DNA of 64,000 bases from Microbacterium gubbeenense DSM 15944 (GTDB lineage: Bacteria > Actinomycetota > Actinomycetes > Actinomycetales > Microbacteriaceae). A program made the position numbers and the translations under genes. The stretch lies in assembly GCF_000422745.1 (NCBI RefSeq), contig NZ_AUGQ01000001.1:124001-188000 (forward strand). The letters run 5' to 3'. Positions 1 through 64,000 of this stretch are shown in pieces (the stretch's first letter is position 1; each line of letters begins with the position of its first letter). The notes under the pieces were generated by a model. That model was not told where the DNA came from. It ran no database searches and saw only the letters and a program-made list of their open reading frames with translations.

Positions 1-114
1 GTACGCGTTGTCCTTGATCACGACGAGCACCTCGGCGGGATCCATGCGTTCGCGCACCGCCCGCACGTTCTGGCGCAGGCGGGCGAGGTCGACGCGGAGC
101 TCGGCGCGCATCAT
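1..114 (-). CDS. Alanine racemase-like protein, N-terminal part (runs off the window)
   Basis: Only the first 38 codons are in the window. They read as the start of a fold-type III PLP racemase: the line VVIKDNAY matches the strand that carries the PLP-binding lysine of alanine racemases (K-x-N-A-Y-G-H-G), so the lysine is present here, unlike in the gene upstream. Two ATG codons follow each other; the ATG at 114 gives an ATGA overlap with the stop of the upstream alr-like gene, so the two are translationally coupled and probably work together. Whether this copy has a full barrel and the C-terminal domain cannot be seen. Confidence 0.8.
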   Translation of the reverse strand, partial: MMRAELRVDLARLRQNVRAVRERMDPAEVLVVIKDNAY

Positions 115-779
115 GCGACCTCCTCCCGCGCAACCGAGAGCCCGACGACGGCGGCGAGCTCGAGCTCGGTCCAGCCGGTCGCGTCCGCCCAGGCCCGCAG
201 CAGATCCGGGCGCGCGGCGCCGAAGAACCGCGCCTCGTCGCGCGGGCCGACGTCGATCCCGCCGATGTCGACGACGCACACGTCCATCGCCACGCGGCCG
301 ATGATCGGTGCCTCGTCGTCGCCGAAGAGCACGACGGCCCGGGATCCGATCGCCCGCGCAACGCCCTGGGCGTATCCCCCGGACACGAGCGCGACGCGGG
401 TGTCCCGCTCGGCGCGGTGTCGGTATCCGTAGGAGACGCCGTCGCCGGCGCGGAGCGTCTTCACCTGCAGCACGGGCGCGGCGAGCGTCATCGCGGGCTC
501 GCCGTGACCGGCGAGTCCGAAGACGGCATCGAGGGGCAGCGCCGTGTCCGGCGCGGGCGCGAAGCCGAACGGATCCGCGCCCTCGTCGACGATCGCCGTC
601 GTGATCCCTGTCGCGCGAGCGGCTTCCGCGACGATCGGGGCGCCGTGACCGCAGGCATCGCGACGCAGATCGATCGCGGATCCGGGTGCCTCGCGCGCCG
701 CGCGGGCGATGTTCCGCTCGAGAGCGGAACGCGACACGCGCGTGCGCGGAATGCTCGTCCCCAGTATCGACTCACTCAT
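111..779 (-). CDS. Truncated alanine racemase paralogue lacking the PLP lysine
   Basis: 222 residues, against about 370 for a complete alanine racemase. Residues 1-60 match only the first strand and helix of the PLP barrel, and the segment equivalent to K-x-D-A-Y-G-H-G reads R-R-D-A-C-G-H-G, so the Schiff-base lysine is Arg and the following Tyr is Cys. About 150 residues of barrel are then missing. Residues from about 110 on are a good match to the alanine racemase C-terminal domain: VSYG keeps the second catalytic tyrosine and GRVAMD the substrate-side loop. It overlaps the downstream lysine-containing gene by ATGA. A -10 hexamer TAGTCT (792-787) ends 7 nt before the ATG, suggesting a leaderless mRNA. 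It cannot be a racemase alone; a partner or regulatory subunit is my inference. Confidence 0.8.
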   Translation of the reverse strand: MSESILGTSIPRTRVSRSALERNIARAAREAPGSAIDLRRDACGHGAPIVAEAARATGITTAIVDEGADPFGFAPAPDTALPLDAVFGLAGHGEPAMTLAAPVLQVKTLRAGDGVSYGYRHRAERDTRVALVSGGYAQGVARAIGSRAVVLFGDDEAPIIGRVAMDVCVVDIGGIDVGPRDEARFFGAARPDLLRAWADATGWTELELAAVVGLSVAREEVA

Positions 780-785
780 CCGCCC

Positions 786-792
786 TAGACTA
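786..792. promoter_or_regulatory. Overlapping divergent -10 elements
   Basis: The seven bases TAGACTA read as TAGACT on the + strand (786-791, serving the ATP-grasp gene with a leader of about 65 nt) and as TAGTCT on the - strand (792-787, 7 nt before the alr-like ATG). The two promoters should exclude one another. Confidence 0.5.
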
Positions 793-862
793 TGACGCGG
801 TCGCACGGTGCTTCTTCAGCGCGCCGCGCGATCCGTCCACTTACCGCCGACTCGGAGGATCC

Positions 863-1888
863 ATGACGTCGAATGGCCTCGCCCTCGGACCGAAGCTGCG
901 CTACCTCGCGCAGCGCGCCCGCCGCATCGATATCGGTGCGGTGATCGAACGCGCCAAGGAAGTCCGCCAGGAGCACGGTAAGCCGGTCCCGACCGTGCTC
1001 GCCGACATGCTCTGGCAGGCCGCCCGCAAGGACGTCGCGTTCCAGGACTACGTCGACTTCGACTTCGCCATCCTCACGCCCGAGGAGCGCGCCACCTTCA
1101 TGACGCACCCGGTCTCCGCCCAGCTCGCGCAGCAGTACTCGCAGCCCGCGGGCCGCCGGATCTTCGAGGACAAGATCGCGTTCAACGAGCGCTTCTCCGA
1201 GTTCCTGAACCGCGCTTGGCTGGTCGTCACCGACGACAACGCCGACGAGGTGCGGGAATTCGTCGAGCAGCAGGGCACGGTCATCGCCAAGGTTCCCGTC
1301 AGCCACATGGGCCTCGGCGTGCGTCGTTATCACGCCAAGGACGTCGCGGACTGGGGTGTTTTCCACCGCGGGCTGATCGATGCCGGCGAGATCCTGCTCG
1401 AAGAGGTCATCTCCCAGCACGCCGACCTGTCGGCCGTGTGCCCCGGAACCGTCAACACCACCCGGATCACGGCGTTCTACGACGGCAAGGACGTGCACAT
1501 CCTCGCGGTCGCGCAGAAGTTCGGCCGCGGCGAGGTCAGCGACCAGATGTCGTACGGCGGCTTCTACACGATGCTCGACCCCGACTCGGGCCATGCGATG
1601 AGCGCGGGATACGACTCGCACGCGAACGTGCACGAGAACCACCCCGACACGGGCTTCCGCATCGCCGACTTCCAGCTGCCCGGATTCGACGAGGCCGTCG
1701 CCCTCATCGACCGCGCCGCGCGCGTGGTTCCCGAGGTGCAGTACGCGGGCTGGGACGTCGTCGCGACCGAGAAGGGCCCGGTGCTCGTGGAGGGCAACTG
1801 GGGCGCCGGCGTGTACGAGAACAAGCCGAGCGTGTCGGGCATCCGAACGGGCCACAAGCCCCGCTACCGCGCCGCCATCGGCTTCTAA
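863..1888 (+). CDS. ATP-grasp protein of the sugar-transfer-associated type
   Basis: 341 residues. The C-terminal half is an ATP-grasp fold: a nucleotide-binding strand at VIAKVPVSHMGLGV, the hinge ILLEEVISQH, and the metal-binding end AGWDVVATEKGPVLVEGNWGAG, where Glu and Asn of VEGN should bind Mg. The pattern fits the family called sugar-transfer-associated ATP-grasp, whose members make amide-type bonds using carboxylates activated by ATP; the substrate of this one is unknown. The start at 863 follows GGAGG (855-859). Upstream ATG/GTG codons in frame have no ribosome site. It is divergent from the alr-like pair and convergent with the CofE-like gene, hence possibly part of one peptide-building locus. 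Confidence 0.75.
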   Translation: MTSNGLALGPKLRYLAQRARRIDIGAVIERAKEVRQEHGKPVPTVLADMLWQAARKDVAFQDYVDFDFAILTPEERATFMTHPVSAQLAQQYSQPAGRRIFEDKIAFNERFSEFLNRAWLVVTDDNADEVREFVEQQGTVIAKVPVSHMGLGVRRYHAKDVADWGVFHRGLIDAGEILLEEVISQHADLSAVCPGTVNTTRITAFYDGKDVHILAVAQKFGRGEVSDQMSYGGFYTMLDPDSGHAMSAGYDSHANVHENHPDTGFRIADFQLPGFDEAVALIDRAARVVPEVQYAGWDVVATEKGPVLVEGNWGAGVYENKPSVSGIRTGHKPRYRAAIGF

Positions 1889-1898
1889 CCCCACCGAA

Positions 1899-1958
1899 CC
1901 TTCATTTCTGGCACATTTCTGCGCGGATTTGCGCGCGGAAATGTGCCAGAAATGAAGG
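1899..1958. terminator. Long perfect inverted repeat between convergent genes
   Basis: A perfect 21-bp inverted repeat (1899-1919 with 1938-1958, beginning CCTTCATTTCTGGC) encloses a further GCGCG/CGCGC stem with a 6-nt loop after one T-G wobble. It lies between the converging ATP-grasp and CofE-like stops. There is no T-run, so it may act as a bidirectional terminator by structure alone, or as a stable RNA end; the stem is AT-richer than its surroundings. Confidence 0.7.
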
Positions 1959-1968
1959 GTTAGGGTGG

Positions 1969-2664
1969 TCAGGCCGCGCGGCGGATGATGCCCATCGGGG
2001 TCGACTGGTGGCCCTGGCCGAGCGGGTTGTCCTTGAGGATCCGCACCAGCTGACGTTCGCTGGCCTTGTCGATCGTCGAGCCCAGGATGTTGCCGCCGAT
2101 GTCGTTGATGTCGACGACCGCGACTTCGCAGCCGACGAGCTTCTTCACGTCGGCCGCCACCTCGTGCGGGCGCTCCGGGCCGAGCACGACGGCGTCGTTG
2201 TACGGCGGGATCGTTCCGGGCGTCGGCCCGTCGATCGCGCGCGCCTTCTCACCGGCGATGCGGTAGAAGTCGCCGCGGCGTCCGAACAGCTTCGTCACGG
2301 CGGAGACGGCCGCGGCGAACAGGATCCGCAGCGTTCCGACCTCCTTCAGCGCGAACTCCATCGTCTCGGGAATGCCGAGGCCGATGCCGTACGCCGTCTT
2401 GGTGACGTAGCGCGACAGGAAGACCGCAAGCCGCCGGGGGTGGATGTCGCTCATCATGTACGACCGGCCCTGCATGATCGCCACGATCTTCTCCGTGACG
2501 AACAGGATGTCACCCTGCTGGGTCTTGCCGACCGCATACTCGCGGATGATCTCGTCGAGCGTGTCGCCCGGCATGACCACCCGCGTGCGCAGCGGGATGC
2601 GGAGGAAGTCGGTTCCATCGACGGAGACCTCGAGGGCCTTGCCGTCGTTCGCTTCCGAGCTCAC
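1969..2664 (-). CDS. CofE-like (coenzyme F420-0:L-glutamate ligase family) protein
   Basis: 231 residues, a single F420-ligase domain; the C-terminal nitroreductase half of the mycobacterial FbiB is absent. The pattern [18 protein letters not shown] and the C-terminal [11 protein letters not shown] match the CofE family, which adds glutamate to a carboxylate using GTP. The segment [14 protein letters not shown] differs from what I recall of true F420 enzymes, so the substrate could be another acid. The GTG start overlaps the TGA stop of the sigma factor gene (GTGA), so it is translated with sigA. A cofD homologue is 50 kb away, so a role in F420 is possible; the alr-like and ATP-grasp neighbours suggest a cell-wall or peptide role instead. 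Confidence 0.7.
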
Positions 2665-4037
2665 TCGAGGTAGTCCCGCAGCGACTGCGAGCGGCTCGGG
2701 TGGCGCAGCTTCGCCATCGTCTTCGACTCGATCTGACGGATCCGCTCGCGCGTCACGCCGAAGGTGTCGCCGATCTGATCGAGCGTCTTCGGCTGACCGT
2801 CGCCCAGGCCGAAGCGCATGCGGATCACGCCCGCCTCGCGCTCCGAAAGGGAATCGAGCAGGCTCTCGAGCTGGCGCTGCAGCATCGTGAAGCCCACCGC
2901 GTCGGCCGGAACGACCGCCTCGGTGTCTTCGATCAAGTCGCCGAATTCGCTGTCGCCGTCCTCACCGAGGGGCGTGTGCAGCGAGATCGGCTCGCGACCG
3001 TACTTCTGCACCTCGACGACCTTCTCGGGCGTCATGTCGAGCTCGCGGGCGAGCTCTTCCGGTGTGGGCTCGCGACCGAGGTCCTGCAACATCTGTCGCT
3101 GCACGCGGGCGAGCTTATTGATGACCTCGACCATGTGCACCGGAATGCGGATCGTGCGCGCCTGGTCGGCCATGGCGCGGGTGATCGCCTGGCGGATCCA
3201 CCACGTCGCGTAGGTCGAGAATTTGAAGCCCTTGGTGTAGTCGAACTTCTCGACGGCACGGATCAGGCCGAGGTTCCCCTCCTGGATGAGGTCGAGGAAC
3301 TGCATGCCGCGGCCGGTGTAGCGCTTCGCGAGCGACACGACCAGGCGCAGGTTCGCCCCGAGCAGGTGACTCTTCGCGCGGCGTCCGTCGCGCACGACCC
3401 ACTGCATGTCGAGACCGAGCTGCTTCGCCTTCTCGGCAGCCGACATCTGGGTCAGCTTCTCCTCGGCGAACAGGCCCGCCTCGATGCGCATGGCCAGATC
3501 GACTTCTTCGGCCGCGTTCAGAAGCGGCACCTTGCCGATCTGCTTCAGGTAGTCCTTGACAGGGTCGGCGGTCGCGCCGGTGATCTGCGTGGAGTAGACC
3601 GGCACTTCCTCCTCTTCGGAGGCGCTGATGACGATCGCACCGGACGGAAGCGGCTCGACCTGCTCGGGCTTCGCCTTCTTCTCCTCGGTCTCTTCGACCT
3701 CGGGCACGTCATCGCCGATGAGCTCCGCGACGACATCGCTCTTCTTGCGCGTCGCCTTCTTCGCGGCGGGCTTTTCCGCAGCCGTCTTCGCCGGCGCCTT
3801 CTTGGCCGGAGCGGCCTTGGCAGGCGCCTTCTTCGCCGGCGCCTTCTTGGCCGGAGCGGCCTTGGCAGGCGCCTTCTTCGCCGGCGCCTTCTTGGCCGGA
3901 GCGGCCTTGGCAGGCGCCTTCTTCGCCGCGGGCTTTTCCGCAGCGGTCTTCTTCGGTGCCGCCTTCTTCTTGGCGGTGGTCTTCGCGGCCGTGGCCGTCG
4001 TCTCGTCGGATTCGTCGGTCTTCGTGGCAGCAGTCAC
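2661..4037 (-). CDS. sigA: Principal RNA polymerase sigma factor (SigA/RpoD)
   Basis: 458 residues. Residues about 1-95 are Lys/Ala/Pro-rich with no sigma homology; from about 140 the sigma-70 core begins. Region 2 is recognisable in the stretch from [19 protein letters not shown] through [17 protein letters not shown] (-10 recognition and melting), region 3 in the RIPVHMVE part, and region 4.2 in [15 protein letters not shown] (the -35 helix-turn-helix). This is the housekeeping sigma of actinobacteria. The start is GTG at 4037, preceded by GAAAGGTG. A promoter is proposed at 4164-4192, leaving a 120-nt leader. Its stop overlaps the CofE-like start. Confidence 0.97.
3791..3925 (-). repeat. 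Three perfect 45-bp tandem repeats in the sigma factor N-terminus
   Basis: Units 3791-3835, 3836-3880 and 3881-3925 are identical base for base. Each encodes 15 residues of the pattern [15 protein letters not shown], giving a very basic, Pro/Ala-rich tail. Perfect identity, with no synonymous change, indicates recent expansion or contraction, so copy number probably varies between strains. Confidence 0.95.
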
Positions 4038-4163
4038 GTTTCACCTTTCGCCAGGATCACCGCGCGCCAGCGCCCTGGTTGTGTTCGAACACGATTAAGG
4101 CCCTTGTCAAGCGCGAACCACCCAGGGGTGCTTCAGCTCGACAACGGCTCGGGTCAACATTCT

Positions 4164-4192
4164 CTCATACATTCGTGCGCGCTCTTGACCAA
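4164..4192 (-). promoter_or_regulatory. Candidate sigA promoter and upstream intergenic region
   Basis: On the - strand TTGGTC (4192-4187) is followed after 17 nt by TATGAG (4169-4164), the best housekeeping-type promoter in the 193-nt gap 4038-4230. Nearer the gene, a 12-bp perfect palindrome GTGTTCGAACAC (4081-4092) lies in the presumed leader, and TTGACA (4110-4105) has no -10 at a usable distance. Confidence 0.5.
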
Positions 4193-4230
4193 GAGATGCA
4201 GTGTGTGAGACAACGCGCACGGCGCGATCC

Positions 4231-5160
4231 CTATTCCCAGCGGCGGTGCTCGTCATCGCCCGGGTGATCCGCGAGGAACCTCTCGAGCTCCGCCGCGAGC
4301 TCGTCCGCGCTCGGCAGGTCTCCCTCGTCGAACGCGGCGTCATCGCGCGAGCGCTCGTCGCCGTCGAACTCGCCGGCCGCGTAGGCGTCGAATCGTTGCT
4401 CGAGCGTCGTGATCATCCGTGCGAGGTCGTCGTTGCGCGCGATCTGGTCCTCGATGCGTTCGAGGTACTCGCGGTTGTCGTTTCGCAGGTCGTCGAGTCC
4501 GAACACGAGGCCGGTCGCCGTCATGAGCTTGTCGAGAGCGGCGAGGGTGGATCCCGGGTAGTCGGTCTCCGCGAGATAGTGCGGCACCAGCATGACGAAG
4601 CCGGCCACGGGGAAGCCGCCCTCCGACATGCGGTACTCGATCAGGTGTCCGACGGTGGCCGGCACCTGTGTGTGCGGCTTCCACACCGAGTGCGCCTGGA
4701 TGAGGTCGCCGCGCGACCCGCTCACCGTCGTCGACAGCGGGCGCGTGTGCGGGACCGGCATGGCGATCGCGTGCACCCACGTCATCGTGCCGACATCGAA
4801 CTCATCGGCGAGGCCCATGAGCAGTGCGACGAACCGCTCCCACTGGAAGTCGGGTTCGTAGCCGGCGAGCAGCAGGAAGGGCTGCCCCAGCGCATCGTGC
4901 ACGAGCGACAGCTCGAGCCGCGGCGAGCGGAACTCGGACAGGTGATCCTGGTCGAAGGTCACGATCGGGCGCCGCGCCCGGTAGTCCAGCAGCGCGTCGT
5001 TGTCGAAGATGACGATCGGCCTCGGCTCCAGATCCTCCCGCATGTAGTCGACGACGCTCGCCACGGTGCCCCCGGCGTCCGTGAATCCCGTCAGCAGAAC
5101 CACCAGCGGCAGGCGGGGCGGCACGACGGGTGCATTCGCAACGCGCTCGAACAGATCCAT
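4231..5160 (-). CDS. PAC2 family protein
   Basis: 309 residues, starting MDLFERVANAPVVPP. The pattern LTGFTDAGGTVASVVDYM near residue 22 and the middle segment LLAGYEPDFQWERF are typical of the PAC2 (proteasome assembly chaperone-like) family of actinobacteria; the C-terminal 70 residues are acidic and probably helical. Its biochemical role is not established. The ATG at 5160 has TACGAT (5172-5167) ending 6 nt upstream, so it is probably leaderless; the divergent pepA promoter lies within 50 bp. Confidence 0.88.
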   Translation of the reverse strand: MDLFERVANAPVVPPRLPLVVLLTGFTDAGGTVASVVDYMREDLEPRPIVIFDNDALLDYRARRPIVTFDQDHLSEFRSPRLELSLVHDALGQPFLLLAGYEPDFQWERFVALLMGLADEFDVGTMTWVHAIAMPVPHTRPLSTTVSGSRGDLIQAHSVWKPHTQVPATVGHLIEYRMSEGGFPVAGFVMLVPHYLAETDYPGSTLAALDKLMTATGLVFGLDDLRNDNREYLERIEDQIARNDDLARMITTLEQRFDAYAAGEFDGDERSRDDAAFDEGDLPSADELAAELERFLADHPGDDEHRRWE

Positions 5161-5214
5161 TCCCCCATCGTACGAGCGCGCCCGGGGCGCGAGCTCGAAA
5201 CTAGGATGGTTGGT

Positions 5215-6696
5215 ATGCCGCTTCCTGATATTGCGATCACCCATGTTCCGTTTCCGACCGAAGCAGCCGACGCGCTCATCCTCGCCATCCCGGCGACGGA
5301 CGACCCCGCGGTGAGCGACGAGCTGCGATCCGCGCTCGACGCGATCGGCTTCACGGGGAAGAAGGGATCCTTCGCTCGCGCATACGCGCCCGGGTTCACT
5401 TCGCTGCCGCTCGCGGTCGTCGGCCTCGGTCCGGATCACGACCTCAACACGATCCGCGAGCAAGTCGGAGCGGCCGCGCGCCAGCTCACCGGGTTCGAGA
5501 CCGTCGCGATCGACGCCGTCACCACGGTCGACGGCGCGTGGCGCGCCATCGCCGAGGGAGCGATCCTCGGTGCGTACCAGTTCGACGCGTTGAAGAGCAC
5601 GCCGGAGGACGAGCTCGCCCGGTCGCGCCGCGCCCGTCACGTGCTCGTCCACGCCCCCGAATCCGTCACCGACGACGACCTCGGAACCGCCCGCGCGCAC
5701 GGCGCCGCCGTCGCACTCGTGAAGGACCTCGTCTCGACGCCCGCCGATCGCCAGAGCCCCGAGCAGCTGGCCGACGGCGCCGTCGAGCTCGTGAGCGACC
5801 TGCCGATCCAGGCGACCGTGTGGGACGAGCAGGCGCTCGCTGACGGCGGCTTCGGCGGGATCCTCGGCGTCGGCATCGGATCCGACCGCCCGCCGCGCCT
5901 CGTGCGCCTCGACTACGCGCCCGAGGGCGCTGAGCGCCACGTCGCGCTCGTCGGAAAGGGCATCACCTTCGACACGGGCGGGCTCTCGCTCAAGCCCGCC
6001 GCCTCGATGGTCGGCATGCAGGAGGACATGACCGGTGCGGCCGAGGTGCTCGCCGTCGTGCGCGCCGCCGCCCAGCTCGCGCTCCCCGTTCGCGTGACCG
6101 CATGGATGTGCATCGCAGACAACATGCCCTCGGGCCGCGCGACGCGCCCCGGCGACGTGCTCACGATGGTCGACGGCACGACCGTCGAGGTGACCAACAC
6201 CGACGCGGAGGGTCGCCTGGTCCTCGCCGACGGCCTCGTCGCCGCGAGCCGCGAAAACCCCGATGTCGTGGTCGATGTCGCGACGCTCACGGGCGCGATG
6301 GTCGTCGCGCTCGGCACGCGCCACACCGGCATCATGGGCCACGGCGACGCGCCCGACGCGTTCCTGCGTTCGTCGGATCGCACCGGCGAGGCAGCCTGGG
6401 CCCTGCCGCTCATGGACTACATGTCGGATCAGCTCGATTCGCGCGTCGCCGACATGCAGAACGCCAACGTCGGAAACCGCGCCGCGGGATCGATCTACGC
6501 CGGACTGTTCCTGCAGCGCTTCGTGGGCCGCATCGGCAACGACCCCGAGGCCGACCGAATCCCATGGGTCCACCTCGACATCGCCGGCAGCGGCATGAGC
6601 ACGACGTCGCCGTACGGCTTCACGGACAAGGGACCGACGGGCGCGTCGACGCGCGCCCTCATCGATTTCGTCGCCGCGGGCGGCGAGGTCGTCTGA
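5215..6696 (+). CDS. pepA: Leucyl aminopeptidase (peptidase family M17)
   Basis: 493 residues, the usual M17 length. The N-terminal third is the macro-like domain; the catalytic domain carries GKGITFDTGGLSLKP (about residue 246, metal and catalytic Lys) and the family signature NTDAEGRLVLAD (about residue 328, two metal ligands). It releases N-terminal residues from cytosolic peptides, as a hexamer in characterised members. TAGGAT (5202-5207) ends 7 nt before the ATG and there is no ribosome site, indicating a leaderless mRNA. The next gene, lpdA, follows after 27 nt. Confidence 0.95.
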   Translation: MPLPDIAITHVPFPTEAADALILAIPATDDPAVSDELRSALDAIGFTGKKGSFARAYAPGFTSLPLAVVGLGPDHDLNTIREQVGAAARQLTGFETVAIDAVTTVDGAWRAIAEGAILGAYQFDALKSTPEDELARSRRARHVLVHAPESVTDDDLGTARAHGAAVALVKDLVSTPADRQSPEQLADGAVELVSDLPIQATVWDEQALADGGFGGILGVGIGSDRPPRLVRLDYAPEGAERHVALVGKGITFDTGGLSLKPAASMVGMQEDMTGAAEVLAVVRAAAQLALPVRVTAWMCIADNMPSGRATRPGDVLTMVDGTTVEVTNTDAEGRLVLADGLVAASRENPDVVVDVATLTGAMVVALGTRHTGIMGHGDAPDAFLRSSDRTGEAAWALPLMDYMSDQLDSRVADMQNANVGNRAAGSIYAGLFLQRFVGRIGNDPEADRIPWVHLDIAGSGMSTTSPYGFTDKGPTGASTRALIDFVAAGGEVV

Positions 6697-6723
6697 TGTT
6701 CCCCGCTCAGAGGACGGTGTGAC

Positions 6724-8130
6724 GTGACGGACAGCAGCTACGACCTCGTCGTGCTCGGCGGCGGGAGCGGCGGCTATGCGGCCGCCCTTCGCGCCGCTGA
6801 GCTCGGCCGCACGGTCGCGATCGTCGAGCAGGATCTCCTCGGCGGCACCTGCCTGCACCGCGGCTGCGTTCCGACCAAGGCGCTGCTGCACACGGCCGAG
6901 GTGGCCGACGGCGTGCGCCGCGCGGCCGCGGTCGGCGTGAACGCCACGCTCGACGGCATCGACCTGTCCGCGTCCCTCGCTTGGCGCGAGAAGCTCGTCC
7001 AGGGCAAGCACCGCGGCCTCTCGTCACTCGTCAAGGCGCGCGGGATCACGGTCGTCTCGGGGCGCGGCACCCTCACGTCCGTCGACGGCCGCCCGGCCAT
7101 CGATGTGTCGGGCGACCGGCTCGTGGGAACGGACGTCGTCATCGCGACCGGCGCCTCCAGCCGCACGATTCCGGGCATCGAGCTGGGGCAGAAGATCCTC
7201 GACTCGGAATCGGCTCTGGCGCTGGACGAGGTTCCGAGGCGCGCCGTGATTCTCGGCGGCGGCGTCATCGGCGTGGAGTTCGCGAGCGCCTGGCGCTCGC
7301 TGGGCGCCGAGGTGACGATCGTCGAGGCGCTCGACAACCTGATCGCGAACGAGGATCCGTCCTCGCGCGACGCGCTCGAGAAGGCGTACCGCCGCCGCGG
7401 CATCGCGCTCGAGCTCGGCGCGCGCGTGACGGCCGCCGAGCAGTCGGATGACGGCGTGACCGTCTCGATCGATCGCGACGGCGAGGCCCGCACGCTTGAT
7501 GCCGACGTCGTGCTCGTCGCGGTCGGGCGCGGCCCGGTCACCAACGGCCTCGGTCTCGCCGAGGCGGGCATCGAGATCGATCGCGGATTCGTCTCGGTCG
7601 ATGAGTCGCTCCGCACGAACGCTCCGCACGTATGGGCGGTCGGCGACATCGTCGCGGGCCCCCAGCTCGCGCACCGCGGTTTCCGGCACGGGATCTTCGT
7701 GGCGGAGACCATTGCGGGCGAGAACCCGTCGCCGCTCGATGATTCGCTGTTCCCGCGCGTCACATATTCGACGCCGGAGGTCGCCTCCGTCGGCTCGACC
7801 GAGCCGCAGGCCATCGCGGCGCACGGCGCGGATCGCATCGTCACACGCGAGGTGTCGCTCGCGGGCAACGCGAAGAGCGAGATCGTCTCGGCCGGATCCG
7901 AGTCGCGCGCCGGCTTCGCGAAGGTCGTGGCGCTCGCGGACGGGCCGATCCTCGGCGTGCACCTCGTCGGCGAACGCGTCGGCGAACTCATCACAGAGGG
8001 CCAGCTCGCGGTCGCGTGGGAAGCACGCGCCGACGATCTCGCCCCGCTGATCCACGCCCACCCGTCGCAGAGCGAGGCGCTCGGCGAGGCCTTCCTCGCG
8101 CTCGCCGGTTCTCCCCTGCACACACTCTGA
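6724..8130 (+). CDS. lpdA: Dihydrolipoyl dehydrogenase (E3)
   Basis: 468 residues. FAD-binding GGGSGGYAAA at residues 12-21, the redox-active disulfide C43-x4-C48 in GGTCLHRGCVPTK, the NAD-binding GGGVIGVEFAS near residue 178, and the C-terminal HAHPSQSEALGE, whose His and Glu are the catalytic base pair. It reoxidises the dihydrolipoyl arm of the E2 subunit encoded just downstream, in pyruvate and 2-oxoglutarate dehydrogenases. The start is GTG at 6724; the weak AGGAC upstream suggests dependence on pepA translation or transcription. Confidence 0.96.
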   Translation: MTDSSYDLVVLGGGSGGYAAALRAAELGRTVAIVEQDLLGGTCLHRGCVPTKALLHTAEVADGVRRAAAVGVNATLDGIDLSASLAWREKLVQGKHRGLSSLVKARGITVVSGRGTLTSVDGRPAIDVSGDRLVGTDVVIATGASSRTIPGIELGQKILDSESALALDEVPRRAVILGGGVIGVEFASAWRSLGAEVTIVEALDNLIANEDPSSRDALEKAYRRRGIALELGARVTAAEQSDDGVTVSIDRDGEARTLDADVVLVAVGRGPVTNGLGLAEAGIEIDRGFVSVDESLRTNAPHVWAVGDIVAGPQLAHRGFRHGIFVAETIAGENPSPLDDSLFPRVTYSTPEVASVGSTEPQAIAAHGADRIVTREVSLAGNAKSEIVSAGSESRAGFAKVVALADGPILGVHLVGERVGELITEGQLAVAWEARADDLAPLIHAHPSQSEALGEAFLALAGSPLHTL

Positions 8131-8216
8131 TCGGCGCCCACGCGTCACTCACCTAGGACGCACGTCGATCCCCTAAGCTGATAACAGCATTTTCGCTTTC
8201 TGAAGGAGACTCGAAT

Positions 8217-10256
8217 ATGAGCACTTCCGTTGTCCTCCCCGCTCTCGGCGAGAGCGTCACCGAGGGAACGGTCACCCGCTGGCTGAAGCAGGTCGGCGAC
8301 ACCGTCGAGGTCGATGAACCTCTGCTCGAAGTTTCGACCGACAAGGTCGACACCGAGATCCCGTCGCCGGTCGCCGGCGTGCTGCAGTCGATCGCGGTCG
8401 ACGAGGACGAGACCGTGGAGGTCGGCGCCGAGCTCGCGACCATCGGCGACGGCTCTGGTTCGTCGGAGGCACCTGCGGCTCCGGCCGAAGAAGCCCCCGC
8501 TGCTCCCGAGGCTCCGAAGGCGGAGGCCGAGGCGCCTGCCGCGCCGGCCTCGGACGCTCCGGCGGCTTCTGGCGACGCGACCGACGTCACGCTCCCAGAG
8601 CTCGGCGAGAGCGTCACCGAGGGAACCGTCACGCGCTGGCTGAAGCAGGTCGGCGACACCGTCGACGTCGATGAGCCGCTCCTCGAGATCTCCACCGACA
8701 AGGTCGACACCGAGGTGCCCTCCCCCGTGGCCGGCACCGTCCTCGAGCTGCTCGCAGCCGAAGACGACACCGTCGAGGTCGGCGCTGTGCTCGCACGCGT
8801 CGGATCCGGCACCCCCGCCACGGCCCCCCAGGAAGAGGCCCCGAAGGCCGAAGCGCCTCAGGCAGAAACACCGAAGGCAGAAGCCCCCCAGGCAGAGGCC
8901 CCGGCCGCTGCTGAGGCGCCGAAGGCCGAGACTGAAGCCCCGGCGGCTTCTGGCGACGCGACCGACGTCACGCTCCCCGAGCTCGGCGAGAGCGTCACCG
9001 AGGGAACCGTCACGCGCTGGCTGAAGCAGGTCGGCGACACCGTCGACGTCGATGAGCCGCTCCTCGAGATCTCCACCGACAAGGTCGACACCGAGGTGCC
9101 CTCCCTCGTGGCCGGCACCGTCCTCGAGCTGCTCGCAGCCGAAGACGACACCGTCGGGGTCGGCGCTGTGCTCGCACGCGTCGGATCCGGCGCCCCCGCC
9201 GCGGCCCCCCAGGAAGAGGCCCCCAAGGCAGAAGCGCCTAAGGCGGAAGCCCCGAAGGCCGAAGCTCCCAAGGCCGAGGCACCGAAGGCCGAAGCACCCA
9301 AGGCTGAAGCCTCGAAGCCCGCTCAGGCACCCGCCGCAGGCGCCGACACGGTCTACGTGACCCCCCTCGTCCGCAAGCTCGCGGCACAGCACGGCGTCGA
9401 TCTGGCCTCCGTGTCCGGCACGGGCGTCGGCGGACGCATCCGCAAGGACGACGTGCTCGCCGCCGCGAAGTCGGCACCGACCGGTTCGGCGTCCGCGCCG
9501 GCCCCGGCGGCTGCTCCCGCCACGCAGCTGGAGACCTCCGAGCTGCGCGGCACGACGCAGCCGATGTCGCGCCTGCGCAAGGTCGTTTCCTCGCGCGCCG
9601 TCGAGTCGCTCAACACAACGGCTCAGCTGACGACGATCGTCGAGGTCGATGTCACGAAGCTCGCGCAGTTCCGCGACCAGAAAAAGAACGAGTTCCTCGA
9701 GAAGAGCGGACAGAAGCTCTCGTTCCTGTCCTTCTTCTCGCTCGCCGCGGTCGAGGCGCTGAAGGCGTACCCGATCATCAACTCGACGCTCGACGGCGAG
9801 AACATCGTCTACCCCGAGCAGGAGAACCTCTCCATCGCGGTGGACACGCCCAAGGGCCTCTACACGCCGGTGCTGCGCGACGCCTCGTCGAAGTCGCTCG
9901 CGGAGATCGCGTCCGGCATCGCCGATCTCGCGGCTCGCACGCGCGACGGCAAGCTGAAGCCCGACGACCTCGCGGGCGGCACGTTCACGATCACGAACAC
10001 CGGATCGCGCGGCGCGCTGTTCGACACTCCGCTCGTGTTCCTGCCGCAGTCGGCCATCCTCGGCACCGGAATCGTGTACAAGCGACCCGGCGTGACGAAG
10101 GTCGACGGAGCCGACGCGATCGGCGTGCGCTCGTACGTCTACCTCGCACTGTCGTACGACCACCGCACGATCGATGGGGCAGATGCTGCTCGCTACCTGT
10201 CGGCGGTCAAGAACCGCCTCGAGGAAGCGAACTTCGCGGCGAACCTCGGTCTCTGA
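8217..10256 (+). CDS. sucB: Dihydrolipoamide acyltransferase (E2) with three lipoyl domains
   Basis: 679 residues. Three lipoyl domains have the lipoylated lysine in STDKVDTE at K43, K162 and K289, joined by Ala/Pro/Glu/Lys-rich linkers; then an E3-binding domain (about 380-418, TPLVRKLAAQHGVDLASVSG) and the acyltransferase domain (about 435-679) with catalytic DHRTIDG (H649, D653). It transfers acyl groups to CoA in the 2-oxoglutarate and/or pyruvate dehydrogenase complex. AAGGAGA lies 8 nt before the ATG, and TAAGCT (8174-8179) is a plausible -10, so it has its own promoter behind lpdA. Lipoyl domains 2 and 3 are nearly identical in DNA. Confidence 0.95.
   Translation: MSTSVVLPALGESVTEGTVTRWLKQVGDTVEVDEPLLEVSTDKVDTEIPSPVAGVLQSIAVDEDETVEVGAELATIGDGSGSSEAPAAPAEEAPAAPEAPKAEAEAPAAPASDAPAASGDATDVTLPELGESVTEGTVTRWLKQVGDTVDVDEPLLEISTDKVDTEVPSPVAGTVLELLAAEDDTVEVGAVLARVGSGTPATAPQEEAPKAEAPQAETPKAEAPQAEAPAAAEAPKAETEAPAASGDATDVTLPELGESVTEGTVTRWLKQVGDTVDVDEPLLEISTDKVDTEVPSLVAGTVLELLAAEDDTVGVGAVLARVGSGAPAAAPQEEAPKAEAPKAEAPKAEAPKAEAPKAEAPKAEASKPAQAPAAGADTVYVTPLVRKLAAQHGVDLASVSGTGVGGRIRKDDVLAAAKSAPTGSASAPAPAAAPATQLETSELRGTTQPMSRLRKVVSSRAVESLNTTAQLTTIVEVDVTKLAQFRDQKKNEFLEKSGQKLSFLSFFSLAAVEALKAYPIINSTLDGENIVYPEQENLSIAVDTPKGLYTPVLRDASSKSLAEIASGIADLAARTRDGKLKPDDLAGGTFTITNTGSRGALFDTPLVFLPQSAILGTGIVYKRPGVTKVDGADAIGVRSYVYLALSYDHRTIDGADAARYLSAVKNRLEEANFAANLGL
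8560..8840 (+). repeat. Lipoyl-domain duplication, copy 1
   Basis: About 281 bp nearly identical to 8941-9221 at a spacing of 381 bp (127 codons). It encodes the end of a linker and lipoyl domain 2. Confidence 0.9.
8941..9221 (+). repeat. Lipoyl-domain duplication, copy 2
   Basis: Second copy, lipoyl domain 3. I count only a handful of differences from copy 1; two change residues (VPSPVAG to VPSLVAG and DTVEVGA to DTVGVGA) and the rest are near the ends or silent. Lipoyl domain 1 is clearly more diverged. Confidence 0.9.
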
Positions 10257-10270
10257 CCTGATCGCGATCG

Positions 10271-10302
10271 GAATGGGCCGCACCTTCGGGTGCGGCCCAT
10301 TC
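10271..10302. terminator. Bidirectional hairpin terminator after the E2 gene
   Basis: A perfect 14-bp stem (GAATGGGCCGCACC and its complement) closed by a TTCG tetraloop, 14 nt after the E2 stop and 7 nt before the stop of the converging membrane-protein gene. A short T-containing tail follows on the + strand. Confidence 0.85.
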
Positions 10303-10309
10303 CGCGTTC

Positions 10310-11575
10310 TCACGGAGCGTCGAACACATCGCGGATCCGCCATTTCTCCTCCGCGCGCTCCAGCACCATCAACTGGGCGCTCTCCTCGGGCGCCGTAACC
10401 TTCAGTAGCACGACCTCGCCGTAGTCGTCGACGAGCGCGATCGCGGGCTCAGGCGCCGCGACAGCTCCCGCGCGTTCGAGCCCGCGGGCGAGATCGCAGT
10501 CGGCCGGGCAGGCGCCCCATTCGACGAGGATCCGCGCCGCAGCCTCGCGCGGATCCTGCGCTGCCTCGCCCGGCAGCGACGTGGGCGTCGGCGTCGGCGT
10601 GGGCGTCGCGGTCGCGCTCGGTGATGCGGCCTGGGACGGGGGCGCCGACTCGACCGGCCAGAGCATGCCTCCCGCGAGCACCACCGCGGCGGCGCCGAGG
10701 CCGATGAGCGCGACCCGACCGTGGTGCGCGCTCTTCTCTCGGGTGCCGCGCCTGGCCCGCCACTCGGACATCGATCGCAGTGCCCCCGCGACCGCATCGC
10801 CTACGCCCGTGTCGACGTGGCGCTCGATCAGGGCTCGGATCCGGTCGACGAACGTTCCCTCCGCGTCGTGGCCGACATCGATCGAACGCGCGGGCCGCGC
10901 GGCGGCGCGGTGGGCCGCTGACGCGGCGATCGGCTGCGGCGCGGCCGCCTCGAACAGGGCCGTTTCGATCTCCTCTGCACGCCGAGCGAGCGGGCTCGGC
11001 CCCTCAAGAGCATCGAGCGCGTCGTCGACGATCCGCGCGATCACGCGATCGTCGCACGCGAGCTGAATGCGCCGCAGCGCGTCGCCCGTGGCCTCCGCGA
11101 CCGTGCGACCCTCCGCATCGCCGCACACGAACGCGAACACGGGGCGGCCGTCGGCGGTGATCCACCAGTCGCCGGTGCGCGCCGCGTCGTCGAGCCCGCG
11201 CTCGGCCGCCTCCGAGACCCCGCGCAGCATCGACACGATGCAAGTCACGGCCTCGCCACGCAACCAACCCGCGCCTGCCTCGTCCCGGGCCCCGAATGTG
11301 CGGGCGCACGGTTCGCGCAGGTCGCTGAGGATGGCCTCGTGGCCAGCGTGCCCGCGCAGCACGTCGGTCGGTCCGAGGAGGTGCTGCGCGCCCGCCGCCT
11401 GCCAGCCCGGCCAGTCGTCGAGATCGTCGACGTCGACGAGCAGCACGGGTTCCTCCCCCGCCATGACTGCTCGGGTCGCGGTGAACGGCGCCTCGGGCGT
11501 GCCCACGCGGCGGATCCGGCGGACTCCGATCTCGAGCGGGTCGAGGGGCGCGGTGCGCGGGGTCGTGGTGCTCAT
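10310..11575 (-). CDS. Single-pass membrane protein of unknown function
   Basis: 421 residues, not recognised. About 290 cytoplasmic residues with no motif I can name are followed by one membrane segment, VALIGLGAAAVVLAGGMLW, then a Ser/Thr/Pro linker (TATPTPTPTPTS) and an extracytoplasmic tail of about 90 residues with two cysteines (GACPADC) that could form a disulfide. The start at 11575 (MSTTTPRTAPLDP) is chosen because CACGAT, a weak variant of the -10, ends 6 nt upstream; in-frame starts further up run into the DUF4191 promoter region. Confidence 0.65.
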   Translation of the reverse strand: MSTTTPRTAPLDPLEIGVRRIRRVGTPEAPFTATRAVMAGEEPVLLVDVDDLDDWPGWQAAGAQHLLGPTDVLRGHAGHEAILSDLREPCARTFGARDEAGAGWLRGEAVTCIVSMLRGVSEAAERGLDDAARTGDWWITADGRPVFAFVCGDAEGRTVAEATGDALRRIQLACDDRVIARIVDDALDALEGPSPLARRAEEIETALFEAAAPQPIAASAAHRAAARPARSIDVGHDAEGTFVDRIRALIERHVDTGVGDAVAGALRSMSEWRARRGTREKSAHHGRVALIGLGAAAVVLAGGMLWPVESAPPSQAASPSATATPTPTPTPTSLPGEAAQDPREAAARILVEWGACPADCDLARGLERAGAVAAPEPAIALVDDYGEVVLLKVTAPEESAQLMVLERAEEKWRIRDVFDAP

Positions 11576-11711
11576 GGTCCCATCGTGCGACGGGTTCAGC
11601 TCTCGCGCTGGGCGGGATCCCCGGAATGTGGACAACCTCCGCGATCTGCGGAATGTGCACGCGCTGACCTCTAGGCGGACTCCCCGCGCAATGCCCGGTA
11701 AACTGGTGCTC

Positions 11712-12425
11712 ATGGCATCACGTACGTCCGCTCCGGAAAAGCGCCCGGGCTTCTTCACGACGATCAAGCAGCTCCTGAGCTTCACGCGCAAGTCGTACCC
11801 GTGGGTCGTATGGGTTCTGCCCCTGATCCTGCTCGCGGGCGTCGGCCTCGGCGTGGGCGGTGCGTTCGCCGTGCAGCAGCGCTGGTGGGGCATCATCCTG
11901 TGGGGCGTGTTCGGCCTCATGCTCGGCATGATCTTCAGCATGTTGCTGCTGAACCGCCTCGCGACGGGCGCGATGTACAAGCAGATCGAGGGCACCCCCG
12001 GCGCCGCCGGTCACGTGGTCTCGAACATGCTCGGCCGCAGCTGGCGCGCCGATGACATGCCGGTGGCGATCAACGCCAAGGCTCAGGAGGGCGTCTACCG
12101 CGCCGTCGGTCGCGGCGGGGTCGTCCTCGTCGGCGAGGGATCCCGACGTCGGCTCGAGAAGCTCATCAAGAAGGAACAGACGATGGCGCGGCGCATCACG
12201 CACGATTCGGTGCCTGTCACGGTCTTCTTCGTGGGCAGCGGCGAGGACGATGTGCCGATCGACAAGCTCGCGAAGAGGATCAAGAAGCTCCCGAAGGCGG
12301 TCGACCGTCGCGGCATGACGCAGCTCGTCGCCCGCACCGAGTCGATCTCGCAGGGCGCGATGTCGTCGCTCCCGATCCCCAAGGGCGTCGACCCCGCCCG
12401 GGCGCGCGCGCCGAAGCCGCGCTGA
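11712..12425 (+). CDS. DUF4191 family membrane protein
   Basis: 237 residues with two adjacent membrane segments (about 32-50 and 56-78) and a basic cytoplasmic C-terminal domain containing GRSWRADDMPVAIN and GGVVLVGEGSRRRLEKLIKKE. This matches the actinobacterial DUF4191 family, usually found between lipoate/E2 genes and RDD-glnA as here; its function is not known. TAAACT (11699-11704) ends 7 nt before the ATG, so the mRNA is probably leaderless. Confidence 0.85.
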   Translation: MASRTSAPEKRPGFFTTIKQLLSFTRKSYPWVVWVLPLILLAGVGLGVGGAFAVQQRWWGIILWGVFGLMLGMIFSMLLLNRLATGAMYKQIEGTPGAAGHVVSNMLGRSWRADDMPVAINAKAQEGVYRAVGRGGVVLVGEGSRRRLEKLIKKEQTMARRITHDSVPVTVFFVGSGEDDVPIDKLAKRIKKLPKAVDRRGMTQLVARTESISQGAMSSLPIPKGVDPARARAPKPR

Positions 12426-12439
12426 TCCGCTGACGCACT

Positions 12440-12466
12440 CTGATGCCCCGTTCGCCGGGGCATCAG
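12440..12466. terminator. Bidirectional hairpin between DUF4191 and RDD genes
   Basis: A perfect 11-bp stem, CTGATGCCCCG and its complement, with a TTCGC loop, placed between two converging stop codons. Confidence 0.8.
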
Positions 12467-12470
12467 TCGT

Positions 12471-12875
12471 CTACCGGGACGAAACGATGACCGTATCGAC
12501 CGCGACGTCGTGCAGCCCGCGGTTGTTCTCGTCCCAGATAGCGGCGGGGATCACGACGACCGTCAGCAGTGCGCGCACCAGGGGCCGCCACGCCCCGGCC
12601 CATTCGCCGTTCCGGCGCGTGACCCGCAATCCCCAGATCCGGTGACCGGGGCTTCCGCCCGCGGTCGGGATGAACAGCGCCTGGATCAGGACGAAGAGAA
12701 TCAGCTCCGACCACCAGGTGTAGTCGAAGAATGCCGCGGACAGCAGGACGACCGCCGCCCAGTCGGTCACGAACGCGCCGATGCGGCGCGGCAGCGTCGC
12801 AAGGCTCCCCGGGCCGGTCTGCGGAAGACCGATCGACTTGCCGGGATAGTCGGATGAGCGCTGGTCGGGGGTCAC
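12471..12875 (-). CDS. RDD family membrane protein
   Basis: 134 residues with three hydrophobic segments. The family residues are visible as RRIGAFVTDW (Arg and Asp) in the first segment and GGSPGHRIWGLRV in the loop. RDD proteins are small membrane proteins of mostly unknown or ion-exchange function. GTG start at 12875, with TAGGCT (12887-12882) ending 6 nt upstream. It is divergent from glnA and sits next to it in many actinobacteria. Confidence 0.85.
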   Translation of the reverse strand: MTPDQRSSDYPGKSIGLPQTGPGSLATLPRRIGAFVTDWAAVVLLSAAFFDYTWWSELILFVLIQALFIPTAGGSPGHRIWGLRVTRRNGEWAGAWRPLVRALLTVVVIPAAIWDENNRGLHDVAVDTVIVSSR

Positions 12876-12959
12876 GCTCTCAGCCTATGATCCCGCGTTG
12901 TGGCGCGTCTGGGAGGCATACGCGTCCGGGGCGGGTTTGGCCCGGCCTCGCCGCGCGCC

Positions 12960-12986
12960 GTAACATTGAGGAAACAATCGAGACAC
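12960..12986 (+). promoter_or_regulatory. GlnR-type box upstream of glnA
   Basis: GTAAC (12960-12964), GAAAC (12971-12975) and GACAC (12982-12986) follow each other with 6-nt gaps. This is the a-b-a arrangement known for actinobacterial GlnR (gTnAC-n6-GaAAC repeated), 80 to 106 nt before the glnA start. GlnR activates or represses nitrogen genes by available nitrogen. Confidence 0.7.
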
Positions 12987-13016
12987 TCACGGGCAACGGC
13001 CGCGAGATAGTTTCGA

Positions 13017-13045
13017 CGAGTCAGCCCGCCACGGGCGATGACTCG
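13017..13045 (+). promoter_or_regulatory. Hairpin in the glnA leader
   Basis: CGAGTCAGCCCG pairs with CGGGC-GA-TGACTCG: a 12-bp stem with a 2-nt bulge and a CCA loop. It ends 20 nt before the ATG, just before the ribosome site TGGAG. It is not followed by a T-run and so is unlikely to be an attenuator; it may influence message stability or initiation. Confidence 0.6.
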
Positions 13046-13065
13046 ATAACCCTCCTGGAGCTTTC

Positions 13066-14490
13066 ATGTTCAAAGATTCGTCCGAAGTGCTCGCATACAT
13101 CGAACAGGAGGACGTCAAGTTCCTCGACATCCGCTTCACAGACCTCCCCGGCGTGCAGCAGCACTTCAACATCCCCGCGTCGACGGTCGACGATGAGTTC
13201 TTCTCGGTGGGTCAGATGTTCGACGGCTCCTCGATCCGCGGCTTCGCGTCGATCGACGAGTCCGACATGCAACTCATTCCGGACGTCACGACGGCCTACC
13301 TCGACCCGTTCCGCGAGCACAAGACGCTCGTGATGGTGTTCGACATCTTCAACCCGCGCAACGGCGAGACCTACTCGAAGGATCCGCGCCAGGTCGCGAA
13401 GAAGGCCGAGAAGTACCTCTCGTCGACGGGCATCGCCGACACGGCCTTCTTCGCCCCCGAGGCCGAGTTCTACATCTTCGACGACGTGCGCTACGAGGTC
13501 TCGAGCAAGCGCAGCTTCTTCTCCGTCGACTCGGAAGAGGCCGGCTGGAACACCGGTCGCAAGGAAGAGGGCGGCAACCTCGCCAACAAGACGCCCCAGA
13601 AGGGCGGATACTTCCCCGTCTCCCCCGTCGACAAGCAGGCCGACCTGCGCGACGACATCTCGCTGCATCTGATCGATGCGGGCCTCGAGCTCGAGCGCGC
13701 TCACCACGAGGTGGGGGCGGCCGGCCAGGCCGAGATCAACTACCGGTTCGACACCATGGTGCACGCCGCCGACGATGTGCTGAAGTTCAAGTACATCGTC
13801 AAGAACGTCGCCGATCAGTGGGGCAAGACCGCAACCTTCATGCCGAAGCCCGTCTTCGGCGACAACGGATCCGGCATGCACACCCACCAGTCGCTCTGGC
13901 AGGACGGCAAGCCCCTGTTCTACGACGAGCAGGGCTACGGTCAGCTCTCCGACGTCGCGCGCTGGTACATCGGCGGCCTGCTCAAGCATGCCCCCGCGGT
14001 TCTCGCGTTCACGAACCCGACGATCAACAGCTACCACCGCCTCGTCAAGGGCTTCGAGGCGCCGATCAACCTCGTCTACTCGGCCGGAAACCGTTCGGCC
14101 GCGATCCGCATTCCGCTGACGGGCTCGAACCCGAAGGCGAAGCGCATCGAGTTCCGTGCGCCCGACGCCTCGGGCAACCCGTACCTCGCGTTCGCGGCAC
14201 AGCTGATGGCCGGCATCGACGGCATCAAGAACCGCATCGAGCCGATGGATCCGATCGACAAGGATCTCTACGAGCTGCCTCCCGAGGAGGCGAAGGGCAT
14301 CCCGCAGGTGCCGACGACGCTCCCCGCCGTGCTCGACGCGCTGCGCGAGGATCACGCGTTCCTCCTCGAGGGCGGCGTGTTCACGGAAGAGCTCATCAAC
14401 ACGTGGATCGACTACAAGGTCGAGAACGAGATCCTGCCGATGGCGCTGCGCCCGCACCCCTACGAGTTCGAGCTCTACTACGGCGTGTGA
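13066..14490 (+). CDS. glnA: Glutamine synthetase, type I
   Basis: 474 residues, full length for GSI. The N-terminal beta-grasp domain is followed by the catalytic domain with [30 protein letters not shown] and NRSAAIRIP. The DLYELPPEE segment holds Tyr402, the residue adenylylated by GlnE in this subclass (GSI-beta). It makes glutamine from glutamate, ammonia and ATP, as a cytosolic dodecamer. A GlnR-type box and a leader hairpin precede it; glnE and glnA2 converge on it from the other strand, with only 4 nt between the glnA and glnE stops. Confidence 0.97.
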
Positions 14491-14494
14491 CCGC

Positions 14495-17400
14495 CTACAG
14501 GTCGTAGAACACGTCCTCATAGGTGCGGCGGGCGCGGCGAGCGACCCGCAGCCACTCCTCCTCGAGCTCGCGCGCTGATCCGGGCGCGTGCTCGAGGATG
14601 CGTGCGATGCCGTCGAGCGCGTGGTTGTCGGTCGGCAGCATGTCGCTCGTCGTGCCCGTGAGCAGCGTGTTGGCCGACCGCAGCCGCGTCGCCAGGCGCC
14701 ACGCGGCGCCGAGCTGACGGGCATCCTCCTCGCCGAGGAGCTCGTGTTCATACGCGGCCTGGAGGGCGTGCAGCGTGCGCGGCGTGCGCAGGTCGGGAAT
14801 CGCGTGCGCGTACTTCATCTGCATGAGCTGCGCGAGCCACTCCACGTCCGCGAGCGCCCCCGGGCCCAGCTTCAGGTGGCGCGCGGGATCGACGCCGCGC
14901 GGCATGCGCTCCGACTCGACTCGCGCCTTGATGCGCTTGATCTCGCGCACGTCCGACTCGGTCGCGTGCGCGGGGTACCGAATATCGTCGACCATCGCCA
15001 TCACGTCTTCGAGCAGCTCGTCATCGCCCGCGACGGGACGCGCGCGCAGGAGCGCCTGAGCCTCCCACGACACCGACCACCTCGCGTAGTACGAGCGATA
15101 GGCATCGAGCGTGCGGGCGATCGGCCCCTTCCGACCCTCGGGGCGCAGCTCGGCGTCGAGCTCGAGCGGCACCCGCGCGTCGTCCGACTGTTCGCGCAGC
15201 TGGGCGACGATCTTCCGCGCGAGAGGTTCGGCGACCTGCGGATCTACCGTACCGGGCCGATAGACGAAGAGGACGTCGGCGTCGGAGCCGAAACCGACCT
15301 CCGCCCCGCCGTACCGTCCCATGCCGATGATCGCGAACTGCATGTCGCGGTGCTCGGCGGGCACGACCTCACGCCGCACGGCCACAAGCAAGGACTGGAT
15401 CGTCACGTCCGTGATCGCCGTGAGCGACGTCGTCACGTCTTTGATCGACAGCGACCCCGTCATCGACGCCATCGCGGTGCGCAGCAGCTCGCGGCGGCGG
15501 ATCTCGCGGATCCTCCTGGCCGCCTCGGGCAGCGCCGTGCGCCTCTTGAGCACCGCCGATGCCTCGTGCCGCAGCACCTCATATGCGCGCGGCCGCAGCT
15601 GCTCGGCGCTGTCGAGCCACGCCACTGACTCCGGGATCCACTCCATCAGCTCGCCGACGTAGCGCGATCCGCTGAGCAGCATCGTGAGGGATTCGGCCGC
15701 GCCCGTCGAGTCGCGCAGCATGCGCAGGAACCACGGGCTGTCGCCGAGCCGCTCGCTGATGCGGCGGTAGGCGACGAGGCCGTAGTCAGGGTCGACGCCC
15801 TCCGCGAACCACCGCAGCATCACGGGCAGAAGCGTGCGCTGAACGGTCTTCTTGCGGCTGACGCCCTTCGTGAGGGCCGCGATGTGCGACAGCGCACCGC
15901 GCGGATCCCGGAACCCGATCGCCGTGAGACGGTCGTGCGCCTCACTGCCGGTGAGCGAGCGCGAATCGTATTCCGTGGACGCCACGGCCGACAGCAGCGG
16001 GCGGTAGAACAGGCGCACATGGATGTCGCGCACCTCGTTGCGCACGCGGTTCCACGTCGCCGTGATGTCGCTCGCGAGGCCGCCTGCGACGCGCTCGGAC
16101 ACGTCGAACAGCCCGGTCGACCGGGCGAGCACGCGGCGACCGTCGGCGTCGTCCGGCATGAGGTGCGTGCGCCGCAGCTGCTGCAGCTGGATCCGGTGCT
16201 CGAGCAGGCGCAGGATCCGGTAGTCGGTGCCGAACGCGGCGGCGTCGTCGCGGCCGATATAGCCGCGTTCGACGAGCGCCTCGAGCGCGTCGAGCGTGCC
16301 GCTCGCACGCACGCTCTCATCGCTGCGACCGTGGACGAGCTGCAGGAGCTGCACCGTGAACTCCACGTCGCGCAGGCCGCCCGGGCCCAGCTTGAGCTGG
16401 CGGCTCGCCTCCTCCGGCGGGATGTTGTCGTTGACGCGCTTGCGCATCGCCTGCACGCCGTCGACGAAGCCGTCGCGCTCCGAGCTCGCCCAGACGAGCG
16501 GGCGGGTGCGCTCCACGTACGCGCGGCCGAGCTCCATGTCACCGGCCATCTCCCGGGCCTTCAGCAGCGCCTGGAACTCCCAGAGGTCTGCCCAGCGCTC
16601 GTAATAGGCCAGGTGCGACTCGAGGGTGCGCACGAGCGCGCCCTTCTTGCCCTCGGGGCGCAGGTTCGCGTCGACCTCCCACAGCGGCGGCTCAGTCTCG
16701 AACTCGCTGAGCCCCCACATCGTGTGCTTGGCGAGGCGCGTGGCGATATCGATCATCCGCTCCTCGGAGATCTCCGCCCCGGGCGCCGCCCCGGCGACGA
16801 AGATCACGTCGACGTCGGAGACGTAGTTGAGCTCGCGCGCGCCCGCCTTGCCCATGCCGATGATCGCGAGGCGCGTGGCGTCGATCTCGTCGGCCGTGAA
16901 CTGGTCCGCGAGCATCGCCCGCGCCACCGCGAGCGACGCCTCGAGCGCAGCCGATGCGGCATCCGACAGCGCCGAGGACACGGCGCGCACGACCTCGACG
17001 GGATCCGCCGCCGACAGGTCGACCGCGGTGATCGAGAGCAGCTCGCGCCGGTACGCGAGCCGCAGTGCGTTCCACGCATCGGATCCGACCGCGCACGACG
17101 CGCCGTCCTCGGCCTTCACTGAGGCGAGCAGCCGCTCGGTCATCGCCTCGAGCGATGGCAGCGTGCGCACGCCGCCGACGAGTTCGCCGAGCACCTCCGG
17201 GTGGCGCCGGAACAGCTCGCCGAACCCGACCGATGCGCCTACGACCCGCCAGAGCAACCGAGCGCTGGTCGCGTCCTCGAGCACGCGCCGCACCGGATCC
17301 GGATCGCGGCGGGCGACGTCGAGGATCGACCGCAGGGCGGCGTCAGGATCCGCGCTCCGGGCCCCGCCGGCGATCAGCTCATCGCGCGGGATGCCCGTCG

Positions 17401-17497
17401 CCTCGTGGAGCTCGTCGAGCGCCGCGGTCGCGTCGCCGACGTCGGTGAAGCCCGCGCCGGCGAGGCGCGACCGCGCGGAGACCCTCCCGCCAGACAC
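14495..17497 (-). CDS. glnE: Bifunctional glutamine synthetase adenylyltransferase / adenylyl-removing enzyme
   Basis: 1000 residues. Two nucleotidyltransferase domains each carry a G-K/R-x-G pattern and an Asp pair: GKAGARELNYVSDVDVIFV in the N-terminal, adenylyl-removing half and GRYGGAEVGFGSDADVLFV in the C-terminal, adenylylating half, each followed by a helical GlnD-binding/UTase-type bundle. It adds AMP to, and removes it from, Tyr402 of the GlnA encoded next to it. GTG start at 17497, 12 nt after the glnA2 stop, so it is cotranscribed with glnA2. Confidence 0.95.
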   Translation of the reverse strand: MSGGRVSARSRLAGAGFTDVGDATAALDELHEATGIPRDELIAGGARSADPDAALRSILDVARRDPDPVRRVLEDATSARLLWRVVGASVGFGELFRRHPEVLGELVGGVRTLPSLEAMTERLLASVKAEDGASCAVGSDAWNALRLAYRRELLSITAVDLSAADPVEVVRAVSSALSDAASAALEASLAVARAMLADQFTADEIDATRLAIIGMGKAGARELNYVSDVDVIFVAGAAPGAEISEERMIDIATRLAKHTMWGLSEFETEPPLWEVDANLRPEGKKGALVRTLESHLAYYERWADLWEFQALLKAREMAGDMELGRAYVERTRPLVWASSERDGFVDGVQAMRKRVNDNIPPEEASRQLKLGPGGLRDVEFTVQLLQLVHGRSDESVRASGTLDALEALVERGYIGRDDAAAFGTDYRILRLLEHRIQLQQLRRTHLMPDDADGRRVLARSTGLFDVSERVAGGLASDITATWNRVRNEVRDIHVRLFYRPLLSAVASTEYDSRSLTGSEAHDRLTAIGFRDPRGALSHIAALTKGVSRKKTVQRTLLPVMLRWFAEGVDPDYGLVAYRRISERLGDSPWFLRMLRDSTGAAESLTMLLSGSRYVGELMEWIPESVAWLDSAEQLRPRAYEVLRHEASAVLKRRTALPEAARRIREIRRRELLRTAMASMTGSLSIKDVTTSLTAITDVTIQSLLVAVRREVVPAEHRDMQFAIIGMGRYGGAEVGFGSDADVLFVYRPGTVDPQVAEPLARKIVAQLREQSDDARVPLELDAELRPEGRKGPIARTLDAYRSYYARWSVSWEAQALLRARPVAGDDELLEDVMAMVDDIRYPAHATESDVREIKRIKARVESERMPRGVDPARHLKLGPGALADVEWLAQLMQMKYAHAIPDLRTPRTLHALQAAYEHELLGEEDARQLGAAWRLATRLRSANTLLTGTTSDMLPTDNHALDGIARILEHAPGSARELEEEWLRVARRARRTYEDVFYDL

Positions 17498-17509
17498 GTC
17501 GCCCGAACC

Positions 17510-18844
17510 TCAGATGATGTCGAGCGTCGTCTTGAGCTCCACCGACGTGACCTGAGCCCGGTACTGCTCGAACTCGCGACGCTTATTGGCCAGCACATAC
17601 TGGAACACCTGCTCGCCGAGCGTCTCGGCCACGAGCTCGCTCTCCTCCATACGGTGGATCGCGTTGTCGAGGCTGCGCGGCAACGAGCGATATCCCAGGG
17701 CGCGCCGCTCGGCGTCGCTCAGGGCCCAGACGTTGTCCTCCGCCTCGTCGGGCAGCTCGTACTCCTCTTCGATGCCCTTGAGGCCGGCCGACAGCATGAG
17801 GGCGTACGCGAGGTAAGGGTTCGCGGCGGCGTCGATGCCGCGGTGCTCGATGCGGGCCGATTGACCCTTGCCCGGCTTGTACAGGGGAACCCTGACGAGC
17901 GCGGAGCGGTTGCTGTGGCCCCACGTGATGTGGTTCGGGGCCTCGTCTCCGCCCCACAGGCGCTTGTAGGAGTTGACGAACTGGTTCAGCACGAGCGACA
18001 TCTCGTCGGCGTGGTGCAGGAGGCCGGCGATGAATCGGCGGCCCGTGACCGACAGCTGGTGCGGTGCGCTCGCGTCGTAGAACGCGTTCGTGTCGCCCTC
18101 GAAGAGGGACACGTGCGTGTGCATGCCGCTGCCGGGCTCGTCCGCGAGGGGCTTCGGCATGAACGTCGCGTGCACGCCCTGTTCGATCGCCACCTCCTTG
18201 ACCACGGTGCGGAAGGTCATGATGTTGTCGGCCATCGTCAGGCCGTCCGCGTAGCGCAGGTCGATCTCGTTCTGACCCGGACCGCCCTCGTGATGGCTGT
18301 ACTCGACCGAGATCCCGAGGTCTTCCAGCATGCGGACGGCGCGTCGGCGGAAGTCGTGGGCGGTGCCGCCCGGGACGTTGTCGAAGTAGCCGGCCGAGTC
18401 GACGGGCACGGGGACCTCGCCGCGAGTGCCCGGCTTGAACAGGTAGAACTCGATCTCGGGGTGCGTGTAGAACGTGAAGCCCGCGTCGGCCGCCTTCGAC
18501 AGCGCGCGCTTGAGCACGTTGCGCGGATCCGCCGCGGCGGGCTCGCCGTCGGGCGTGCGCAGGTCGCAGAACATGCGCGCGGTGGGATCCACGTCGCCGC
18601 GCCACGGCAGCATCTGGAACGTCGTCGGATCCGGGTGCGCGAGCAGGTCGCTCTCCTGCACGCGGGTGAGCCCCTCGATCGCGGAGCCGTCGAAGCCGAT
18701 CCCCTCGCTGAAGGCGCCTTCGGCCTCAGCCGGTGCGATTGCGACGGACTTGAGGGTGCCGACGACGTCCGTGAACCACAGACGCACGAACTTCACACCG
18801 CGTTCTTCGATCGTGCGAAGTACGAAATCCTGCTGCTTGTCCAT
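17510..18844 (-). CDS. glnA2: Glutamine synthetase, second type I paralogue
   Basis: 444 residues. GSI motifs are present (DGSAIEGLTRV, HPEIEFYLF, GPGQNEIDLRY, GSGMHTHVSLF, NRSALVRVPLY), but the segment around the GlnA adenylylation tyrosine is replaced by GYRSLPRSLDNAIHRMEES, so it should not be controlled by GlnE. This is the GlnA2 of the actinobacterial glnA-glnE-glnA2 cluster; some members act on glutamate, others on polyamines. TAGGCT (18857-18852) ends 7 nt before the ATG. Confidence 0.93.
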   Translation of the reverse strand: MDKQQDFVLRTIEERGVKFVRLWFTDVVGTLKSVAIAPAEAEGAFSEGIGFDGSAIEGLTRVQESDLLAHPDPTTFQMLPWRGDVDPTARMFCDLRTPDGEPAAADPRNVLKRALSKAADAGFTFYTHPEIEFYLFKPGTRGEVPVPVDSAGYFDNVPGGTAHDFRRRAVRMLEDLGISVEYSHHEGGPGQNEIDLRYADGLTMADNIMTFRTVVKEVAIEQGVHATFMPKPLADEPGSGMHTHVSLFEGDTNAFYDASAPHQLSVTGRRFIAGLLHHADEMSLVLNQFVNSYKRLWGGDEAPNHITWGHSNRSALVRVPLYKPGKGQSARIEHRGIDAAANPYLAYALMLSAGLKGIEEEYELPDEAEDNVWALSDAERRALGYRSLPRSLDNAIHRMEESELVAETLGEQVFQYVLANKRREFEQYRAQVTSVELKTTLDII

Positions 18845-18873
18845 GCGTCACAGCCTAATCGCCCGCGGGCCCA

Positions 18874-19047
18874 TCACTCGTCGCGGCGCTCGTCTTCTTC
18901 CCACGCTTTGGTGCGTTCGCGCATGATCTCGGGCGCGCGCGCCGCCTCGGCGGCGGTATCGAAGGGCCCGGCCCGATCGACCGCGGGCGACTCCGGCCCG
19001 TGCTCGACCTCGCCCGTACGCAGGTTGTACCAGTAGGTGTCACTCAT
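18874..19047 (-). CDS. Small SPOR-like acidic protein
   Basis: 57 residues beginning MSDTYWYNLRTGEVEHGPES and ending in a charged helix. The YWYNLRTG...GP.DT..EA pattern matches short actinobacterial proteins annotated as SPOR-domain-containing; the role is unknown. TAGTCT (19059-19054) ends 6 nt before the ATG, and its first three bases are the TAG stop codon of lnt. It is followed after 29 nt by glnA2 with its own promoter. Confidence 0.75.
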   Translation of the reverse strand: MSDTYWYNLRTGEVEHGPESPAVDRAGPFDTAAEAARAPEIMRERTKAWEEDERRDE

Positions 19048-19056
19048 GCCTGAAGA

Positions 19057-20607
19057 CTAGCCGCGCTGTAGGCGCGAAGCGAGCACTCCGAAGATCGCCG
19101 CCGACACGAGAGGGATCCACAGGAGGAACCCGCGGATTCCCGCGCCCAGCAGGATGCCGGGCGTCGTGCCATCGCGCAACTCGACATCGGCGATGATCGC
19201 ACCCCGCTCGTCGACGCCGATCTGGTCGATCGTCGTGCCGTCGGGCGCGATCACCTGGCTCGTTCCGACGGTCGAGACGTTGACCACGCTGCGGCCGGAC
19301 TCGATCGCGCGCATCCGGGCGAACGCGAGCTGCTGAAGGTTCTCATCGGTGCCGCGGAAGTCGGCGTTGTTGGTCTGGAAGATCAGCACCTGTGCGCCGC
19401 CGGAGATCCCCTCTTCGATGTGCTGGTCGAACAGCACGTCGAAGCAGATTGCGAGCGCCGCCTGCACGCCGTCGATGTCCATCACCGGCGAATCCGTGCC
19501 GGGCTCGTACTCTCGGCCGATCATCCCGATCAGCGACGGCACGATCTTCTCGTAGAGCCCGCGGTCCGGCACGTACTCGCCGAACGGCACCGGATACCGC
19601 TTGTCGTGCGACTGCTCGACCCCGCCTGCTGTCCACAGCATTGAGCGGTTGAAGACGAGATCGCCGTCGGGAACGGCGGCGTTCAGCAGGATCGGCGCGC
19701 CGACCATTCGGGTCGCGCGGTCGAGCACGGCGGCGGCGTTCGCGTCGTCGAGCGGATCGAGGCCGACGCCGCCCTCGGGCCAGACCACGAGATCCGGATC
19801 CACGCCGACGGCTTCCTCCGTCGCCTGCAGCTGCGCGTCGAGCACGTCGTACCGCTCCCCCTGGTCGAGGTACGCGGTCGGTCCGTTGCCCTGCACGGCG
19901 ACAACGCGGAAGGATCCGGCATCCGCCGTCGGAAACTGCGGCAGGAGGATGAGCGCGATCAGCAGCAGGGCCGGGGCCGTCAGCGCCCACCAGCCGACGG
20001 TGCGGCGAACGCGCATCACGCGCACCGCCTCGATCGCGAGCGCGACGACGAGCACCATGAGGAAAGTGAGCCCCGCGACGCCCACCCACGATGTGACCAC
20101 GGCGAGCGGGCTCTCGGACTGGCTCATGCCGATCCGCCCCCAGGGGAAGCCGCCGTAGGGCCACGACCCCATGATGAGCTCGCGCGATGTCCACACGCCG
20201 GCGACGACCAGGGAGGTCGCGGCGAGGCGCCATGGCCCCGGACGCATGACTCGTGAGATCCATCGATACGCGAGGGCGATGACGATCGCGCCGGCCCCCA
20301 TGAAGATCGATTCCACGCCGGCGAGGGCCACCCAGGGCACCCAGTTCAGCGGGTCGTCGCCCAGGAATCGCGCCGCCCAGTCGATATGCGGCAGATAGAA
20401 GGCGAGCCCGTAGACCAGCCCGACCACGGACGCGGACCACACGCGCCGCCCGATCAGCGAGACGAGTGACAGGGCGACCGATACGAACGCGAGCGGCCAG
20501 ATCCCGAGCGACGGAAACGAGGCGTCCAGCGCGAGTCCGCCGACAACCGCGGCGACCAGTGCCGCCCAGAGGGGAAGGATCGCGCGATCAGGCGCCGGGG
20601 ATGTCAC
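19057..20607 (-). CDS. lnt: Apolipoprotein N-acyltransferase
   Basis: 516 residues. Six or so N-terminal membrane segments (to about residue 205) precede a periplasmic-side nitrilase domain with the catalytic triad visible as Glu in VVWPEGGV, Lys in SHDKRYPVPFGEYVP and Cys in LAICFDVLFD. It N-acylates the lipidated cysteine of lipoproteins, of which FecB, the peptide-binding protein and the DUF3515 protein in this window are candidates. GTG start at 20607; TAGGCT (20619-20614) ends 6 nt upstream and begins with the TAG stop of rimM. Confidence 0.93.
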   Translation of the reverse strand: MTSPAPDRAILPLWAALVAAVVGGLALDASFPSLGIWPLAFVSVALSLVSLIGRRVWSASVVGLVYGLAFYLPHIDWAARFLGDDPLNWVPWVALAGVESIFMGAGAIVIALAYRWISRVMRPGPWRLAATSLVVAGVWTSRELIMGSWPYGGFPWGRIGMSQSESPLAVVTSWVGVAGLTFLMVLVVALAIEAVRVMRVRRTVGWWALTAPALLLIALILLPQFPTADAGSFRVVAVQGNGPTAYLDQGERYDVLDAQLQATEEAVGVDPDLVVWPEGGVGLDPLDDANAAAVLDRATRMVGAPILLNAAVPDGDLVFNRSMLWTAGGVEQSHDKRYPVPFGEYVPDRGLYEKIVPSLIGMIGREYEPGTDSPVMDIDGVQAALAICFDVLFDQHIEEGISGGAQVLIFQTNNADFRGTDENLQQLAFARMRAIESGRSVVNVSTVGTSQVIAPDGTTIDQIGVDERGAIIADVELRDGTTPGILLGAGIRGFLLWIPLVSAAIFGVLASRLQRG

Positions 20608-20616
20608 GCGACGAGC

Positions 20617-21177
20617 CTACTGGTCGTCGTCTGCGAGCTCCTCGAACAACCCGGCCGGCGGCGTGATCACGACACGGCCCCCCGCGGGGTCGACCTCCGG
20701 CACGATCGCCGAGACGAAGGGCACCATGACCTCGCGCTCGCCGATCTTCACGATCAGCAGGTCCTGCGCGGGCATGTGCTCGACGCGAGCGATGCTGCCG
20801 ACGGCTGTGCCGTCGCGCACGACGTCGAGGCCGATCAGCTGGTGGTCGTACCAGGCGTCGGGTTCAGCAGAGGCCTGGTCGTCCTGATGGTCGACCCACA
20901 GGATCGCCTTCACGAGCGTCTCTGCCTCGGTGCGGTCCTCGATGCCCTCGAAGAAGATCACCGGGCTGGCGTTCATCCAGCGGAACTCCCGCACCGTCAC
21001 CGTCTGACGGTGCCAGCGGGACTGCTCCGGGGCCTGGAGCGTGAACGATGCCCCGGGCACAAAACGGCCGTCGGGATCATCGGTGTACAGCTCGAGCTTC
21101 AACGCGCCCTTGAGTCCGTGTGCCTTGAGCACACGGCCGACGCGGAGCTGGTTCTTCGGTGACGCGGCGGCGACCAT
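20617..21177 (-). CDS. rimM: Ribosome maturation factor RimM
   Basis: 186 residues. The N-terminal RimM barrel (VGRVLKAHGLKGALKLELYTDDP) is followed by a PRC-type C-terminal domain (YDHQLIGLDVVRDGTAVGSIARVEHMPAQDLLIVK) and a short acidic tail. It assists maturation of the 30S head through S19. Its ATG shares one base with the khpA stop (TGATG), so the two are coupled. trmD, the usual next gene, is absent. Confidence 0.94.
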   Translation of the reverse strand: MVAAASPKNQLRVGRVLKAHGLKGALKLELYTDDPDGRFVPGASFTLQAPEQSRWHRQTVTVREFRWMNASPVIFFEGIEDRTEAETLVKAILWVDHQDDQASAEPDAWYDHQLIGLDVVRDGTAVGSIARVEHMPAQDLLIVKIGEREVMVPFVSAIVPEVDPAGGRVVITPPAGLFEELADDDQ

Positions 21178-21407
21178 CAGTCGTCGGCCACGTCGACGCG
21201 GATACGGCGGTCTCCCGCCAGTGCGGCCGCCACAGTGCGGATGGCCTTGGCCGTGCGGCCGCCGCGCCCGATCACGCGACCGCGGTCCTCCTCGGCGACG
21301 TGCACTTCCAGCACGTCGCCTCGGGAGGATGCGGTCTCGTCGATGCGGACGTCGTCGGGGTTATCGACGATGCCCTTGACGATGTGTTCGAGCGCAGCTG
21401 CCAGCAC
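21177..21407 (-). CDS. khpA: KH-domain RNA-binding protein KhpA
   Basis: 76 residues, a single KH domain with the GxxG loop as IGRGGR near residue 47, followed by AKAIRTVAAAL. It is the small RNA-binding protein found between rpsP and rimM in most Gram-positive bacteria. GTG start at 21407, 8 nt after the rpsP stop. Confidence 0.93.
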   Translation of the reverse strand: MLAAALEHIVKGIVDNPDDVRIDETASSRGDVLEVHVAEEDRGRVIGRGGRTAKAIRTVAAALAGDRRIRVDVADD

Positions 21408-21415
21408 GATCGGAG

Positions 21416-21829
21416 TTACTCCGCGTCCGTTGCCGGAGCGTCCTCGGCCGGAGCCTCGGCAGGCTCGGCGGCCTTCTTCTCGGCCTTCGGCTTCACAACC
21501 GACTTCTTGGACGAGTTCGGCTCGTAGGGCTTCTTCTCCTCGGCGACGCGAAGCGTGCTCTTGGCGTCCTTGTCGCCCTTGAACTTGCCCCAGTCGCCCG
21601 TGATCTTGAGGAGGGCAGCGACCTGCTCGGTCGGCTGAGCACCGACGGACAGCCAGTGCTGCGCACGCTCGGAGTCGACCTCGATGAACGAGGGCTCCTC
21701 GGTCGGGTGGTACTTGCCGATCTCCTCGATCACGCGGCCGTCGCGCTTGGTGCGCGAGTCGGCAACGACGATGCGGTAGTACGGCGCGCGGATCTTACCC
21801 ATACGCTTCAGACGGATCTTGACAGCCAC
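21416..21829 (-). CDS. rpsP: 30S ribosomal protein S16
   Basis: 137 residues: S16 proper ([25 protein letters not shown]) ends near residue 85 and is followed by an Ala/Glu/Lys-rich extension, common in actinobacteria. The start is GTG at 21829, with AGGAG 5 nt upstream. The 238-nt gap before it (21830-22067) contains a long putative leader and the divergent siderophore promoter. Confidence 0.97.
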
Positions 21830-22020
21830 GATTCTCCTGTGGATTGAAAGAGTTGATGAACCTGTGCGCGCGGCGCGTGGGGTCATGCACGCTGGCGGAA
21901 GCTCTAAGGGTGGACGCACCGCTGGATAGAGGGTCGAACGGGCGTACCAACGTTCTATTCTGCCAGATGATCGAGACGATCGCGAACACGCGGGCGGCCG
22001 AGTTTGCAATTTCAGTTCCG

Positions 22021-22039
22021 TAAGGCAAGGCTTACCTAC
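22021..22039 (+). promoter_or_regulatory. DtxR/IdeR-like iron box before the siderophore operon
   Basis: TAAGGCAAGGCTTACCTAC agrees with the DtxR/IdeR consensus TTAGGTTAGCCTAACCTAA at 13 of 19 positions by my alignment, including both AGG and ACCT arms. It lies 28 nt before the FecB-like start, where a bound iron-repressor would block transcription. Confidence 0.6.
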
Positions 22040-22067
22040 TGTCCCATTCGTGAGCAGAAAGGCTCGC

Positions 22068-23126
22068 ATGTCCCGCCATCGCTTCTTCGTCGCGGCCGGC
22101 ATCGCCGGATCCATCCTCGCCCTCGCCTCGTGCGCAGGCAGCACTCCCGCGGAAGACGCTGCCGCAGGCGGCGGTGAAACCTGCGATGCGACCGAGCCGG
22201 CGCCCCTCGGCAACGACGCCGTCACAATCGATCACGCGCTCGGCACGACCGAGATCCCGGCCGACATCTCGCGCGTGGCGTCGGTGGGCTGGGGCAACCA
22301 GGATGTCGCGCTCGCCCTCGGCGTCGCACCGGTGGGCACCGACGACCAGACGTGGTCGATGTCGGGCGACGACGAGCTCGGACTGTACGAATGGACGCTC
22401 GACGCTTACGACGAGCTGTGCGCTCCGAAGCCGACGATATTCGAGGCGACCGACGGCGTCGACTTCGAGGCGATCGCCGACACGGCGCCCGATGTCATCC
22501 TGGCCGGATACTCGGGTCTCACGGAGGACGACTACGCCACCCTCAGCGAGATCGCCCCGACCGTCGCCTACCCGGACATCCCCTGGTACACCCCGTGGCG
22601 CGACTCCATCCGGATCGATTCCGAGGCGCTCGGCAAGGCCGACGAGGGCGAGCAGCTCGTCGAGGACCTCGACCAGCAGATCGCGGACGCCACCGCCGAT
22701 ATCACGAGCTTCGAGGGCAGAACGGCGGCGTTCTTCTACGTCAACCCGACCGACCTTTCGACGATCTCGATCTACGCGACCGGCGACGCGCGCACGGCCT
22801 TCCTCGGCGACCTCGGCTTCGACTTCCCCGAACTGGCGCGCACCACGAGCGACGGCGGCGGGTTCTACGCGGACATCGCCGCGGAGAACGCCGATCAGCT
22901 CGCCGACGTGGACGTCTTCGTCATGTACGGCGACGAGGCCCTCGTGCAGGCACTGCAGGACGACCCGCTGTGGGGCACCCTCGACGCCGTGAAGAACGGC
23001 TCGGTCGTTGTGACCGGTTCGGGCGATGACTTCAGCGGCGCGGTCACGCCGACCGCCCTGTCCATCCCGTGGATGCTCGACGACTACGTCGCACTGCTCG
23101 ACGACGCAGCGCAGAAGGCGGAGTGA
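22068..23126 (+). CDS. Iron-siderophore ABC transporter substrate-binding lipoprotein
   Basis: 352 residues. The signal peptide ends in a lipobox LASC, so Cys22 should be lipidated. The mature part is a FecB/BtuF-type binding protein: [21 protein letters not shown], then [11 protein letters not shown], and a C-terminal lobe ending [14 protein letters not shown]. The ATG at 22068 is chosen for AGAAAGG 5 nt upstream; a GTG at 22050 has none. It is the first gene of a five-gene overlapping operon. Confidence 0.92.
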
Positions 23127-24157
23127 CCTCCGCGACGGCTCGAACCCGCCGGTCCGCCCGCACGATCTGGGGCGTGGCCGGCGGAGTCGTGCTGGTCGCC
23201 GTCGGGGTCACCGTGTCGCTCGCCTTCGGGTCGCGCGTGGTCTCGATCGCCGAGATCGGCGAGGGACTCCGAGCATTCGTCTCCGGTGACACCGCCCAGG
23301 AGATCGGCGCGATCGCGGTGGCCGAACGGATCCCCCGTACCGCGCTGAGCGTGATCGCCGGCGCCGCGCTCGCCCTCTCGGGCGGCGTCATGCAGGCGAT
23401 CACGCGCAACCCGATCGCCGATCCCGGCATCCTCGGCGTCAACACCGGCGCGGCCCTGTTCGTGGTGTGCGGGATGGCGTTCTTCGGTATGTCGTCGGTG
23501 TTCTCCTACCTCGGCCTCGCGCTCGCGGGCGGCGCTCTCGCCGCGGTCGTCGTGTATCTCGTGGGATCCGTCGGCGCGGGCGGCGCCACCCCCATCAAGC
23601 TCGCGCTGGCCGGCGCCGCCGTCACTGCCTCCCTCTCCTCCCTCGTGAGCGCCGTACTGCTGCCGCGCGCCGCGGCGATGAACGAGTTCCGCTTCTGGCA
23701 GGTGGGCGGCACGGGAGGCGCGGACTGGTCATCGATTGCGATCGTCGCGCCCCTGATCGCCGTCGCGGCGATCGTCGTGTTCTGCCTCGCGTCCGGGATG
23801 AACTCGCTCGCGCTCGGCGACGATGTCGCCCGCGGCCTCGGCGTGCACGTCGGGCGCACGCGCGCCCTCGCTGCTGCGGCCGGCGTCGTGCTCTGCGCCG
23901 CGGTCACCGCCGTCGCCGGCCCGATCGCCTTCGTCGGACTGATGGTGCCGCACGCCGTGCGCCTCGTCGTGGGCCCCGATCACCGCGCGATCCTGCCGAT
24001 TTCGGCGCTCGGCGGCGCCGCGCTGCTGACGATCGCCGACACGATCGGCCGCGTCATCGGATCCCCCGGCGAGATCGAAGCCGGCATCATCACGGCGTTC
24101 GTCGGAGCCCCCGTGCTCGTGGCCATCGCCCGCCGCACGCGGATGAGGGCGCTGTGA
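23123..24157 (+). CDS. FecCD-family iron-siderophore permease, first subunit
   Basis: 344 residues with about nine membrane segments. Family motifs include RIPRTALSVIAGAALALSGGVMQ, ITRNPIADPGILGVNTGAAL and the C-terminal GPIAFVGLMVPHAVRL. GTG start overlapping the FecB stop (GTGA). Confidence 0.93.
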   Translation: MTSATARTRRSARTIWGVAGGVVLVAVGVTVSLAFGSRVVSIAEIGEGLRAFVSGDTAQEIGAIAVAERIPRTALSVIAGAALALSGGVMQAITRNPIADPGILGVNTGAALFVVCGMAFFGMSSVFSYLGLALAGGALAAVVVYLVGSVGAGGATPIKLALAGAAVTASLSSLVSAVLLPRAAAMNEFRFWQVGGTGGADWSSIAIVAPLIAVAAIVVFCLASGMNSLALGDDVARGLGVHVGRTRALAAAAGVVLCAAVTAVAGPIAFVGLMVPHAVRLVVGPDHRAILPISALGGAALLTIADTIGRVIGSPGEIEAGIITAFVGAPVLVAIARRTRMRAL

Positions 24158-25182
24158 GCGGCGCCACCGCGGTGCGCACAGGCCGCACCCGTCGCGCGCG
24201 CCGGCGCCGAATCGGCATCGCCGCCCTCGCCGCGCTCCTGGTCGTCCTCGCGGCCGGCATGCTGATGCTCGGCAAGACGGTGTATCCGATCGACGACGTC
24301 GTCCGCGTCATCATCGGACAGGACGTGCCGGGCGCGTCATTCACGGTCGGTACTCTGCGGATCCCCCGGCTCGCCGCGGGTGCGCTTGCGGGGATCGCCT
24401 TCGGCATCGCCGGATCCACCTTCCAGACATTACTGCGCAACCCGCTCGCGAGCCCCGACGTGATCGGCATCACCTCCGGCGCATCGGCCGCTGCCGTGCT
24501 GTCGCTGGTCGTCCTGCACTGGTCGGCCGCGGCGACGACCGCGCTCGCGCTCGCCGTCGGCATCCTGACGGCCGTCGTCATCTACGCGGCGGCGCGCGGG
24601 GGCGAGTCGACCGGCGGCCGGCTGATCCTCATCGGCATCGGCGTGGGCGCCATGATGAACGCGGTCGTCCAGTTCCTCGTGCAGCGCGCCGCCGAGTGGG
24701 ACGTGTCCGTGGCCATGCGGTGGCTCACAGGTTCGCTGAACGGCGTCAGGCTCGAGGACCTCGGGCCGCTCGCGATCGCAGCCGTGGTTCTCGTGCCGAT
24801 CGTGATGGTGCTCTCCCGCGATCTGCGCGCGCTCGAGCTCGGAGACGCGTCAGCGACGGCACTCGGCGTGCGGGTCGACCGCGCACGGGTGCTGCTGATC
24901 GTCGCGGCCGTCGCGCTCGCCTGCTTCGCCACCGCGACGACAGGACCGATCGCCTTCGTGGCGTTCCTTTCGGGCCCGATCGCGGCGCGCATCGTCGGCG
25001 CGGGCGGATCCCCCGTGATCCCCGCGGCGCTCGTCGGCGCCTGTCTCGTGCTCCTGGCCGACCTCGTCGGGCAGTTCGGCTTCGACACCGCGTTCCCCGT
25101 GGGCGTCATCACGGGCATCGTCGGCGCGCCGTACCTCATCTTTCTCCTCATCAGGACGAGTCGTCTCGGAGGTTCCTCGTGA
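24154..25182 (+). CDS. FecCD-family iron-siderophore permease, second subunit
   Basis: 342 residues, paralogous to the preceding subunit: RIPRLAAGALAGIAFGIAGS, LLRNPLASPDVIGITSGAS, GPIAFVAFLSGPIAARI. The two probably form a heterodimeric channel. A very basic N-terminus (RTGRTRRARRRR) follows positive-inside expectation. GTG start with a 4-nt overlap. Confidence 0.93.
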   Translation: MSGATAVRTGRTRRARRRRIGIAALAALLVVLAAGMLMLGKTVYPIDDVVRVIIGQDVPGASFTVGTLRIPRLAAGALAGIAFGIAGSTFQTLLRNPLASPDVIGITSGASAAAVLSLVVLHWSAAATTALALAVGILTAVVIYAAARGGESTGGRLILIGIGVGAMMNAVVQFLVQRAAEWDVSVAMRWLTGSLNGVRLEDLGPLAIAAVVLVPIVMVLSRDLRALELGDASATALGVRVDRARVLLIVAAVALACFATATTGPIAFVAFLSGPIAARIVGAGGSPVIPAALVGACLVLLADLVGQFGFDTAFPVGVITGIVGAPYLIFLLIRTSRLGGSS

Positions 25183-25994
25183 CAGGTTCACACGTGCTCG
25201 AAGCGCGTTCCCTCAGCTCGGGTTACAGCGGCCGCACGGTCGTCGACGGCGTCGACCTCGTGCTGCCCCCGGGCCGGATCAGCGTCATCGTCGGGGCGAA
25301 CGCCTGCGGCAAGTCGACGCTGCTGAAGACCCTGTCGCGCCTGATCCCCGCAACCGATGGAGCGGCCGTGCTCGACGGCAAGGCGATCACGCAGATCCCG
25401 ACGAAGAAGCTCGCGCTCACGCTCGGCCTCCTCCCCCAGCAGCCCATCGCCCCCGAGGGCATCGCGGTGTCGGATCTGGTCGGGCGCGGCCGGCATCCGC
25501 ACCAGAAGATGTTCCGGTCCTGGACCGCGGAGGACGACGACGCGGTCGCCGATGCTCTCGAGACGACGGGCATCTCGGAGCTCGCCGATCGCGCGATCGA
25601 CGAACTGTCGGGCGGTCAGCGTCAGCGCGTCTGGATCGCGATGGCGCTCGCGCAGGGCACGGACGTGCTGCTGCTCGACGAGCCGACGACGTTCCTCGAT
25701 CTCGCCCACCAGGTCGAGGTGCTCGACCTGCTCACCGACCTGAACCGCAGCCGCGGCACGACGATCGCCATGGTCCTGCACGATATCAACCTCGCCGCGC
25801 GCTACGCCGACCATCTCTTCGCGATGCGCGACGGCCACATCCTCGCGTCGGGCGCTCCGCAGGACGTCGTCACCCCCGCACTCATCGACGAGGTCTTCGG
25901 CCTCGATGCCGAGGTGATCTCGGATCCCGTCTCCCACACGCCGCTCGTGATTCCGCGCGGCCGCCACCATGTCTCCGGAGGACAGTCCGCATGA
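25179..25994 (+). CDS. Iron-siderophore ABC transporter ATPase
   Basis: 271 residues. Walker A GANACGKST near residue 37, signature LSGGQRQRV, Walker B LLLDEPTTFLD and the switch His in MVLHDINLAARYADHL. FecE/FepC type. GTG start at 25179 overlapping the permease stop, with GGAGG 6 nt upstream. Confidence 0.95.
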   Translation: MTGSHVLEARSLSSGYSGRTVVDGVDLVLPPGRISVIVGANACGKSTLLKTLSRLIPATDGAAVLDGKAITQIPTKKLALTLGLLPQQPIAPEGIAVSDLVGRGRHPHQKMFRSWTAEDDDAVADALETTGISELADRAIDELSGGQRQRVWIAMALAQGTDVLLLDEPTTFLDLAHQVEVLDLLTDLNRSRGTTIAMVLHDINLAARYADHLFAMRDGHILASGAPQDVVTPALIDEVFGLDAEVISDPVSHTPLVIPRGRHHVSGGQSA

Positions 25995-26899
25995 TCGACA
26001 CCCGACCGAACCGCGCCTTCCGTGTGCGAGTGACGCGCATCGAGGATCTCACCCCCAGCTTCCGGCGGTTCACCGTCACGAGCGACGACATCGCCGACTA
26101 CGGCGATCCCGGGTTCGACCAGCGCGTCAAGGTGGTCTTCCCGACTGCGGCTCTGCCGCTTGATGCGATGCCGACCGGCGACGACTGGTACGCCGAGTGG
26201 CGCGCCATGCCGGAGGACGCGCGCCCGCCGTTCCGCACGTACACGACGCGGGCCGTGCGCGCGAGCATGGGAGAGGTCGATATCGACATGGTCGCGCACG
26301 AGCCCGATGGGCCCGCGTCCGCGTGGATCGAGCGCGCGAGCATCGGAGATGAACTGCTGATCATGGCGCCGACCGTTCACCATGAGGGCGTCAGCTACGG
26401 GATCGACTTCGTCCCGCCCGCACGGACCGAGAACTACCTGCTCGCGGGCGACGAGACCGCGGCCCCCGCAATCGCCGTGATCCTCGAGCAGCTTCCGCGC
26501 GAGGCGCGCGGCATCGTGGTGCTCGAGGTGCCGGATCCGCGCGACATCGCCTATCTCCCGCCTCATCCGGGGTTCACGGTCCACGCGGCGGGTCGCGGAT
26601 CGGGCGATCGGCACACGCACCTCGAGTCGGCCACGCGCGAGCACGCCGGTGCGCTGTGTCCCGACGGCACCGGCTCTGACGTGGAGGAGGTCGACATCGA
26701 CGCCGGCATGCTCTGGGAGGTGCCGCGCACCGCGAAGGGCGGCGCGGCGCTGAAGTCGGCGCCGCTGTATGCCTGGATCGCCGGCGAGGCGAGCGTCGTC
26801 AAGTCGCTGCGCCGCCACCTCGTGCGTGATGTCGGCATCGACCGCCGCGCCGTCTCGTTCATGGGGTATTGGCGCCTCGGACGCGCCGAGGGAAGCTGA
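25991..26899 (+). CDS. Siderophore-interacting FAD reductase (SIP family)
   Basis: 302 residues. The N-terminal FAD-binding domain has RTYTTRAVR; the C-terminal SIP domain has LLAGDETAAPAIAVILEQLP and ends in APLYAWIAGEASVVKSLRRHLV...GYWRLGRAE. Enzymes of this family reduce the ferric siderophore in the cytoplasm to release iron after import. ATGA overlap with the ATPase gene confirms one operon from binding protein to reductase. Confidence 0.93.
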   Translation: MIDTRPNRAFRVRVTRIEDLTPSFRRFTVTSDDIADYGDPGFDQRVKVVFPTAALPLDAMPTGDDWYAEWRAMPEDARPPFRTYTTRAVRASMGEVDIDMVAHEPDGPASAWIERASIGDELLIMAPTVHHEGVSYGIDFVPPARTENYLLAGDETAAPAIAVILEQLPREARGIVVLEVPDPRDIAYLPPHPGFTVHAAGRGSGDRHTHLESATREHAGALCPDGTGSDVEEVDIDAGMLWEVPRTAKGGAALKSAPLYAWIAGEASVVKSLRRHLVRDVGIDRRAVSFMGYWRLGRAEGS

Positions 26900-26902
26900 C
26901 GC

Positions 26903-28552
26903 TCAGCACAGCATCCAGATGTCGGCCTGCGGGTCGGCGATGCGCCCATCGGTGAGCATCTCGAGGAACTCATCCGGGTCGACCCCGGCGTCCTGATCCT
27001 CGCAGCGCCTACCGCACACATGCGGCAGTGACCTCGAGACCGGCCCCCACAACCCGGCGTCGTGGATCTCTTGCCGGTCCCGGGCATAGACGCGCCGGTC
27101 TTTGGCCTCGTGGTCGCGGGCGATCTGTTGACGTTCGGCCCGGGCCGCGTGTGGGGTTTCGTGGAAGAACACCCGGCTGATCGGTTCGTCGGTGACAACA
27201 TGCCCGGTAGGCGTGGTGAACACGACCACCCCGTCGGCGGTCTGGGTCACCGTCCATCCGGCTTGGTGTTTCATCTGGTGATGCGCCGGACACAGTGCTT
27301 CGAGGTTGTCCAGGCGGGTGGGCCCGCCGCGGGCATAGTCGTGCCCGTGATCGATATCGCATCGCCGGCCTGGGACTTCGCAGCCGGGGATGCGGCAGGT
27401 CATATCTCGCGCCATCACCGCCCGCCGCTGCGGGGTGGTGGGCCGGTAGTGATCGACCGCCTCGATCGTGCCCGATTCTGGGCGGATGAAGATCCGCTCC
27501 CACCCCGCCGTGTTGCCGGCGAGGATCCTCGCCGTGTCGGCATCGATCAGGGTGCCATCATCCAACCACGCCGCACCGATCCCACCCTCAGAGTCAGTCT
27601 CGGCCTCGGGGCCGATCAGGTGCGTGACGGGGATCGTGACCTGCACGCCCGCCCGAATCTGACTGAGACCCGCCCCAGTACCTGAGGCGAAGAGGTCGTG
27701 CCCGCTGGGTGCGGCCGTGAGGAGCACATCGAGGAGCAGGTCCGTGCGCACCTGCGGGAGCGTGCGCCGGTCACTGGCTGCGACGACTTCCGGATCCGTG
27801 CCGTCCAGGCCACCGGATACCGGCGCCATCCACCCCTCCTCGGGGAGTTCACCGTGTGCGCGCTCGTAGGCGCGGCGGGCACGGGCCCGGTCTTTCTTGA
27901 TCTCGCGGGCCATCTGATCGACCCGGTCGAACACCGACCGCACCTCCACCGTCGGACCACACAGCAACAGCTCACTCATCCCCGCCCCCACGTCGCGGAT
28001 CGTGACGTGCCGGTGCGCCCGGGCCTCGGCGTGTCGTTCCCGGAACGACCGGGAATCCAGGTCGGCGGCCTGCTTCTGCAGTACCTTCCCGAGCTGACGG
28101 GCCGTGCGCTGCTCACCCAGGGCGACGGCCCCGTGGTCGAGCGAGGCCCGTCCGCCCGCATCCAAGGAAAGGCCGGCTTTGACGACCTGTTCCGCGTGCC
28201 GCAGGGAAAGCCTGCCCTCTTGGAGGGCGGCGAGCGTGACGGGGCAGTCATCGTGGATCTGTTCGGCCATCGCCAACCGGGCCCGGGCTTCGGCCGGGCC
28301 GGTGTGCAACGCGATGCCGGCCTGCGCGGCGAACGAGCGCCGCGCGTCCTCGCGCGCACGCGACCCCGAAAGCGACGCGGCCGCCTGCGCATCGGAGAGC
28401 CGGCCGAGGCGGGCGAGGAGGTCGACGACGTGTCCCTCGATCATCGCCGCCGCCCGCCGCGCATCGGCGAGCTCGTCGAGCACGGCGCGAGCCTCGACGG
28501 CCTGCTCGGGCGTGAGCCCCCGCAGCTCGTCCTCGAACTCATCCTCGGTCAT
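26903..28552 (-). CDS. DUF222 / HNH endonuclease-domain protein
   Basis: 549 residues. The N-terminal two thirds is the helical DUF222 region; the HNH nuclease at about residue 395-440 shows paired cysteines (CRIPGCEVPGR), CDIDHGHDYARGGPT and LCPAHHQMKH. Such genes are multi-copy in Actinobacteria and their role is not settled; a mobile past is often suspected. Start 28552 is chosen because TAGAAT (28565-28560) ends 7 nt upstream; another ATG at 28561 lies inside that -10. Its upstream 60 bases are unusually AT-rich. Confidence 0.85.
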   Translation of the reverse strand: MTEDEFEDELRGLTPEQAVEARAVLDELADARRAAAMIEGHVVDLLARLGRLSDAQAAASLSGSRAREDARRSFAAQAGIALHTGPAEARARLAMAEQIHDDCPVTLAALQEGRLSLRHAEQVVKAGLSLDAGGRASLDHGAVALGEQRTARQLGKVLQKQAADLDSRSFRERHAEARAHRHVTIRDVGAGMSELLLCGPTVEVRSVFDRVDQMAREIKKDRARARRAYERAHGELPEEGWMAPVSGGLDGTDPEVVAASDRRTLPQVRTDLLLDVLLTAAPSGHDLFASGTGAGLSQIRAGVQVTIPVTHLIGPEAETDSEGGIGAAWLDDGTLIDADTARILAGNTAGWERIFIRPESGTIEAVDHYRPTTPQRRAVMARDMTCRIPGCEVPGRRCDIDHGHDYARGGPTRLDNLEALCPAHHQMKHQAGWTVTQTADGVVVFTTPTGHVVTDEPISRVFFHETPHAARAERQQIARDHEAKDRRVYARDRQEIHDAGLWGPVSRSLPHVCGRRCEDQDAGVDPDEFLEMLTDGRIADPQADIWMLC

Positions 28553-28670
28553 GCCCCCCATTCTATCGCATCTTTGTTCTATTGCAACATATACAGTCAA
28601 CTACATACTCGTTACTTTGTTCTACACAATTCATCGCCCCGCGCACCCCGCAGATCGTTACGCTGGTCGT

Positions 28671-30380
28671 ATGAGCGCCTCACCTCGCAACGTCGTGAAC
28701 CAGGTCCGTGATGCCGGTCGCACGCAGGTCGTGATCATCGGCGGCGGCATCAACGGCATCGCCGCCTTCCGAGACCTCGCCCTGCAGGGCGTGGAGGTCG
28801 TGCTCGTCGAACGGGGCGACTTCGCGTCCGGCGCCTCGGCCGCGTCGAGCCACATGGTGCACGGCGGGATCCGCTATCTCGAGAACGGCGAGTTCCGGCT
28901 CGTGCGCGAGTCGGTCCGCGAGCGCAACGACCTCCTGAAGACCGCGCCCCACTTCGTGAGGCCGCTCAAGACGACCGTGCCGATCTACTCGTTCTGGTCG
29001 GGCCTTCTCCAGGCTCCGATGAAGTTCGTGTTCGGCCGCAAGGGCAAGCCGGCCGAGCGCGGTGCGGCACTGATCAAGGTCGGGCTGACGATGTACGACC
29101 TGTTCGTCGGGCCCACCCGGCGCACCCCGTGGCACAGGTTCCGCGGCCGCGCGGCGTCGCTGCGCGAGCTCCCCCGCCTCAACCCGGACATCAAGTTCAC
29201 GGCGACATACTTCGACGCGTCGATGCACGATCCCGAGCGGCTCGCGCTCGACGTGCTCACCGACGGCATCAAGTCGAATCGCAGCGCGCACGCGCTGAAC
29301 TACGTCGAGGCGACCGGCTTCACGGGCGACGGCGTCACCGTGCGCGATCTCGTCTCCGGTGAGGAGTTCGCGCTCGCGGCCGATGTCGTCGTCAACGCGA
29401 CGGGGCCGTGGGCAGACCTCACGAACGCGGCGCTCGGCACCCCGACCCGCTTCATGGGCGGCACCAAGGGGTCGCACATCGTGCTCGACAACCCCGAGCT
29501 CGTCGCCGCGACCGGCGGGCGCGAGATCTTCTTCGAGCACTCCGACGGGCGCATCGTGCTGATCTACCCGCTCAAGGGGCGCGCGATGGTCGGCACGACC
29601 GATATCGAGGCCGATCCCTCCGAGCCGGCCCGCTGCACCGAGCAGGAGGTCGACTACTTCCTCGACCTCATCAACGATGTCTTCCCCGACGTCGCCGTGT
29701 CGCGCGACGAGATCGTCTACCGGTTCAGCGGGATCCGCCCGCTGCCCGCGAGCGACGAGTCGAACAACGCGCAGATCTCGCGCGATTACCGCGTGGTCGT
29801 CGATTCGTCTCGGGGCATTCCGCTCGTGACCCTCGTGGGCGGAAAGTGGACGACCTTCCGCTCCCTCGGCGAGACCCTCTCGAACGTCGTGCTCGACCTG
29901 GTCGGCGCGCCCCGAGCGATCTCGACGCGCGGGCGCCCGATCGGCGGCGGCCGCGACTTCCCGACGACGCGCCGCGCGCGCGGCGTGTGGCTGCGCTCGC
30001 GCGTGCCCGGATCCGGCACCCGCGGATCCGTCCTGCTCGACCGATACGGAACGCGAGCGGCGCACGTGTGGCGCGTGCTCGAGGATCACGACGACGTGCC
30101 GATCCTCGGCGACCGGCTCTCGACGTGGGAGCTCGCGTGGATGGTCGATCACGAGCACATCGTGCACCTGTCCGATGTCGTGATGCGCCGCACCGACCTC
30201 GCGTTCACCGGTTCCGTCTCCCGAGAGCTGCTCGATGACATCGCCCGAACCCTGGCGAAGTTCCTCGACTGGGACGACGAGCGCACCAACGACGAGATCG
30301 CCGCGACGATCGATGAGCTGCGCGACGCACACGGCGTCGAGCTCGATGCCGACCTCGATGCGGAGGCCGCACATGCCTGA
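28671..30380 (+). CDS. glpD: Glycerol-3-phosphate dehydrogenase, FAD-dependent
   Basis: 569 residues. FAD-binding [21 protein letters not shown] near residue 18, the GlpD signature [16 protein letters not shown] and the C-terminal helical domain (from about residue 430). It oxidises glycerol-3-phosphate to dihydroxyacetone phosphate at the membrane, passing electrons to quinone. TACGCT (28659-28664) ends 6 nt before the ATG. glpK follows with an 8-nt overlap. No glycerol facilitator gene lies nearby. Confidence 0.95.
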
Positions 30381-31884
30381 TTACATCCTCGCCATCGACC
30401 AGGGCACGACCTCGAGCCGCGCCATCATCTTCGACCGCACCGGGAACATCGTCTCGACCGGTCAGAAGGAGCACGAGCAGATCCTGCCCCGCCCCGGCTG
30501 GGTCGAGCACGACCCGATGGAGATCTGGAAGAACGTGCAGGAGGTGATCGGCATCGCCCTGAGCCGAGCCGATCTCACCCGCCACCACCTGTCGGGCATC
30601 GGCATCACGAACCAGCGCGAGACGACGGTCGTGTGGGACCGCACGACGGGCGAGCCGGTGTACAACGCGATCGTCTGGCAGGACACGCGCACGCAGCCGA
30701 TCGTCGACCGGCTCGCGAAGGATCACGGCACCGACCGCTTCAAGAGCATCGTCGGCCTGCCGCTTGCGACGTACTTCGCGGGCACGAAGATCGCGTGGAT
30801 CCTCGAGAACGTCGACGGCGTGCGCGAACGCGCCGATTCGGGCGCTCTGCTGTTCGGCACGACCGACACGTGGGTGCTCTGGAACCTCACGGGCGGATCC
30901 CACGGCGGCGTGCACGTCACGGACGTGACGAACGCGTCGCGCACACTGTTCATGGATCTCGACACGCTCGAGTGGCGCGACGACATCCTCGAGGAGTTCG
31001 GCGTGCCGCGTTCGATGATGCCCGAGATCCGCTCGTCGAGCGAGATCTATGGACACGCGAAGGACTCGTCGCTGCTGCGCGAGACGCCCATCGCCGGCAT
31101 TCTCGGCGACCAGCAAGCCGCGACGTTCGGCCAGGCGGCGTTCGATGCGGGCGAGAGCAAGAACACCTACGGCACCGGCAACTTCGTCATCTTCCAGACC
31201 GGCGAAGAGAAGGTGCTCTCCTCGGACGGGCTGCTGACGACGATCGGATACAAGCTCGGCGATGAGCCGGTCACCTACGCGCTCGAGGGCTCGATCGCGG
31301 TGACGGGATCCCTCATCCAGTGGCTGCGCGACCAGCTCGGCATCATCCGCTCCGCGCCCGAGGTCGAGACCCTGGCCGCGAGCGTCGACGACAACGGCGG
31401 CGTGTACCTCGTGCCGGCGTTCAGCGGCCTGTTCGCCCCGTACTGGCGGCCGGACGCGCGCGGCGCGATCGTCGGCCTCACGCGGTTCGCGAACAAGGGC
31501 CACATCGCTCGAGCCGCGCTCGAGGCCGTCGCGTTCCAGACGCGCGATGTGCTCGATGCCGTCGGAAGCGACACCTCCCTCGATCTGGGCGAGCTGCGGG
31601 TCGACGGCGGCATGGTCCAGAACGACACGCTCATGCAGTTCCAGGCCGACCTTCTCGGCGTGCCCGTCGTGCGCCCGGTGATCACCGAGACGACGGCGCT
31701 CGGGGCCGCCTACGCCGCCGGCCTCGCGACGGGCTTCTGGTCGGATCTCGACGAGCTGCGCGCGAACTGGCGCGAGGACGAGCGCTGGGAACCGAGCATG
31801 GACTCGAAGGAGGTCAATCGCCTCATGCGGCAGTGGCGCAAGGCCGTCACGAAGTCGATGGACTGGGTCGACGACGACGTCTGA
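30373..31884 (+). CDS. glpK: Glycerol kinase
   Basis: 503 residues of the FGGY family: N-terminal [18 protein letters not shown], glycerol-binding [12 protein letters not shown] and the family signature in [17 protein letters not shown]-terminal ATP-binding [16 protein letters not shown] at 30373 with GGAGG 6 nt upstream, inside the end of glpD. It phosphorylates glycerol, feeding GlpD. The stop codon lies in a 13-bp palindrome, TCTGAGACTCAGA (31880-31892). Confidence 0.96.
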
Positions 31885-31894
31885 GACTCAGACG

Positions 31895-33757
31895 CTAGGC
31901 GCGTTGGCGCGGATGTGACAGCCGTCGCCGGAGCTTCGCCACCGTCAGAGCGAACGTGCCGACGACGAGGGCGCCGATCAGCGCGAGGGCGAGCACCATG
32001 CTCGGCACGATCGTGACCACTCCGATCAGAGCGACCGCGAGCAGAAGCATCATCTCGCGCAGTTCGCTTCCGAACTGCTGCAGTCGAGCGGGCCGCGCCC
32101 GCAGCGTGCCGAGCTGCTGGGGCGCGATGCCGAGCCGGGCGCGCGTCGACGCATCGACGAAGACCGTCGGGATATCGGGCCACACGCCGATCGTCTCGCG
32201 CACCCCCGGGAATCGGGCGCCCCAGATGCCGTTCGAGACGCGCTCGCGCTCGATCTGCACGTCTTCGGGCACCTCGAACGCTTTGACCGCGAGCGTGCTC
32301 ACGACGCCGTTGGCATCCGGGCCGCCCTCGAGCACGACGTAGTCTCCGCTCGCCACGCCGAGCAGCTGCAGGGATAGCCTGCTCATGAGGCATACGTCGC
32401 GCTCGGTCGACGAGGTGTCAGCCAGCGTGACGCGCAGGGTCAGCGAGTTCGGCGGCCCGAGGATCTTATCGGCCCATCGCGGGCGCTTCACCGTGACCTT
32501 TCGAGCTCGCACCTCCTCGCCCGCCTCGATTCCGAGCCCCATGCGCAGCACATGGTCGAGTTCGATGGCCTCGTCGGGGATCGCGTCGCCGTCGTCGTCG
32601 CGCAGTACGGTAGCGACCGCGCGCGGCGCACGGGCACCTGCGACGTCCTGCAGCGCCTCCGCCACCAGCTCGACGTTCTTCGGGTGTCCGAGCGCCTCAT
32701 CCATCGCCGCGCCCAGCCGCACGACCGATCGGCCGCGCCTCTCGAGGAAGTCGTTCGATCGTCCCGCGATCGCGACGACCGTGCCGTCGTCGTTCCGCGA
32801 GACGATGCGAGCGTCGATCAGGGATCCGTACCGTCGCGCCTGCCCCCCGATCTCGTCGGGCCGGCCCCACAGCGGGTTGTCGTCGCGGACGAAGCCGCCC
32901 GCGCGGAGCGCGGCCGTCGACGCGACCGGATCCGCCCGGCGGGTGACGATCTCCTCGGGCGTGGATCCGATGACGGCCGCAACCCCCGCATCCGCGCTGA
33001 CGCGAGCGAGCACCGCCGACTGGTCGGCGAACCACCGCTCGGGCGACACCGAATCGGGTCGCGTCTGGCCCTCGGACGCCATGACCCACGGGCCGTCGTC
33101 GTCGGCAAGATACCCGTCGCGGGACACGTACGCGTACGCGCCGAACAGCCGCTCGCCGGTCTCCAGCTGAATCGGCGTCTCGACCCACACCCGGCGGTAG
33201 GCCGGAGACTCGGTGCGGTCGATCTCGCGGAGCTGTTGGTCGTCGAGCAGCTGCAGCGACATCTCGGCGACCGCGCCGGGCTCGGGAACGAGCGTCGCCG
33301 GGACATACCCGAGCGGCGAGACGAACGAGCTGAAGCCCGCGGTCATCTCTTCCACTCGCGCGCGGATCGACGGCACCACGAGCGGCACGGACGTCGTCGC
33401 GAACTTGTGGCGCATCTGCGAGGGCGCCGCGTTCGATCCGATCGCGAGCACCGGAACCCGCGTGTCCGGCCCGTACCCGTAGGCCTCTTCGAGCACCGAC
33501 GACAGGTGCGGGAAGGCCGTGCGGGACAGGCGGAGCTTCTCCCGCTCGTCGACGGTCAGCGCGACCCGGCAGGTCGGGAGGCGCTGCAGGTGGTCGGACT
33601 GCCACGCGAGCGCGCCGCCCTCACGATCGCAGATCTCCCAGATCGCGTCGTGGGTGATCACGACCGAGGCGGCCGGGCGCGTGCCCGGATACGTCAGCGG
33701 GTGCGCGCGCGGTGCGCTCGACGCGGCGTACGGGTCGGTCAGAGTTTCGTCCGGCAT
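31895..33757 (-). CDS. Large protein of unknown function with a cyclotransferase-like region and two C-terminal membrane segments
   Basis: 620 residues, not a family I can name with certainty. Residues about 95-215 contain VPVLAIGSNAAPSQMRHKF, GYVPATLVPEPG, LDDQQLREIDRTESPAYRRV, which resemble the GSN loop and core of gamma-glutamylcyclotransferase-like folds. Residues about 400-480 (VTVKRPRWADKILGPPNSLTLRV ... LLGVASGDYVVLEGG) look like a small beta-barrel. The last 55 residues form two membrane segments (MLLLAVALIGVVTIVPSM and VLALALIGALVVGTFALTV). TAAGCT (33770-33765) ends 7 nt before the ATG, 29 nt after the ffh stop. Confidence 0.6.
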   Translation of the reverse strand: MPDETLTDPYAASSAPRAHPLTYPGTRPAASVVITHDAIWEICDREGGALAWQSDHLQRLPTCRVALTVDEREKLRLSRTAFPHLSSVLEEAYGYGPDTRVPVLAIGSNAAPSQMRHKFATTSVPLVVPSIRARVEEMTAGFSSFVSPLGYVPATLVPEPGAVAEMSLQLLDDQQLREIDRTESPAYRRVWVETPIQLETGERLFGAYAYVSRDGYLADDDGPWVMASEGQTRPDSVSPERWFADQSAVLARVSADAGVAAVIGSTPEEIVTRRADPVASTAALRAGGFVRDDNPLWGRPDEIGGQARRYGSLIDARIVSRNDDGTVVAIAGRSNDFLERRGRSVVRLGAAMDEALGHPKNVELVAEALQDVAGARAPRAVATVLRDDDGDAIPDEAIELDHVLRMGLGIEAGEEVRARKVTVKRPRWADKILGPPNSLTLRVTLADTSSTERDVCLMSRLSLQLLGVASGDYVVLEGGPDANGVVSTLAVKAFEVPEDVQIERERVSNGIWGARFPGVRETIGVWPDIPTVFVDASTRARLGIAPQQLGTLRARPARLQQFGSELREMMLLLAVALIGVVTIVPSMVLALALIGALVVGTFALTVAKLRRRLSHPRQRA

Positions 33758-33786
33758 GACCGCCAGCTTACCGAGCGCGCGGGGCC

Positions 33787-35343
33787 CTACTTGTTGCCGA
33801 ACAGCTTCCGGATCTCTTCCATGTCGGGCTCGCTCGCGTCGGTGGGCGCCGCGGCGCCGAGCCCGAAGCCGGCCCCCGCGGGAGCTTGTGCGGGCAGCTC
33901 CGGAGCGGCCGCGCGCTTGGCGGGGTTGCCCGACCGATTGCCCTGGAACTTGCCCTTGTTCTTCTTCCCGCGCTTCGATGAGGCGCCCGGCTTCTGGCCG
34001 GGCATCGCACCCATGCCGGGAATGCCGGCGTTCTCGCCGCGGGCGACCTTCTTCATCATCTTCGCGGCCTGCTCGAAGCGGTTCACGAGCTGGTTGATGT
34101 CGGTGACCGTGACGCCGGATCCGCGGGCGATGCGCGCGCGACGGGATCCGTTGAGGATCTTCGTGTTCTGGCGCTCGGCCGGCGTCATGCCGCGGATGAT
34201 CGCCTCGGTGCGGCCGATCTCGGACTCGTCGAAGTTCTCGAGCTGCTGCTTCATCTGCCCGCCCATGCCGGGAAGCATGCCGAGCATCTTCTTCATCGAG
34301 CCCATCTTCTTGAGCTGCTGCATCTGCTCGAGGAAGTCGTCGAGGGTGAACGCCTCGTTCGCGAGCTTGTCGGCGACCTTGCGGGCCTCCTCCTCGTCGA
34401 ACGCGGCCTGCGCCTGCTCGATGAGGGTGAGCACGTCGCCGAGGTCGAGGATGCGGCTCGCCATGCGGTCCGGGTGGAAGTCCTCGAGCGCGTCGAGGCC
34501 CTCGCCGTTCGAAGCGAAGATGATCGGGCGGCCGGTGAGCGAAGCGACCGACAGCGCGGCACCACCGCGCGCGTCGCCGTCGAGCTTCGACAGCACGACA
34601 CCGGTGAAGTCGACGCCCTCCTGGAAGGCCTTGGCCGTGTTGACGGCGTCCTGGCCGATCATCGAGTCGATGACGAACAGGACCTCGTCGGGATCCGTGG
34701 CCTTCCGGATCTTCGAGGCCTGACGCATCAGCTCTTCGTCGACGCCGAGGCGACCCGCCGTGTCGATGATGACGATGTCGTGCTGCTTCTGACGCGCGAA
34801 CTCGACGCCGGCCTTCGACACCTTGACGGGGTCGCCCTGACCGTTGCCGGGCTCGGGCGCGAACACGACCGCGCCGGCCTGCTCGCCGACGACCTGGAGC
34901 TGATTGACGGCGTTCGGCCGCTGGAGGTCGGCCGCGACGAGCACGGGGGTGTGGCCCTCGCCTCGGAGCTTCTTCGCGAGCTTGCCCGCGAAGGTCGTCT
35001 TACCGGATCCCTGGAGGCCCGCGAGCATGATGACCGTCGGCGGGTTCTTCGCGAACTGCAGCTTGCGCTGCTCGCCGCCGAGGATCTTCACGAGCTCCTC
35101 GTTGACGATCTGCACGACCTGCTGGGCGGGGTTCAGCGCCTTGTTGACCTCATCGCCGAGCGCGCGGTCGCGCACGTCGGCCGTGAACTGCTTGACGACC
35201 TCGAGCGCGACGTCGGCGTCGAGGAGTGCGCGACGAATCTCGCGGACGGTGCCATCGACATCAGATGCCGACAGGCGTCCCTTCGTGCGGAGGTTCTTGA
35301 ATGTCTCGACGAGACGGTCGGAGAGCGTGCCGAAAGTAGCCAT
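33787..35343 (-). CDS. ffh: Signal recognition particle protein (SRP54)
   Basis: 518 residues: N domain, G domain with GLQGSGKTTFAGKLA (G1), DTAGRL (G3) and KLDGDARGG, and a methionine-rich M domain (MSTTPR-free; MLGMLPGMGGQMKQQ) that binds signal peptides and 4.5S RNA. The C-terminus after the M domain is a Lys/Pro/Ala-rich tail of about 80 residues. It acts with FtsY, encoded 8 kb away, in cotranslational membrane targeting. TAGAAT (35358-35353) lies 9 nt before the ATG. Confidence 0.96.
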   Translation of the reverse strand: MATFGTLSDRLVETFKNLRTKGRLSASDVDGTVREIRRALLDADVALEVVKQFTADVRDRALGDEVNKALNPAQQVVQIVNEELVKILGGEQRKLQFAKNPPTVIMLAGLQGSGKTTFAGKLAKKLRGEGHTPVLVAADLQRPNAVNQLQVVGEQAGAVVFAPEPGNGQGDPVKVSKAGVEFARQKQHDIVIIDTAGRLGVDEELMRQASKIRKATDPDEVLFVIDSMIGQDAVNTAKAFQEGVDFTGVVLSKLDGDARGGAALSVASLTGRPIIFASNGEGLDALEDFHPDRMASRILDLGDVLTLIEQAQAAFDEEEARKVADKLANEAFTLDDFLEQMQQLKKMGSMKKMLGMLPGMGGQMKQQLENFDESEIGRTEAIIRGMTPAERQNTKILNGSRRARIARGSGVTVTDINQLVNRFEQAAKMMKKVARGENAGIPGMGAMPGQKPGASSKRGKKNKGKFQGNRSGNPAKRAAAPELPAQAPAGAGFGLGAAAPTDASEPDMEEIRKLFGNK

Positions 35344-35384
35344 GGTGGCCCCATTCTACGCGAGCGACGACGCCGATCCGCTCG

Positions 35385-35939
35385 TCAGCCGATCACGGCG
35401 AGTGCGCGATCCAGATGCCCGCCGAGCGGTCCGCTGCCGGCGCCCGATGTCGACCACGAACGGATCGCCGAGATCGCCGCCGCGCCGTACGCTCCCCCGC
35501 GCACCTCTGCCGCGGTCTGCTCCACGCCCTCGCGCCGCAGCGCGCCGGCCGCGAGGGCCGCGATGCGCCACATTCTGAGGGCCGCCTCGCGCTCGAGATG
35601 GTCCTCGATCTGCATCGCATCGGCGTTCGCGAACGCAAGCGCGAGCGCGTCCGGCACGAAGCCGGCGGCGATCCCGCGCACGGCCTCGTGCGCCGACGAC
35701 CCCGATTCAGCCGCGAGGCGCGCCTGGGCGATCCGCTCGTCGAGGGATCCCCACAGGAGCTCACCCTTGCTCGATGCGTAGTTGAAGAAGCTCGACCTCC
35801 CCACGCCGGCACGCATCGCGATGTCGGCGACGCTGGTCTGCTCGTAACCGCGCTCGAGGAACAGCTCGCAGGCCGCCTCGGCGAGCATCTCGCGCGAGAT
35901 CGCCTTCGGCCGGCCCGGCTTCCCCGTGGTTGATGACAC
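35385..35939 (-). CDS. TetR-family transcriptional regulator
   Basis: 184 residues. The helix-turn-helix is SVADIAMRAGVGRSSFFNYASSKGELLW (residues about 37-64); the ligand domain is Ala-rich and not assignable. The GTG start at 35939 is preferred because TACGCT (35951-35946) ends 6 nt upstream; an ATG at 35966 would add nine residues. It is divergent from lipB, and a TGGAC-TGA-GTCCA palindrome at 35989-36001 between them is a likely operator. Confidence 0.85.
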   Translation of the reverse strand: MSSTTGKPGRPKAISREMLAEAACELFLERGYEQTSVADIAMRAGVGRSSFFNYASSKGELLWGSLDERIAQARLAAESGSSAHEAVRGIAAGFVPDALALAFANADAMQIEDHLEREAALRMWRIAALAAGALRREGVEQTAAEVRGGAYGAAAISAIRSWSTSGAGSGPLGGHLDRALAVIG

Positions 35940-35988
35940 GCCCCCAGCGTATGTCGAGACCGGCATACGCGGTGGGGTTAGGCTTTCT

Positions 35989-36001
35989 TGGACTGAGTCC
36001 A
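35989..36001. promoter_or_regulatory. Palindromic operator between tetR-like gene and lipB
   Basis: TGGACTGAGTCCA is a perfect palindrome around one central base. The same TGGAC/GTCCA arms, with a 4-base centre, recur at 37656-37669 before the peptide-transporter operon. Confidence 0.6.
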
Positions 36002-36019
36002 TTTATGCGAGGAGCGTTC

Positions 36020-36658
36020 ATGATCGAGGTGCTCGAACCGGGCTACCACCCCACGTCCGTGGAGTATCGGGCGGGGTGGGATCTGCAGCAGTCGGTCCAT
36101 GACGAGGTGGTCGCGGGCTCCCGGGAGGAGACCCTCATCCTGCTCGAGCATGCGTCGGTGTTCACCGCGGGGTCGCGCACCGAGCAGCACGAGCGCCCCT
36201 CGCACTCCGGCATCCCTGTGATCGACGTGAACCGCGGCGGCAAGATCACGTGGCACGGCCCCGGCCAGCTCGTCGGCTACCCCATCGTGCGCGTCGCCCG
36301 GGAGGACGTCGTGACGTACGTGCGGCGCCTCGAGGTCATGCTGATCGACGTCGTGTCGGCTTACGGGATCGCCGGACGGCAGATCGAGGGCCGGTCGGGC
36401 GTGTGGGTCGAGCGGGCCGGAGCCTGGAACAAGATCGCGGCGATCGGCGTGCGCGTCGAGAAGGGAGTCGCGATGCACGGCTTCGCGCTCAACTGCAACA
36501 ATTCGATGGATCCGTATCGCGAGATCATCGCGTGCGGAATCTCCGACGCGGGCATCACGTCGATCGCGCGAGAGGCGGGGCGCGACGTCACGCCGAGCGA
36601 GATCGCCCCCGCCGTGGCACGGGCCTTCGACCGCGCCTTCGAGGAGGTACCGGCATGA
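36020..36658 (+). CDS. lipB: Octanoyl-ACP:protein N-octanoyltransferase
   Basis: 212 residues. [17 protein letters not shown] is the family signature; the acyl-transfer Cys is in IIACGISD and the catalytic Lys in [11 protein letters not shown]. It moves octanoyl groups to lipoyl domains such as those of the E2 in this window. ATG at 36020 follows GAGGAG (36008-36013); an ATG at 36005 has no ribosome site. Confidence 0.95.
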
Positions 36659-37647
36659 GCGTCACCGCGCCGGGCGGACGGAAGCTGCTGCGCCTCGAGG
36701 TGCGCAACGCCGAGACGCCGATCGAGAAGAAGCCCGAATGGATCAAGACGCGCGTGCGCCAGGGCCCCGAGTACCAGGCGCTGCAATCGCTCGTGAAGAC
36801 CGAGGACCTGCACACCGTGTGTCAGGAGGCCGGCTGCCCCAACATCTTCGAGTGCTGGGAGGACAAGGAGGCGACCTTCCTGATCGGCGGATCCCAGTGC
36901 ACGCGGCGGTGCGACTTCTGCCAGATCGACACGGGCAAGCCCGACGCGTACGACACGGACGAACCGCGCCGCGTCGCCGAGTCGGTGCGCCAGATGGGCC
37001 TGCGCTACGCGACCGTGACGTCGGTCGCGCGCGACGATCTCGACGATACGGGCGCGTGGCTGAACGCCGAGACCGTGCGCCGGATCCACGAGATGAACCC
37101 GAACACGGGCGTCGAGCTGCTCGCGAACGAGCACAACGGCGATCCCCGGTTCCTCGGCCAGATCTTCGACGCGCGGCCTGAGGTCTTCGCGCACAACGTC
37201 GAGACCGTGCCGCGCGTGTTCCGCCGCATTCGCCCGGCGTTCGACTACGACCGTTCGCTGAACGTGCTCACGCAGGGGCACGAGGCCGGGCTCATCACGA
37301 AGTCGAACCTCATCCTCGGCATGGGCGAGGAGCCCGAGGAGGTCGTGCAGGCGCTCAACGACCTGCACGACGCGGGGTGCGACATCATCACGCTCACGCA
37401 GTACCTGCGGCCCTCGCCGCGCCACATGCCGGTCGCGCGGTGGGTCAAGCCCGACGAGTTCGTCGACTTCAAGAAGACGGCGGAGGACATCGGCTTCCTC
37501 GGCGTGCTGGCCGGACCGCTCGTGCGCTCGTCGTACCGAGCGGGCCGGCTCTGGGCGCACTCGATGCGCGAGAAAGGCCGCCCGATCCCGGCGCACCTGC
37601 AGCACATCGCCGACAGCGCGCCCACCGAGTTTGCCCAGGCCGTTTAG
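36655..37647 (+). CDS. lipA: Lipoyl synthase
   Basis: 330 residues. Two iron-sulfur clusters are visible: the auxiliary set C-x4-C-x5-C in [12 protein letters not shown] and the radical-SAM C-x3-C-x2-C in CTRRCDFC. The C-terminal RSSYRAG carries the serine that ligates the auxiliary cluster. It inserts two sulfurs into protein-bound octanoate. ATGA overlap with lipB. Confidence 0.97.
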
Positions 37648-37655
37648 GGGTATTC

Positions 37656-37684
37656 TGGACATTGGTCCAATTTCTGGATAGCAT
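37656..37684 (+). promoter_or_regulatory. Promoter and overlapping palindrome before the peptide ABC operon
   Basis: TGGACA (37656-37661), 17 nt, TAGCAT (37679-37684). The -35 hexamer is the left arm of TGGAC-ATTG-GTCCA (37656-37669), so a protein bound there would block polymerase. Confidence 0.6.
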
Positions 37685-37711
37685 CCACATTCTCAATCCC
37701 GAAGGGGATCC

Positions 37712-39349
37712 ATGCGTTCGCTCCGCCGCGCCCTGCCCGTTCTCGCCCTCGCCTCTGCCGCGCTCCTCCTCGCGGGATGCTCGGCATCCGAGGCCCCCGC
37801 TGACGGCGGCGCGGAGCCGGAATCAGGCGGCACCCTGGTGTACGCCACGGGCGACGCCGAACCGACGTGCCTCGACCCGCACGTCGGCGGCAACTATCCG
37901 CAGGGCCTGATCTCCACGCAGTACCTCGAGCCTCTGTTCGGGCGCGACGCCGATGGCGAGGTCGTGCCGTGGCTCGCGGAATCGGGCCAAGCCTCGGACG
38001 ACGGCCTGACGTGGACGATCACACTGCGCGATGACGTCACGTTCACCGACGGCACGCCGTTCGATGCCGAGGCGGTCAAGGCCAACATCGAGCACCTGCA
38101 GGATCCCGACACGGCCAGCTCGACCGGCTACCTCTCCGTCAAGGAGATCAGCGACGTCGAGGTCGTCGACGACACCCACGTCGAGCTGCACCTGGACAGC
38201 CCCAAGTCAACGCTGCTCGAGGTGCTCAGCCAGCAGTGGTCGGCCATGGAGTCGCCCGCGGGCATCGAGCGCGGAATGGACGAGAACTGCCAGGCGCCGA
38301 TCGGAACCGGTCCCTTCATCGTCGAGAGCTGGACGCCGCAGGAGTCGGTCACGATGACCCGCAACGACGACTACGTGCCGACGAACCCCGAGCTCGATCA
38401 CGACGGGGGCGCGCTGATCGACGCGATCGAATGGCGGTTCATCCCCGACGCGGCCACCCGTCAGGCGGCTCTCGCCTCGGGCGAGGTCCACGTCATCGAC
38501 AACCCGCTGCCCACCGATATCGCCGCAGCCGAGGGCCAGGGCCTCTCGCACATCGACGCGCCGCGGCCCGCCGCCTCGAACCGCATCGAGCTCAACTCGG
38601 CGCAGCCCCCGTTCGACGACCGCGACGTGCGCGAGGCGTTCATCCGCTCGGCGGATCCGAACCCCGGCATCGAGACGCTGTTCGCCGGCACGACCGAACG
38701 GTCGTACTCGGTGCTATCGAGCGCCGAGCCCCTCGCGCTCAGCGACGACGACCTGTTCCGCACCGACGTCGACGAGGCGAACGAACTGCTCGACGCGGCG
38801 GGGTGGACCCAGAAGGACGACGACGGCGTGCGGATGAAGGACGGCGAACGCCTGACCGTGCGGTTCCCTGTTTCGACGAACCAGTCGACGGCGGCCGAGC
38901 AGTCGCTGTTCGAACAGATCCAGGCGAACACCGCCGCGGTCGGCTTCGACGTCGAGCTGCAGCCCACCGACCTCTCGACCTGGTACGGCGCGCTCGCCGC
39001 GCACGAGTACGAGGCCGTCTCCGCGCCGTACACGACGGTCGGCCCCGACGTGCTGCGGATCCTCTATCACTCGGACGGCACCGTTCCCGCGCCGAGCGGA
39101 TACTTCGCGAACAACGCACAGCTGAAGGACGATGAGCTCGATCAGCTGCTCACCGACGCTCTCGCGACGACCGATCCGGAGGAGCGCGGCGCGCTGTACA
39201 CCGACGCGCAGCGGATCGTGCTCGACAGCCTGACGGTGCTGCCGCTGTACGACCAGCAGAACCACTTCCTCACGAACGGCGTGGAGGGCGTGACGAACCT
39301 TCACACGATCTCGACCCCGACGTTCGTGAACGCGACCCTCACGGAGTGA
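37712..39349 (+). CDS. ABC transporter substrate-binding lipoprotein, family 5 (peptide/nickel type)
   Basis: 545 residues. Signal peptide with lipobox LLAGC (Cys at residue 23). The mature protein is of the OppA/DppA type: AEPTCLDPHVGGNYPQGLISTQ, LEPLFGRDADGEVVPWLAES and the D-x-TFTDGTPFDAEAVKAN signature. AAGGGG 7 nt before the ATG. The ligand, a peptide or another small molecule, cannot be told. Confidence 0.92.
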   Translation: MRSLRRALPVLALASAALLLAGCSASEAPADGGAEPESGGTLVYATGDAEPTCLDPHVGGNYPQGLISTQYLEPLFGRDADGEVVPWLAESGQASDDGLTWTITLRDDVTFTDGTPFDAEAVKANIEHLQDPDTASSTGYLSVKEISDVEVVDDTHVELHLDSPKSTLLEVLSQQWSAMESPAGIERGMDENCQAPIGTGPFIVESWTPQESVTMTRNDDYVPTNPELDHDGGALIDAIEWRFIPDAATRQAALASGEVHVIDNPLPTDIAAAEGQGLSHIDAPRPAASNRIELNSAQPPFDDRDVREAFIRSADPNPGIETLFAGTTERSYSVLSSAEPLALSDDDLFRTDVDEANELLDAAGWTQKDDDGVRMKDGERLTVRFPVSTNQSTAAEQSLFEQIQANTAAVGFDVELQPTDLSTWYGALAAHEYEAVSAPYTTVGPDVLRILYHSDGTVPAPSGYFANNAQLKDDELDQLLTDALATTDPEERGALYTDAQRIVLDSLTVLPLYDQQNHFLTNGVEGVTNLHTISTPTFVNATLTE

Positions 39350-40335
39350 TGCGCGCCGTCGCCCGATGGACCGTCGCGAAGATCGGCGGTGCGGTCCTCG
39401 TCGTCTGGATCGTCGCGACGCTCGTCTTCTTCGCGCTGCGCCTGTCGGGCGATCCGCTCGAGGCGATCCTCGGCGGGCCGGGGTCGCAGGCCGGCGAGGA
39501 CACCGTGCGCGCCGCGATCGAGAAGTACGCGCTCGACGAGCCGCTCGCGTGGCAGTACCTGCTGCAGCTACGGGACATCGCGACGCTGCAGCTCGGCGAT
39601 TCGTTCGCGCGCCGGCAGCCGGTCGCCGACCTGTTGGCCGCGCAGTTACCCGCGACGCTGCTGCTCGCGGCCCTGGCACTCGCCCTGGCCTGGGCGATCG
39701 CCGTTGCGGGCTCGATCATCCAGGCCGTCTCGCGCGGTCGCACGGGAATCGTCGTCGGGGCGGTCATGCGGGGGCTCGAGATCGTCGCGAGCGTCACCCC
39801 GCAGTTCTGGCTCGGCGCCGTCCTGATCATGCTGTTCGCGTCGGGCCTCGGGTGGCTGCCCGCCACGAGCGCCGGGTCGAGCCCCGCAGCCCTCGTGATG
39901 CCCGTCGTGACCCTCGCGATCCCGATCGCGGGCTTCCTCTCGCAGGTGTCGCGCGACGCGCTCGACGAGGCGGATGCGGCGCCGTTCGCCACGACCTCGC
40001 GCTCCCGCGGCGCGGGTGAGATGCGCGTGCTGCTGCGCCACACCCTGCGCCACGCGAGCCTGCCGGCCGTCGCCCTGTCCGGCTGGGCGTTCGGCAATCT
40101 GCTCTCCGGCGCCGTCGTCGTCGAGGTGCTGTTCGCGCGCCCCGGCCTGGGGCGCCTGCTGCAGGAGGCCGCGCTCTCGCGAGACGTTCCGGTCGTCATC
40201 GGCGCGGTCGTCGTGATCGCGCTCATGTACATCGTCGTCGTCATCCTGACCGACGCGATCGAGCTGCTCGTGGATCCGCGGCTGCGCGCACGAGCGGCCT
40301 CACGACGCGCGCCCGAGATCGCGGTGGGATCATGA
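39349..40335 (+). CDS. ABC transporter permease, DppB type
   Basis: 328 residues, about six membrane segments; N-terminal SGDPLEAILGGPG and the EAA-type loop SRDALDEADAAP...LRHTLRHASLPAV. ATG shares one base with the preceding stop (TGATG); a GTG at 39346 is an alternative start. Confidence 0.92.
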   Translation: MRAVARWTVAKIGGAVLVVWIVATLVFFALRLSGDPLEAILGGPGSQAGEDTVRAAIEKYALDEPLAWQYLLQLRDIATLQLGDSFARRQPVADLLAAQLPATLLLAALALALAWAIAVAGSIIQAVSRGRTGIVVGAVMRGLEIVASVTPQFWLGAVLIMLFASGLGWLPATSAGSSPAALVMPVVTLAIPIAGFLSQVSRDALDEADAAPFATTSRSRGAGEMRVLLRHTLRHASLPAVALSGWAFGNLLSGAVVVEVLFARPGLGRLLQEAALSRDVPVVIGAVVVIALMYIVVVILTDAIELLVDPRLRARAASRRAPEIAVGS

Positions 40336-41125
40336 GGCGGATCGGCGTGCCCGCGGAATTCGCCGCAGCAGTCCTGCTGCTGATCTTCGTCGCTGTCGCG
40401 GCGCCCGGCCTGATCGCACCGGGCGATCCGCTGGCCGTCTCGCCCACCGAGGGGTTCCTCGCGCCCAGCCTCGTGCACCCGTTCGGCACCGACGAGTCGG
40501 GGCGCGACATCCTCACCCGCATCGTGCACGGGGCGCGGTCCTCCGCCGGCATCGGCATCGCCGCGACCGCCATCGGCGTGGGGCTCGGTGTTGTCATCGG
40601 CTTCGTCTCGGGGCTCGGTCCGCGTGCGGTCGATGCCGCGCTCACGCGCGTCGTGGAGGTGCTGTACTCCCTCCCGACCCTCGTGATGGCGCTGCTGTTC
40701 GTCGCGGTGATCGGGCCCGGTCCCACGAGCTCGATCCTTGCGATCGGCCTCGCGACCGCCCCCGGATACGCGCGCGTGGTGCGAGCGCGCGTGCGGCAGG
40801 TCGTGCGCAGCGATTACGTCGCGTACGCGCGACACGAGGGAGTATCTGCTCCTGCGGCGTTCGGTCGCCACGTGCTGCCGAATACGCTGTGGCCACTCAT
40901 TGCGATGATCACGCTCGGCATCGGCCAGGCGATCGTGTGGGTGTCGGCGCTCAGCTTCCTGGGGCTCGGCGCGGAACCGCCCTCGCCGGAGTGGGGATCG
41001 ATGCTCAACGCGGGCCGCGTGTACCTGTCGACGGCGTGGTGGATGACGCTGTTCCCCGGTCTCGCGATCATCGTCACCGCGATCTGCCTCACGGTGCTCG
41101 GCCGCCGCATCTCGAAGGGATCCGC

Positions 41126-41129
<4 letters not shown>
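40332..41129 (+). CDS. ABC transporter permease, DppC type
   Basis: 265 residues, about six membrane segments; HPFGTDESGRDILTRIVHGAR near the N-terminus and the loop RSDYVAYARHEGVSAPAAFGRHVLPN are typical of DppC/OppC. It has an ATGA overlap with the previous gene. Confidence 0.93.
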
Positions 41130-42606
<1,477 letters not shown>

Positions 42607-42610
<4 letters not shown>

Positions 42611-43107
42611 TCGGTGCCGGTGGCCGACTGCACCGTGCCGTCGCCCGCGAAGTTGACGAGCAGAACGTCGTCAGCCTCGTCGGGATCGAGCGCATACTCA
42701 AGCACCGCGAACGGATCGTCGCCGCCGTGCTCGTCGGCGAGGATCGTCATGCTCATGAGCTCGAGCGAGCGCACGATATCGACGGGCGCGTCGCCCGAGA
42801 CGTCGACGAGGATCTGATCGATCTCGCTGCCGTAGCGGTCGGTCATCATCAGGATGAACTCGGTCACGTCGCTCGCGCGATTGTCGACCTCGGCGAGCAT
42901 GAAGTTACGGGCGCGACGATCGATCTCGTCGAGCGCGGTGATGAGCGCCGCCGCGGCGTCGAGCGCGTCGGGCGTGACGTCATCCTGATCCGGCGCCGTC
43001 AGGTCGACCGTGACGGTCATGTCGCCGAGGTCGATGCTCTCCGACCAGAAGATCGCGCCGTCGGGGCCTGACTCGAGCAGCCCGAAGTAGTCGTGTTCGA
43101 TCGCCAT
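42607..43107 (-). CDS. Conserved acidic protein, DUF2004-like
   Basis: 166 residues, very acidic. The beginning AIEHDYFGLLESGPDGAIFWSESIDLG and the ending DDPFAVLEYALDPDEADDVLLV fit what I recall of the DUF2004 family of actinobacteria; its role is unknown. No membrane segment or cofactor motif. It lies 27 nt after the ftsY stop and lacks its own recognisable -10, so it is probably cotranscribed with ftsY. Confidence 0.65.
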
Positions 43108-43134
43108 GGGTCTACTCAATCACGCCTTCGGCGC

Positions 43135-44004
<870 letters not shown>

Positions 44005-44014
44005 GGGATCCAGC

Positions 44015-45133
44015 CTACCGGCGCGCGGAGGCCGTCACCGTGAACGTGCGGTCGCGGCCGACCTGGCGCGTGGGCCCGACGATCCGTTCGAGCTGCGGAC
44101 GGTAGCGCAGGTGGCCGTTCCAGACCGTCCAGAGCTCGCCTCCCGGGCGCAGCACGCGCGCCGCGTCCGCGAACAGCCGCGGCGCGATCTCGTCGGTCAC
44201 GGCCGTTCCCGAGTGGAACGGCGGATTCAGCAGCACGAGATCCGCGGATCCGTCGAGCTGCGCGCGCAGGCCGTCCTCGCGCACGACGTCCACGCGATCC
44301 GTCACGCCGTTCGCGGCGGCCGTTGCGGCGGCGGACGCGACGGCCGCCGCGGACCGGTCCGCGGCCAGCACGCGAGCGTTCGGGCGCGCGAGCGCGTAGG
44401 ACGCCGCGATCGCACCTGTGCCGCACCCGAGATCGATCGCGCGCGCCGCCTCGGGCATGTCGTCGAGGAAGCTCAGCAGGAACCGGGTGCCGATGTCGAG
44501 GCCGGTGCCGGCGAACGCGGCGCCGTGCGCGACGATCGTGAGCCCCTCGCGATCCGCGCGCCGGGGCCATGGCACGCCGGCGCCCGCGATGGGCGTCGCC
44601 GCGTGCAGGGCTCGCGACTTACCCGCGCCGCGGCTCGCGCGCACGTCGCGGAAGTGCACGCGAAGAACATCGTTCATCGACGTCGTCATGTGCTTGACGC
44701 GCCCTCCGAGCACGACCTCGACGGACGGATCCGCGTGGTCCGCGATCACGCCGGCGACCTCGTCGAGGGCATCGAGCCCGCGCGGCAGCTGCGCGATCAC
44801 CCGGTGTGCGCCGCGCACGAGCGACGCGTCGAGGTCGTGCCAGCTGAGGCCTGCAAGATCGATTCCGAGGCGATCCGCGTTCGCTCGGAGCGCCCGCTCG
44901 CCGGTGATCGCATCCTGGTGCACGCGGATCCGGGCGCCGGGCGCCACTGTCAGGATCGACAGCGCGAGCGCGCCGAAGCGGTCGCCGATCACGACGACGT
45001 CGTCGGGGATCACGCGCGCCTCCGCCAGGATCAGCCGGTCGCTCTGATCGGCGGCGACGAGATCGTGAGTCTCGATGTCGGGCCAGCGGCCGAGGCGCGA
45101 AGAGATCAGATCGAATGCTTGCTCGGGCGCCAT
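44015..45133 (-). CDS. Class I methyltransferase, RlmG/RsmC-like
   Basis: 372 residues. The C-terminal domain has the SAM-binding loop AIDLGCGTGAIAAS and the catalytic NPPF (LVLLNPPFHSG) typical of guanine-N2 rRNA methyltransferases; the N-terminal half is a degenerate methyltransferase-like domain (VVVIGDRFGALALSI), as in RlmG and RsmC. TAGGCT (45145-45140) ends 6 nt before the ATG. Sits between smc and ftsY, which are usually adjacent. Confidence 0.82.
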   Translation of the reverse strand: MAPEQAFDLISSRLGRWPDIETHDLVAADQSDRLILAEARVIPDDVVVIGDRFGALALSILTVAPGARIRVHQDAITGERALRANADRLGIDLAGLSWHDLDASLVRGAHRVIAQLPRGLDALDEVAGVIADHADPSVEVVLGGRVKHMTTSMNDVLRVHFRDVRASRGAGKSRALHAATPIAGAGVPWPRRADREGLTIVAHGAAFAGTGLDIGTRFLLSFLDDMPEAARAIDLGCGTGAIAASYALARPNARVLAADRSAAAVASAAATAAANGVTDRVDVVREDGLRAQLDGSADLVLLNPPFHSGTAVTDEIAPRLFADAARVLRPGGELWTVWNGHLRYRPQLERIVGPTRQVGRDRTFTVTASARR

Positions 45134-45159
45134 GCCTCAAGCCTATGGCGGCGGGGCGC

Positions 45160-48100
45160 CTAGGCGCTCTCGCGCTCGCTGATCCGCTGGCCCACGACGG
45201 CAGATACGCCGTCCTGACGCATCGAGACGCCGTAGAGAGCGTCGGCGATCTCCATCGTGCGCTTCTGGTGGGTGATCACGAGCAGCTGGCTGTTCTCGCG
45301 CAGCTTCTCGAACACGCCCAGCAGGCGGCCGAGGTTCGCATCATCGAGGGCCGCCTCGACCTCGTCGAGGATGTAGAACGGGCTCGGGCGCGCCTTGAAG
45401 ATCGCCGTCAGCAGCGCGACCGCGGCGAGAGAGCGCTCACCTCCGGAGAGGAGCGAGAGCCGCTCGATCTTCTTGCCGGCGGGGCGCACCGAGACCTCGA
45501 TGCCGGTCGCGAGCAGGTCCTGCGGGTCCGTCAACGAGATCGATCCCTCCCCGCCGGGGAACAGGATCGGGAACATCTCGCCGAACGCGACCTTCGTGTC
45601 TTCGAACGCGTCGGCGAAGATCTGCTGCATGCGCTCGTCGAGGTCGCCGATGATCGTCTGCAGATCCTTTCGGGTCTTCACGAGGTCGTCGAGCTGCTCG
45701 GCGAGGAACCCATGCCGCTGCTCGAGCGCCTCGAACTCCTCGAGGGCAAGCGGGTTCACGCGGCCGAGCTGAGCGAGGCGCTTCTCCGCAGCGCGCAGCC
45801 GCTTCTCCTGGTCGGCGCGGTCGAACGGCATCGCCTCGACGTCGTCCTCGTCGGCGGGAACCGGCTGATCCGGCCCGTACTCGGCGATGAGGACCTCCTC
45901 GCCCATGCCGAGCTCCGACTGCGCGCGCTCGGTCAGACTCGCGAGGTGGAGCTTCTTCTCGTGGGCCTGGAGCTCGATCCCGTGCACGCTCTCCGTCAAG
46001 CGAGCGAGCTTCTCTCGGATCGACGCGTCGCGCTCGCGCAGCTGCCGCAGCTCGCCGGACACGGCGCTGCGCACCCGCTGCGCCTCGCCGAGCGCCGCGC
46101 GCGCCTCCGACACGGATCGATCCGCCGAGTCCAGAATCTCCGGCACGCGCTCGGCGACCCCGCGTGCGATGTCGCGCTGGCGGCGACGCAGCACGGCGCG
46201 GCGTGCGGCCTGCTCCGCGGCCTCCTGCTCGCGCACCCGCTGGCGCTCGAGCCCCGTCGCGCGGGCCTCGGCCGCGCGGACCCGCTCCTTGGTGGTCTCG
46301 ACCTCGAGCCGCGCGGCCATCTCTGCCTCGCGGGCCGTCTCGACGGCCTGGGCGAAGCGGTCGCGCGAGGACGCATCGAGGATCGGACGGGGCTGCTGCA
46401 TCGCGGTCTCGAGCGCGCGCTGCGCGGCGCCGGCGCGCTTGTCCGAGTCGGCGACCGAGGCCTGCGCCTTCTCGATATCGGCGGCCAGCCGATCGCACTC
46501 GGCGATCGCGGCCTCGTGGCGCACCGTGATCCGGTTGACGTGCTCGGCCCGCTGCGCGAGCTGCGCATCGTGCGCGCGCAGGTCGTCGAGCGCTTTCTTC
46601 TGCGCCGCGCGCGTCGTCTGGACGTCGTCCTGGCGCGCGCCGCGCTCGTCGCTGAGACGAGCGACGTCGTCGCGCACGGCGGCGAGCTGTTCGGTCGCCG
46701 CATCACGCTCGGCCTGCAGCGCCAGGCGGGATCCGCCGCCGCCCGACCCGGCGCGGACCGTGTGCGCGGTGATGATCTCGCCCGACCGCGTGACGATCGT
46801 GTGCTCCGACTCGATTGCGCCGGTCGCGACCCGCGCCCGGTCGAGGTCGTCCGCGACGAAGACGCCGCGGAGCAGGCCAATGACTCCCGCGGGGGCCGTG
46901 ACGACGTCCGACGCGCGCCGCAATCCCGAAGGGGAGTCCGGAAGATCTCCCGACGCGGCGTTCGCGATCACGATGTCAACGGATCCGTCGTCGCCCGCCC
47001 CCGAGGCGATGCGGAACGCCGCGTCGCGATCGTCCGCGAGCACGCCCTCGGCGAGCGGGCCGAGCACGGCTTCGATGGCCTGCTCGAATCCGCGCTCGAC
47101 CTCGATCGACTCGCTGACGAGGCCACCGACGCCCTCACCGCCGCGGGCGATGATCTCGCTGGCGGCGTTCTTCACATCGAGCGCGGAGCTGAGGGCCGCG
47201 GCCTTTGCGTCCAGCGCGTCCGCCTCGCGCTCGGCCGCGCGATGCAATTCGCGCACCCGGTCGAGTGCCTTCTCGGCGGCGCTCACATCCTCCTGGGCCC
47301 GCTCGTATGCGCCCTGCAGGTCGGCCGACTCGTTCTCGCCGGCCTTCGCGGTCTCGAGCGCGTCGAACGCCTCCTGCGCCTCGATCCGACGCTCGTGCGC
47401 CGCGTCGAGGCCCTGCTGCTGGCGCACGACGCCCGCGCGCACGGCGTCGAGCGTCTGCTCCGCCGCCTCCGCGGATCCGCGCAGGGTCGTCACCCGCATG
47501 TCGTACTCGCTGATCAGCGCGCTCTGCGCCTGGATCTCGGCGTCGACGCCGTCGAGCTCGCCGCGCGCCACCAGGAGCGCTCGGGACGCCTGTTGCACCT
47601 GGTCCTGCGCATCATCGATGCCGTCGGTCAGGCGGGTGACCTCCTCGTGGGCGGCGTCGATCGCCTGTTGCGAGACCGTGACGTGCTGGTCGGAGGAATC
47701 GTCGTCGACCCCGAGCAGCGACAGCCGCTGGTTCGCGAGCGTGAAGAGGCTGCGGATGCGCTCCTGGACCTGCTCGAGCGCGAACAGCGTCTTCTGGGCG
47801 TCGTCGACGGCGCGCGGGGTCTGTTCGCGTTCGAGCTGCGAGATGCGCAGGCGCACGCCCGAGGCCTCCTCCTCCAGCATCACCCGTTCGGTGTGGCGCT
47901 CCTGCTCGCCCCGCGCGTGGTCGGCGAGCTGTGTGCGCAGCGTCACGACGTCGTCGGCATACAGGCGCGCCTTCGCGTCGCGCACGACCGCGGCGATCGT
48001 CTGCGCCTGGCGCGCGATCTCGGCCTGTCGCCCGAGGGGCTTGAGCTGTCGCCGGATCTCGCCGGCGAGATCGCTCAGCCTCGCGAGGTTCTGCTGCATG

Positions 48101-48648
48101 GCGTCGAGCTTGCGGACCGTCTTCTCCTTGCGGCGGCGATGCTTCAGAATGCCCGCCGCCTCCTCGATGAAGCCTCGGCGCTCCTCCGGCGTGGCGCGCA
48201 GCACCGTGTCCAGTCGGCCCTGCCCGACGATGACGTGCATCTCGCGGCCGAGCCCGGAATCGCTCAGCAGCTCCTGCACATCGAGCAGACGACATGTCTC
48301 GCCGTTGATCGCGTATTCGCTCTGGCCGCTGCGGAACAGCGTGCGACGGATCGTGACCTCGCTGTATTCGATCGGCAGAGCGCCATCGGCGTTATCGATC
48401 GTGAGCTGCACCTCGGCCCGCCCGAGAGGGCCCCGTGTCGACGTGCCCGCGAAGATGACGTCCTCCATTTTGCCGCCGCGGAGGCTCTTGGCGCCCTGCT
48501 CGCCCATGACCCACGCGAGCGCGTCGACGACGTTCGACTTGCCGGATCCGTTCGGCCCGACGATCGCCGTCACGCCCGGCTCGAGCGAGAACGTCGTCGG
48601 CTGCGCGAAGGATTTGAAGCCCTTGAGGGTCAGGCTCTTGAGGTGCAT
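45160..48648 (-). CDS. smc: Chromosome segregation protein SMC
   Basis: 1162 residues. Walker A GPNGSGKSNVVDAL at residue about 32, two long coiled coils, a glycine-rich hinge near residue 510-640 (GGEGVGGLVSESIEV), and the C-terminal signature LSGGERSLAAVALL with Walker B FYILDEVEAALDDAN. It compacts and organises the chromosome with ScpA and ScpB, which are not in this window. ATG at 48648 has GGAGGG 6 nt upstream; TAGGGT (48687-48682) is a plausible -10. Confidence 0.97.
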   Translation of the reverse strand: MHLKSLTLKGFKSFAQPTTFSLEPGVTAIVGPNGSGKSNVVDALAWVMGEQGAKSLRGGKMEDVIFAGTSTRGPLGRAEVQLTIDNADGALPIEYSEVTIRRTLFRSGQSEYAINGETCRLLDVQELLSDSGLGREMHVIVGQGRLDTVLRATPEERRGFIEEAAGILKHRRRKEKTVRKLDAMQQNLARLSDLAGEIRRQLKPLGRQAEIARQAQTIAAVVRDAKARLYADDVVTLRTQLADHARGEQERHTERVMLEEEASGVRLRISQLEREQTPRAVDDAQKTLFALEQVQERIRSLFTLANQRLSLLGVDDDSSDQHVTVSQQAIDAAHEEVTRLTDGIDDAQDQVQQASRALLVARGELDGVDAEIQAQSALISEYDMRVTTLRGSAEAAEQTLDAVRAGVVRQQQGLDAAHERRIEAQEAFDALETAKAGENESADLQGAYERAQEDVSAAEKALDRVRELHRAAEREADALDAKAAALSSALDVKNAASEIIARGGEGVGGLVSESIEVERGFEQAIEAVLGPLAEGVLADDRDAAFRIASGAGDDGSVDIVIANAASGDLPDSPSGLRRASDVVTAPAGVIGLLRGVFVADDLDRARVATGAIESEHTIVTRSGEIITAHTVRAGSGGGGSRLALQAERDAATEQLAAVRDDVARLSDERGARQDDVQTTRAAQKKALDDLRAHDAQLAQRAEHVNRITVRHEAAIAECDRLAADIEKAQASVADSDKRAGAAQRALETAMQQPRPILDASSRDRFAQAVETAREAEMAARLEVETTKERVRAAEARATGLERQRVREQEAAEQAARRAVLRRRQRDIARGVAERVPEILDSADRSVSEARAALGEAQRVRSAVSGELRQLRERDASIREKLARLTESVHGIELQAHEKKLHLASLTERAQSELGMGEEVLIAEYGPDQPVPADEDDVEAMPFDRADQEKRLRAAEKRLAQLGRVNPLALEEFEALEQRHGFLAEQLDDLVKTRKDLQTIIGDLDERMQQIFADAFEDTKVAFGEMFPILFPGGEGSISLTDPQDLLATGIEVSVRPAGKKIERLSLLSGGERSLAAVALLTAIFKARPSPFYILDEVEAALDDANLGRLLGVFEKLRENSQLLVITHQKRTMEIADALYGVSMRQDGVSAVVGQRISERESA

Positions 48649-48747
48649 GCCGTCCCTCCGTGTGCGATCACGTGCGAGATCACCCTATGGCGCACCCCTC
48701 TCACTCCCGCGGAACGACGCGGGACACGCCGATATCTGAGAGAATCC

Positions 48748-48776
48748 TTGACGCCGGCAGGCATCGTGCGTAGCGT
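48748..48776 (+). promoter_or_regulatory. Strong housekeeping-type promoter
   Basis: TTGACG (48748-48753), 17-nt spacer, TAGCGT (48771-48776), among the best -35/-10 pairs in the window. Transcription should start near 48783 and proceed into the 28-codon gene. Confidence 0.7.
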
Positions 48777-48837
48777 TACATCTCGCACGATCGATTCCGG
48801 GCGCGATCGCCCGCAGAGACTGAAGAGGAGGAAGACC

Positions 48838-48924
48838 ATGATGTTCATCAACCACACCATCGGCGCTTCCGGCCCTGCTCTGCGAGATGCGAACGCTCGT
48901 CGAATCATTCTCGGCCAGGCATAA
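48838..48924 (+). CDS. 28-residue peptide of unknown function
   Basis: MMFINHTIGASGPALRDANA continues for eight more residues to a TAA stop. AGGAGG (48826-48831) sits 6 nt before the ATG, an ideal ribosome site, and a strong promoter lies 62 nt upstream. It has no signal peptide, membrane segment or cysteine and no run of one amino acid that would suggest an attenuator. It may be a leader peptide or a free small protein; 150 nt later the 84-residue gene begins. Confidence 0.6.
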   Translation: MMFINHTIGASGPALRDANARRIILGQA

Positions 48925-49074
48925 CAGCGCACTTCCGCTCCGCCCACGGGATCTCGGCCATTCTCCGGCCGCCCCGAGCTCATCTGTGAGCACCCCGCTG
49001 CGCATCTCGCGCGCGCTGCACTGACGCCGACCATCGGCACACGTTCTTTCTCATTCTTTCGGAGATCACCCATC

Positions 49075-49329
49075 GTGAACATCACTGTTCCCACCCATCC
49101 GCCGAGCACACCCGAAAAGGTTCTGACGGGGCGCACGCCGCGCACCGCGCTCGCCGACCGCATCGCCATGCGGATCGGGCTGGCGCTCCTCCTCTGGGGC
49201 ACCCGCCCGGTCAAACAGATCGGGCCCGACGTGTCGGGCTTCGGCGTGCACCAGCGCGTCGACCCGCGCCGCGAGATCGACCGCACGCTCTCGAAGCGTT
49301 CGCACCCGTTCTCCCCCTTCGCCCGATGA
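49075..49329 (+). CDS. Small basic protein of unknown function
   Basis: 84 residues, not recognised. A Pro/Thr-rich N-terminus, one short hydrophobic stretch (IAMRIGLALLLWG, about residues 30-42) and a basic C-terminal third. GTG start at 49075 with GGAG 10 nt upstream. Its stop overlaps the in-frame ATG at 49326 of the GNAT gene. The 150 nt before it (48925-49074) hold only a 12-codon GTG frame (48986-49024) without a ribosome site, and weak GGCC repeats. Confidence 0.55.
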   Translation: MNITVPTHPPSTPEKVLTGRTPRTALADRIAMRIGLALLLWGTRPVKQIGPDVSGFGVHQRVDPRREIDRTLSKRSHPFSPFAR

Positions 49330-50438
49330 CCAGGAAAGGCGCTCCCGTGCGCACCACGATCACGCCGCTCACGGCGCCGCACGACGCGTCTCACCCCGAT
49401 CTCGTTCGGTACGTCGAGATCATGAACGCGTCGTACGCGCACGATGCGGGCAACGGCCTGCTCACGTGGCGCCCCGATGTCGAGCTGTCCCGCCTGCGCC
49501 GCCAGGAGCACCGCGTCGTGCGCGTGTTCCTGGCGCGGACGGGCGACGAGATCGTCGGGGCCGGATCCCTCGAGTTCGAGCGGTCGACGAGCCGCGATGT
49601 CGAGCTCATGGTCTCGGTGGATCCGGCCCGCCGCGACCCGGCGCTCGCCGACGCGCTCTACGAGCGCCTCGAGCACGAGGCGCGAGCGCTCGGCCGCACG
49701 AACGCGATCGAGTACTCCTCGACGGCGACGGACGTTCGCGGGCTCGACGAGGCCGACGTGATCCGGCCGTCGTCCGGGATCGGCGGCCTGCCGCGCGCAG
49801 CGGACAGCGTGCGGCTGCTGCTCGCGCGCGGTTACTCGCTCGGACTCGTCGAGCGGGCGAGCGTGCACGACCTGCGCGCGGATCCGTCGCCGATCCGCGC
49901 GATGCTCGAGGCTGCCGAGCGCACCGCCGGATCCGATTACGAGGCGGTCTGGTGGTGCGGCCGCACGCCCGATGAGTACGTGGACGCGTATGCCTATGCG
50001 ATCTCGCGGATGTCGACCGACGCGCCGCACGGCGACATCGACGTCGAGGAAGAGACCTGGGATGCGGCACGCATCCGTGCCCGCGAGGATCGGGTCGCGT
50101 CGATCGATCAGCTGTGGGGCATCACGGCCGTCGTGCACCGCCCGTCGGGCCGCATCGTGGCCTTCAACGAGCTGGTCCTCGGCGCCGACCGCACGGACAC
50201 GACCGAGAACTACGGCACCCTCGTGCTCGCCGAGCACCGCGGCCGCCGGCTCGGCACGATCGTGAAGTGCCTCGGCCTGCTGAAGTGGCGCGAGGTCGCT
50301 CCCGACTCCCCCGCCGTGTTCACGTTCAACGCCGAGGTCAACCGCTACATGCTCGACGTGAACGAGGCGGCCGGGTTCGTTCCGATGCACTGGGAGGGCG
50401 CCTGGAACAAGCAGCTCGCCCCCGCGGTCAGCGCGTAG
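49326..50438 (+). CDS. Tandem GNAT-domain N-acetyltransferase
   Basis: 370 residues with two GNAT domains: the first (about 30-170) degenerate, the second (about 190-360) with acetyl-CoA loop LVLAEHRGRRLGTIVKCLGL, matching the Q/R-x-x-G-x-G/A pattern. This resembles actinobacterial mycothiol-synthase-like double GNAT proteins, but the substrate cannot be assigned. The ATG at 49326 overlaps the preceding stop; a GTG at 49347 with AGGAAAGG 7 nt upstream is an equally good start. It overlaps the converging gene by 11 nt. Confidence 0.8.
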   Translation: MTRKGAPVRTTITPLTAPHDASHPDLVRYVEIMNASYAHDAGNGLLTWRPDVELSRLRRQEHRVVRVFLARTGDEIVGAGSLEFERSTSRDVELMVSVDPARRDPALADALYERLEHEARALGRTNAIEYSSTATDVRGLDEADVIRPSSGIGGLPRAADSVRLLLARGYSLGLVERASVHDLRADPSPIRAMLEAAERTAGSDYEAVWWCGRTPDEYVDAYAYAISRMSTDAPHGDIDVEEETWDAARIRAREDRVASIDQLWGITAVVHRPSGRIVAFNELVLGADRTDTTENYGTLVLAEHRGRRLGTIVKCLGLLKWREVAPDSPAVFTFNAEVNRYMLDVNEAAGFVPMHWEGAWNKQLAPAVSA

Positions 50439-51609
50439 ACAGCGCCGAGGCCAGCGCCTGCTCGAGGTCGGCCCAGAGGTCGTCGACGTGCTCGATGCCG
50501 ACGCTGAGACGCAGCAGGCCCTCGGGCACGGTGTGCGGCTCGTGCACGTGCCGGCGACGGCGCTCGATCAGGCTCTCGACGCCGCCGAGGGAGGTGGCCG
50601 GCGTCCACAGAGATACGCAATCCGTCACCGCCAGCGCGGCGGCCGAGGTCGGCAACACGACGCACAGGATCGACCCGAAGCCCGTCAGCTGGGCGGCCGC
50701 ACGGGCGTGACCCGGATCCGATTTCAGCCCCGGGAACCGCACCTCGATTCCCGGAACGTCGGACAGGCGCTTCGCCAGTTCGAGCGCGTTCTGCTGCGAA
50801 CGTTCGATGCGGAGGGCGAGGGTGCGCAGGCCGCGCAGGGCGAGCCACACCTCCCAGGGGCCGGCGACGGCGCCGCGGATCGAGCGATGGTGGTGCAGCG
50901 CCTCGTGCAGGTCCGTGTTCGAGGTGAGCGCGGCCCCGAGCACGACGTCCGAGTGCCCCGCGAGGTACTTCGTGACCGAGTGGACGACGACGTCGGCCCC
51001 GACCGTCAGCGGCTGCTGCCCGAGCGGCGTCGCAAACGTGTTGTCGACGACCGTGAGCGCGTCGACGCTCTTGGCGTGCGCGATCACAGCGGGCAGGTCG
51101 GCGACCTCGAGCATCGGATTCGTGGGGCTCTCGACCCACAGCATCACGGCCCGAGGCGTTCCGGCATGGCGCTCGGCTGCGGCCGAAACGGCGTCGTTGA
51201 CGGCGTCGGTATCGGCGATGTCGACGGTGACCACGTCGAACCGCCCGACGGCCGCGGAATCCCTCGCCGCGCTGAGTGATCCGAGATAGCAGTGCCGGGG
51301 CATCACGACGGTGCCGCCCGGGGCGACGAGCTCGAGAGCCGCCGAGACGGCGGCGAGGCCGGACGCGAAGACGAGTCCCGGCAGTTCGGCTCGTTCGAGC
51401 TCGGCGAGGGCACTCTCGAATGGCGACCAGGTCGGGTTTCCGAACCGTCCGTACTGAATCCCGTCGTCCTCCGCGCCCTCGGCGCCGAGATCGTGCGTGC
51501 CGACGAAGGTCGAAGAGAGCACGACGGCCGGGTTCAGCGGAGCGTCGCGCTCGCGCTGCGGACGCGCGGATTCGACGACGACGGTTTCTGGGGCCCACTT
51601 CTGCGTCAT
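50428..51609 (-). CDS. Cystathionine gamma-synthase/lyase family PLP enzyme
   Basis: 393 residues of the Cys/Met-metabolism PLP family: GRFGNPTW, LVFASGLAAVSAALELVAPGG, VDNTFATP and the PLP lysine in HSVTKYLAGHSD. It could be cystathionine gamma-synthase, gamma-lyase or an O-acylhomoserine sulfhydrylase; the sequence alone does not settle it. TATTGT (51621-51616) ends 6 nt before the ATG. Confidence 0.88.
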   Translation of the reverse strand: MTQKWAPETVVVESARPQRERDAPLNPAVVLSSTFVGTHDLGAEGAEDDGIQYGRFGNPTWSPFESALAELERAELPGLVFASGLAAVSAALELVAPGGTVVMPRHCYLGSLSAARDSAAVGRFDVVTVDIADTDAVNDAVSAAAERHAGTPRAVMLWVESPTNPMLEVADLPAVIAHAKSVDALTVVDNTFATPLGQQPLTVGADVVVHSVTKYLAGHSDVVLGAALTSNTDLHEALHHHRSIRGAVAGPWEVWLALRGLRTLALRIERSQQNALELAKRLSDVPGIEVRFPGLKSDPGHARAAAQLTGFGSILCVVLPTSAAALAVTDCVSLWTPATSLGGVESLIERRRRHVHEPHTVPEGLLRLSVGIEHVDDLWADLEQALASALSTR

Positions 51610-51683
51610 GCTCCGACAATAACGTCGATTGCCACACCGCCCATTCTGCCGAGGGGAATGGAACAGGCACGGAAGCGTTGGCA

Positions 51684-52742
51684 GTGGGTGTGGAGTTTGC
51701 GACCGTCATCATCATCGGAGCCGGCCAGGCGGGGCTTTCGGCTGCCCATCACCTGCAGCGCCGGGGCATCGATTTCGTCATCTTCGATGCGAATTCCGAG
51801 CCGGGCGGCGCGTGGCAGCACCGGTGGGAGTCTCTGACCGTTGCGAAGCTGAACGGCATCTTCGACCTGCCGGGAATGCCGACCCCCGCGATGGATCCGA
51901 ACGAGCCGTCGCACGACGCCGTGCCGCGGTACTTCGCCGACTTTGAAGAGCGGTACGACCTGCACGTGCGCCGGCCCGTGCACGTGCGGTCCGTCGAGTA
52001 CGCCGACGACGACGAGACCGGCGACCTGATCGTCGAAACCGACGCCGGATCCTGGCGCACCCGCGCGATCGTGAACGCGACGGGCACCTGGCAGAATCCG
52101 CTGCTGCCCGCATACCCCGGCGCCGAATCGTTCCGAGGGCGCCAGCTGCACACCCGCGATTACACCCGACTCGAGGACTTCCGCGGGCAGCGCGTGGGAA
52201 TCGTCGGCGGCGGCATTTCGGCGGTGCAGCTGCTCGAGGAGATCTCGCGCGTCGCCGAGACGCACTGGTACACCAGGCGGGAACCCGTGTTCATCGAGGG
52301 CGATTTCATGCCCGAGACGACAGGGCGCGACACGATCGCCAGGGTCACCGCGGCGGTCGAGGCGGGCCAGCCGTCCGGCAGCATCGTGGGCTACACGGGT
52401 CTCGGCTGGACCGACTACACCCGCGCCGCCCGAGACCGCGGCGTGCTGGTGCGCCGCCCGATGTTCACCGGCATCGAGCCGGACGGCGTGCGCGAACCGG
52501 ACGGATCTCTCACCCCGCTCGACGTGATCCTCTGGGCCACGGGGTTCCGCGCCGACATCGCCCACCTCGAGCCGCTCTATCTCGTCAATGAGCTCGGCGG
52601 CGTCGCCATGCACGGAACCGAGGTGCGCGGCGAGCCGAGGGTGCACCTCGTCGGATTCGGCCCCAGTCAGTCGACCGTCGGCGCCAACCGCGCCGGTCGC
52701 GACGCGGCGCGCGCGCTGAAGCGGTATCTGCGCGATGCATGA
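51684..52742 (+). CDS. FAD-dependent, flavin-monooxygenase-like oxidoreductase
   Basis: 352 residues. FAD-binding VIIIGAGQAGLSAAHHLQRRG at the N-terminus, an NADPH-binding GIVGGGISAVQLLEEI near residue 172, and the C-terminal VILWATGFRADI typical of flavin monooxygenases and thioredoxin-reductase-like enzymes. Start: GTG 51684 with GGAAG 8 nt upstream; GTG 51690 is possible. Its substrate is unknown; the neighbouring sulfur-amino-acid enzyme is divergent. Confidence 0.8.
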   Translation: MGVEFATVIIIGAGQAGLSAAHHLQRRGIDFVIFDANSEPGGAWQHRWESLTVAKLNGIFDLPGMPTPAMDPNEPSHDAVPRYFADFEERYDLHVRRPVHVRSVEYADDDETGDLIVETDAGSWRTRAIVNATGTWQNPLLPAYPGAESFRGRQLHTRDYTRLEDFRGQRVGIVGGGISAVQLLEEISRVAETHWYTRREPVFIEGDFMPETTGRDTIARVTAAVEAGQPSGSIVGYTGLGWTDYTRAARDRGVLVRRPMFTGIEPDGVREPDGSLTPLDVILWATGFRADIAHLEPLYLVNELGGVAMHGTEVRGEPRVHLVGFGPSQSTVGANRAGRDAARALKRYLRDA

Positions 52743-52772
52743 CGACGGCGGCCTGATCGATACCGTTGAGAT

Positions 52773-53738
52773 ATGCGCATCACGGTGATCGGTGGGGGCG
52801 TCGGCTGCGCCCGATTCGTCCTCGGCCTTCGAGAGCACGTCCGGAGGACCGGCAACGACGACACGATCGACGTCGTCGTCAACACCGCCGACGACTGGTG
52901 GGTCTCGGGCCTCCGGATCTCCCCCGATCACGACAGCCTGCTCTACGCGCTCGCCGGAGTGAACGACACCGACCGCGGGTGGGGCCGCACGGGCGAGACC
53001 GAGCGCGTGTCCGCCGAGCTCGCCGCATGGGGCACGGCGCCCGACTGGTTCACCCTCGGCGACCTGGATCTCGGCACGCACATCGCGCGCACGGCCTGGC
53101 TGCGCGCCGGCGAGAGCGTGAGCGACGTGTACCGACGGCTCGGCGCGCGCTGGCCGCTCGGCGCCGCGCTGCATCCGGCGACCGACGCCGAGATCGACAC
53201 GCAGGTCGTGACGCGCGATGGGCAGATCCACTTCCAGGAGTGGTGGGCGAGGCACCGCGCCCAGGTGCCCGCGCTCGGCTTCGAGCAGCAGAACATCGAC
53301 CAGGCCCGTCCATCCGGCGGCGCGCACGAGGCCATCACTCGCGCCGATGTGATCCTCCTCGCTCCATCGAACCCCATCGTGTCGATCGGTCCGGTGCTCG
53401 CGATTCCGGGTATGCGCGATCTTCTGCTGTCGTCGCGCGCGCCGGTCGTCGGCGTCTCCGGCATCATCGACGGATCCGTCGTGCGCGGCATGGCGGACGC
53501 GTGCCTGGCTGCCGTCGGCATCGAAACCTCGGCGCGCGCTGTCGCACAGCACTATGGCGCGCGCCGCGCGAGCGGGATCCTCGACGGCTGGCTCGTCGAC
53601 GAGACCGACGCCGAGTCCGTGGGTCCGCTCGCGGACGCGGGGATCCGCACCCGCGCGGTGCCGCTCTGGATGCGCGACGCGGACTCGTCCGCGCAGGTCG
53701 CGCGGGATGCGCTGGAACTCGCCGCCTCCTTCACTTGA
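52773..53738 (+). CDS. cofD: 2-phospho-L-lactate transferase family protein (CofD/FbiA)
   Basis: 321 residues, the usual CofD length. Motifs: ITVIGGGVGCARFVLGL, NTADDWWVSGLRISPDHDSLLYAL, GDLDLGTHIARTAWLRAG, and ADVILLAPSNPIVSIGPVLAIPG. It joins the side-chain donor to the deazaflavin Fo in F420 synthesis. TACCGT (52761-52766) ends 6 nt before the ATG. fbiB and fbiC are not adjacent; the only other F420-type gene in the window is the CofE-like gene at 2 kb. Confidence 0.93.
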   Translation: MRITVIGGGVGCARFVLGLREHVRRTGNDDTIDVVVNTADDWWVSGLRISPDHDSLLYALAGVNDTDRGWGRTGETERVSAELAAWGTAPDWFTLGDLDLGTHIARTAWLRAGESVSDVYRRLGARWPLGAALHPATDAEIDTQVVTRDGQIHFQEWWARHRAQVPALGFEQQNIDQARPSGGAHEAITRADVILLAPSNPIVSIGPVLAIPGMRDLLLSSRAPVVGVSGIIDGSVVRGMADACLAAVGIETSARAVAQHYGARRASGILDGWLVDETDAESVGPLADAGIRTRAVPLWMRDADSSAQVARDALELAASFT

Positions 53739-53778
53739 CACGTTGGCAAGTCCACTTAGACTTAACGACATGGCAAGT
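53733..53778 (+). promoter_or_regulatory. Promoter with two 19-bp operator-like sites
   Basis: TTGACA (53735-53740), 16 nt, TAGACT (53757-53762), then 7 nt to the ATG. Two related sites, ACTT-N11-AAGT with shared TGGCAAGT ends, cover 53733-53751 (over the -35) and 53760-53778 (over the start point and ATG), 27 bp apart. Confidence 0.65.
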
Positions 53779-54222
53779 AACGTGGATCCTCGAGATGCCC
53801 GCCGCGCCCTGTCGGGACTCGACACCGATCGCGCCCGCCTGGCCGCGAAGGTCGTCACGCCGCGCTGGTACCACCCCGTTTATGCATCGATCCTCGCGGG
53901 GCTCGTGCTGTCGCAGGCGCTGCCGCCGTTCTACGGTCTGACCGTCGTGATCGTGGGGCTCATCGGCCTGATCGCTCTGCGCATCGCCTATGACCGGCGC
54001 TACGGCATCTCGTTCACGAAGGTGACGGGGCGCCGCACGCGCACGCTGATGTTCAGCGTCATCGGTGTGCTCGTGGCGGGAATGATCGCGTCAAGGGTCA
54101 TCGTGGCCACCGGCGCGAGCCTCTGGTGGGTGCTCGTGCCCGCGGCCATCGCGTTCGTGACAGCGCTCGTGCTCGGGCCTCGGTATGACGATGCGCTTCG
54201 TCGCGAGATCGTCGCGAGATGA
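53770..54222 (+). CDS. Membrane protein paired with a regulator
   Basis: 150 residues with two pairs of membrane segments (about 36-68 and 92-135), e.g. PFYGLTVVIVGLIGLIALRI and TLMFSVIGVLVAGMIASRV. No family I can name. It is coupled by ATGA to a winged-helix regulator, the common arrangement of a small membrane protein with its own repressor. The message appears to be leaderless. Confidence 0.75.
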   Translation: MASNVDPRDARRALSGLDTDRARLAAKVVTPRWYHPVYASILAGLVLSQALPPFYGLTVVIVGLIGLIALRIAYDRRYGISFTKVTGRRTRTLMFSVIGVLVAGMIASRVIVATGASLWWVLVPAAIAFVTALVLGPRYDDALRREIVAR

Positions 54223-54518
54223 CGGATCCGCAGTTCAACGACCTGGTGCACTCCCCCGTGCGCCTGCGCATCTGCGCGCTGCTGCGCCCGGCGAACGAGC
54301 TCGAGTTCGCGACGATCCGCGACACGCTCCGAATCTCCGACGCGCACCTCTCGAAGAACCTGAAGCTGCTCTCGGATGCGGGGATCGTGCAGCTCCGCAA
54401 AGATCCGCGCACGTCGAACACCCGAATGCGCACCTGGGCCGCCCTGACGACAGAGGGCACGACCGTCGTCGACGGTCACCTCGCGGCTCTGGCGCAGATC
54501 GCGGAAGGCTCGTTCTAG
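54219..54518 (+). CDS. Winged-helix transcriptional regulator
   Basis: 99 residues: LVHSPVRLRICALLRPANELEFATIRDTL followed by the recognition helix SDAHLSKNLKLLSDAGIV and a wing with KDPRTSNTRMRTWAALTTEG. This matches the small ArsR/MarR-like HTH_27 type. It is expected to bind the two sites at 53733-53778 and to repress its own operon. Confidence 0.88.
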   Translation: MTDPQFNDLVHSPVRLRICALLRPANELEFATIRDTLRISDAHLSKNLKLLSDAGIVQLRKDPRTSNTRMRTWAALTTEGTTVVDGHLAALAQIAEGSF

Positions 54519-54524
54519 CGAGGC

Positions 54525-54686
54525 TCAGCGCGCGAGCACGGGCTGCCGCAGGATCGTGCGCATCCGCTCCGGCGCAACGCGGCGCGGATCGCCGAGGTAG
54601 ATCTCGTGATGACGGCCGGTCATCCGAAGGCCCGCTCCGGGGATGAACTCGTCATGCATCCGCACGTCATGGTTTGTCCCGGTCAC
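54525..54686 (-). pseudogene. Remnant of a GyrI-like domain protein (C-terminal end only)
   Basis: An open frame directly after, and in the same frame as, the stop of the gene at 54702-55223 reads NHDVRMHDEFIPGAGLRMTG and then HHEIYLGDPRRVAPERMRTI to a TGA stop. This is the characteristic end of GyrI-like domain proteins (about 200 residues), so about three quarters of the protein are missing. GTG at 54686 could start it, but without ribosome site or -10. I read it as a decayed gene end left by an insertion or deletion. Confidence 0.6.
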
Positions 54687-54701
54687 ATCGAGCGTTCTGC
54701 C

Positions 54702-55223
54702 TCAGTCGACGGTGCGGAGCGCCGCACGCACCGATTCGTCGAACTCATCGGGCGTGAGCACCTCGTTCAGCAGGTCGCGCAGTGTGCCGCGATGCTCGAC
54801 CACGCGGAAGTACACCTCGTGATCGGTCGTGTACACCGCGGGATCCGCCGGGTTCGGATCTTCCGCGAGAACGAAGAAGTGATTCGGCCAGCCGTCCGAG
54901 TAGCCGAAGAGGACGACCGTGGGTGCGGAGATGCCGCTGGCTGCCGCGACGGCAGTGTCGTCGATCGTCTCGCCCCATTCATCGTGATCCGGTGTTCGCG
55001 GGGCGAACGGCGTGAATCGGACAACGTCCCAGTCCAGCGCCGGGTACCGGACGAGTTCCCGCGCGCGCGAGGGATCCGCCGCGAGGCCCGCATAAACGTC
55101 CTCGTCCGCGTAGTCGGCCCAGTCAGCGAAGATGAGCGGACCAGCGAACGACACGCCGTCGAACTCGGCGCCGGATCCGCCGAGCTGCGTGATGCGCGAG
55201 ACCACCGCGCGCGAGAGCGTCAC
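54702..55223 (-). CDS. SMI1/KNR4-like small protein
   Basis: 173 residues. The C-terminal part VLFGYSDGWPNHFFVLAEDPNPADPAVYTTDHE...GTLRDLLNEVLTPDEF resembles the SUKH (SMI1/KNR4) superfamily, which includes many immunity proteins of contact-dependent toxins; the N-terminal half is not recognisable. ATGA overlap with the DUF1801 gene. No toxin gene is nearby, so an immunity role is only a possibility. Confidence 0.6.
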   Translation of the reverse strand: MTLSRAVVSRITQLGGSGAEFDGVSFAGPLIFADWADYADEDVYAGLAADPSRARELVRYPALDWDVVRFTPFAPRTPDHDEWGETIDDTAVAAASGISAPTVVLFGYSDGWPNHFFVLAEDPNPADPAVYTTDHEVYFRVVEHRGTLRDLLNEVLTPDEFDESVRAALRTVD

Positions 55224-55615
55224 GCCTGCACCCGCGTCGCGGAGAGCAGCAGAGCCGCGATGCCGTCTCGCTTGTCTGCGAGCTCATCGACGGAGGATAA
55301 CTTGACGTGCCGCATCGATGCCGTGCCGGTCAGGAGCCCATCCGGATCAGTCAGCTCGGCCCCCTTCATGAGCGTCAGCGACACCCACTTCGTGAACGGC
55401 GATACGGCGGCCATTCCCCACCCGCCGTATCCGTACTCGTGCGCGCCGTACCCGATCACGGCGTCGACCTCGTCAACGGAGTGTCGGATCGTGGGAAGGG
55501 TCGCGATCACGAGCGCATGCAGCGCGAGATAGACGTCTGTCAGCGGACGGTCGCCGATCACGCGCATAAGGTCGTCGGCGGTGGGCGTTTCGATATGCGG
55601 GTGCGTCTTCGCCAT
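55220..55615 (-). CDS. DUF1801 family protein
   Basis: 131 residues: YLALHALVIATLPTIRHSVDEVDAVIGYGAHEYGYGG and the ending STRHVKLSSVDELADK-like helix fit DUF1801, small proteins of unknown function related to the YdhG/YdeI fold. TAGCCT (55628-55623) ends 7 nt before the ATG. Confidence 0.8.
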   Translation of the reverse strand: MAKTHPHIETPTADDLMRVIGDRPLTDVYLALHALVIATLPTIRHSVDEVDAVIGYGAHEYGYGGWGMAAVSPFTKWVSLTLMKGAELTDPDGLLTGTASMRHVKLSSVDELADKRDGIAALLLSATRVQA

Positions 55616-55648
55616 GAGGCTCAGGCTAGCGTGGGCGGCAGCGACCTG

Positions 55649-56542
55649 TCACCGCTTGCGCTGACACCTCGGGCAGAAGTGGCTCGAGCGGTTCATGAAC
55701 GATACCCGCGCGATCGGATCCCCGCAGCGGGAGCACGGCTTCCCGCCGCGGCCGTATGCGTTGAGGGAGTGCGCGAAGTACCCCGCTTCCCCGTTGACGT
55801 TCACGTACTGTGCGTCGAAGCTCGTGCCGCCCTCGATGAGGGCCTTGTCGAGCACGTGGCGCACCTCGACGAGCAGGTGGTTCACCGCGCGCGTCGACAT
55901 GTCTGCGGCGCGCGTCTCGGGATGGATCCGCGCCGCCCACAGCGCCTCGTCGGCGTAGATGTTGCCGATCCCGCTCACCAGGTTCTGATCGAGCATGGCC
56001 CGCTTGATCGCCGAGCTGCGACGGGCGAGCGCCGCGCGGAAGAGATCGTCGCGGAACGCGGGGTCGAGCGGATCCCTCGCAATGTGCGCCGCCTGCGAGG
56101 CGACGAGCGGCAGCGGATCCCCGTAGCCGCCGGCCGCACCGTCCGGCGTGGGAACGAGCGCGTCGACCGCCAACGATCCGAACGTGCGCTGGTCGGCGAA
56201 GACGACCGCGAGCTCGCCGTGATCCGCGTGTTCGATCGAAAGGCGGATCCGCTCGTGCCGCTCGGCCGGAGCGCCCGGCTCGCGCAGCAGCAGCTGTCCG
56301 CTCATGCCGAGGTGCGCGATGATCGCCTCGTCGGATCGCTCAAGCGGCAGCCACAGGAACTTGCCGCGGCGCACGGCTGCGCGCACCGACCGGCCGGTGA
56401 GCCGGCGCTCGAAATCAGCCCCGCCGCCCGCGTGCCGCGTCAGGGCGCGCTCGTCGAACACCTCGATGCCGAGGACGCGCGCGCCCGTCACGGCCGGGGC
56501 GAGGCCCGAACGGACGACTTCGACCTCGGGCAGCTCAGGCAT
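55649..56542 (-). CDS. mutM: Formamidopyrimidine-DNA glycosylase
   Basis: 297 residues. N-terminal PELPEVEVV with the catalytic Pro2 and Glu3, a helix-two-turn-helix region (NLVSGIGNIYADEALW) and the C-terminal zinc finger C-x2-C...C-x2-C in CSRCGDPIARVSF and HFCPRCQRKR. It excises oxidised purines such as 8-oxoguanine. Its start overlaps the end of rnc by 8 nt. Confidence 0.96.
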   Translation of the reverse strand: MPELPEVEVVRSGLAPAVTGARVLGIEVFDERALTRHAGGGADFERRLTGRSVRAAVRRGKFLWLPLERSDEAIIAHLGMSGQLLLREPGAPAERHERIRLSIEHADHGELAVVFADQRTFGSLAVDALVPTPDGAAGGYGDPLPLVASQAAHIARDPLDPAFRDDLFRAALARRSSAIKRAMLDQNLVSGIGNIYADEALWAARIHPETRAADMSTRAVNHLLVEVRHVLDKALIEGGTSFDAQYVNVNGEAGYFAHSLNAYGRGGKPCSRCGDPIARVSFMNRSSHFCPRCQRKR

Positions 56543-57227
56543 GGGCGTCGCGCCACAGCGTGAGCGCGGCGGCCATCTCGGCCTGCTTCTTGCTCGTGCC
56601 GGTGCCCGTCGCAGAGCGGTCGCCGACGGTCACGATCGCCGTGAACCGTCGATCATGATCGGGGCCCGTGCTCGTGATGGCGTACGACGGAGGGTCCACG
56701 CCGAGACGTGACGCCAGCTCCTGCACGCTGGTCTTCGGATCCACGGCCGCGCCGTAGCGCGCCGGATCCTCGATCAGGGGGGTGATCAGCCGCAGCACGA
56801 GCGCTTCGGCGGCGACCCGACCGAGCGAGAGGAAGGCGGCGCCGAAGACGGCCTCGGTCGCATCGGCGAGGATCGAGTCTTTCTTGCGCCCACCGGTCTG
56901 CTCCTCGCCGCGCCCCAGCTTGAGGTGCGCGCCGAGCCCGATCCCGCGCGCGACATCGGCAAGCGCGACGGTCGAGACGACGGCGGCGCGACGCTTCGCG
57001 AGGTCGCCCTCGGGAGCGTCAGGGAACCGCGTGTACAGCTCGGCCGTAACGGCGAGGCCGAGCACCGAATCGCCGAGGAACTCGAGACGCTCGTTGTGCG
57101 GCAGCCCGCCGTTCTCGTACGCGTATGAGCGGTGCGTGAGCGCTAATGCGAGAAGCTCGGCGTCGATCTCGACGCCGAGCTTCTCGGTGAGCGACTCGCG
57201 CGCGCTTCGTTCAGTGCGCTGAGTCAT
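56535..57227 (-). CDS. rnc: Ribonuclease III
   Basis: 230 residues. The signature NERLEFLGDSVLGLAVTAELY holds catalytic acidic residues; the second acidic patch is ILADATEAVFGAAFL; a double-stranded-RNA-binding domain fills the last 70 residues. It processes rRNA precursors and other duplex RNA. Starts 9 nt after the rpmF stop. Confidence 0.96.
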   Translation of the reverse strand: MTQRTERSARESLTEKLGVEIDAELLALALTHRSYAYENGGLPHNERLEFLGDSVLGLAVTAELYTRFPDAPEGDLAKRRAAVVSTVALADVARGIGLGAHLKLGRGEEQTGGRKKDSILADATEAVFGAAFLSLGRVAAEALVLRLITPLIEDPARYGAAVDPKTSVQELASRLGVDPPSYAITSTGPDHDRRFTAIVTVGDRSATGTGTSKKQAEMAAALTLWRDAHA

Positions 57228-57235
57228 GACGCGAT

Positions 57236-57445
57236 TCAGGCGTCAGCGACCTTGCGGCCCTTGTACTCGAGGAACAGCTCGGTGCCCTGCGAGTCGGTGA
57301 CGACCTTCGCCTGGTGCGGGCGGCTGTAGACGACCTTGCCGTTCTCGACAGTCTTGACGAGTGCCGGGACCGAGGCCTTCCACTGCGCACGACGCGAGCG
57401 CGTGTTCGAGCGGGACATCTTCCGCTTCGGGGGGTTACCAGCCAT
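57236..57445 (-). CDS. rpmF: 50S ribosomal protein L32
   Basis: 69 residues, beginning [20 protein letters not shown]. There is no cysteine, so this is the zinc-free form, which can replace a zinc-binding L32 when zinc is scarce, or serve as the only copy. Starts 2 nt after DUF177 ends. Confidence 0.96.
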
Positions 57446-57447
57446 GG

Positions 57448-58002
57448 CTAGTTCTCTTCTCTGCTCAGACCGGCGTCAGACGCCGGTGCGGTTTCGGTAA
57501 GTTTCTGGAGCGCGGCCCACCGAGGATCGATGGGGTCCTGCACCTCGCCGGAAGATTCGGCCAGCCTCACGCCCGTGGTGGGATCAAGACCGGGGCAGTC
57601 CGGCTGGCAGACCGGCTGAAACGGAAGCGACAGTACAATCGCATCTCTGACCAGAGTTTCAAGATCCACGTGGTCGTCTTGAAGCTCGAAATCAGAAGTT
57701 TCGTCACCAGGATACGCGAAAAGTTCTTGGAACTCGACTTCGACGCCCTGAGAGATCTCGCGCAAGCACCGGCTGCATTCCCCCTCGTACTCGGTCTCGG
57801 CCGTTCCGCTCAGGAGGATTCCCTCGTGCACGGATTCGAGCCGCACGTCGAGCTCGACCGGTCGGTCCTTCTCGATCCGCACGATCCCCTCGCCCCAGGC
57901 TTCGGGCACGGGAACAGTCAGCTGGTGTTCGCGCATCTCGCCCGGGCGACGCACGATGTCGCGCGCCCGCAGGACGAAAGGTCCGGAGAGGTTCTTCTTC
58001 AC
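57448..58002 (-). CDS. DUF177/YceD family protein
   Basis: 184 residues. It has paired cysteines in [10 protein letters not shown] and a C-terminal CQPDCPGL, the family's probable metal site. It always precedes rpmF and is linked to rRNA or ribosome assembly. The GTG start at 58002 is supported by TACGCT (58014-58009) 6 nt upstream. Confidence 0.92.
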
Positions 58003-58027
58003 CCCTCCAGCGTACGGCCTGTGGGAC

Positions 58028-58528
58028 TCAGAAGTCGCTGGGCGTCGACTGTTCGAGATACCGCACGACGGCCGGCGGCACGTAGGGCGAGACGTCGCCG
58101 CCGAGGCCCGCGACCTGGCGCACGAGCGAGCTCGACACGACCGAGTTCGCGGGGTTGGCGAGCAGAAAGACCGTCTCGACCCCGGTGAGGTGGTTGTTCA
58201 CGACCGCCATCGGGGTTTCGTAGCTGACGTCGAGCTGAGAGCGGATGCCCTTGATCAGTACGCCCGCGCCGACCTGCTGTGCGTAATCGACGAGCAGACC
58301 GACCGTCCAGACGCCGACGATGACCTTGCCCTTGATGCCGGCCTCTTCGATCGACTGCTCCAAGAGGCGCAGGCGCAGCGCGCTCGGCAGCATGCCCTCT
58401 TTGTCGGGGTTGTGCACGACGAGCACGTGCAGCTCGTCGTAGAGCCCTGCCGCGCGGCGGATGATGTCGAGGTGCCCGAGGGTGGGCGGATCGAACGATC
58501 CGGGCACCACGGCGATCCGATTGCTCAT
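58028..58528 (-). CDS. coaD: Pantetheine-phosphate adenylyltransferase
   Basis: 166 residues. [17 protein letters not shown] is the nucleotidyltransferase T/H-x-G-H loop, and [20 protein letters not shown] the C-terminal substrate loop. It makes dephospho-CoA. Start at 58528: TAAAGT (58541-58536) ends 7 nt before the ATG, better than the GTG at 58537, which lies inside that hexamer. Confidence 0.95.
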
Positions 58529-58563
58529 GGCAACCACTTTAGAGGCCCGCTCACTGACGCGGG

Positions 58564-60738
58564 TCAGTTCTTGCGCAGTGCGGCGCGTTCTTCCATGCCG
58601 AGCCGATCCTGAAGCGCCGCCGCGAGACCGGGGTGGCGCTCGAGTGCCGGATCGCCCGCGAGAGCATCGTCGGCGATGTCCCGTGCGCGTGCGATCAGCG
58701 CGGCATCCTTGATCACACGCAGCAGCTTCAGCGACGAACGCGCCCCGGACTGCGCCCCGCCGAGCACATCGCCCTCACCGCGCAGCTCGAGGTCGACCTC
58801 GGCGAGCTCGAACCCGTCAAGCGTCGCAGCCACCGCCTCGACGCGCTCGCGCGCAGGAGTTCCCGGCATCGCGTCGGTGACGAGCAGGCACAGGCCCGGA
58901 ACGCCGCTGCGCCCCACGCGTCCGCGCAGCTGGTGCAGCTGCGAGACGCCGAACCGGTCGGCCTCGAGAATGATCATCGTCGAGGCGTTCGGCACGTCGA
59001 CGCCGACCTCGATCACGGTCGTCGCGATGAGCAGGTCGATCTCGCCGCGCGCGAAGGCGCGCATGATGCCGTCCTTCTCCTCACCGGTCATCCGTCCGTG
59101 CAGCGTCTGCATGCGCAGCTTCGCCGTCACCGGTTCGCGGGCGAGGCGCGCCGCCACCTGTTCGACGCCGAAGCGCGGCCCCTTGCGCGCGGTGTCCTCG
59201 CCGTCGGGCCCCGGTTCGCCGTCATCCTCGATGACGGGCTCGGCCGCATCCTGCGCGTCGATCGCGGGACACACGACGAAGACCTGGTGTCCCTTATCGA
59301 CCTCTTCAGCCGCCCGCTGCCAGACGCGCGAGAACCACGCCGGCTTCTCGGCGATCGGTGCGACGAACGTCTGGATCCCCGCGCGGCCCGCGGGCATCGT
59401 GCGGATGGTCGACACGTCGAGATCGCCGAACACCGTCATCGCCACGGTGCGCGGAATCGGCGTCGCCGTGAGCACCAGCACGTGCGGGTTATTGCCCTTC
59501 GCGCGCAGCGTCTCGCGCTGCTCGACGCCGAACCGGTGCTGCTCGTCGACGACGACGAACGCGAGGTCGGCGAAGATCGTCTTGTCGCTCAGCAGCGCGT
59601 GCGTGCCGACGACGATCCTCGATTGCCCGGACGCGACCCGCAGCGACGCGCGGCGGCGTTCCGGCGCCGTCATCTGCCCGGTGAGCAGCGTCGGCATCAC
59701 CTCGGCGGAGGTCTCCGGTCCGAGCATCTTCGTGATCGAGCGGAGATGCTGGCCCGCGAGCACCTCGGTCGGCGCGATGAGCGCGCACTGTCCGCCCGAT
59801 TCGGCCACCTGCAGCATCGCGCGGAGCGCGACGAGCGTCTTTCCGGACCCGACCTCGCCCTGGACGAGCCGATTCATCGGGGCCGCGTCGCCGAGCTCGT
59901 CGGCCACCCGCGCACCGACCGTCTGCTGATCCGGCGTCAGCTCGAACGTCAGCGCGCGGTCGAAGCGTTCCAGGAGGCCGCCCGGCTGCGCGCGCCGCGG
60001 CGTGGTCGACATGGCGCGGACGAACCACCGCTGCTGCAGCAGCGCCGTCTGCATCACGACGGCCTCGTGCATGCGCAGCGTGTGGCGCGCCTGGTGCACG
60101 TCGATGTCGGTGCGCGGGCGGTGGATCTTCTCGAGCGCGTCGCGGGCCGTCAGCATCTTCTGCTCGGCCCGCGTATCGGCATCGAACGGCTCGGTGATGT
60201 CGCCGAGCTGAGCGAGGACCGTCTCGATCAGGTGCTGGATCTTCCACGTCGGCAGCGTCGAGGTCGCCGGATAGAACGGCACGGGCCGCTCCGCGAACTC
60301 CTCAGCATCGAACTGCGCCTCGAGTTCGTCTTCGAACAGCTTGTAGTCGGGGTGGGAGAACTGCAGCTGCTCGCGGTACTCGCCGACCTTGCCGGAGAAG
60401 ATGCCGCGCGCGCCCGGCACCAGCTCGCGCTCGCGCCACGCCTGGCCGAAGAACGTCAGCGACATCTCGCCGTCGTCGTCGCCGATCACGACCTCGAGGA
60501 TCGTGCCGCGCCTGTTCTGCATGGGGCGCGACTGCGAGCGCACCACTTTGGCGATGATCGTCGCGGGCTGGCCCACCGGAAGCTCGTTGATCGGCGTGAG
60601 GTGACCGCGCTTGGCATAGCGCCGCGGGTAGTGGGACACGAGGTCGCCCACGGACTCCATCTGGAACGCGCGAGCGAGCGACTTCGCGAGCTTCTCCCCC
60701 ACCGCCTCGGCGAGCGGGGCGTCCAGTGCCAACGTCAT
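58564..60738 (-). CDS. recG: ATP-dependent DNA helicase RecG
   Basis: 724 residues. An N-terminal wedge/OB domain, helicase motifs [15 protein letters not shown] (I), [10 protein letters not shown] (II), TATPIPRT (III), QLRGRVGRS (VI) and a C-terminal TRG region. It remodels stalled forks. An insert of about 20 acidic residues ([20 protein letters not shown]) lies in the second helicase lobe. ATG at 60738 with GAGG upstream, 34 nt after the rsmD stop. Confidence 0.95.
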
Positions 60739-60771
60739 GCTTCGATCCTCACCTAGACCACCGACAGAGTT

Positions 60772-61332
60772 TCAGACGGCGGGTTCGCCCCACCAGAGGG
60801 CCGTGTCACCGAACGTGCGATCGCGGACCGGTCGCATGCCGGCCGCCTCCCACTGCGGCGCCCCGGATCGTGTCGCGCGCTCGACGATGACCAGCGCGTC
60901 CGCCGCGAGACGAGGTCCGAGCAGGGCGAGATCCGCCGTGAGCGTGTCATCCGCGAGATCGTACGGCGGATCCACGAACGCCACGTCGTACGTGCGCGCC
61001 GCGGACCGCAGAAACGTCTGCACGGCCGCGGCGTGGACCGCCGCGCGAACGCCCGTCGCGCGCGCAACGGCCTCGGCATTGCGGCGTGCGACCTGCGCGG
61101 CCTTCTGCGACTTCTCCACGAGGTCGCACACCGCGGCTCCGCGGCTGATCGCCTCGAGCCCGAGCGCGCCGGATCCGGCGTACAGGTCGACGACGGCCGT
61201 GTCCTCGAGCATTCCGGTCGATTCGAGCGCCGAGAACAGGGCCTCGCGGACGCGGTCGCTCGTCGGCCGCGTTCCCGACGTGGGGACAGTGAGGCGGGTC
61301 CCGCCAGCGGTTCCCGAGATGATGCGCGTCAC
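60772..61332 (-). CDS. rsmD: 16S rRNA (guanine-966-N2) methyltransferase
   Basis: 186 residues. IISGTAGGTRLTVP at the start, VDLYAGSGALGLEAISRGA (SAM binding) and VDPPYD (catalysis). GTG start at 61332 overlaps the thiL stop (GTGA). Confidence 0.94.
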   Translation of the reverse strand: MTRIISGTAGGTRLTVPTSGTRPTSDRVREALFSALESTGMLEDTAVVDLYAGSGALGLEAISRGAAVCDLVEKSQKAAQVARRNAEAVARATGVRAAVHAAAVQTFLRSAARTYDVAFVDPPYDLADDTLTADLALLGPRLAADALVIVERATRSGAPQWEAAGMRPVRDRTFGDTALWWGEPAV

Positions 61333-62312
61333 GCCGTCCAGCCTACGGCCGGGCCTGATGCCCGCCAGTCGCGGTACGGATCCCACCCCGCCGGGCCGGC
61401 GTACGCGGCGCCGCCCACGAGCAGCGGCGCATCGCCAGCCTCGCGCACGCGCCCGATGGCGCGGAACCCGTCTGCGACCTCGCCCGGGAACGTCGCGAGC
61501 AGCGCGTGATCCTCGCCTCCGCGAAGAGCGCGTTCGGGGTCATCGCCGAGTGATGCGCGCACCAGATCGATCGCGACACCGGACGCGGTGGCCATGCGCG
61601 TCGCGTCGAGCACGAGCCCGTCCGAGACATCCATCATCGCCGTTGCCCCCGCCCGGGCCGCCCGGACGCCGAGCGCGAGCGGCGGCGTCGGGCGCAGCTG
61701 CTGCTCGACGGCCCGGCGGTCGGCGGCGTCGAGCTCGTCGAGCCGCGGCGCGCATCCGTCGAAGCGCGCGAAGAGCACGTCGAGGCCCCGCGCGGCGACG
61801 CCCATATCGCCGGCGATCGCGACCGTGTCGCCGGGCCGCGCGCCGGAGCGCAGGACCGCGTCGCTGCCCTCGGTGTCGCCAAGCGCGGTCACGGCCACCG
61901 TCAGCACGGGCGACTGCGTGAGGTCTCCGCCGACGACCGCGCATCCTGGAGCGAGCTGTTCGCAGGCCTCGCGCAGACCATCGGTGATGCGCTCGACGTA
62001 AGCGATCGGAGTGTCGTTCGGCAGCGCCAGCGCCACCAGCAGCGCCGTGGGACGCGCGCCCATCGCCGCGATGTCGGCGAGGTTGACGGCGGCGGCCTTC
62101 CAGCCGAGCGAGTACCCGTCGGACCACTCGCGTCGGAAGTCGGGCCCCTCGATGAGAGTGTCGGTCGTCGCGACGACCGCTCCGCTGACGGCGAGCACCG
62201 CCGCATCATCGCCGACACCGATCATGGTCGCGCGCGCCGTGCCCGTGCGCGCGGCGATCCGCGACAAGATCTCGCGCTCGGAGAGGTCGCCGACGACCTG
62301 GGGTGTGCTCAC
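61329..62312 (-). CDS. thiL: Thiamine-monophosphate kinase
   Basis: 327 residues. GVGDDAAVLAVSG (Mg-ATP binding), ATTDTLIEGPDFRREWSDGYSLGWKAAAVNLADIAAMGA, and MMDVSDGLVLDATRM are the ThiL hallmarks. It phosphorylates TMP to thiamine diphosphate, the cofactor of the 2-oxoacid dehydrogenase E1 partner of the E2 in this window. GTG start; TAGGGT (62324-62319) ends 6 nt upstream. Confidence 0.94.
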   Translation of the reverse strand: MSTPQVVGDLSEREILSRIAARTGTARATMIGVGDDAAVLAVSGAVVATTDTLIEGPDFRREWSDGYSLGWKAAAVNLADIAAMGARPTALLVALALPNDTPIAYVERITDGLREACEQLAPGCAVVGGDLTQSPVLTVAVTALGDTEGSDAVLRSGARPGDTVAIAGDMGVAARGLDVLFARFDGCAPRLDELDAADRRAVEQQLRPTPPLALGVRAARAGATAMMDVSDGLVLDATRMATASGVAIDLVRASLGDDPERALRGGEDHALLATFPGEVADGFRAIGRVREAGDAPLLVGGAAYAGPAGWDPYRDWRASGPAVGWTA

Positions 62313-62359
62313 CCTTCAACCCTAAGGAGCACACAGGCGCGCACGAATAGGCTGAGAGG

Positions 62360-62848
62360 GTGATTCGTCGTCTGTCCGCACTCGGAGCGCTCGCGCTCAT
62401 CGCCGTTGCCGCGGGATGCACCCCGACGGTGCACCTCGAGACCGCGCCGAACGCGAACGATCCGCTGTGCGCGGACGTCAGCGTGCGCCTGCCGCAGACG
62501 ATCGGCGACAACGACCGCGTGTGGACGGACGCGCAGTCGACGGCCGCCTGGGGGGATCCGAGCGTGGTGCTGTTCACCTGCGGACTCGAACCGCCCGCCC
62601 CCTCGACGCTGCAGTGCGTCTCGTTCGGCGGCGTCGACTGGCTCGTCGACGACGCCGAACGGCCCTACCTGCGGCTGACGACGTACGGCCGCACGCCGGC
62701 CGCGCAGGTGTATGTGAACACCGAGGAGATCTCGGGAGACGCGGCGCTCGATGCCATCTCCCTGCAGGTCGCCGCACTGCCGCAGGATTCCGAGTGCACC
62801 TCGGTCGAGGAATCGGACCCCGACCAGAACGCCCCGCAGACGGGCTAA
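62360..62848 (+). CDS. DUF3515 family lipoprotein
   Basis: 162 residues. Signal peptide with AAGC lipobox (Cys at residue 20), then a compact domain with three further cysteines (CADV, FTCGLE, LQCVSFGGVDW) and a fourth near the C-terminus, likely two disulfides. DUF3515 proteins sit next to ddl and thiL in actinobacteria; the role is unknown. GTG start; TAGGCT (62348-62353) ends 6 nt upstream. Divergent from thiL, which has an equivalent promoter 24-36 nt away. Confidence 0.88.
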   Translation: MIRRLSALGALALIAVAAGCTPTVHLETAPNANDPLCADVSVRLPQTIGDNDRVWTDAQSTAAWGDPSVVLFTCGLEPPAPSTLQCVSFGGVDWLVDDAERPYLRLTTYGRTPAAQVYVNTEEISGDAALDAISLQVAALPQDSECTSVEESDPDQNAPQTG

Positions 62849-63930
62849 GCCCTGGCGAGCTCGATCAGCTCGGAGATCAGGTCGGCGTAGCTGAGACCGG
62901 TCGCCACCCAGCACTTCGGGTACATCGAGATCGGCGTGAAGCCGGGCATCGTGTTCAGCTCGTTGACGATGACCTCGCCGTCGTCCGTGAGGAACACGTC
63001 GACGCGCGCGAGCCCGCGGCCGTCGACCGCGTCGAACGCGCGAGCGCCGATCTCGCGGATCCGCACCGTCTGTTCGTCGGTGAGGTCGGCCGGGCACACG
63101 ACATCGGCGCCGTCGCCGCCGAGGTACTTGCCCTCGAAGTCGTAGAACTCGCGCGTGGTCAGCACGATCTCGCCCGGCAGCGACGCGCGGGTGGGCTCGG
63201 ATCCGCGCCCCTCGAGCACGGCGACCTCGATCTCGCGCCCGACGATGCCGCGCTCGATCAGCACCTTGTCGTCCTCGGCGTACGCCACGGCCATGGCCTC
63301 GGCCAGCTCGGACTCGTCGTGGGCCTTGGACACGCCGACGCTCGAGCCCGCGCGCGCGGGCTTCACGAACACCGGGTACGACAGCTCGGCGACCTCGCCG
63401 CGCACGACACCGGGTTCGGCGTTCCAGCGGCCTCGGCGCACCGTGATGCCCGGAGCCGTGGGAATGCCGTCGGCCTCGAGAGCGATCTTCATGAAGTGCT
63501 TGTCCATGCAGATGGCCGAATCGAGCACGCCGCCGCCGGCGTAAGGAATCTCGAGGATGTCGAGGAAGCCCTGCACCGTGCCGTCCTCGCCGTGCAGGCC
63601 ATGCAGGATCGGCAGCACGACGTCGACCTCGCCGAGCGACTCGACGGATCCGTTCTCGCGCTCCACGCGCAGCTCGCGGGGGCCGCCCGGCATCGGCCAG
63701 ATGATCCGCGATCCGTTGTCGACGACCTGCGGCAGCTTGTCGGCATCGAGACGGAACCGCGCGGGATCGTCCTTCTCGAGGACGAAGACGCCGTCGCGCG
63801 TGATGCCGATCGGAATCACGTTGTACCGCTCTCGGTCAATTGCGCCGAGAACTCCCCCCGCCGTCGCCGAAGAGATCTCGTGCTCGCTCGAGCGTCCGCC
63901 GAAGAGCACCGCCACGGTCGCCTGCTGCAT
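62845..63930 (-). CDS. ddl: D-alanine--D-alanine ligase
   Basis: 361 residues. N-terminal VAVLFGGRSSEHEISSATA, ATP-grasp loop KPARAGSSVGVSKA, DVFLTDDGEVIVNELNTMPGFTPIS with the metal-binding Glu and Asn. It joins D-alanine pairs for peptidoglycan. ATG at 63930 has GGAGGAG 7 nt upstream. The 70 nt beyond (63931-64000) probably contain the end of an upstream gene, but two frames are open (stops at 63967 and 63927) and I cannot choose. Confidence 0.96.
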   Translation of the reverse strand: MQQATVAVLFGGRSSEHEISSATAGGVLGAIDRERYNVIPIGITRDGVFVLEKDDPARFRLDADKLPQVVDNGSRIIWPMPGGPRELRVERENGSVESLGEVDVVLPILHGLHGEDGTVQGFLDILEIPYAGGGVLDSAICMDKHFMKIALEADGIPTAPGITVRRGRWNAEPGVVRGEVAELSYPVFVKPARAGSSVGVSKAHDESELAEAMAVAYAEDDKVLIERGIVGREIEVAVLEGRGSEPTRASLPGEIVLTTREFYDFEGKYLGGDGADVVCPADLTDEQTVRIREIGARAFDAVDGRGLARVDVFLTDDGEVIVNELNTMPGFTPISMYPKCWVATGLSYADLISELIELARA

Positions 63931-64000
63931 GCTGAATCTCCTCCTGGGGAGTGTCGTCGTCTGTCGTCAGGTGCGGTGCGATGTCTCGCGGCACCATCGT

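Follow-up and report, generated by a model that had tools for sequence, protein, structure and literature searches.

A probable two-part racemase of the alanine racemase fold encoded by paired genes in Microbacterium gubbeenense and its family

Shared active sites in alanine racemase and comparable enzymes

In the normal homodimer of alanine racemase (Alr), the lysine barrel of each chain is completed by the tyrosine C-domain of its fellow chain, which gives two active sites. In serine palmitoyltransferase (LCB1/LCB2) and in the deoxyhypusine synthase of trypanosomatids, duplicated homomers have become obligate heteromers in which one subunit lacks the catalytic lysine. Both are eukaryotic enzymes with folds unrelated to that of Alr, and we know of no fused forms or repeated splits of either within one bacterial family. 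In Alr, the residues that act together on one substrate, Lys39 and Tyr265′, come from different subunits (PMC3485190). In the B. stearothermophilus enzyme, Tyr354 is on the lysine side, where it binds the phosphate of PLP, and it matters for specificity (PMC3485190, PMC4517790). In the Alr-like enzymes Lyr and Bar this tyrosine is replaced by Thr or Ala and larger cationic substrates are used; in a docked model of Lyr, Thr354 contacts the side-chain nitrogen of D-Lys (PMC3485190).

The locus described here lies at the beginning of the window, the whole 64,000-nucleotide stretch of DNA that was analysed (G000:C1:124001-188000), which is part of a 3.0-Mb genome. We propose with good confidence that a small gene and the gene that follows it encode two unequal chains that form a PLP racemase of the Alr fold only together, as an obligate heterodimer. 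The pair resembles Alr (TIGR00492, fold type III PLP) in its homology over both parts and in drawing the same Lys and Tyr from two chains (PMC3485190). Unlike Alr, it consists of two genes with a half-site each, would have one site instead of two, and has Asp or Glu at 354. It shares with Lyr and Bar the lack of Tyr at 354, whereas these enzymes are homodimers of complete chains and have residues other than Asp or Glu at this position (PMC3485190). Our literature searches of open-licence PMC papers found no report of a split Alr.

The paired genes and their active-site residues

The small gene (111..779, minus strand) encodes 222 aa plus stop when the ATG at 779 is taken as the start; an alternative upstream GTG at 806 would give 231 aa. 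Pfam found in the protein a complete Ala_racemase_C domain (E 4.3e-28; residues 96-218, 126..494, minus strand); of Ala_racemase_N there was no more than a trace below the threshold (profile positions 1-60 of 220). Its segment DLRRDACGHG aligns with VVKADGYGHG of the canonical Alr of the same genome, with Arg39 (codon 663..665, minus strand) in place of the PLP lysine Lys39 and Cys at Tyr43. VSYG, GYAQG and GRVAMD are all intact, and by alignment Tyr117 (codon 429..431, minus strand) is the equivalent of the catalytic Tyr265′ and Met165 (codon 285..287, minus strand) that of Met312′. The score against TIGR00492 was 86.7 bits, below the curated cut-off of 168. Across 204 residues, the predicted fold (mean pLDDT 90.5) superposed on M. 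tuberculosis Alr (6scz) at 1.9 Å (chain range 12-382, Z 23.0), with the two ends present and the barrel middle absent. The preliminary description had presented this gene as an Alr paralogue without the PLP lysine and without some 150 residues of the barrel, but with the second catalytic tyrosine in an intact C-terminal domain. The alignment, the domain search and the predicted fold agree with it on each point and place the missing residues in the centre of the barrel. The protein would thus bring the Tyr side of the site, without the PLP lysine and without the barrel middle.

The first 38 codons of the partner gene lie at 1..114 on the minus strand; the gene extends outside the window (G000:C1:123092-124114) and encodes 342 aa. 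The sequence ATGA at 111..114 (minus strand) joins the stop of the small gene with the start of the partner, for which the ATG at 114 was taken; a second ATG at 111 is possible too. Lys34 (codon 13..15, minus strand) aligns with the PLP lysine, so that the lysine-bearing, overlapping partner that had been suggested is indeed present and would bring the Lys side. Read past the window edge, the gene contains IKDNAYAQG, HLKIDTGLHRNG, WTHIAE and LVRVG, and the protein has the whole barrel. Its C-domain matches Pfam only from position 37 and includes neither SYG nor GRVAMD. The protein reached 123.4 bits against TIGR00492, again below 168, vs 288.2 for the canonical Alr of the genome. Because the C-domain is incomplete and SYG and GRVAMD are missing, the partner is not a normal full-length enzyme, and an ordinary Alr downstream, which would have spoken against the earlier proposal, is ruled out. 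The partner of M. testaceum (L102) was predicted at 95.6, with C. glutamicum Alr (2dy3) as the best match (TM 0.89). Both the small protein and the partner are confidently predicted to be of Alr type in fold.

The search covered 199 genomes of the same family from 85 genera, and 55 pairs from 26 genera were aligned with canonical Alr; the two-gene arrangement is conserved in relatives. Small gene and partner were told apart at each locus by the presence of Tyr265′, and exactly one gene had it, giving Tyr265′ in 55/55 small proteins and 0/55 partners. Lys39 showed the reverse, with 55/55 in partners and 0/55 in small proteins. The lysine-less gene was upstream and the lysine gene downstream, adjacent and in this one order, in all 55; they overlapped by four bases in 38/55 pairs and by one base in six. 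In the C-domain site of the small protein, Arg290′ and Met312′ were invariant (55/55 each), Arg309′ was found in 53/55, Tyr284′ was Tyr in 47 and Phe in eight, and position 313 was Asp in 48 and Asn in seven. In the barrel site of the partner, Tyr43 and Arg136 were invariant (55/55) and Lys129, His166 and Arg219 were each found in 54/55, the exceptions all being in one partner gene cut by a contig. The corresponding C-domain region of the partner aligned loosely and had an aromatic residue near 284 in 33/55 and Asp near 313 in 39/55. Reciprocal half-site loss in two co-inherited genes was thus found in 55/55 aligned pairs. The small proteins were 181-389 aa long (median 232), and eight exceeded 300 aa; therefore, loss of the lysine is possible with most of the chain retained.

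The same residue pattern was seen in four extra pairs and in seven from named or MAG genomes, one of which duplicates G184. Re-searching 11 genomes confirmed the pair by residues in Microbacterium sp. 69-10, Microbacterium sp. TPD7012 and M. testaceum StLB037 and in the MAGs BIN20, RYN_99, ACE_ACT10 and Ww38, and found only full-length Alrs in Cryobacterium sp. Y11, Microcella alkalica, MAG Ww36 and Arthrobacter sp. fls2-241. Some other pairs were left out of the 55. In G124 the small gene lies past the end of the contig, in G012 (L255) the contig stops within the partner, G123 and G038 gave coordinates only, and the pair of G015 (L313) is very divergent. A profile scan of the contigs of named genomes returned mostly canonical Alrs. 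In 99 genomes of the genus itself, counting matches only, at least three profile matches were found in 81, a count also seen in the checked pair genomes, two in three and one in 15. For 297 genomes of the order, 274 of which belong to other families, the matches listed include no short full-coverage match of the small type outside the family.

The small gene has lost the lysine and most of the barrel, as a decaying duplicate might. Across 17 genome pairs, Ka/Ks ranged from 0.11 to 0.48 in the small gene and from 0.11 to 0.32 in the partner, and both genes are under purifying selection. These values and the invariant or nearly invariant C-domain site residues in 55 proteins rule out a pseudogene, and with the confident predicted fold they leave decay a negligible probability. 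A second alternative is a regulatory role. Inactive paralogues that activate an enzyme occur elsewhere, for example the prozyme of trypanosome AdoMet decarboxylase, and the small protein might activate the partner in this way without giving it a catalytic residue. However, conservation in the small protein falls on its active-site face (Tyr265′, Tyr284′, Arg290′, Arg309′ and Met312′), whose residues the partner has lost, and we consider such a role very improbable. It is even harder to believe that the partner needs no second chain and catalyses a different reaction, perhaps as a PLP racemase made of the barrel only, beside an unrelated small protein. Single-domain fold type III PLP proteins are reported to exist, but the pairs are adjacent, in the same order in 55/55 and mostly overlapping, and the halves are fused in other genera.

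In the proposed heterodimer, one site would survive. The partner would supply the barrel, the PLP lysine, Arg136, His166, Arg219 and residue 354, and the small protein would supply Tyr265′, Tyr284′, Arg290′, Arg309′ and Met312′. The second site would be gone because the small protein lost the barrel and the partner lost Tyr and Met. The losses in each chain would then be of residues that only the dead site would use, and the retained residues would be those that the live site needs. The comparative evidence makes it very likely that the pair is an obligate heterodimer whose single active site is composed from both chains, and we infer with strong confidence that the two proteins form a complex and have racemase activity.

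Fused, split and tandem racemases in related genera

Fused or split racemase halves were also found in three genera, g21, g50 and g78 (3/3 genomes each). In g21 all Ala_racemase_C matches fall in one long open frame, which encodes a barrel module with the lysine and without Tyr265′ followed by a small-type module (VSYGY, GRxAMDQ; Ser/Thr for the lysine). This fusion of a barrel half and a small half (L252, L253 and L310 in G020, G100 and G161) is the sole Ala_racemase_C gene. In g50 one open frame combines a barrel module, a bare C-domain (VSYG or ISYG) and, by eye, an apparent TsaE; the frames (L314, L315 and L316 in G119, G049 and G174) are 745-789 aa long and read as a racemase barrel, a second bare C-domain and a TsaE-like part. 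In g78 the four Ala_racemase_C matches are all in split genes. Some form a pair like that of the window, and the others a barrel gene that lacks the Tyr, with a small gene after it. This second split racemase (L249, L250 and L251 in G140, G192 and G077) has Tyr354 and the reversed gene order, and there is no full-length alr. Position 354 is Tyr in the fused or split barrels of g21, g50 and g78, and in the tree these barrels cluster with canonical Alrs (support 99). Since these halves are the only Ala_racemase_C genes, the half-plus-half design can stand as the sole Alr homologue, and on the evidence of the sequences it does so in these three genera. The fused halves of g21 and g50 are indirect support for two chains that form one complex. 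The earlier suggestion of an obligate heterodimer or a split racemase is therefore strengthened both by the reciprocal loss of lysine and tyrosine in 55/55 pairs and by these fused or split halves, as far as sequences can tell.

A further candidate split gene, in G009 (L254), was judged by eye to be a canonical alr interrupted by a frameshift; the assembly is 86% complete, and the gene was not counted. The 0.9-Mb genome G015 (L313) has no Ala_racemase_C gene outside a divergent pair, in which the partner comes after the small gene and has, by eye, Asp354.

Some genomes of the family have a second full-length gene, Alr2, in tandem after alr. It was verified in 23 genomes of nine genera, with no genome and no genus in common with the 55 pairs. 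Alr2 has Asp or Glu at 354, falls in a common barrel clade with the partner, and is the second gene of Alr1-Alr2 as the partner follows the small gene. It differs from the partner in being full-length, with all catalytic residues checked being present, and in standing at a glmS-alr locus where inspected; Lys129 is replaced in Alr2 of one lineage. In that tandem lineage (L014, L016, L020, L023, L028, L092, L376-L378) the carbamylated Lys129 is lost from both genes, with Cys or Val in Alr1 and Gly, Asn or Thr in Alr2.

The barrel tree separates the partners and Alr2 together from canonical Alrs (support 100; 99 with full chains). The partners form two groups, each near a different Alr2 group, and a single partner clade was rejected (AU p 0.003, for a group named after the tree had been viewed). 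Of the six long small proteins, four cluster with the leading gene of one type of tandem (support 97), and the other two (L044, L045) lie apart on a very long branch. The C-domain alignment offers too few columns for its tree to settle the origin. The simplest story from these sequences is that a tandem alr1-alr2 became small gene and partner by reciprocal loss, perhaps twice; instead of a double loss of the Tyr, the full-length Alr2 may have regained it. Apparent stages of this change coexist, as full-length tandems, long lysine-less subunits, short subunits and fusions.

Neighbouring genes, residue 354 and the substrate

From 4037 downwards the window contains sigA (4037-2661, minus strand), an F420-ligase (CofE)-like gene (2664-1969, minus strand), an ATP-grasp gene (ORF 686-1888, plus strand), the small gene, and the partner, which runs off the window. 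The separate full-length canonical alr of the genome is on contig C2 and, by eye, adjoins glmS and tsa-type genes. In most pair loci inspected, the pair sits between sigA and a gyrB/parE-type gene. Ahead of it stand the CofE-like and ATP-grasp genes or, in their place, a MurT-like ligase and a GatD-like amidotransferase. The two neighbour sets occupy this slot (window 866-2664, L289-L304) as if they interchange. MurT/GatD amidate the D-Glu alpha-carboxyl in other bacteria. This group is the cross-linking point of B-type walls. In genomes without the pair, one set or the other stood between sigA and gyrB in 14/16 stretches (two of them weakly), and the remaining two stretches ended before sigA. 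Because the same neighbours also stand in genomes without the pair, a functional tie to MurT/GatD or to CofE/ATP-grasp is a positional hint only.

The partner of the window genome has Glu at 354. This position could be read in 53 partners, because those of G112 and G177 are cut off, and was Asp in 30 and Glu in 23; it is variable in the small proteins. The canonical Alr was checked in G038 and in 19 of the 55 pair genomes and had Tyr354 in all 20, as it did in 10/10 genomes with a single alr. Among 76 full-chain Alr loci from the scan of named genomes, mostly of other families, 354 was Tyr in 69, His in four and Asp in two, and was cut off in one. A full-length Alr of Arthrobacter sp. fls2-241-R2A-200 (L103), which stands beside a canonical Alr, has Asp354, Glu129 and Lys at both 290 and 309.

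An Asp or Glu that faces the substrate suggests a cationic side chain. In place of alanine, the substrate might therefore be a diamino acid of this charge for B-type peptidoglycan (ornithine, diaminobutyrate or lysine), a proposal that we make tentatively, as a possibility somewhat short of probable. According to PMC10757982, Microbacterium walls contain D-ornithine, L-lysine or diaminobutyrate, differing even inside clades, and those of the M. testaceum clade contain mostly D-ornithine; M. testaceum StLB037 carries the pair. The preliminary description had raised a substrate other than alanine; this part of it gains indirect support from Asp or Glu in 53/53 partners, and the pair of G015 speaks against it. 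That pair, with Asp354, is the only Ala_racemase_C gene of its genome and may therefore have to make D-Ala there.

The same heterodimer might then be a plain second alanine racemase, in which Asp or Glu at 354 is tolerated and the substrate is unchanged. The G015 pair and the sole fused or split racemases of g21, g50 and g78 are in line with this, since they suggest that a two-part design can serve as the only Alr homologue. However, those of g21, g50 and g78 retain Tyr354, the window genome and 20 checked pair genomes already have a canonical Alr with Tyr354, and Asp or Glu is retained at 354 in both the partner and Alr2. We regard a plain second alanine racemase as unlikely.

The heterodimeric racemase proposed here would be a textbook shared active site turned into an obligate heterodimer. 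In its widest form, our reading is that the family repeatedly made a two-part racemase, as separate genes or in a single fused chain and in some genomes as the sole Alr homologue, in up to five lineages (the two partner lineages, g21, g50 and g78, the independence of the last three depending on weakly supported branches), and that the Asp/Glu354 version is the missing D-diamino-acid racemase of the B2-type bridge; as a whole this is rather doubtful. For the Microbacterium testaceum clade the D-diamino acid would be the D-ornithine of the B2-type cell-wall bridge, which is conceivable and equally speculative. No assignment of the racemase step of B2-type peptidoglycan was found in the open-licence PMC papers searched, and if the substrate is a D-diamino acid, the pair would give this step a name. 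The step from homomer to obligate heteromer would become directly testable in this family, in a small enzyme with a simple assay.
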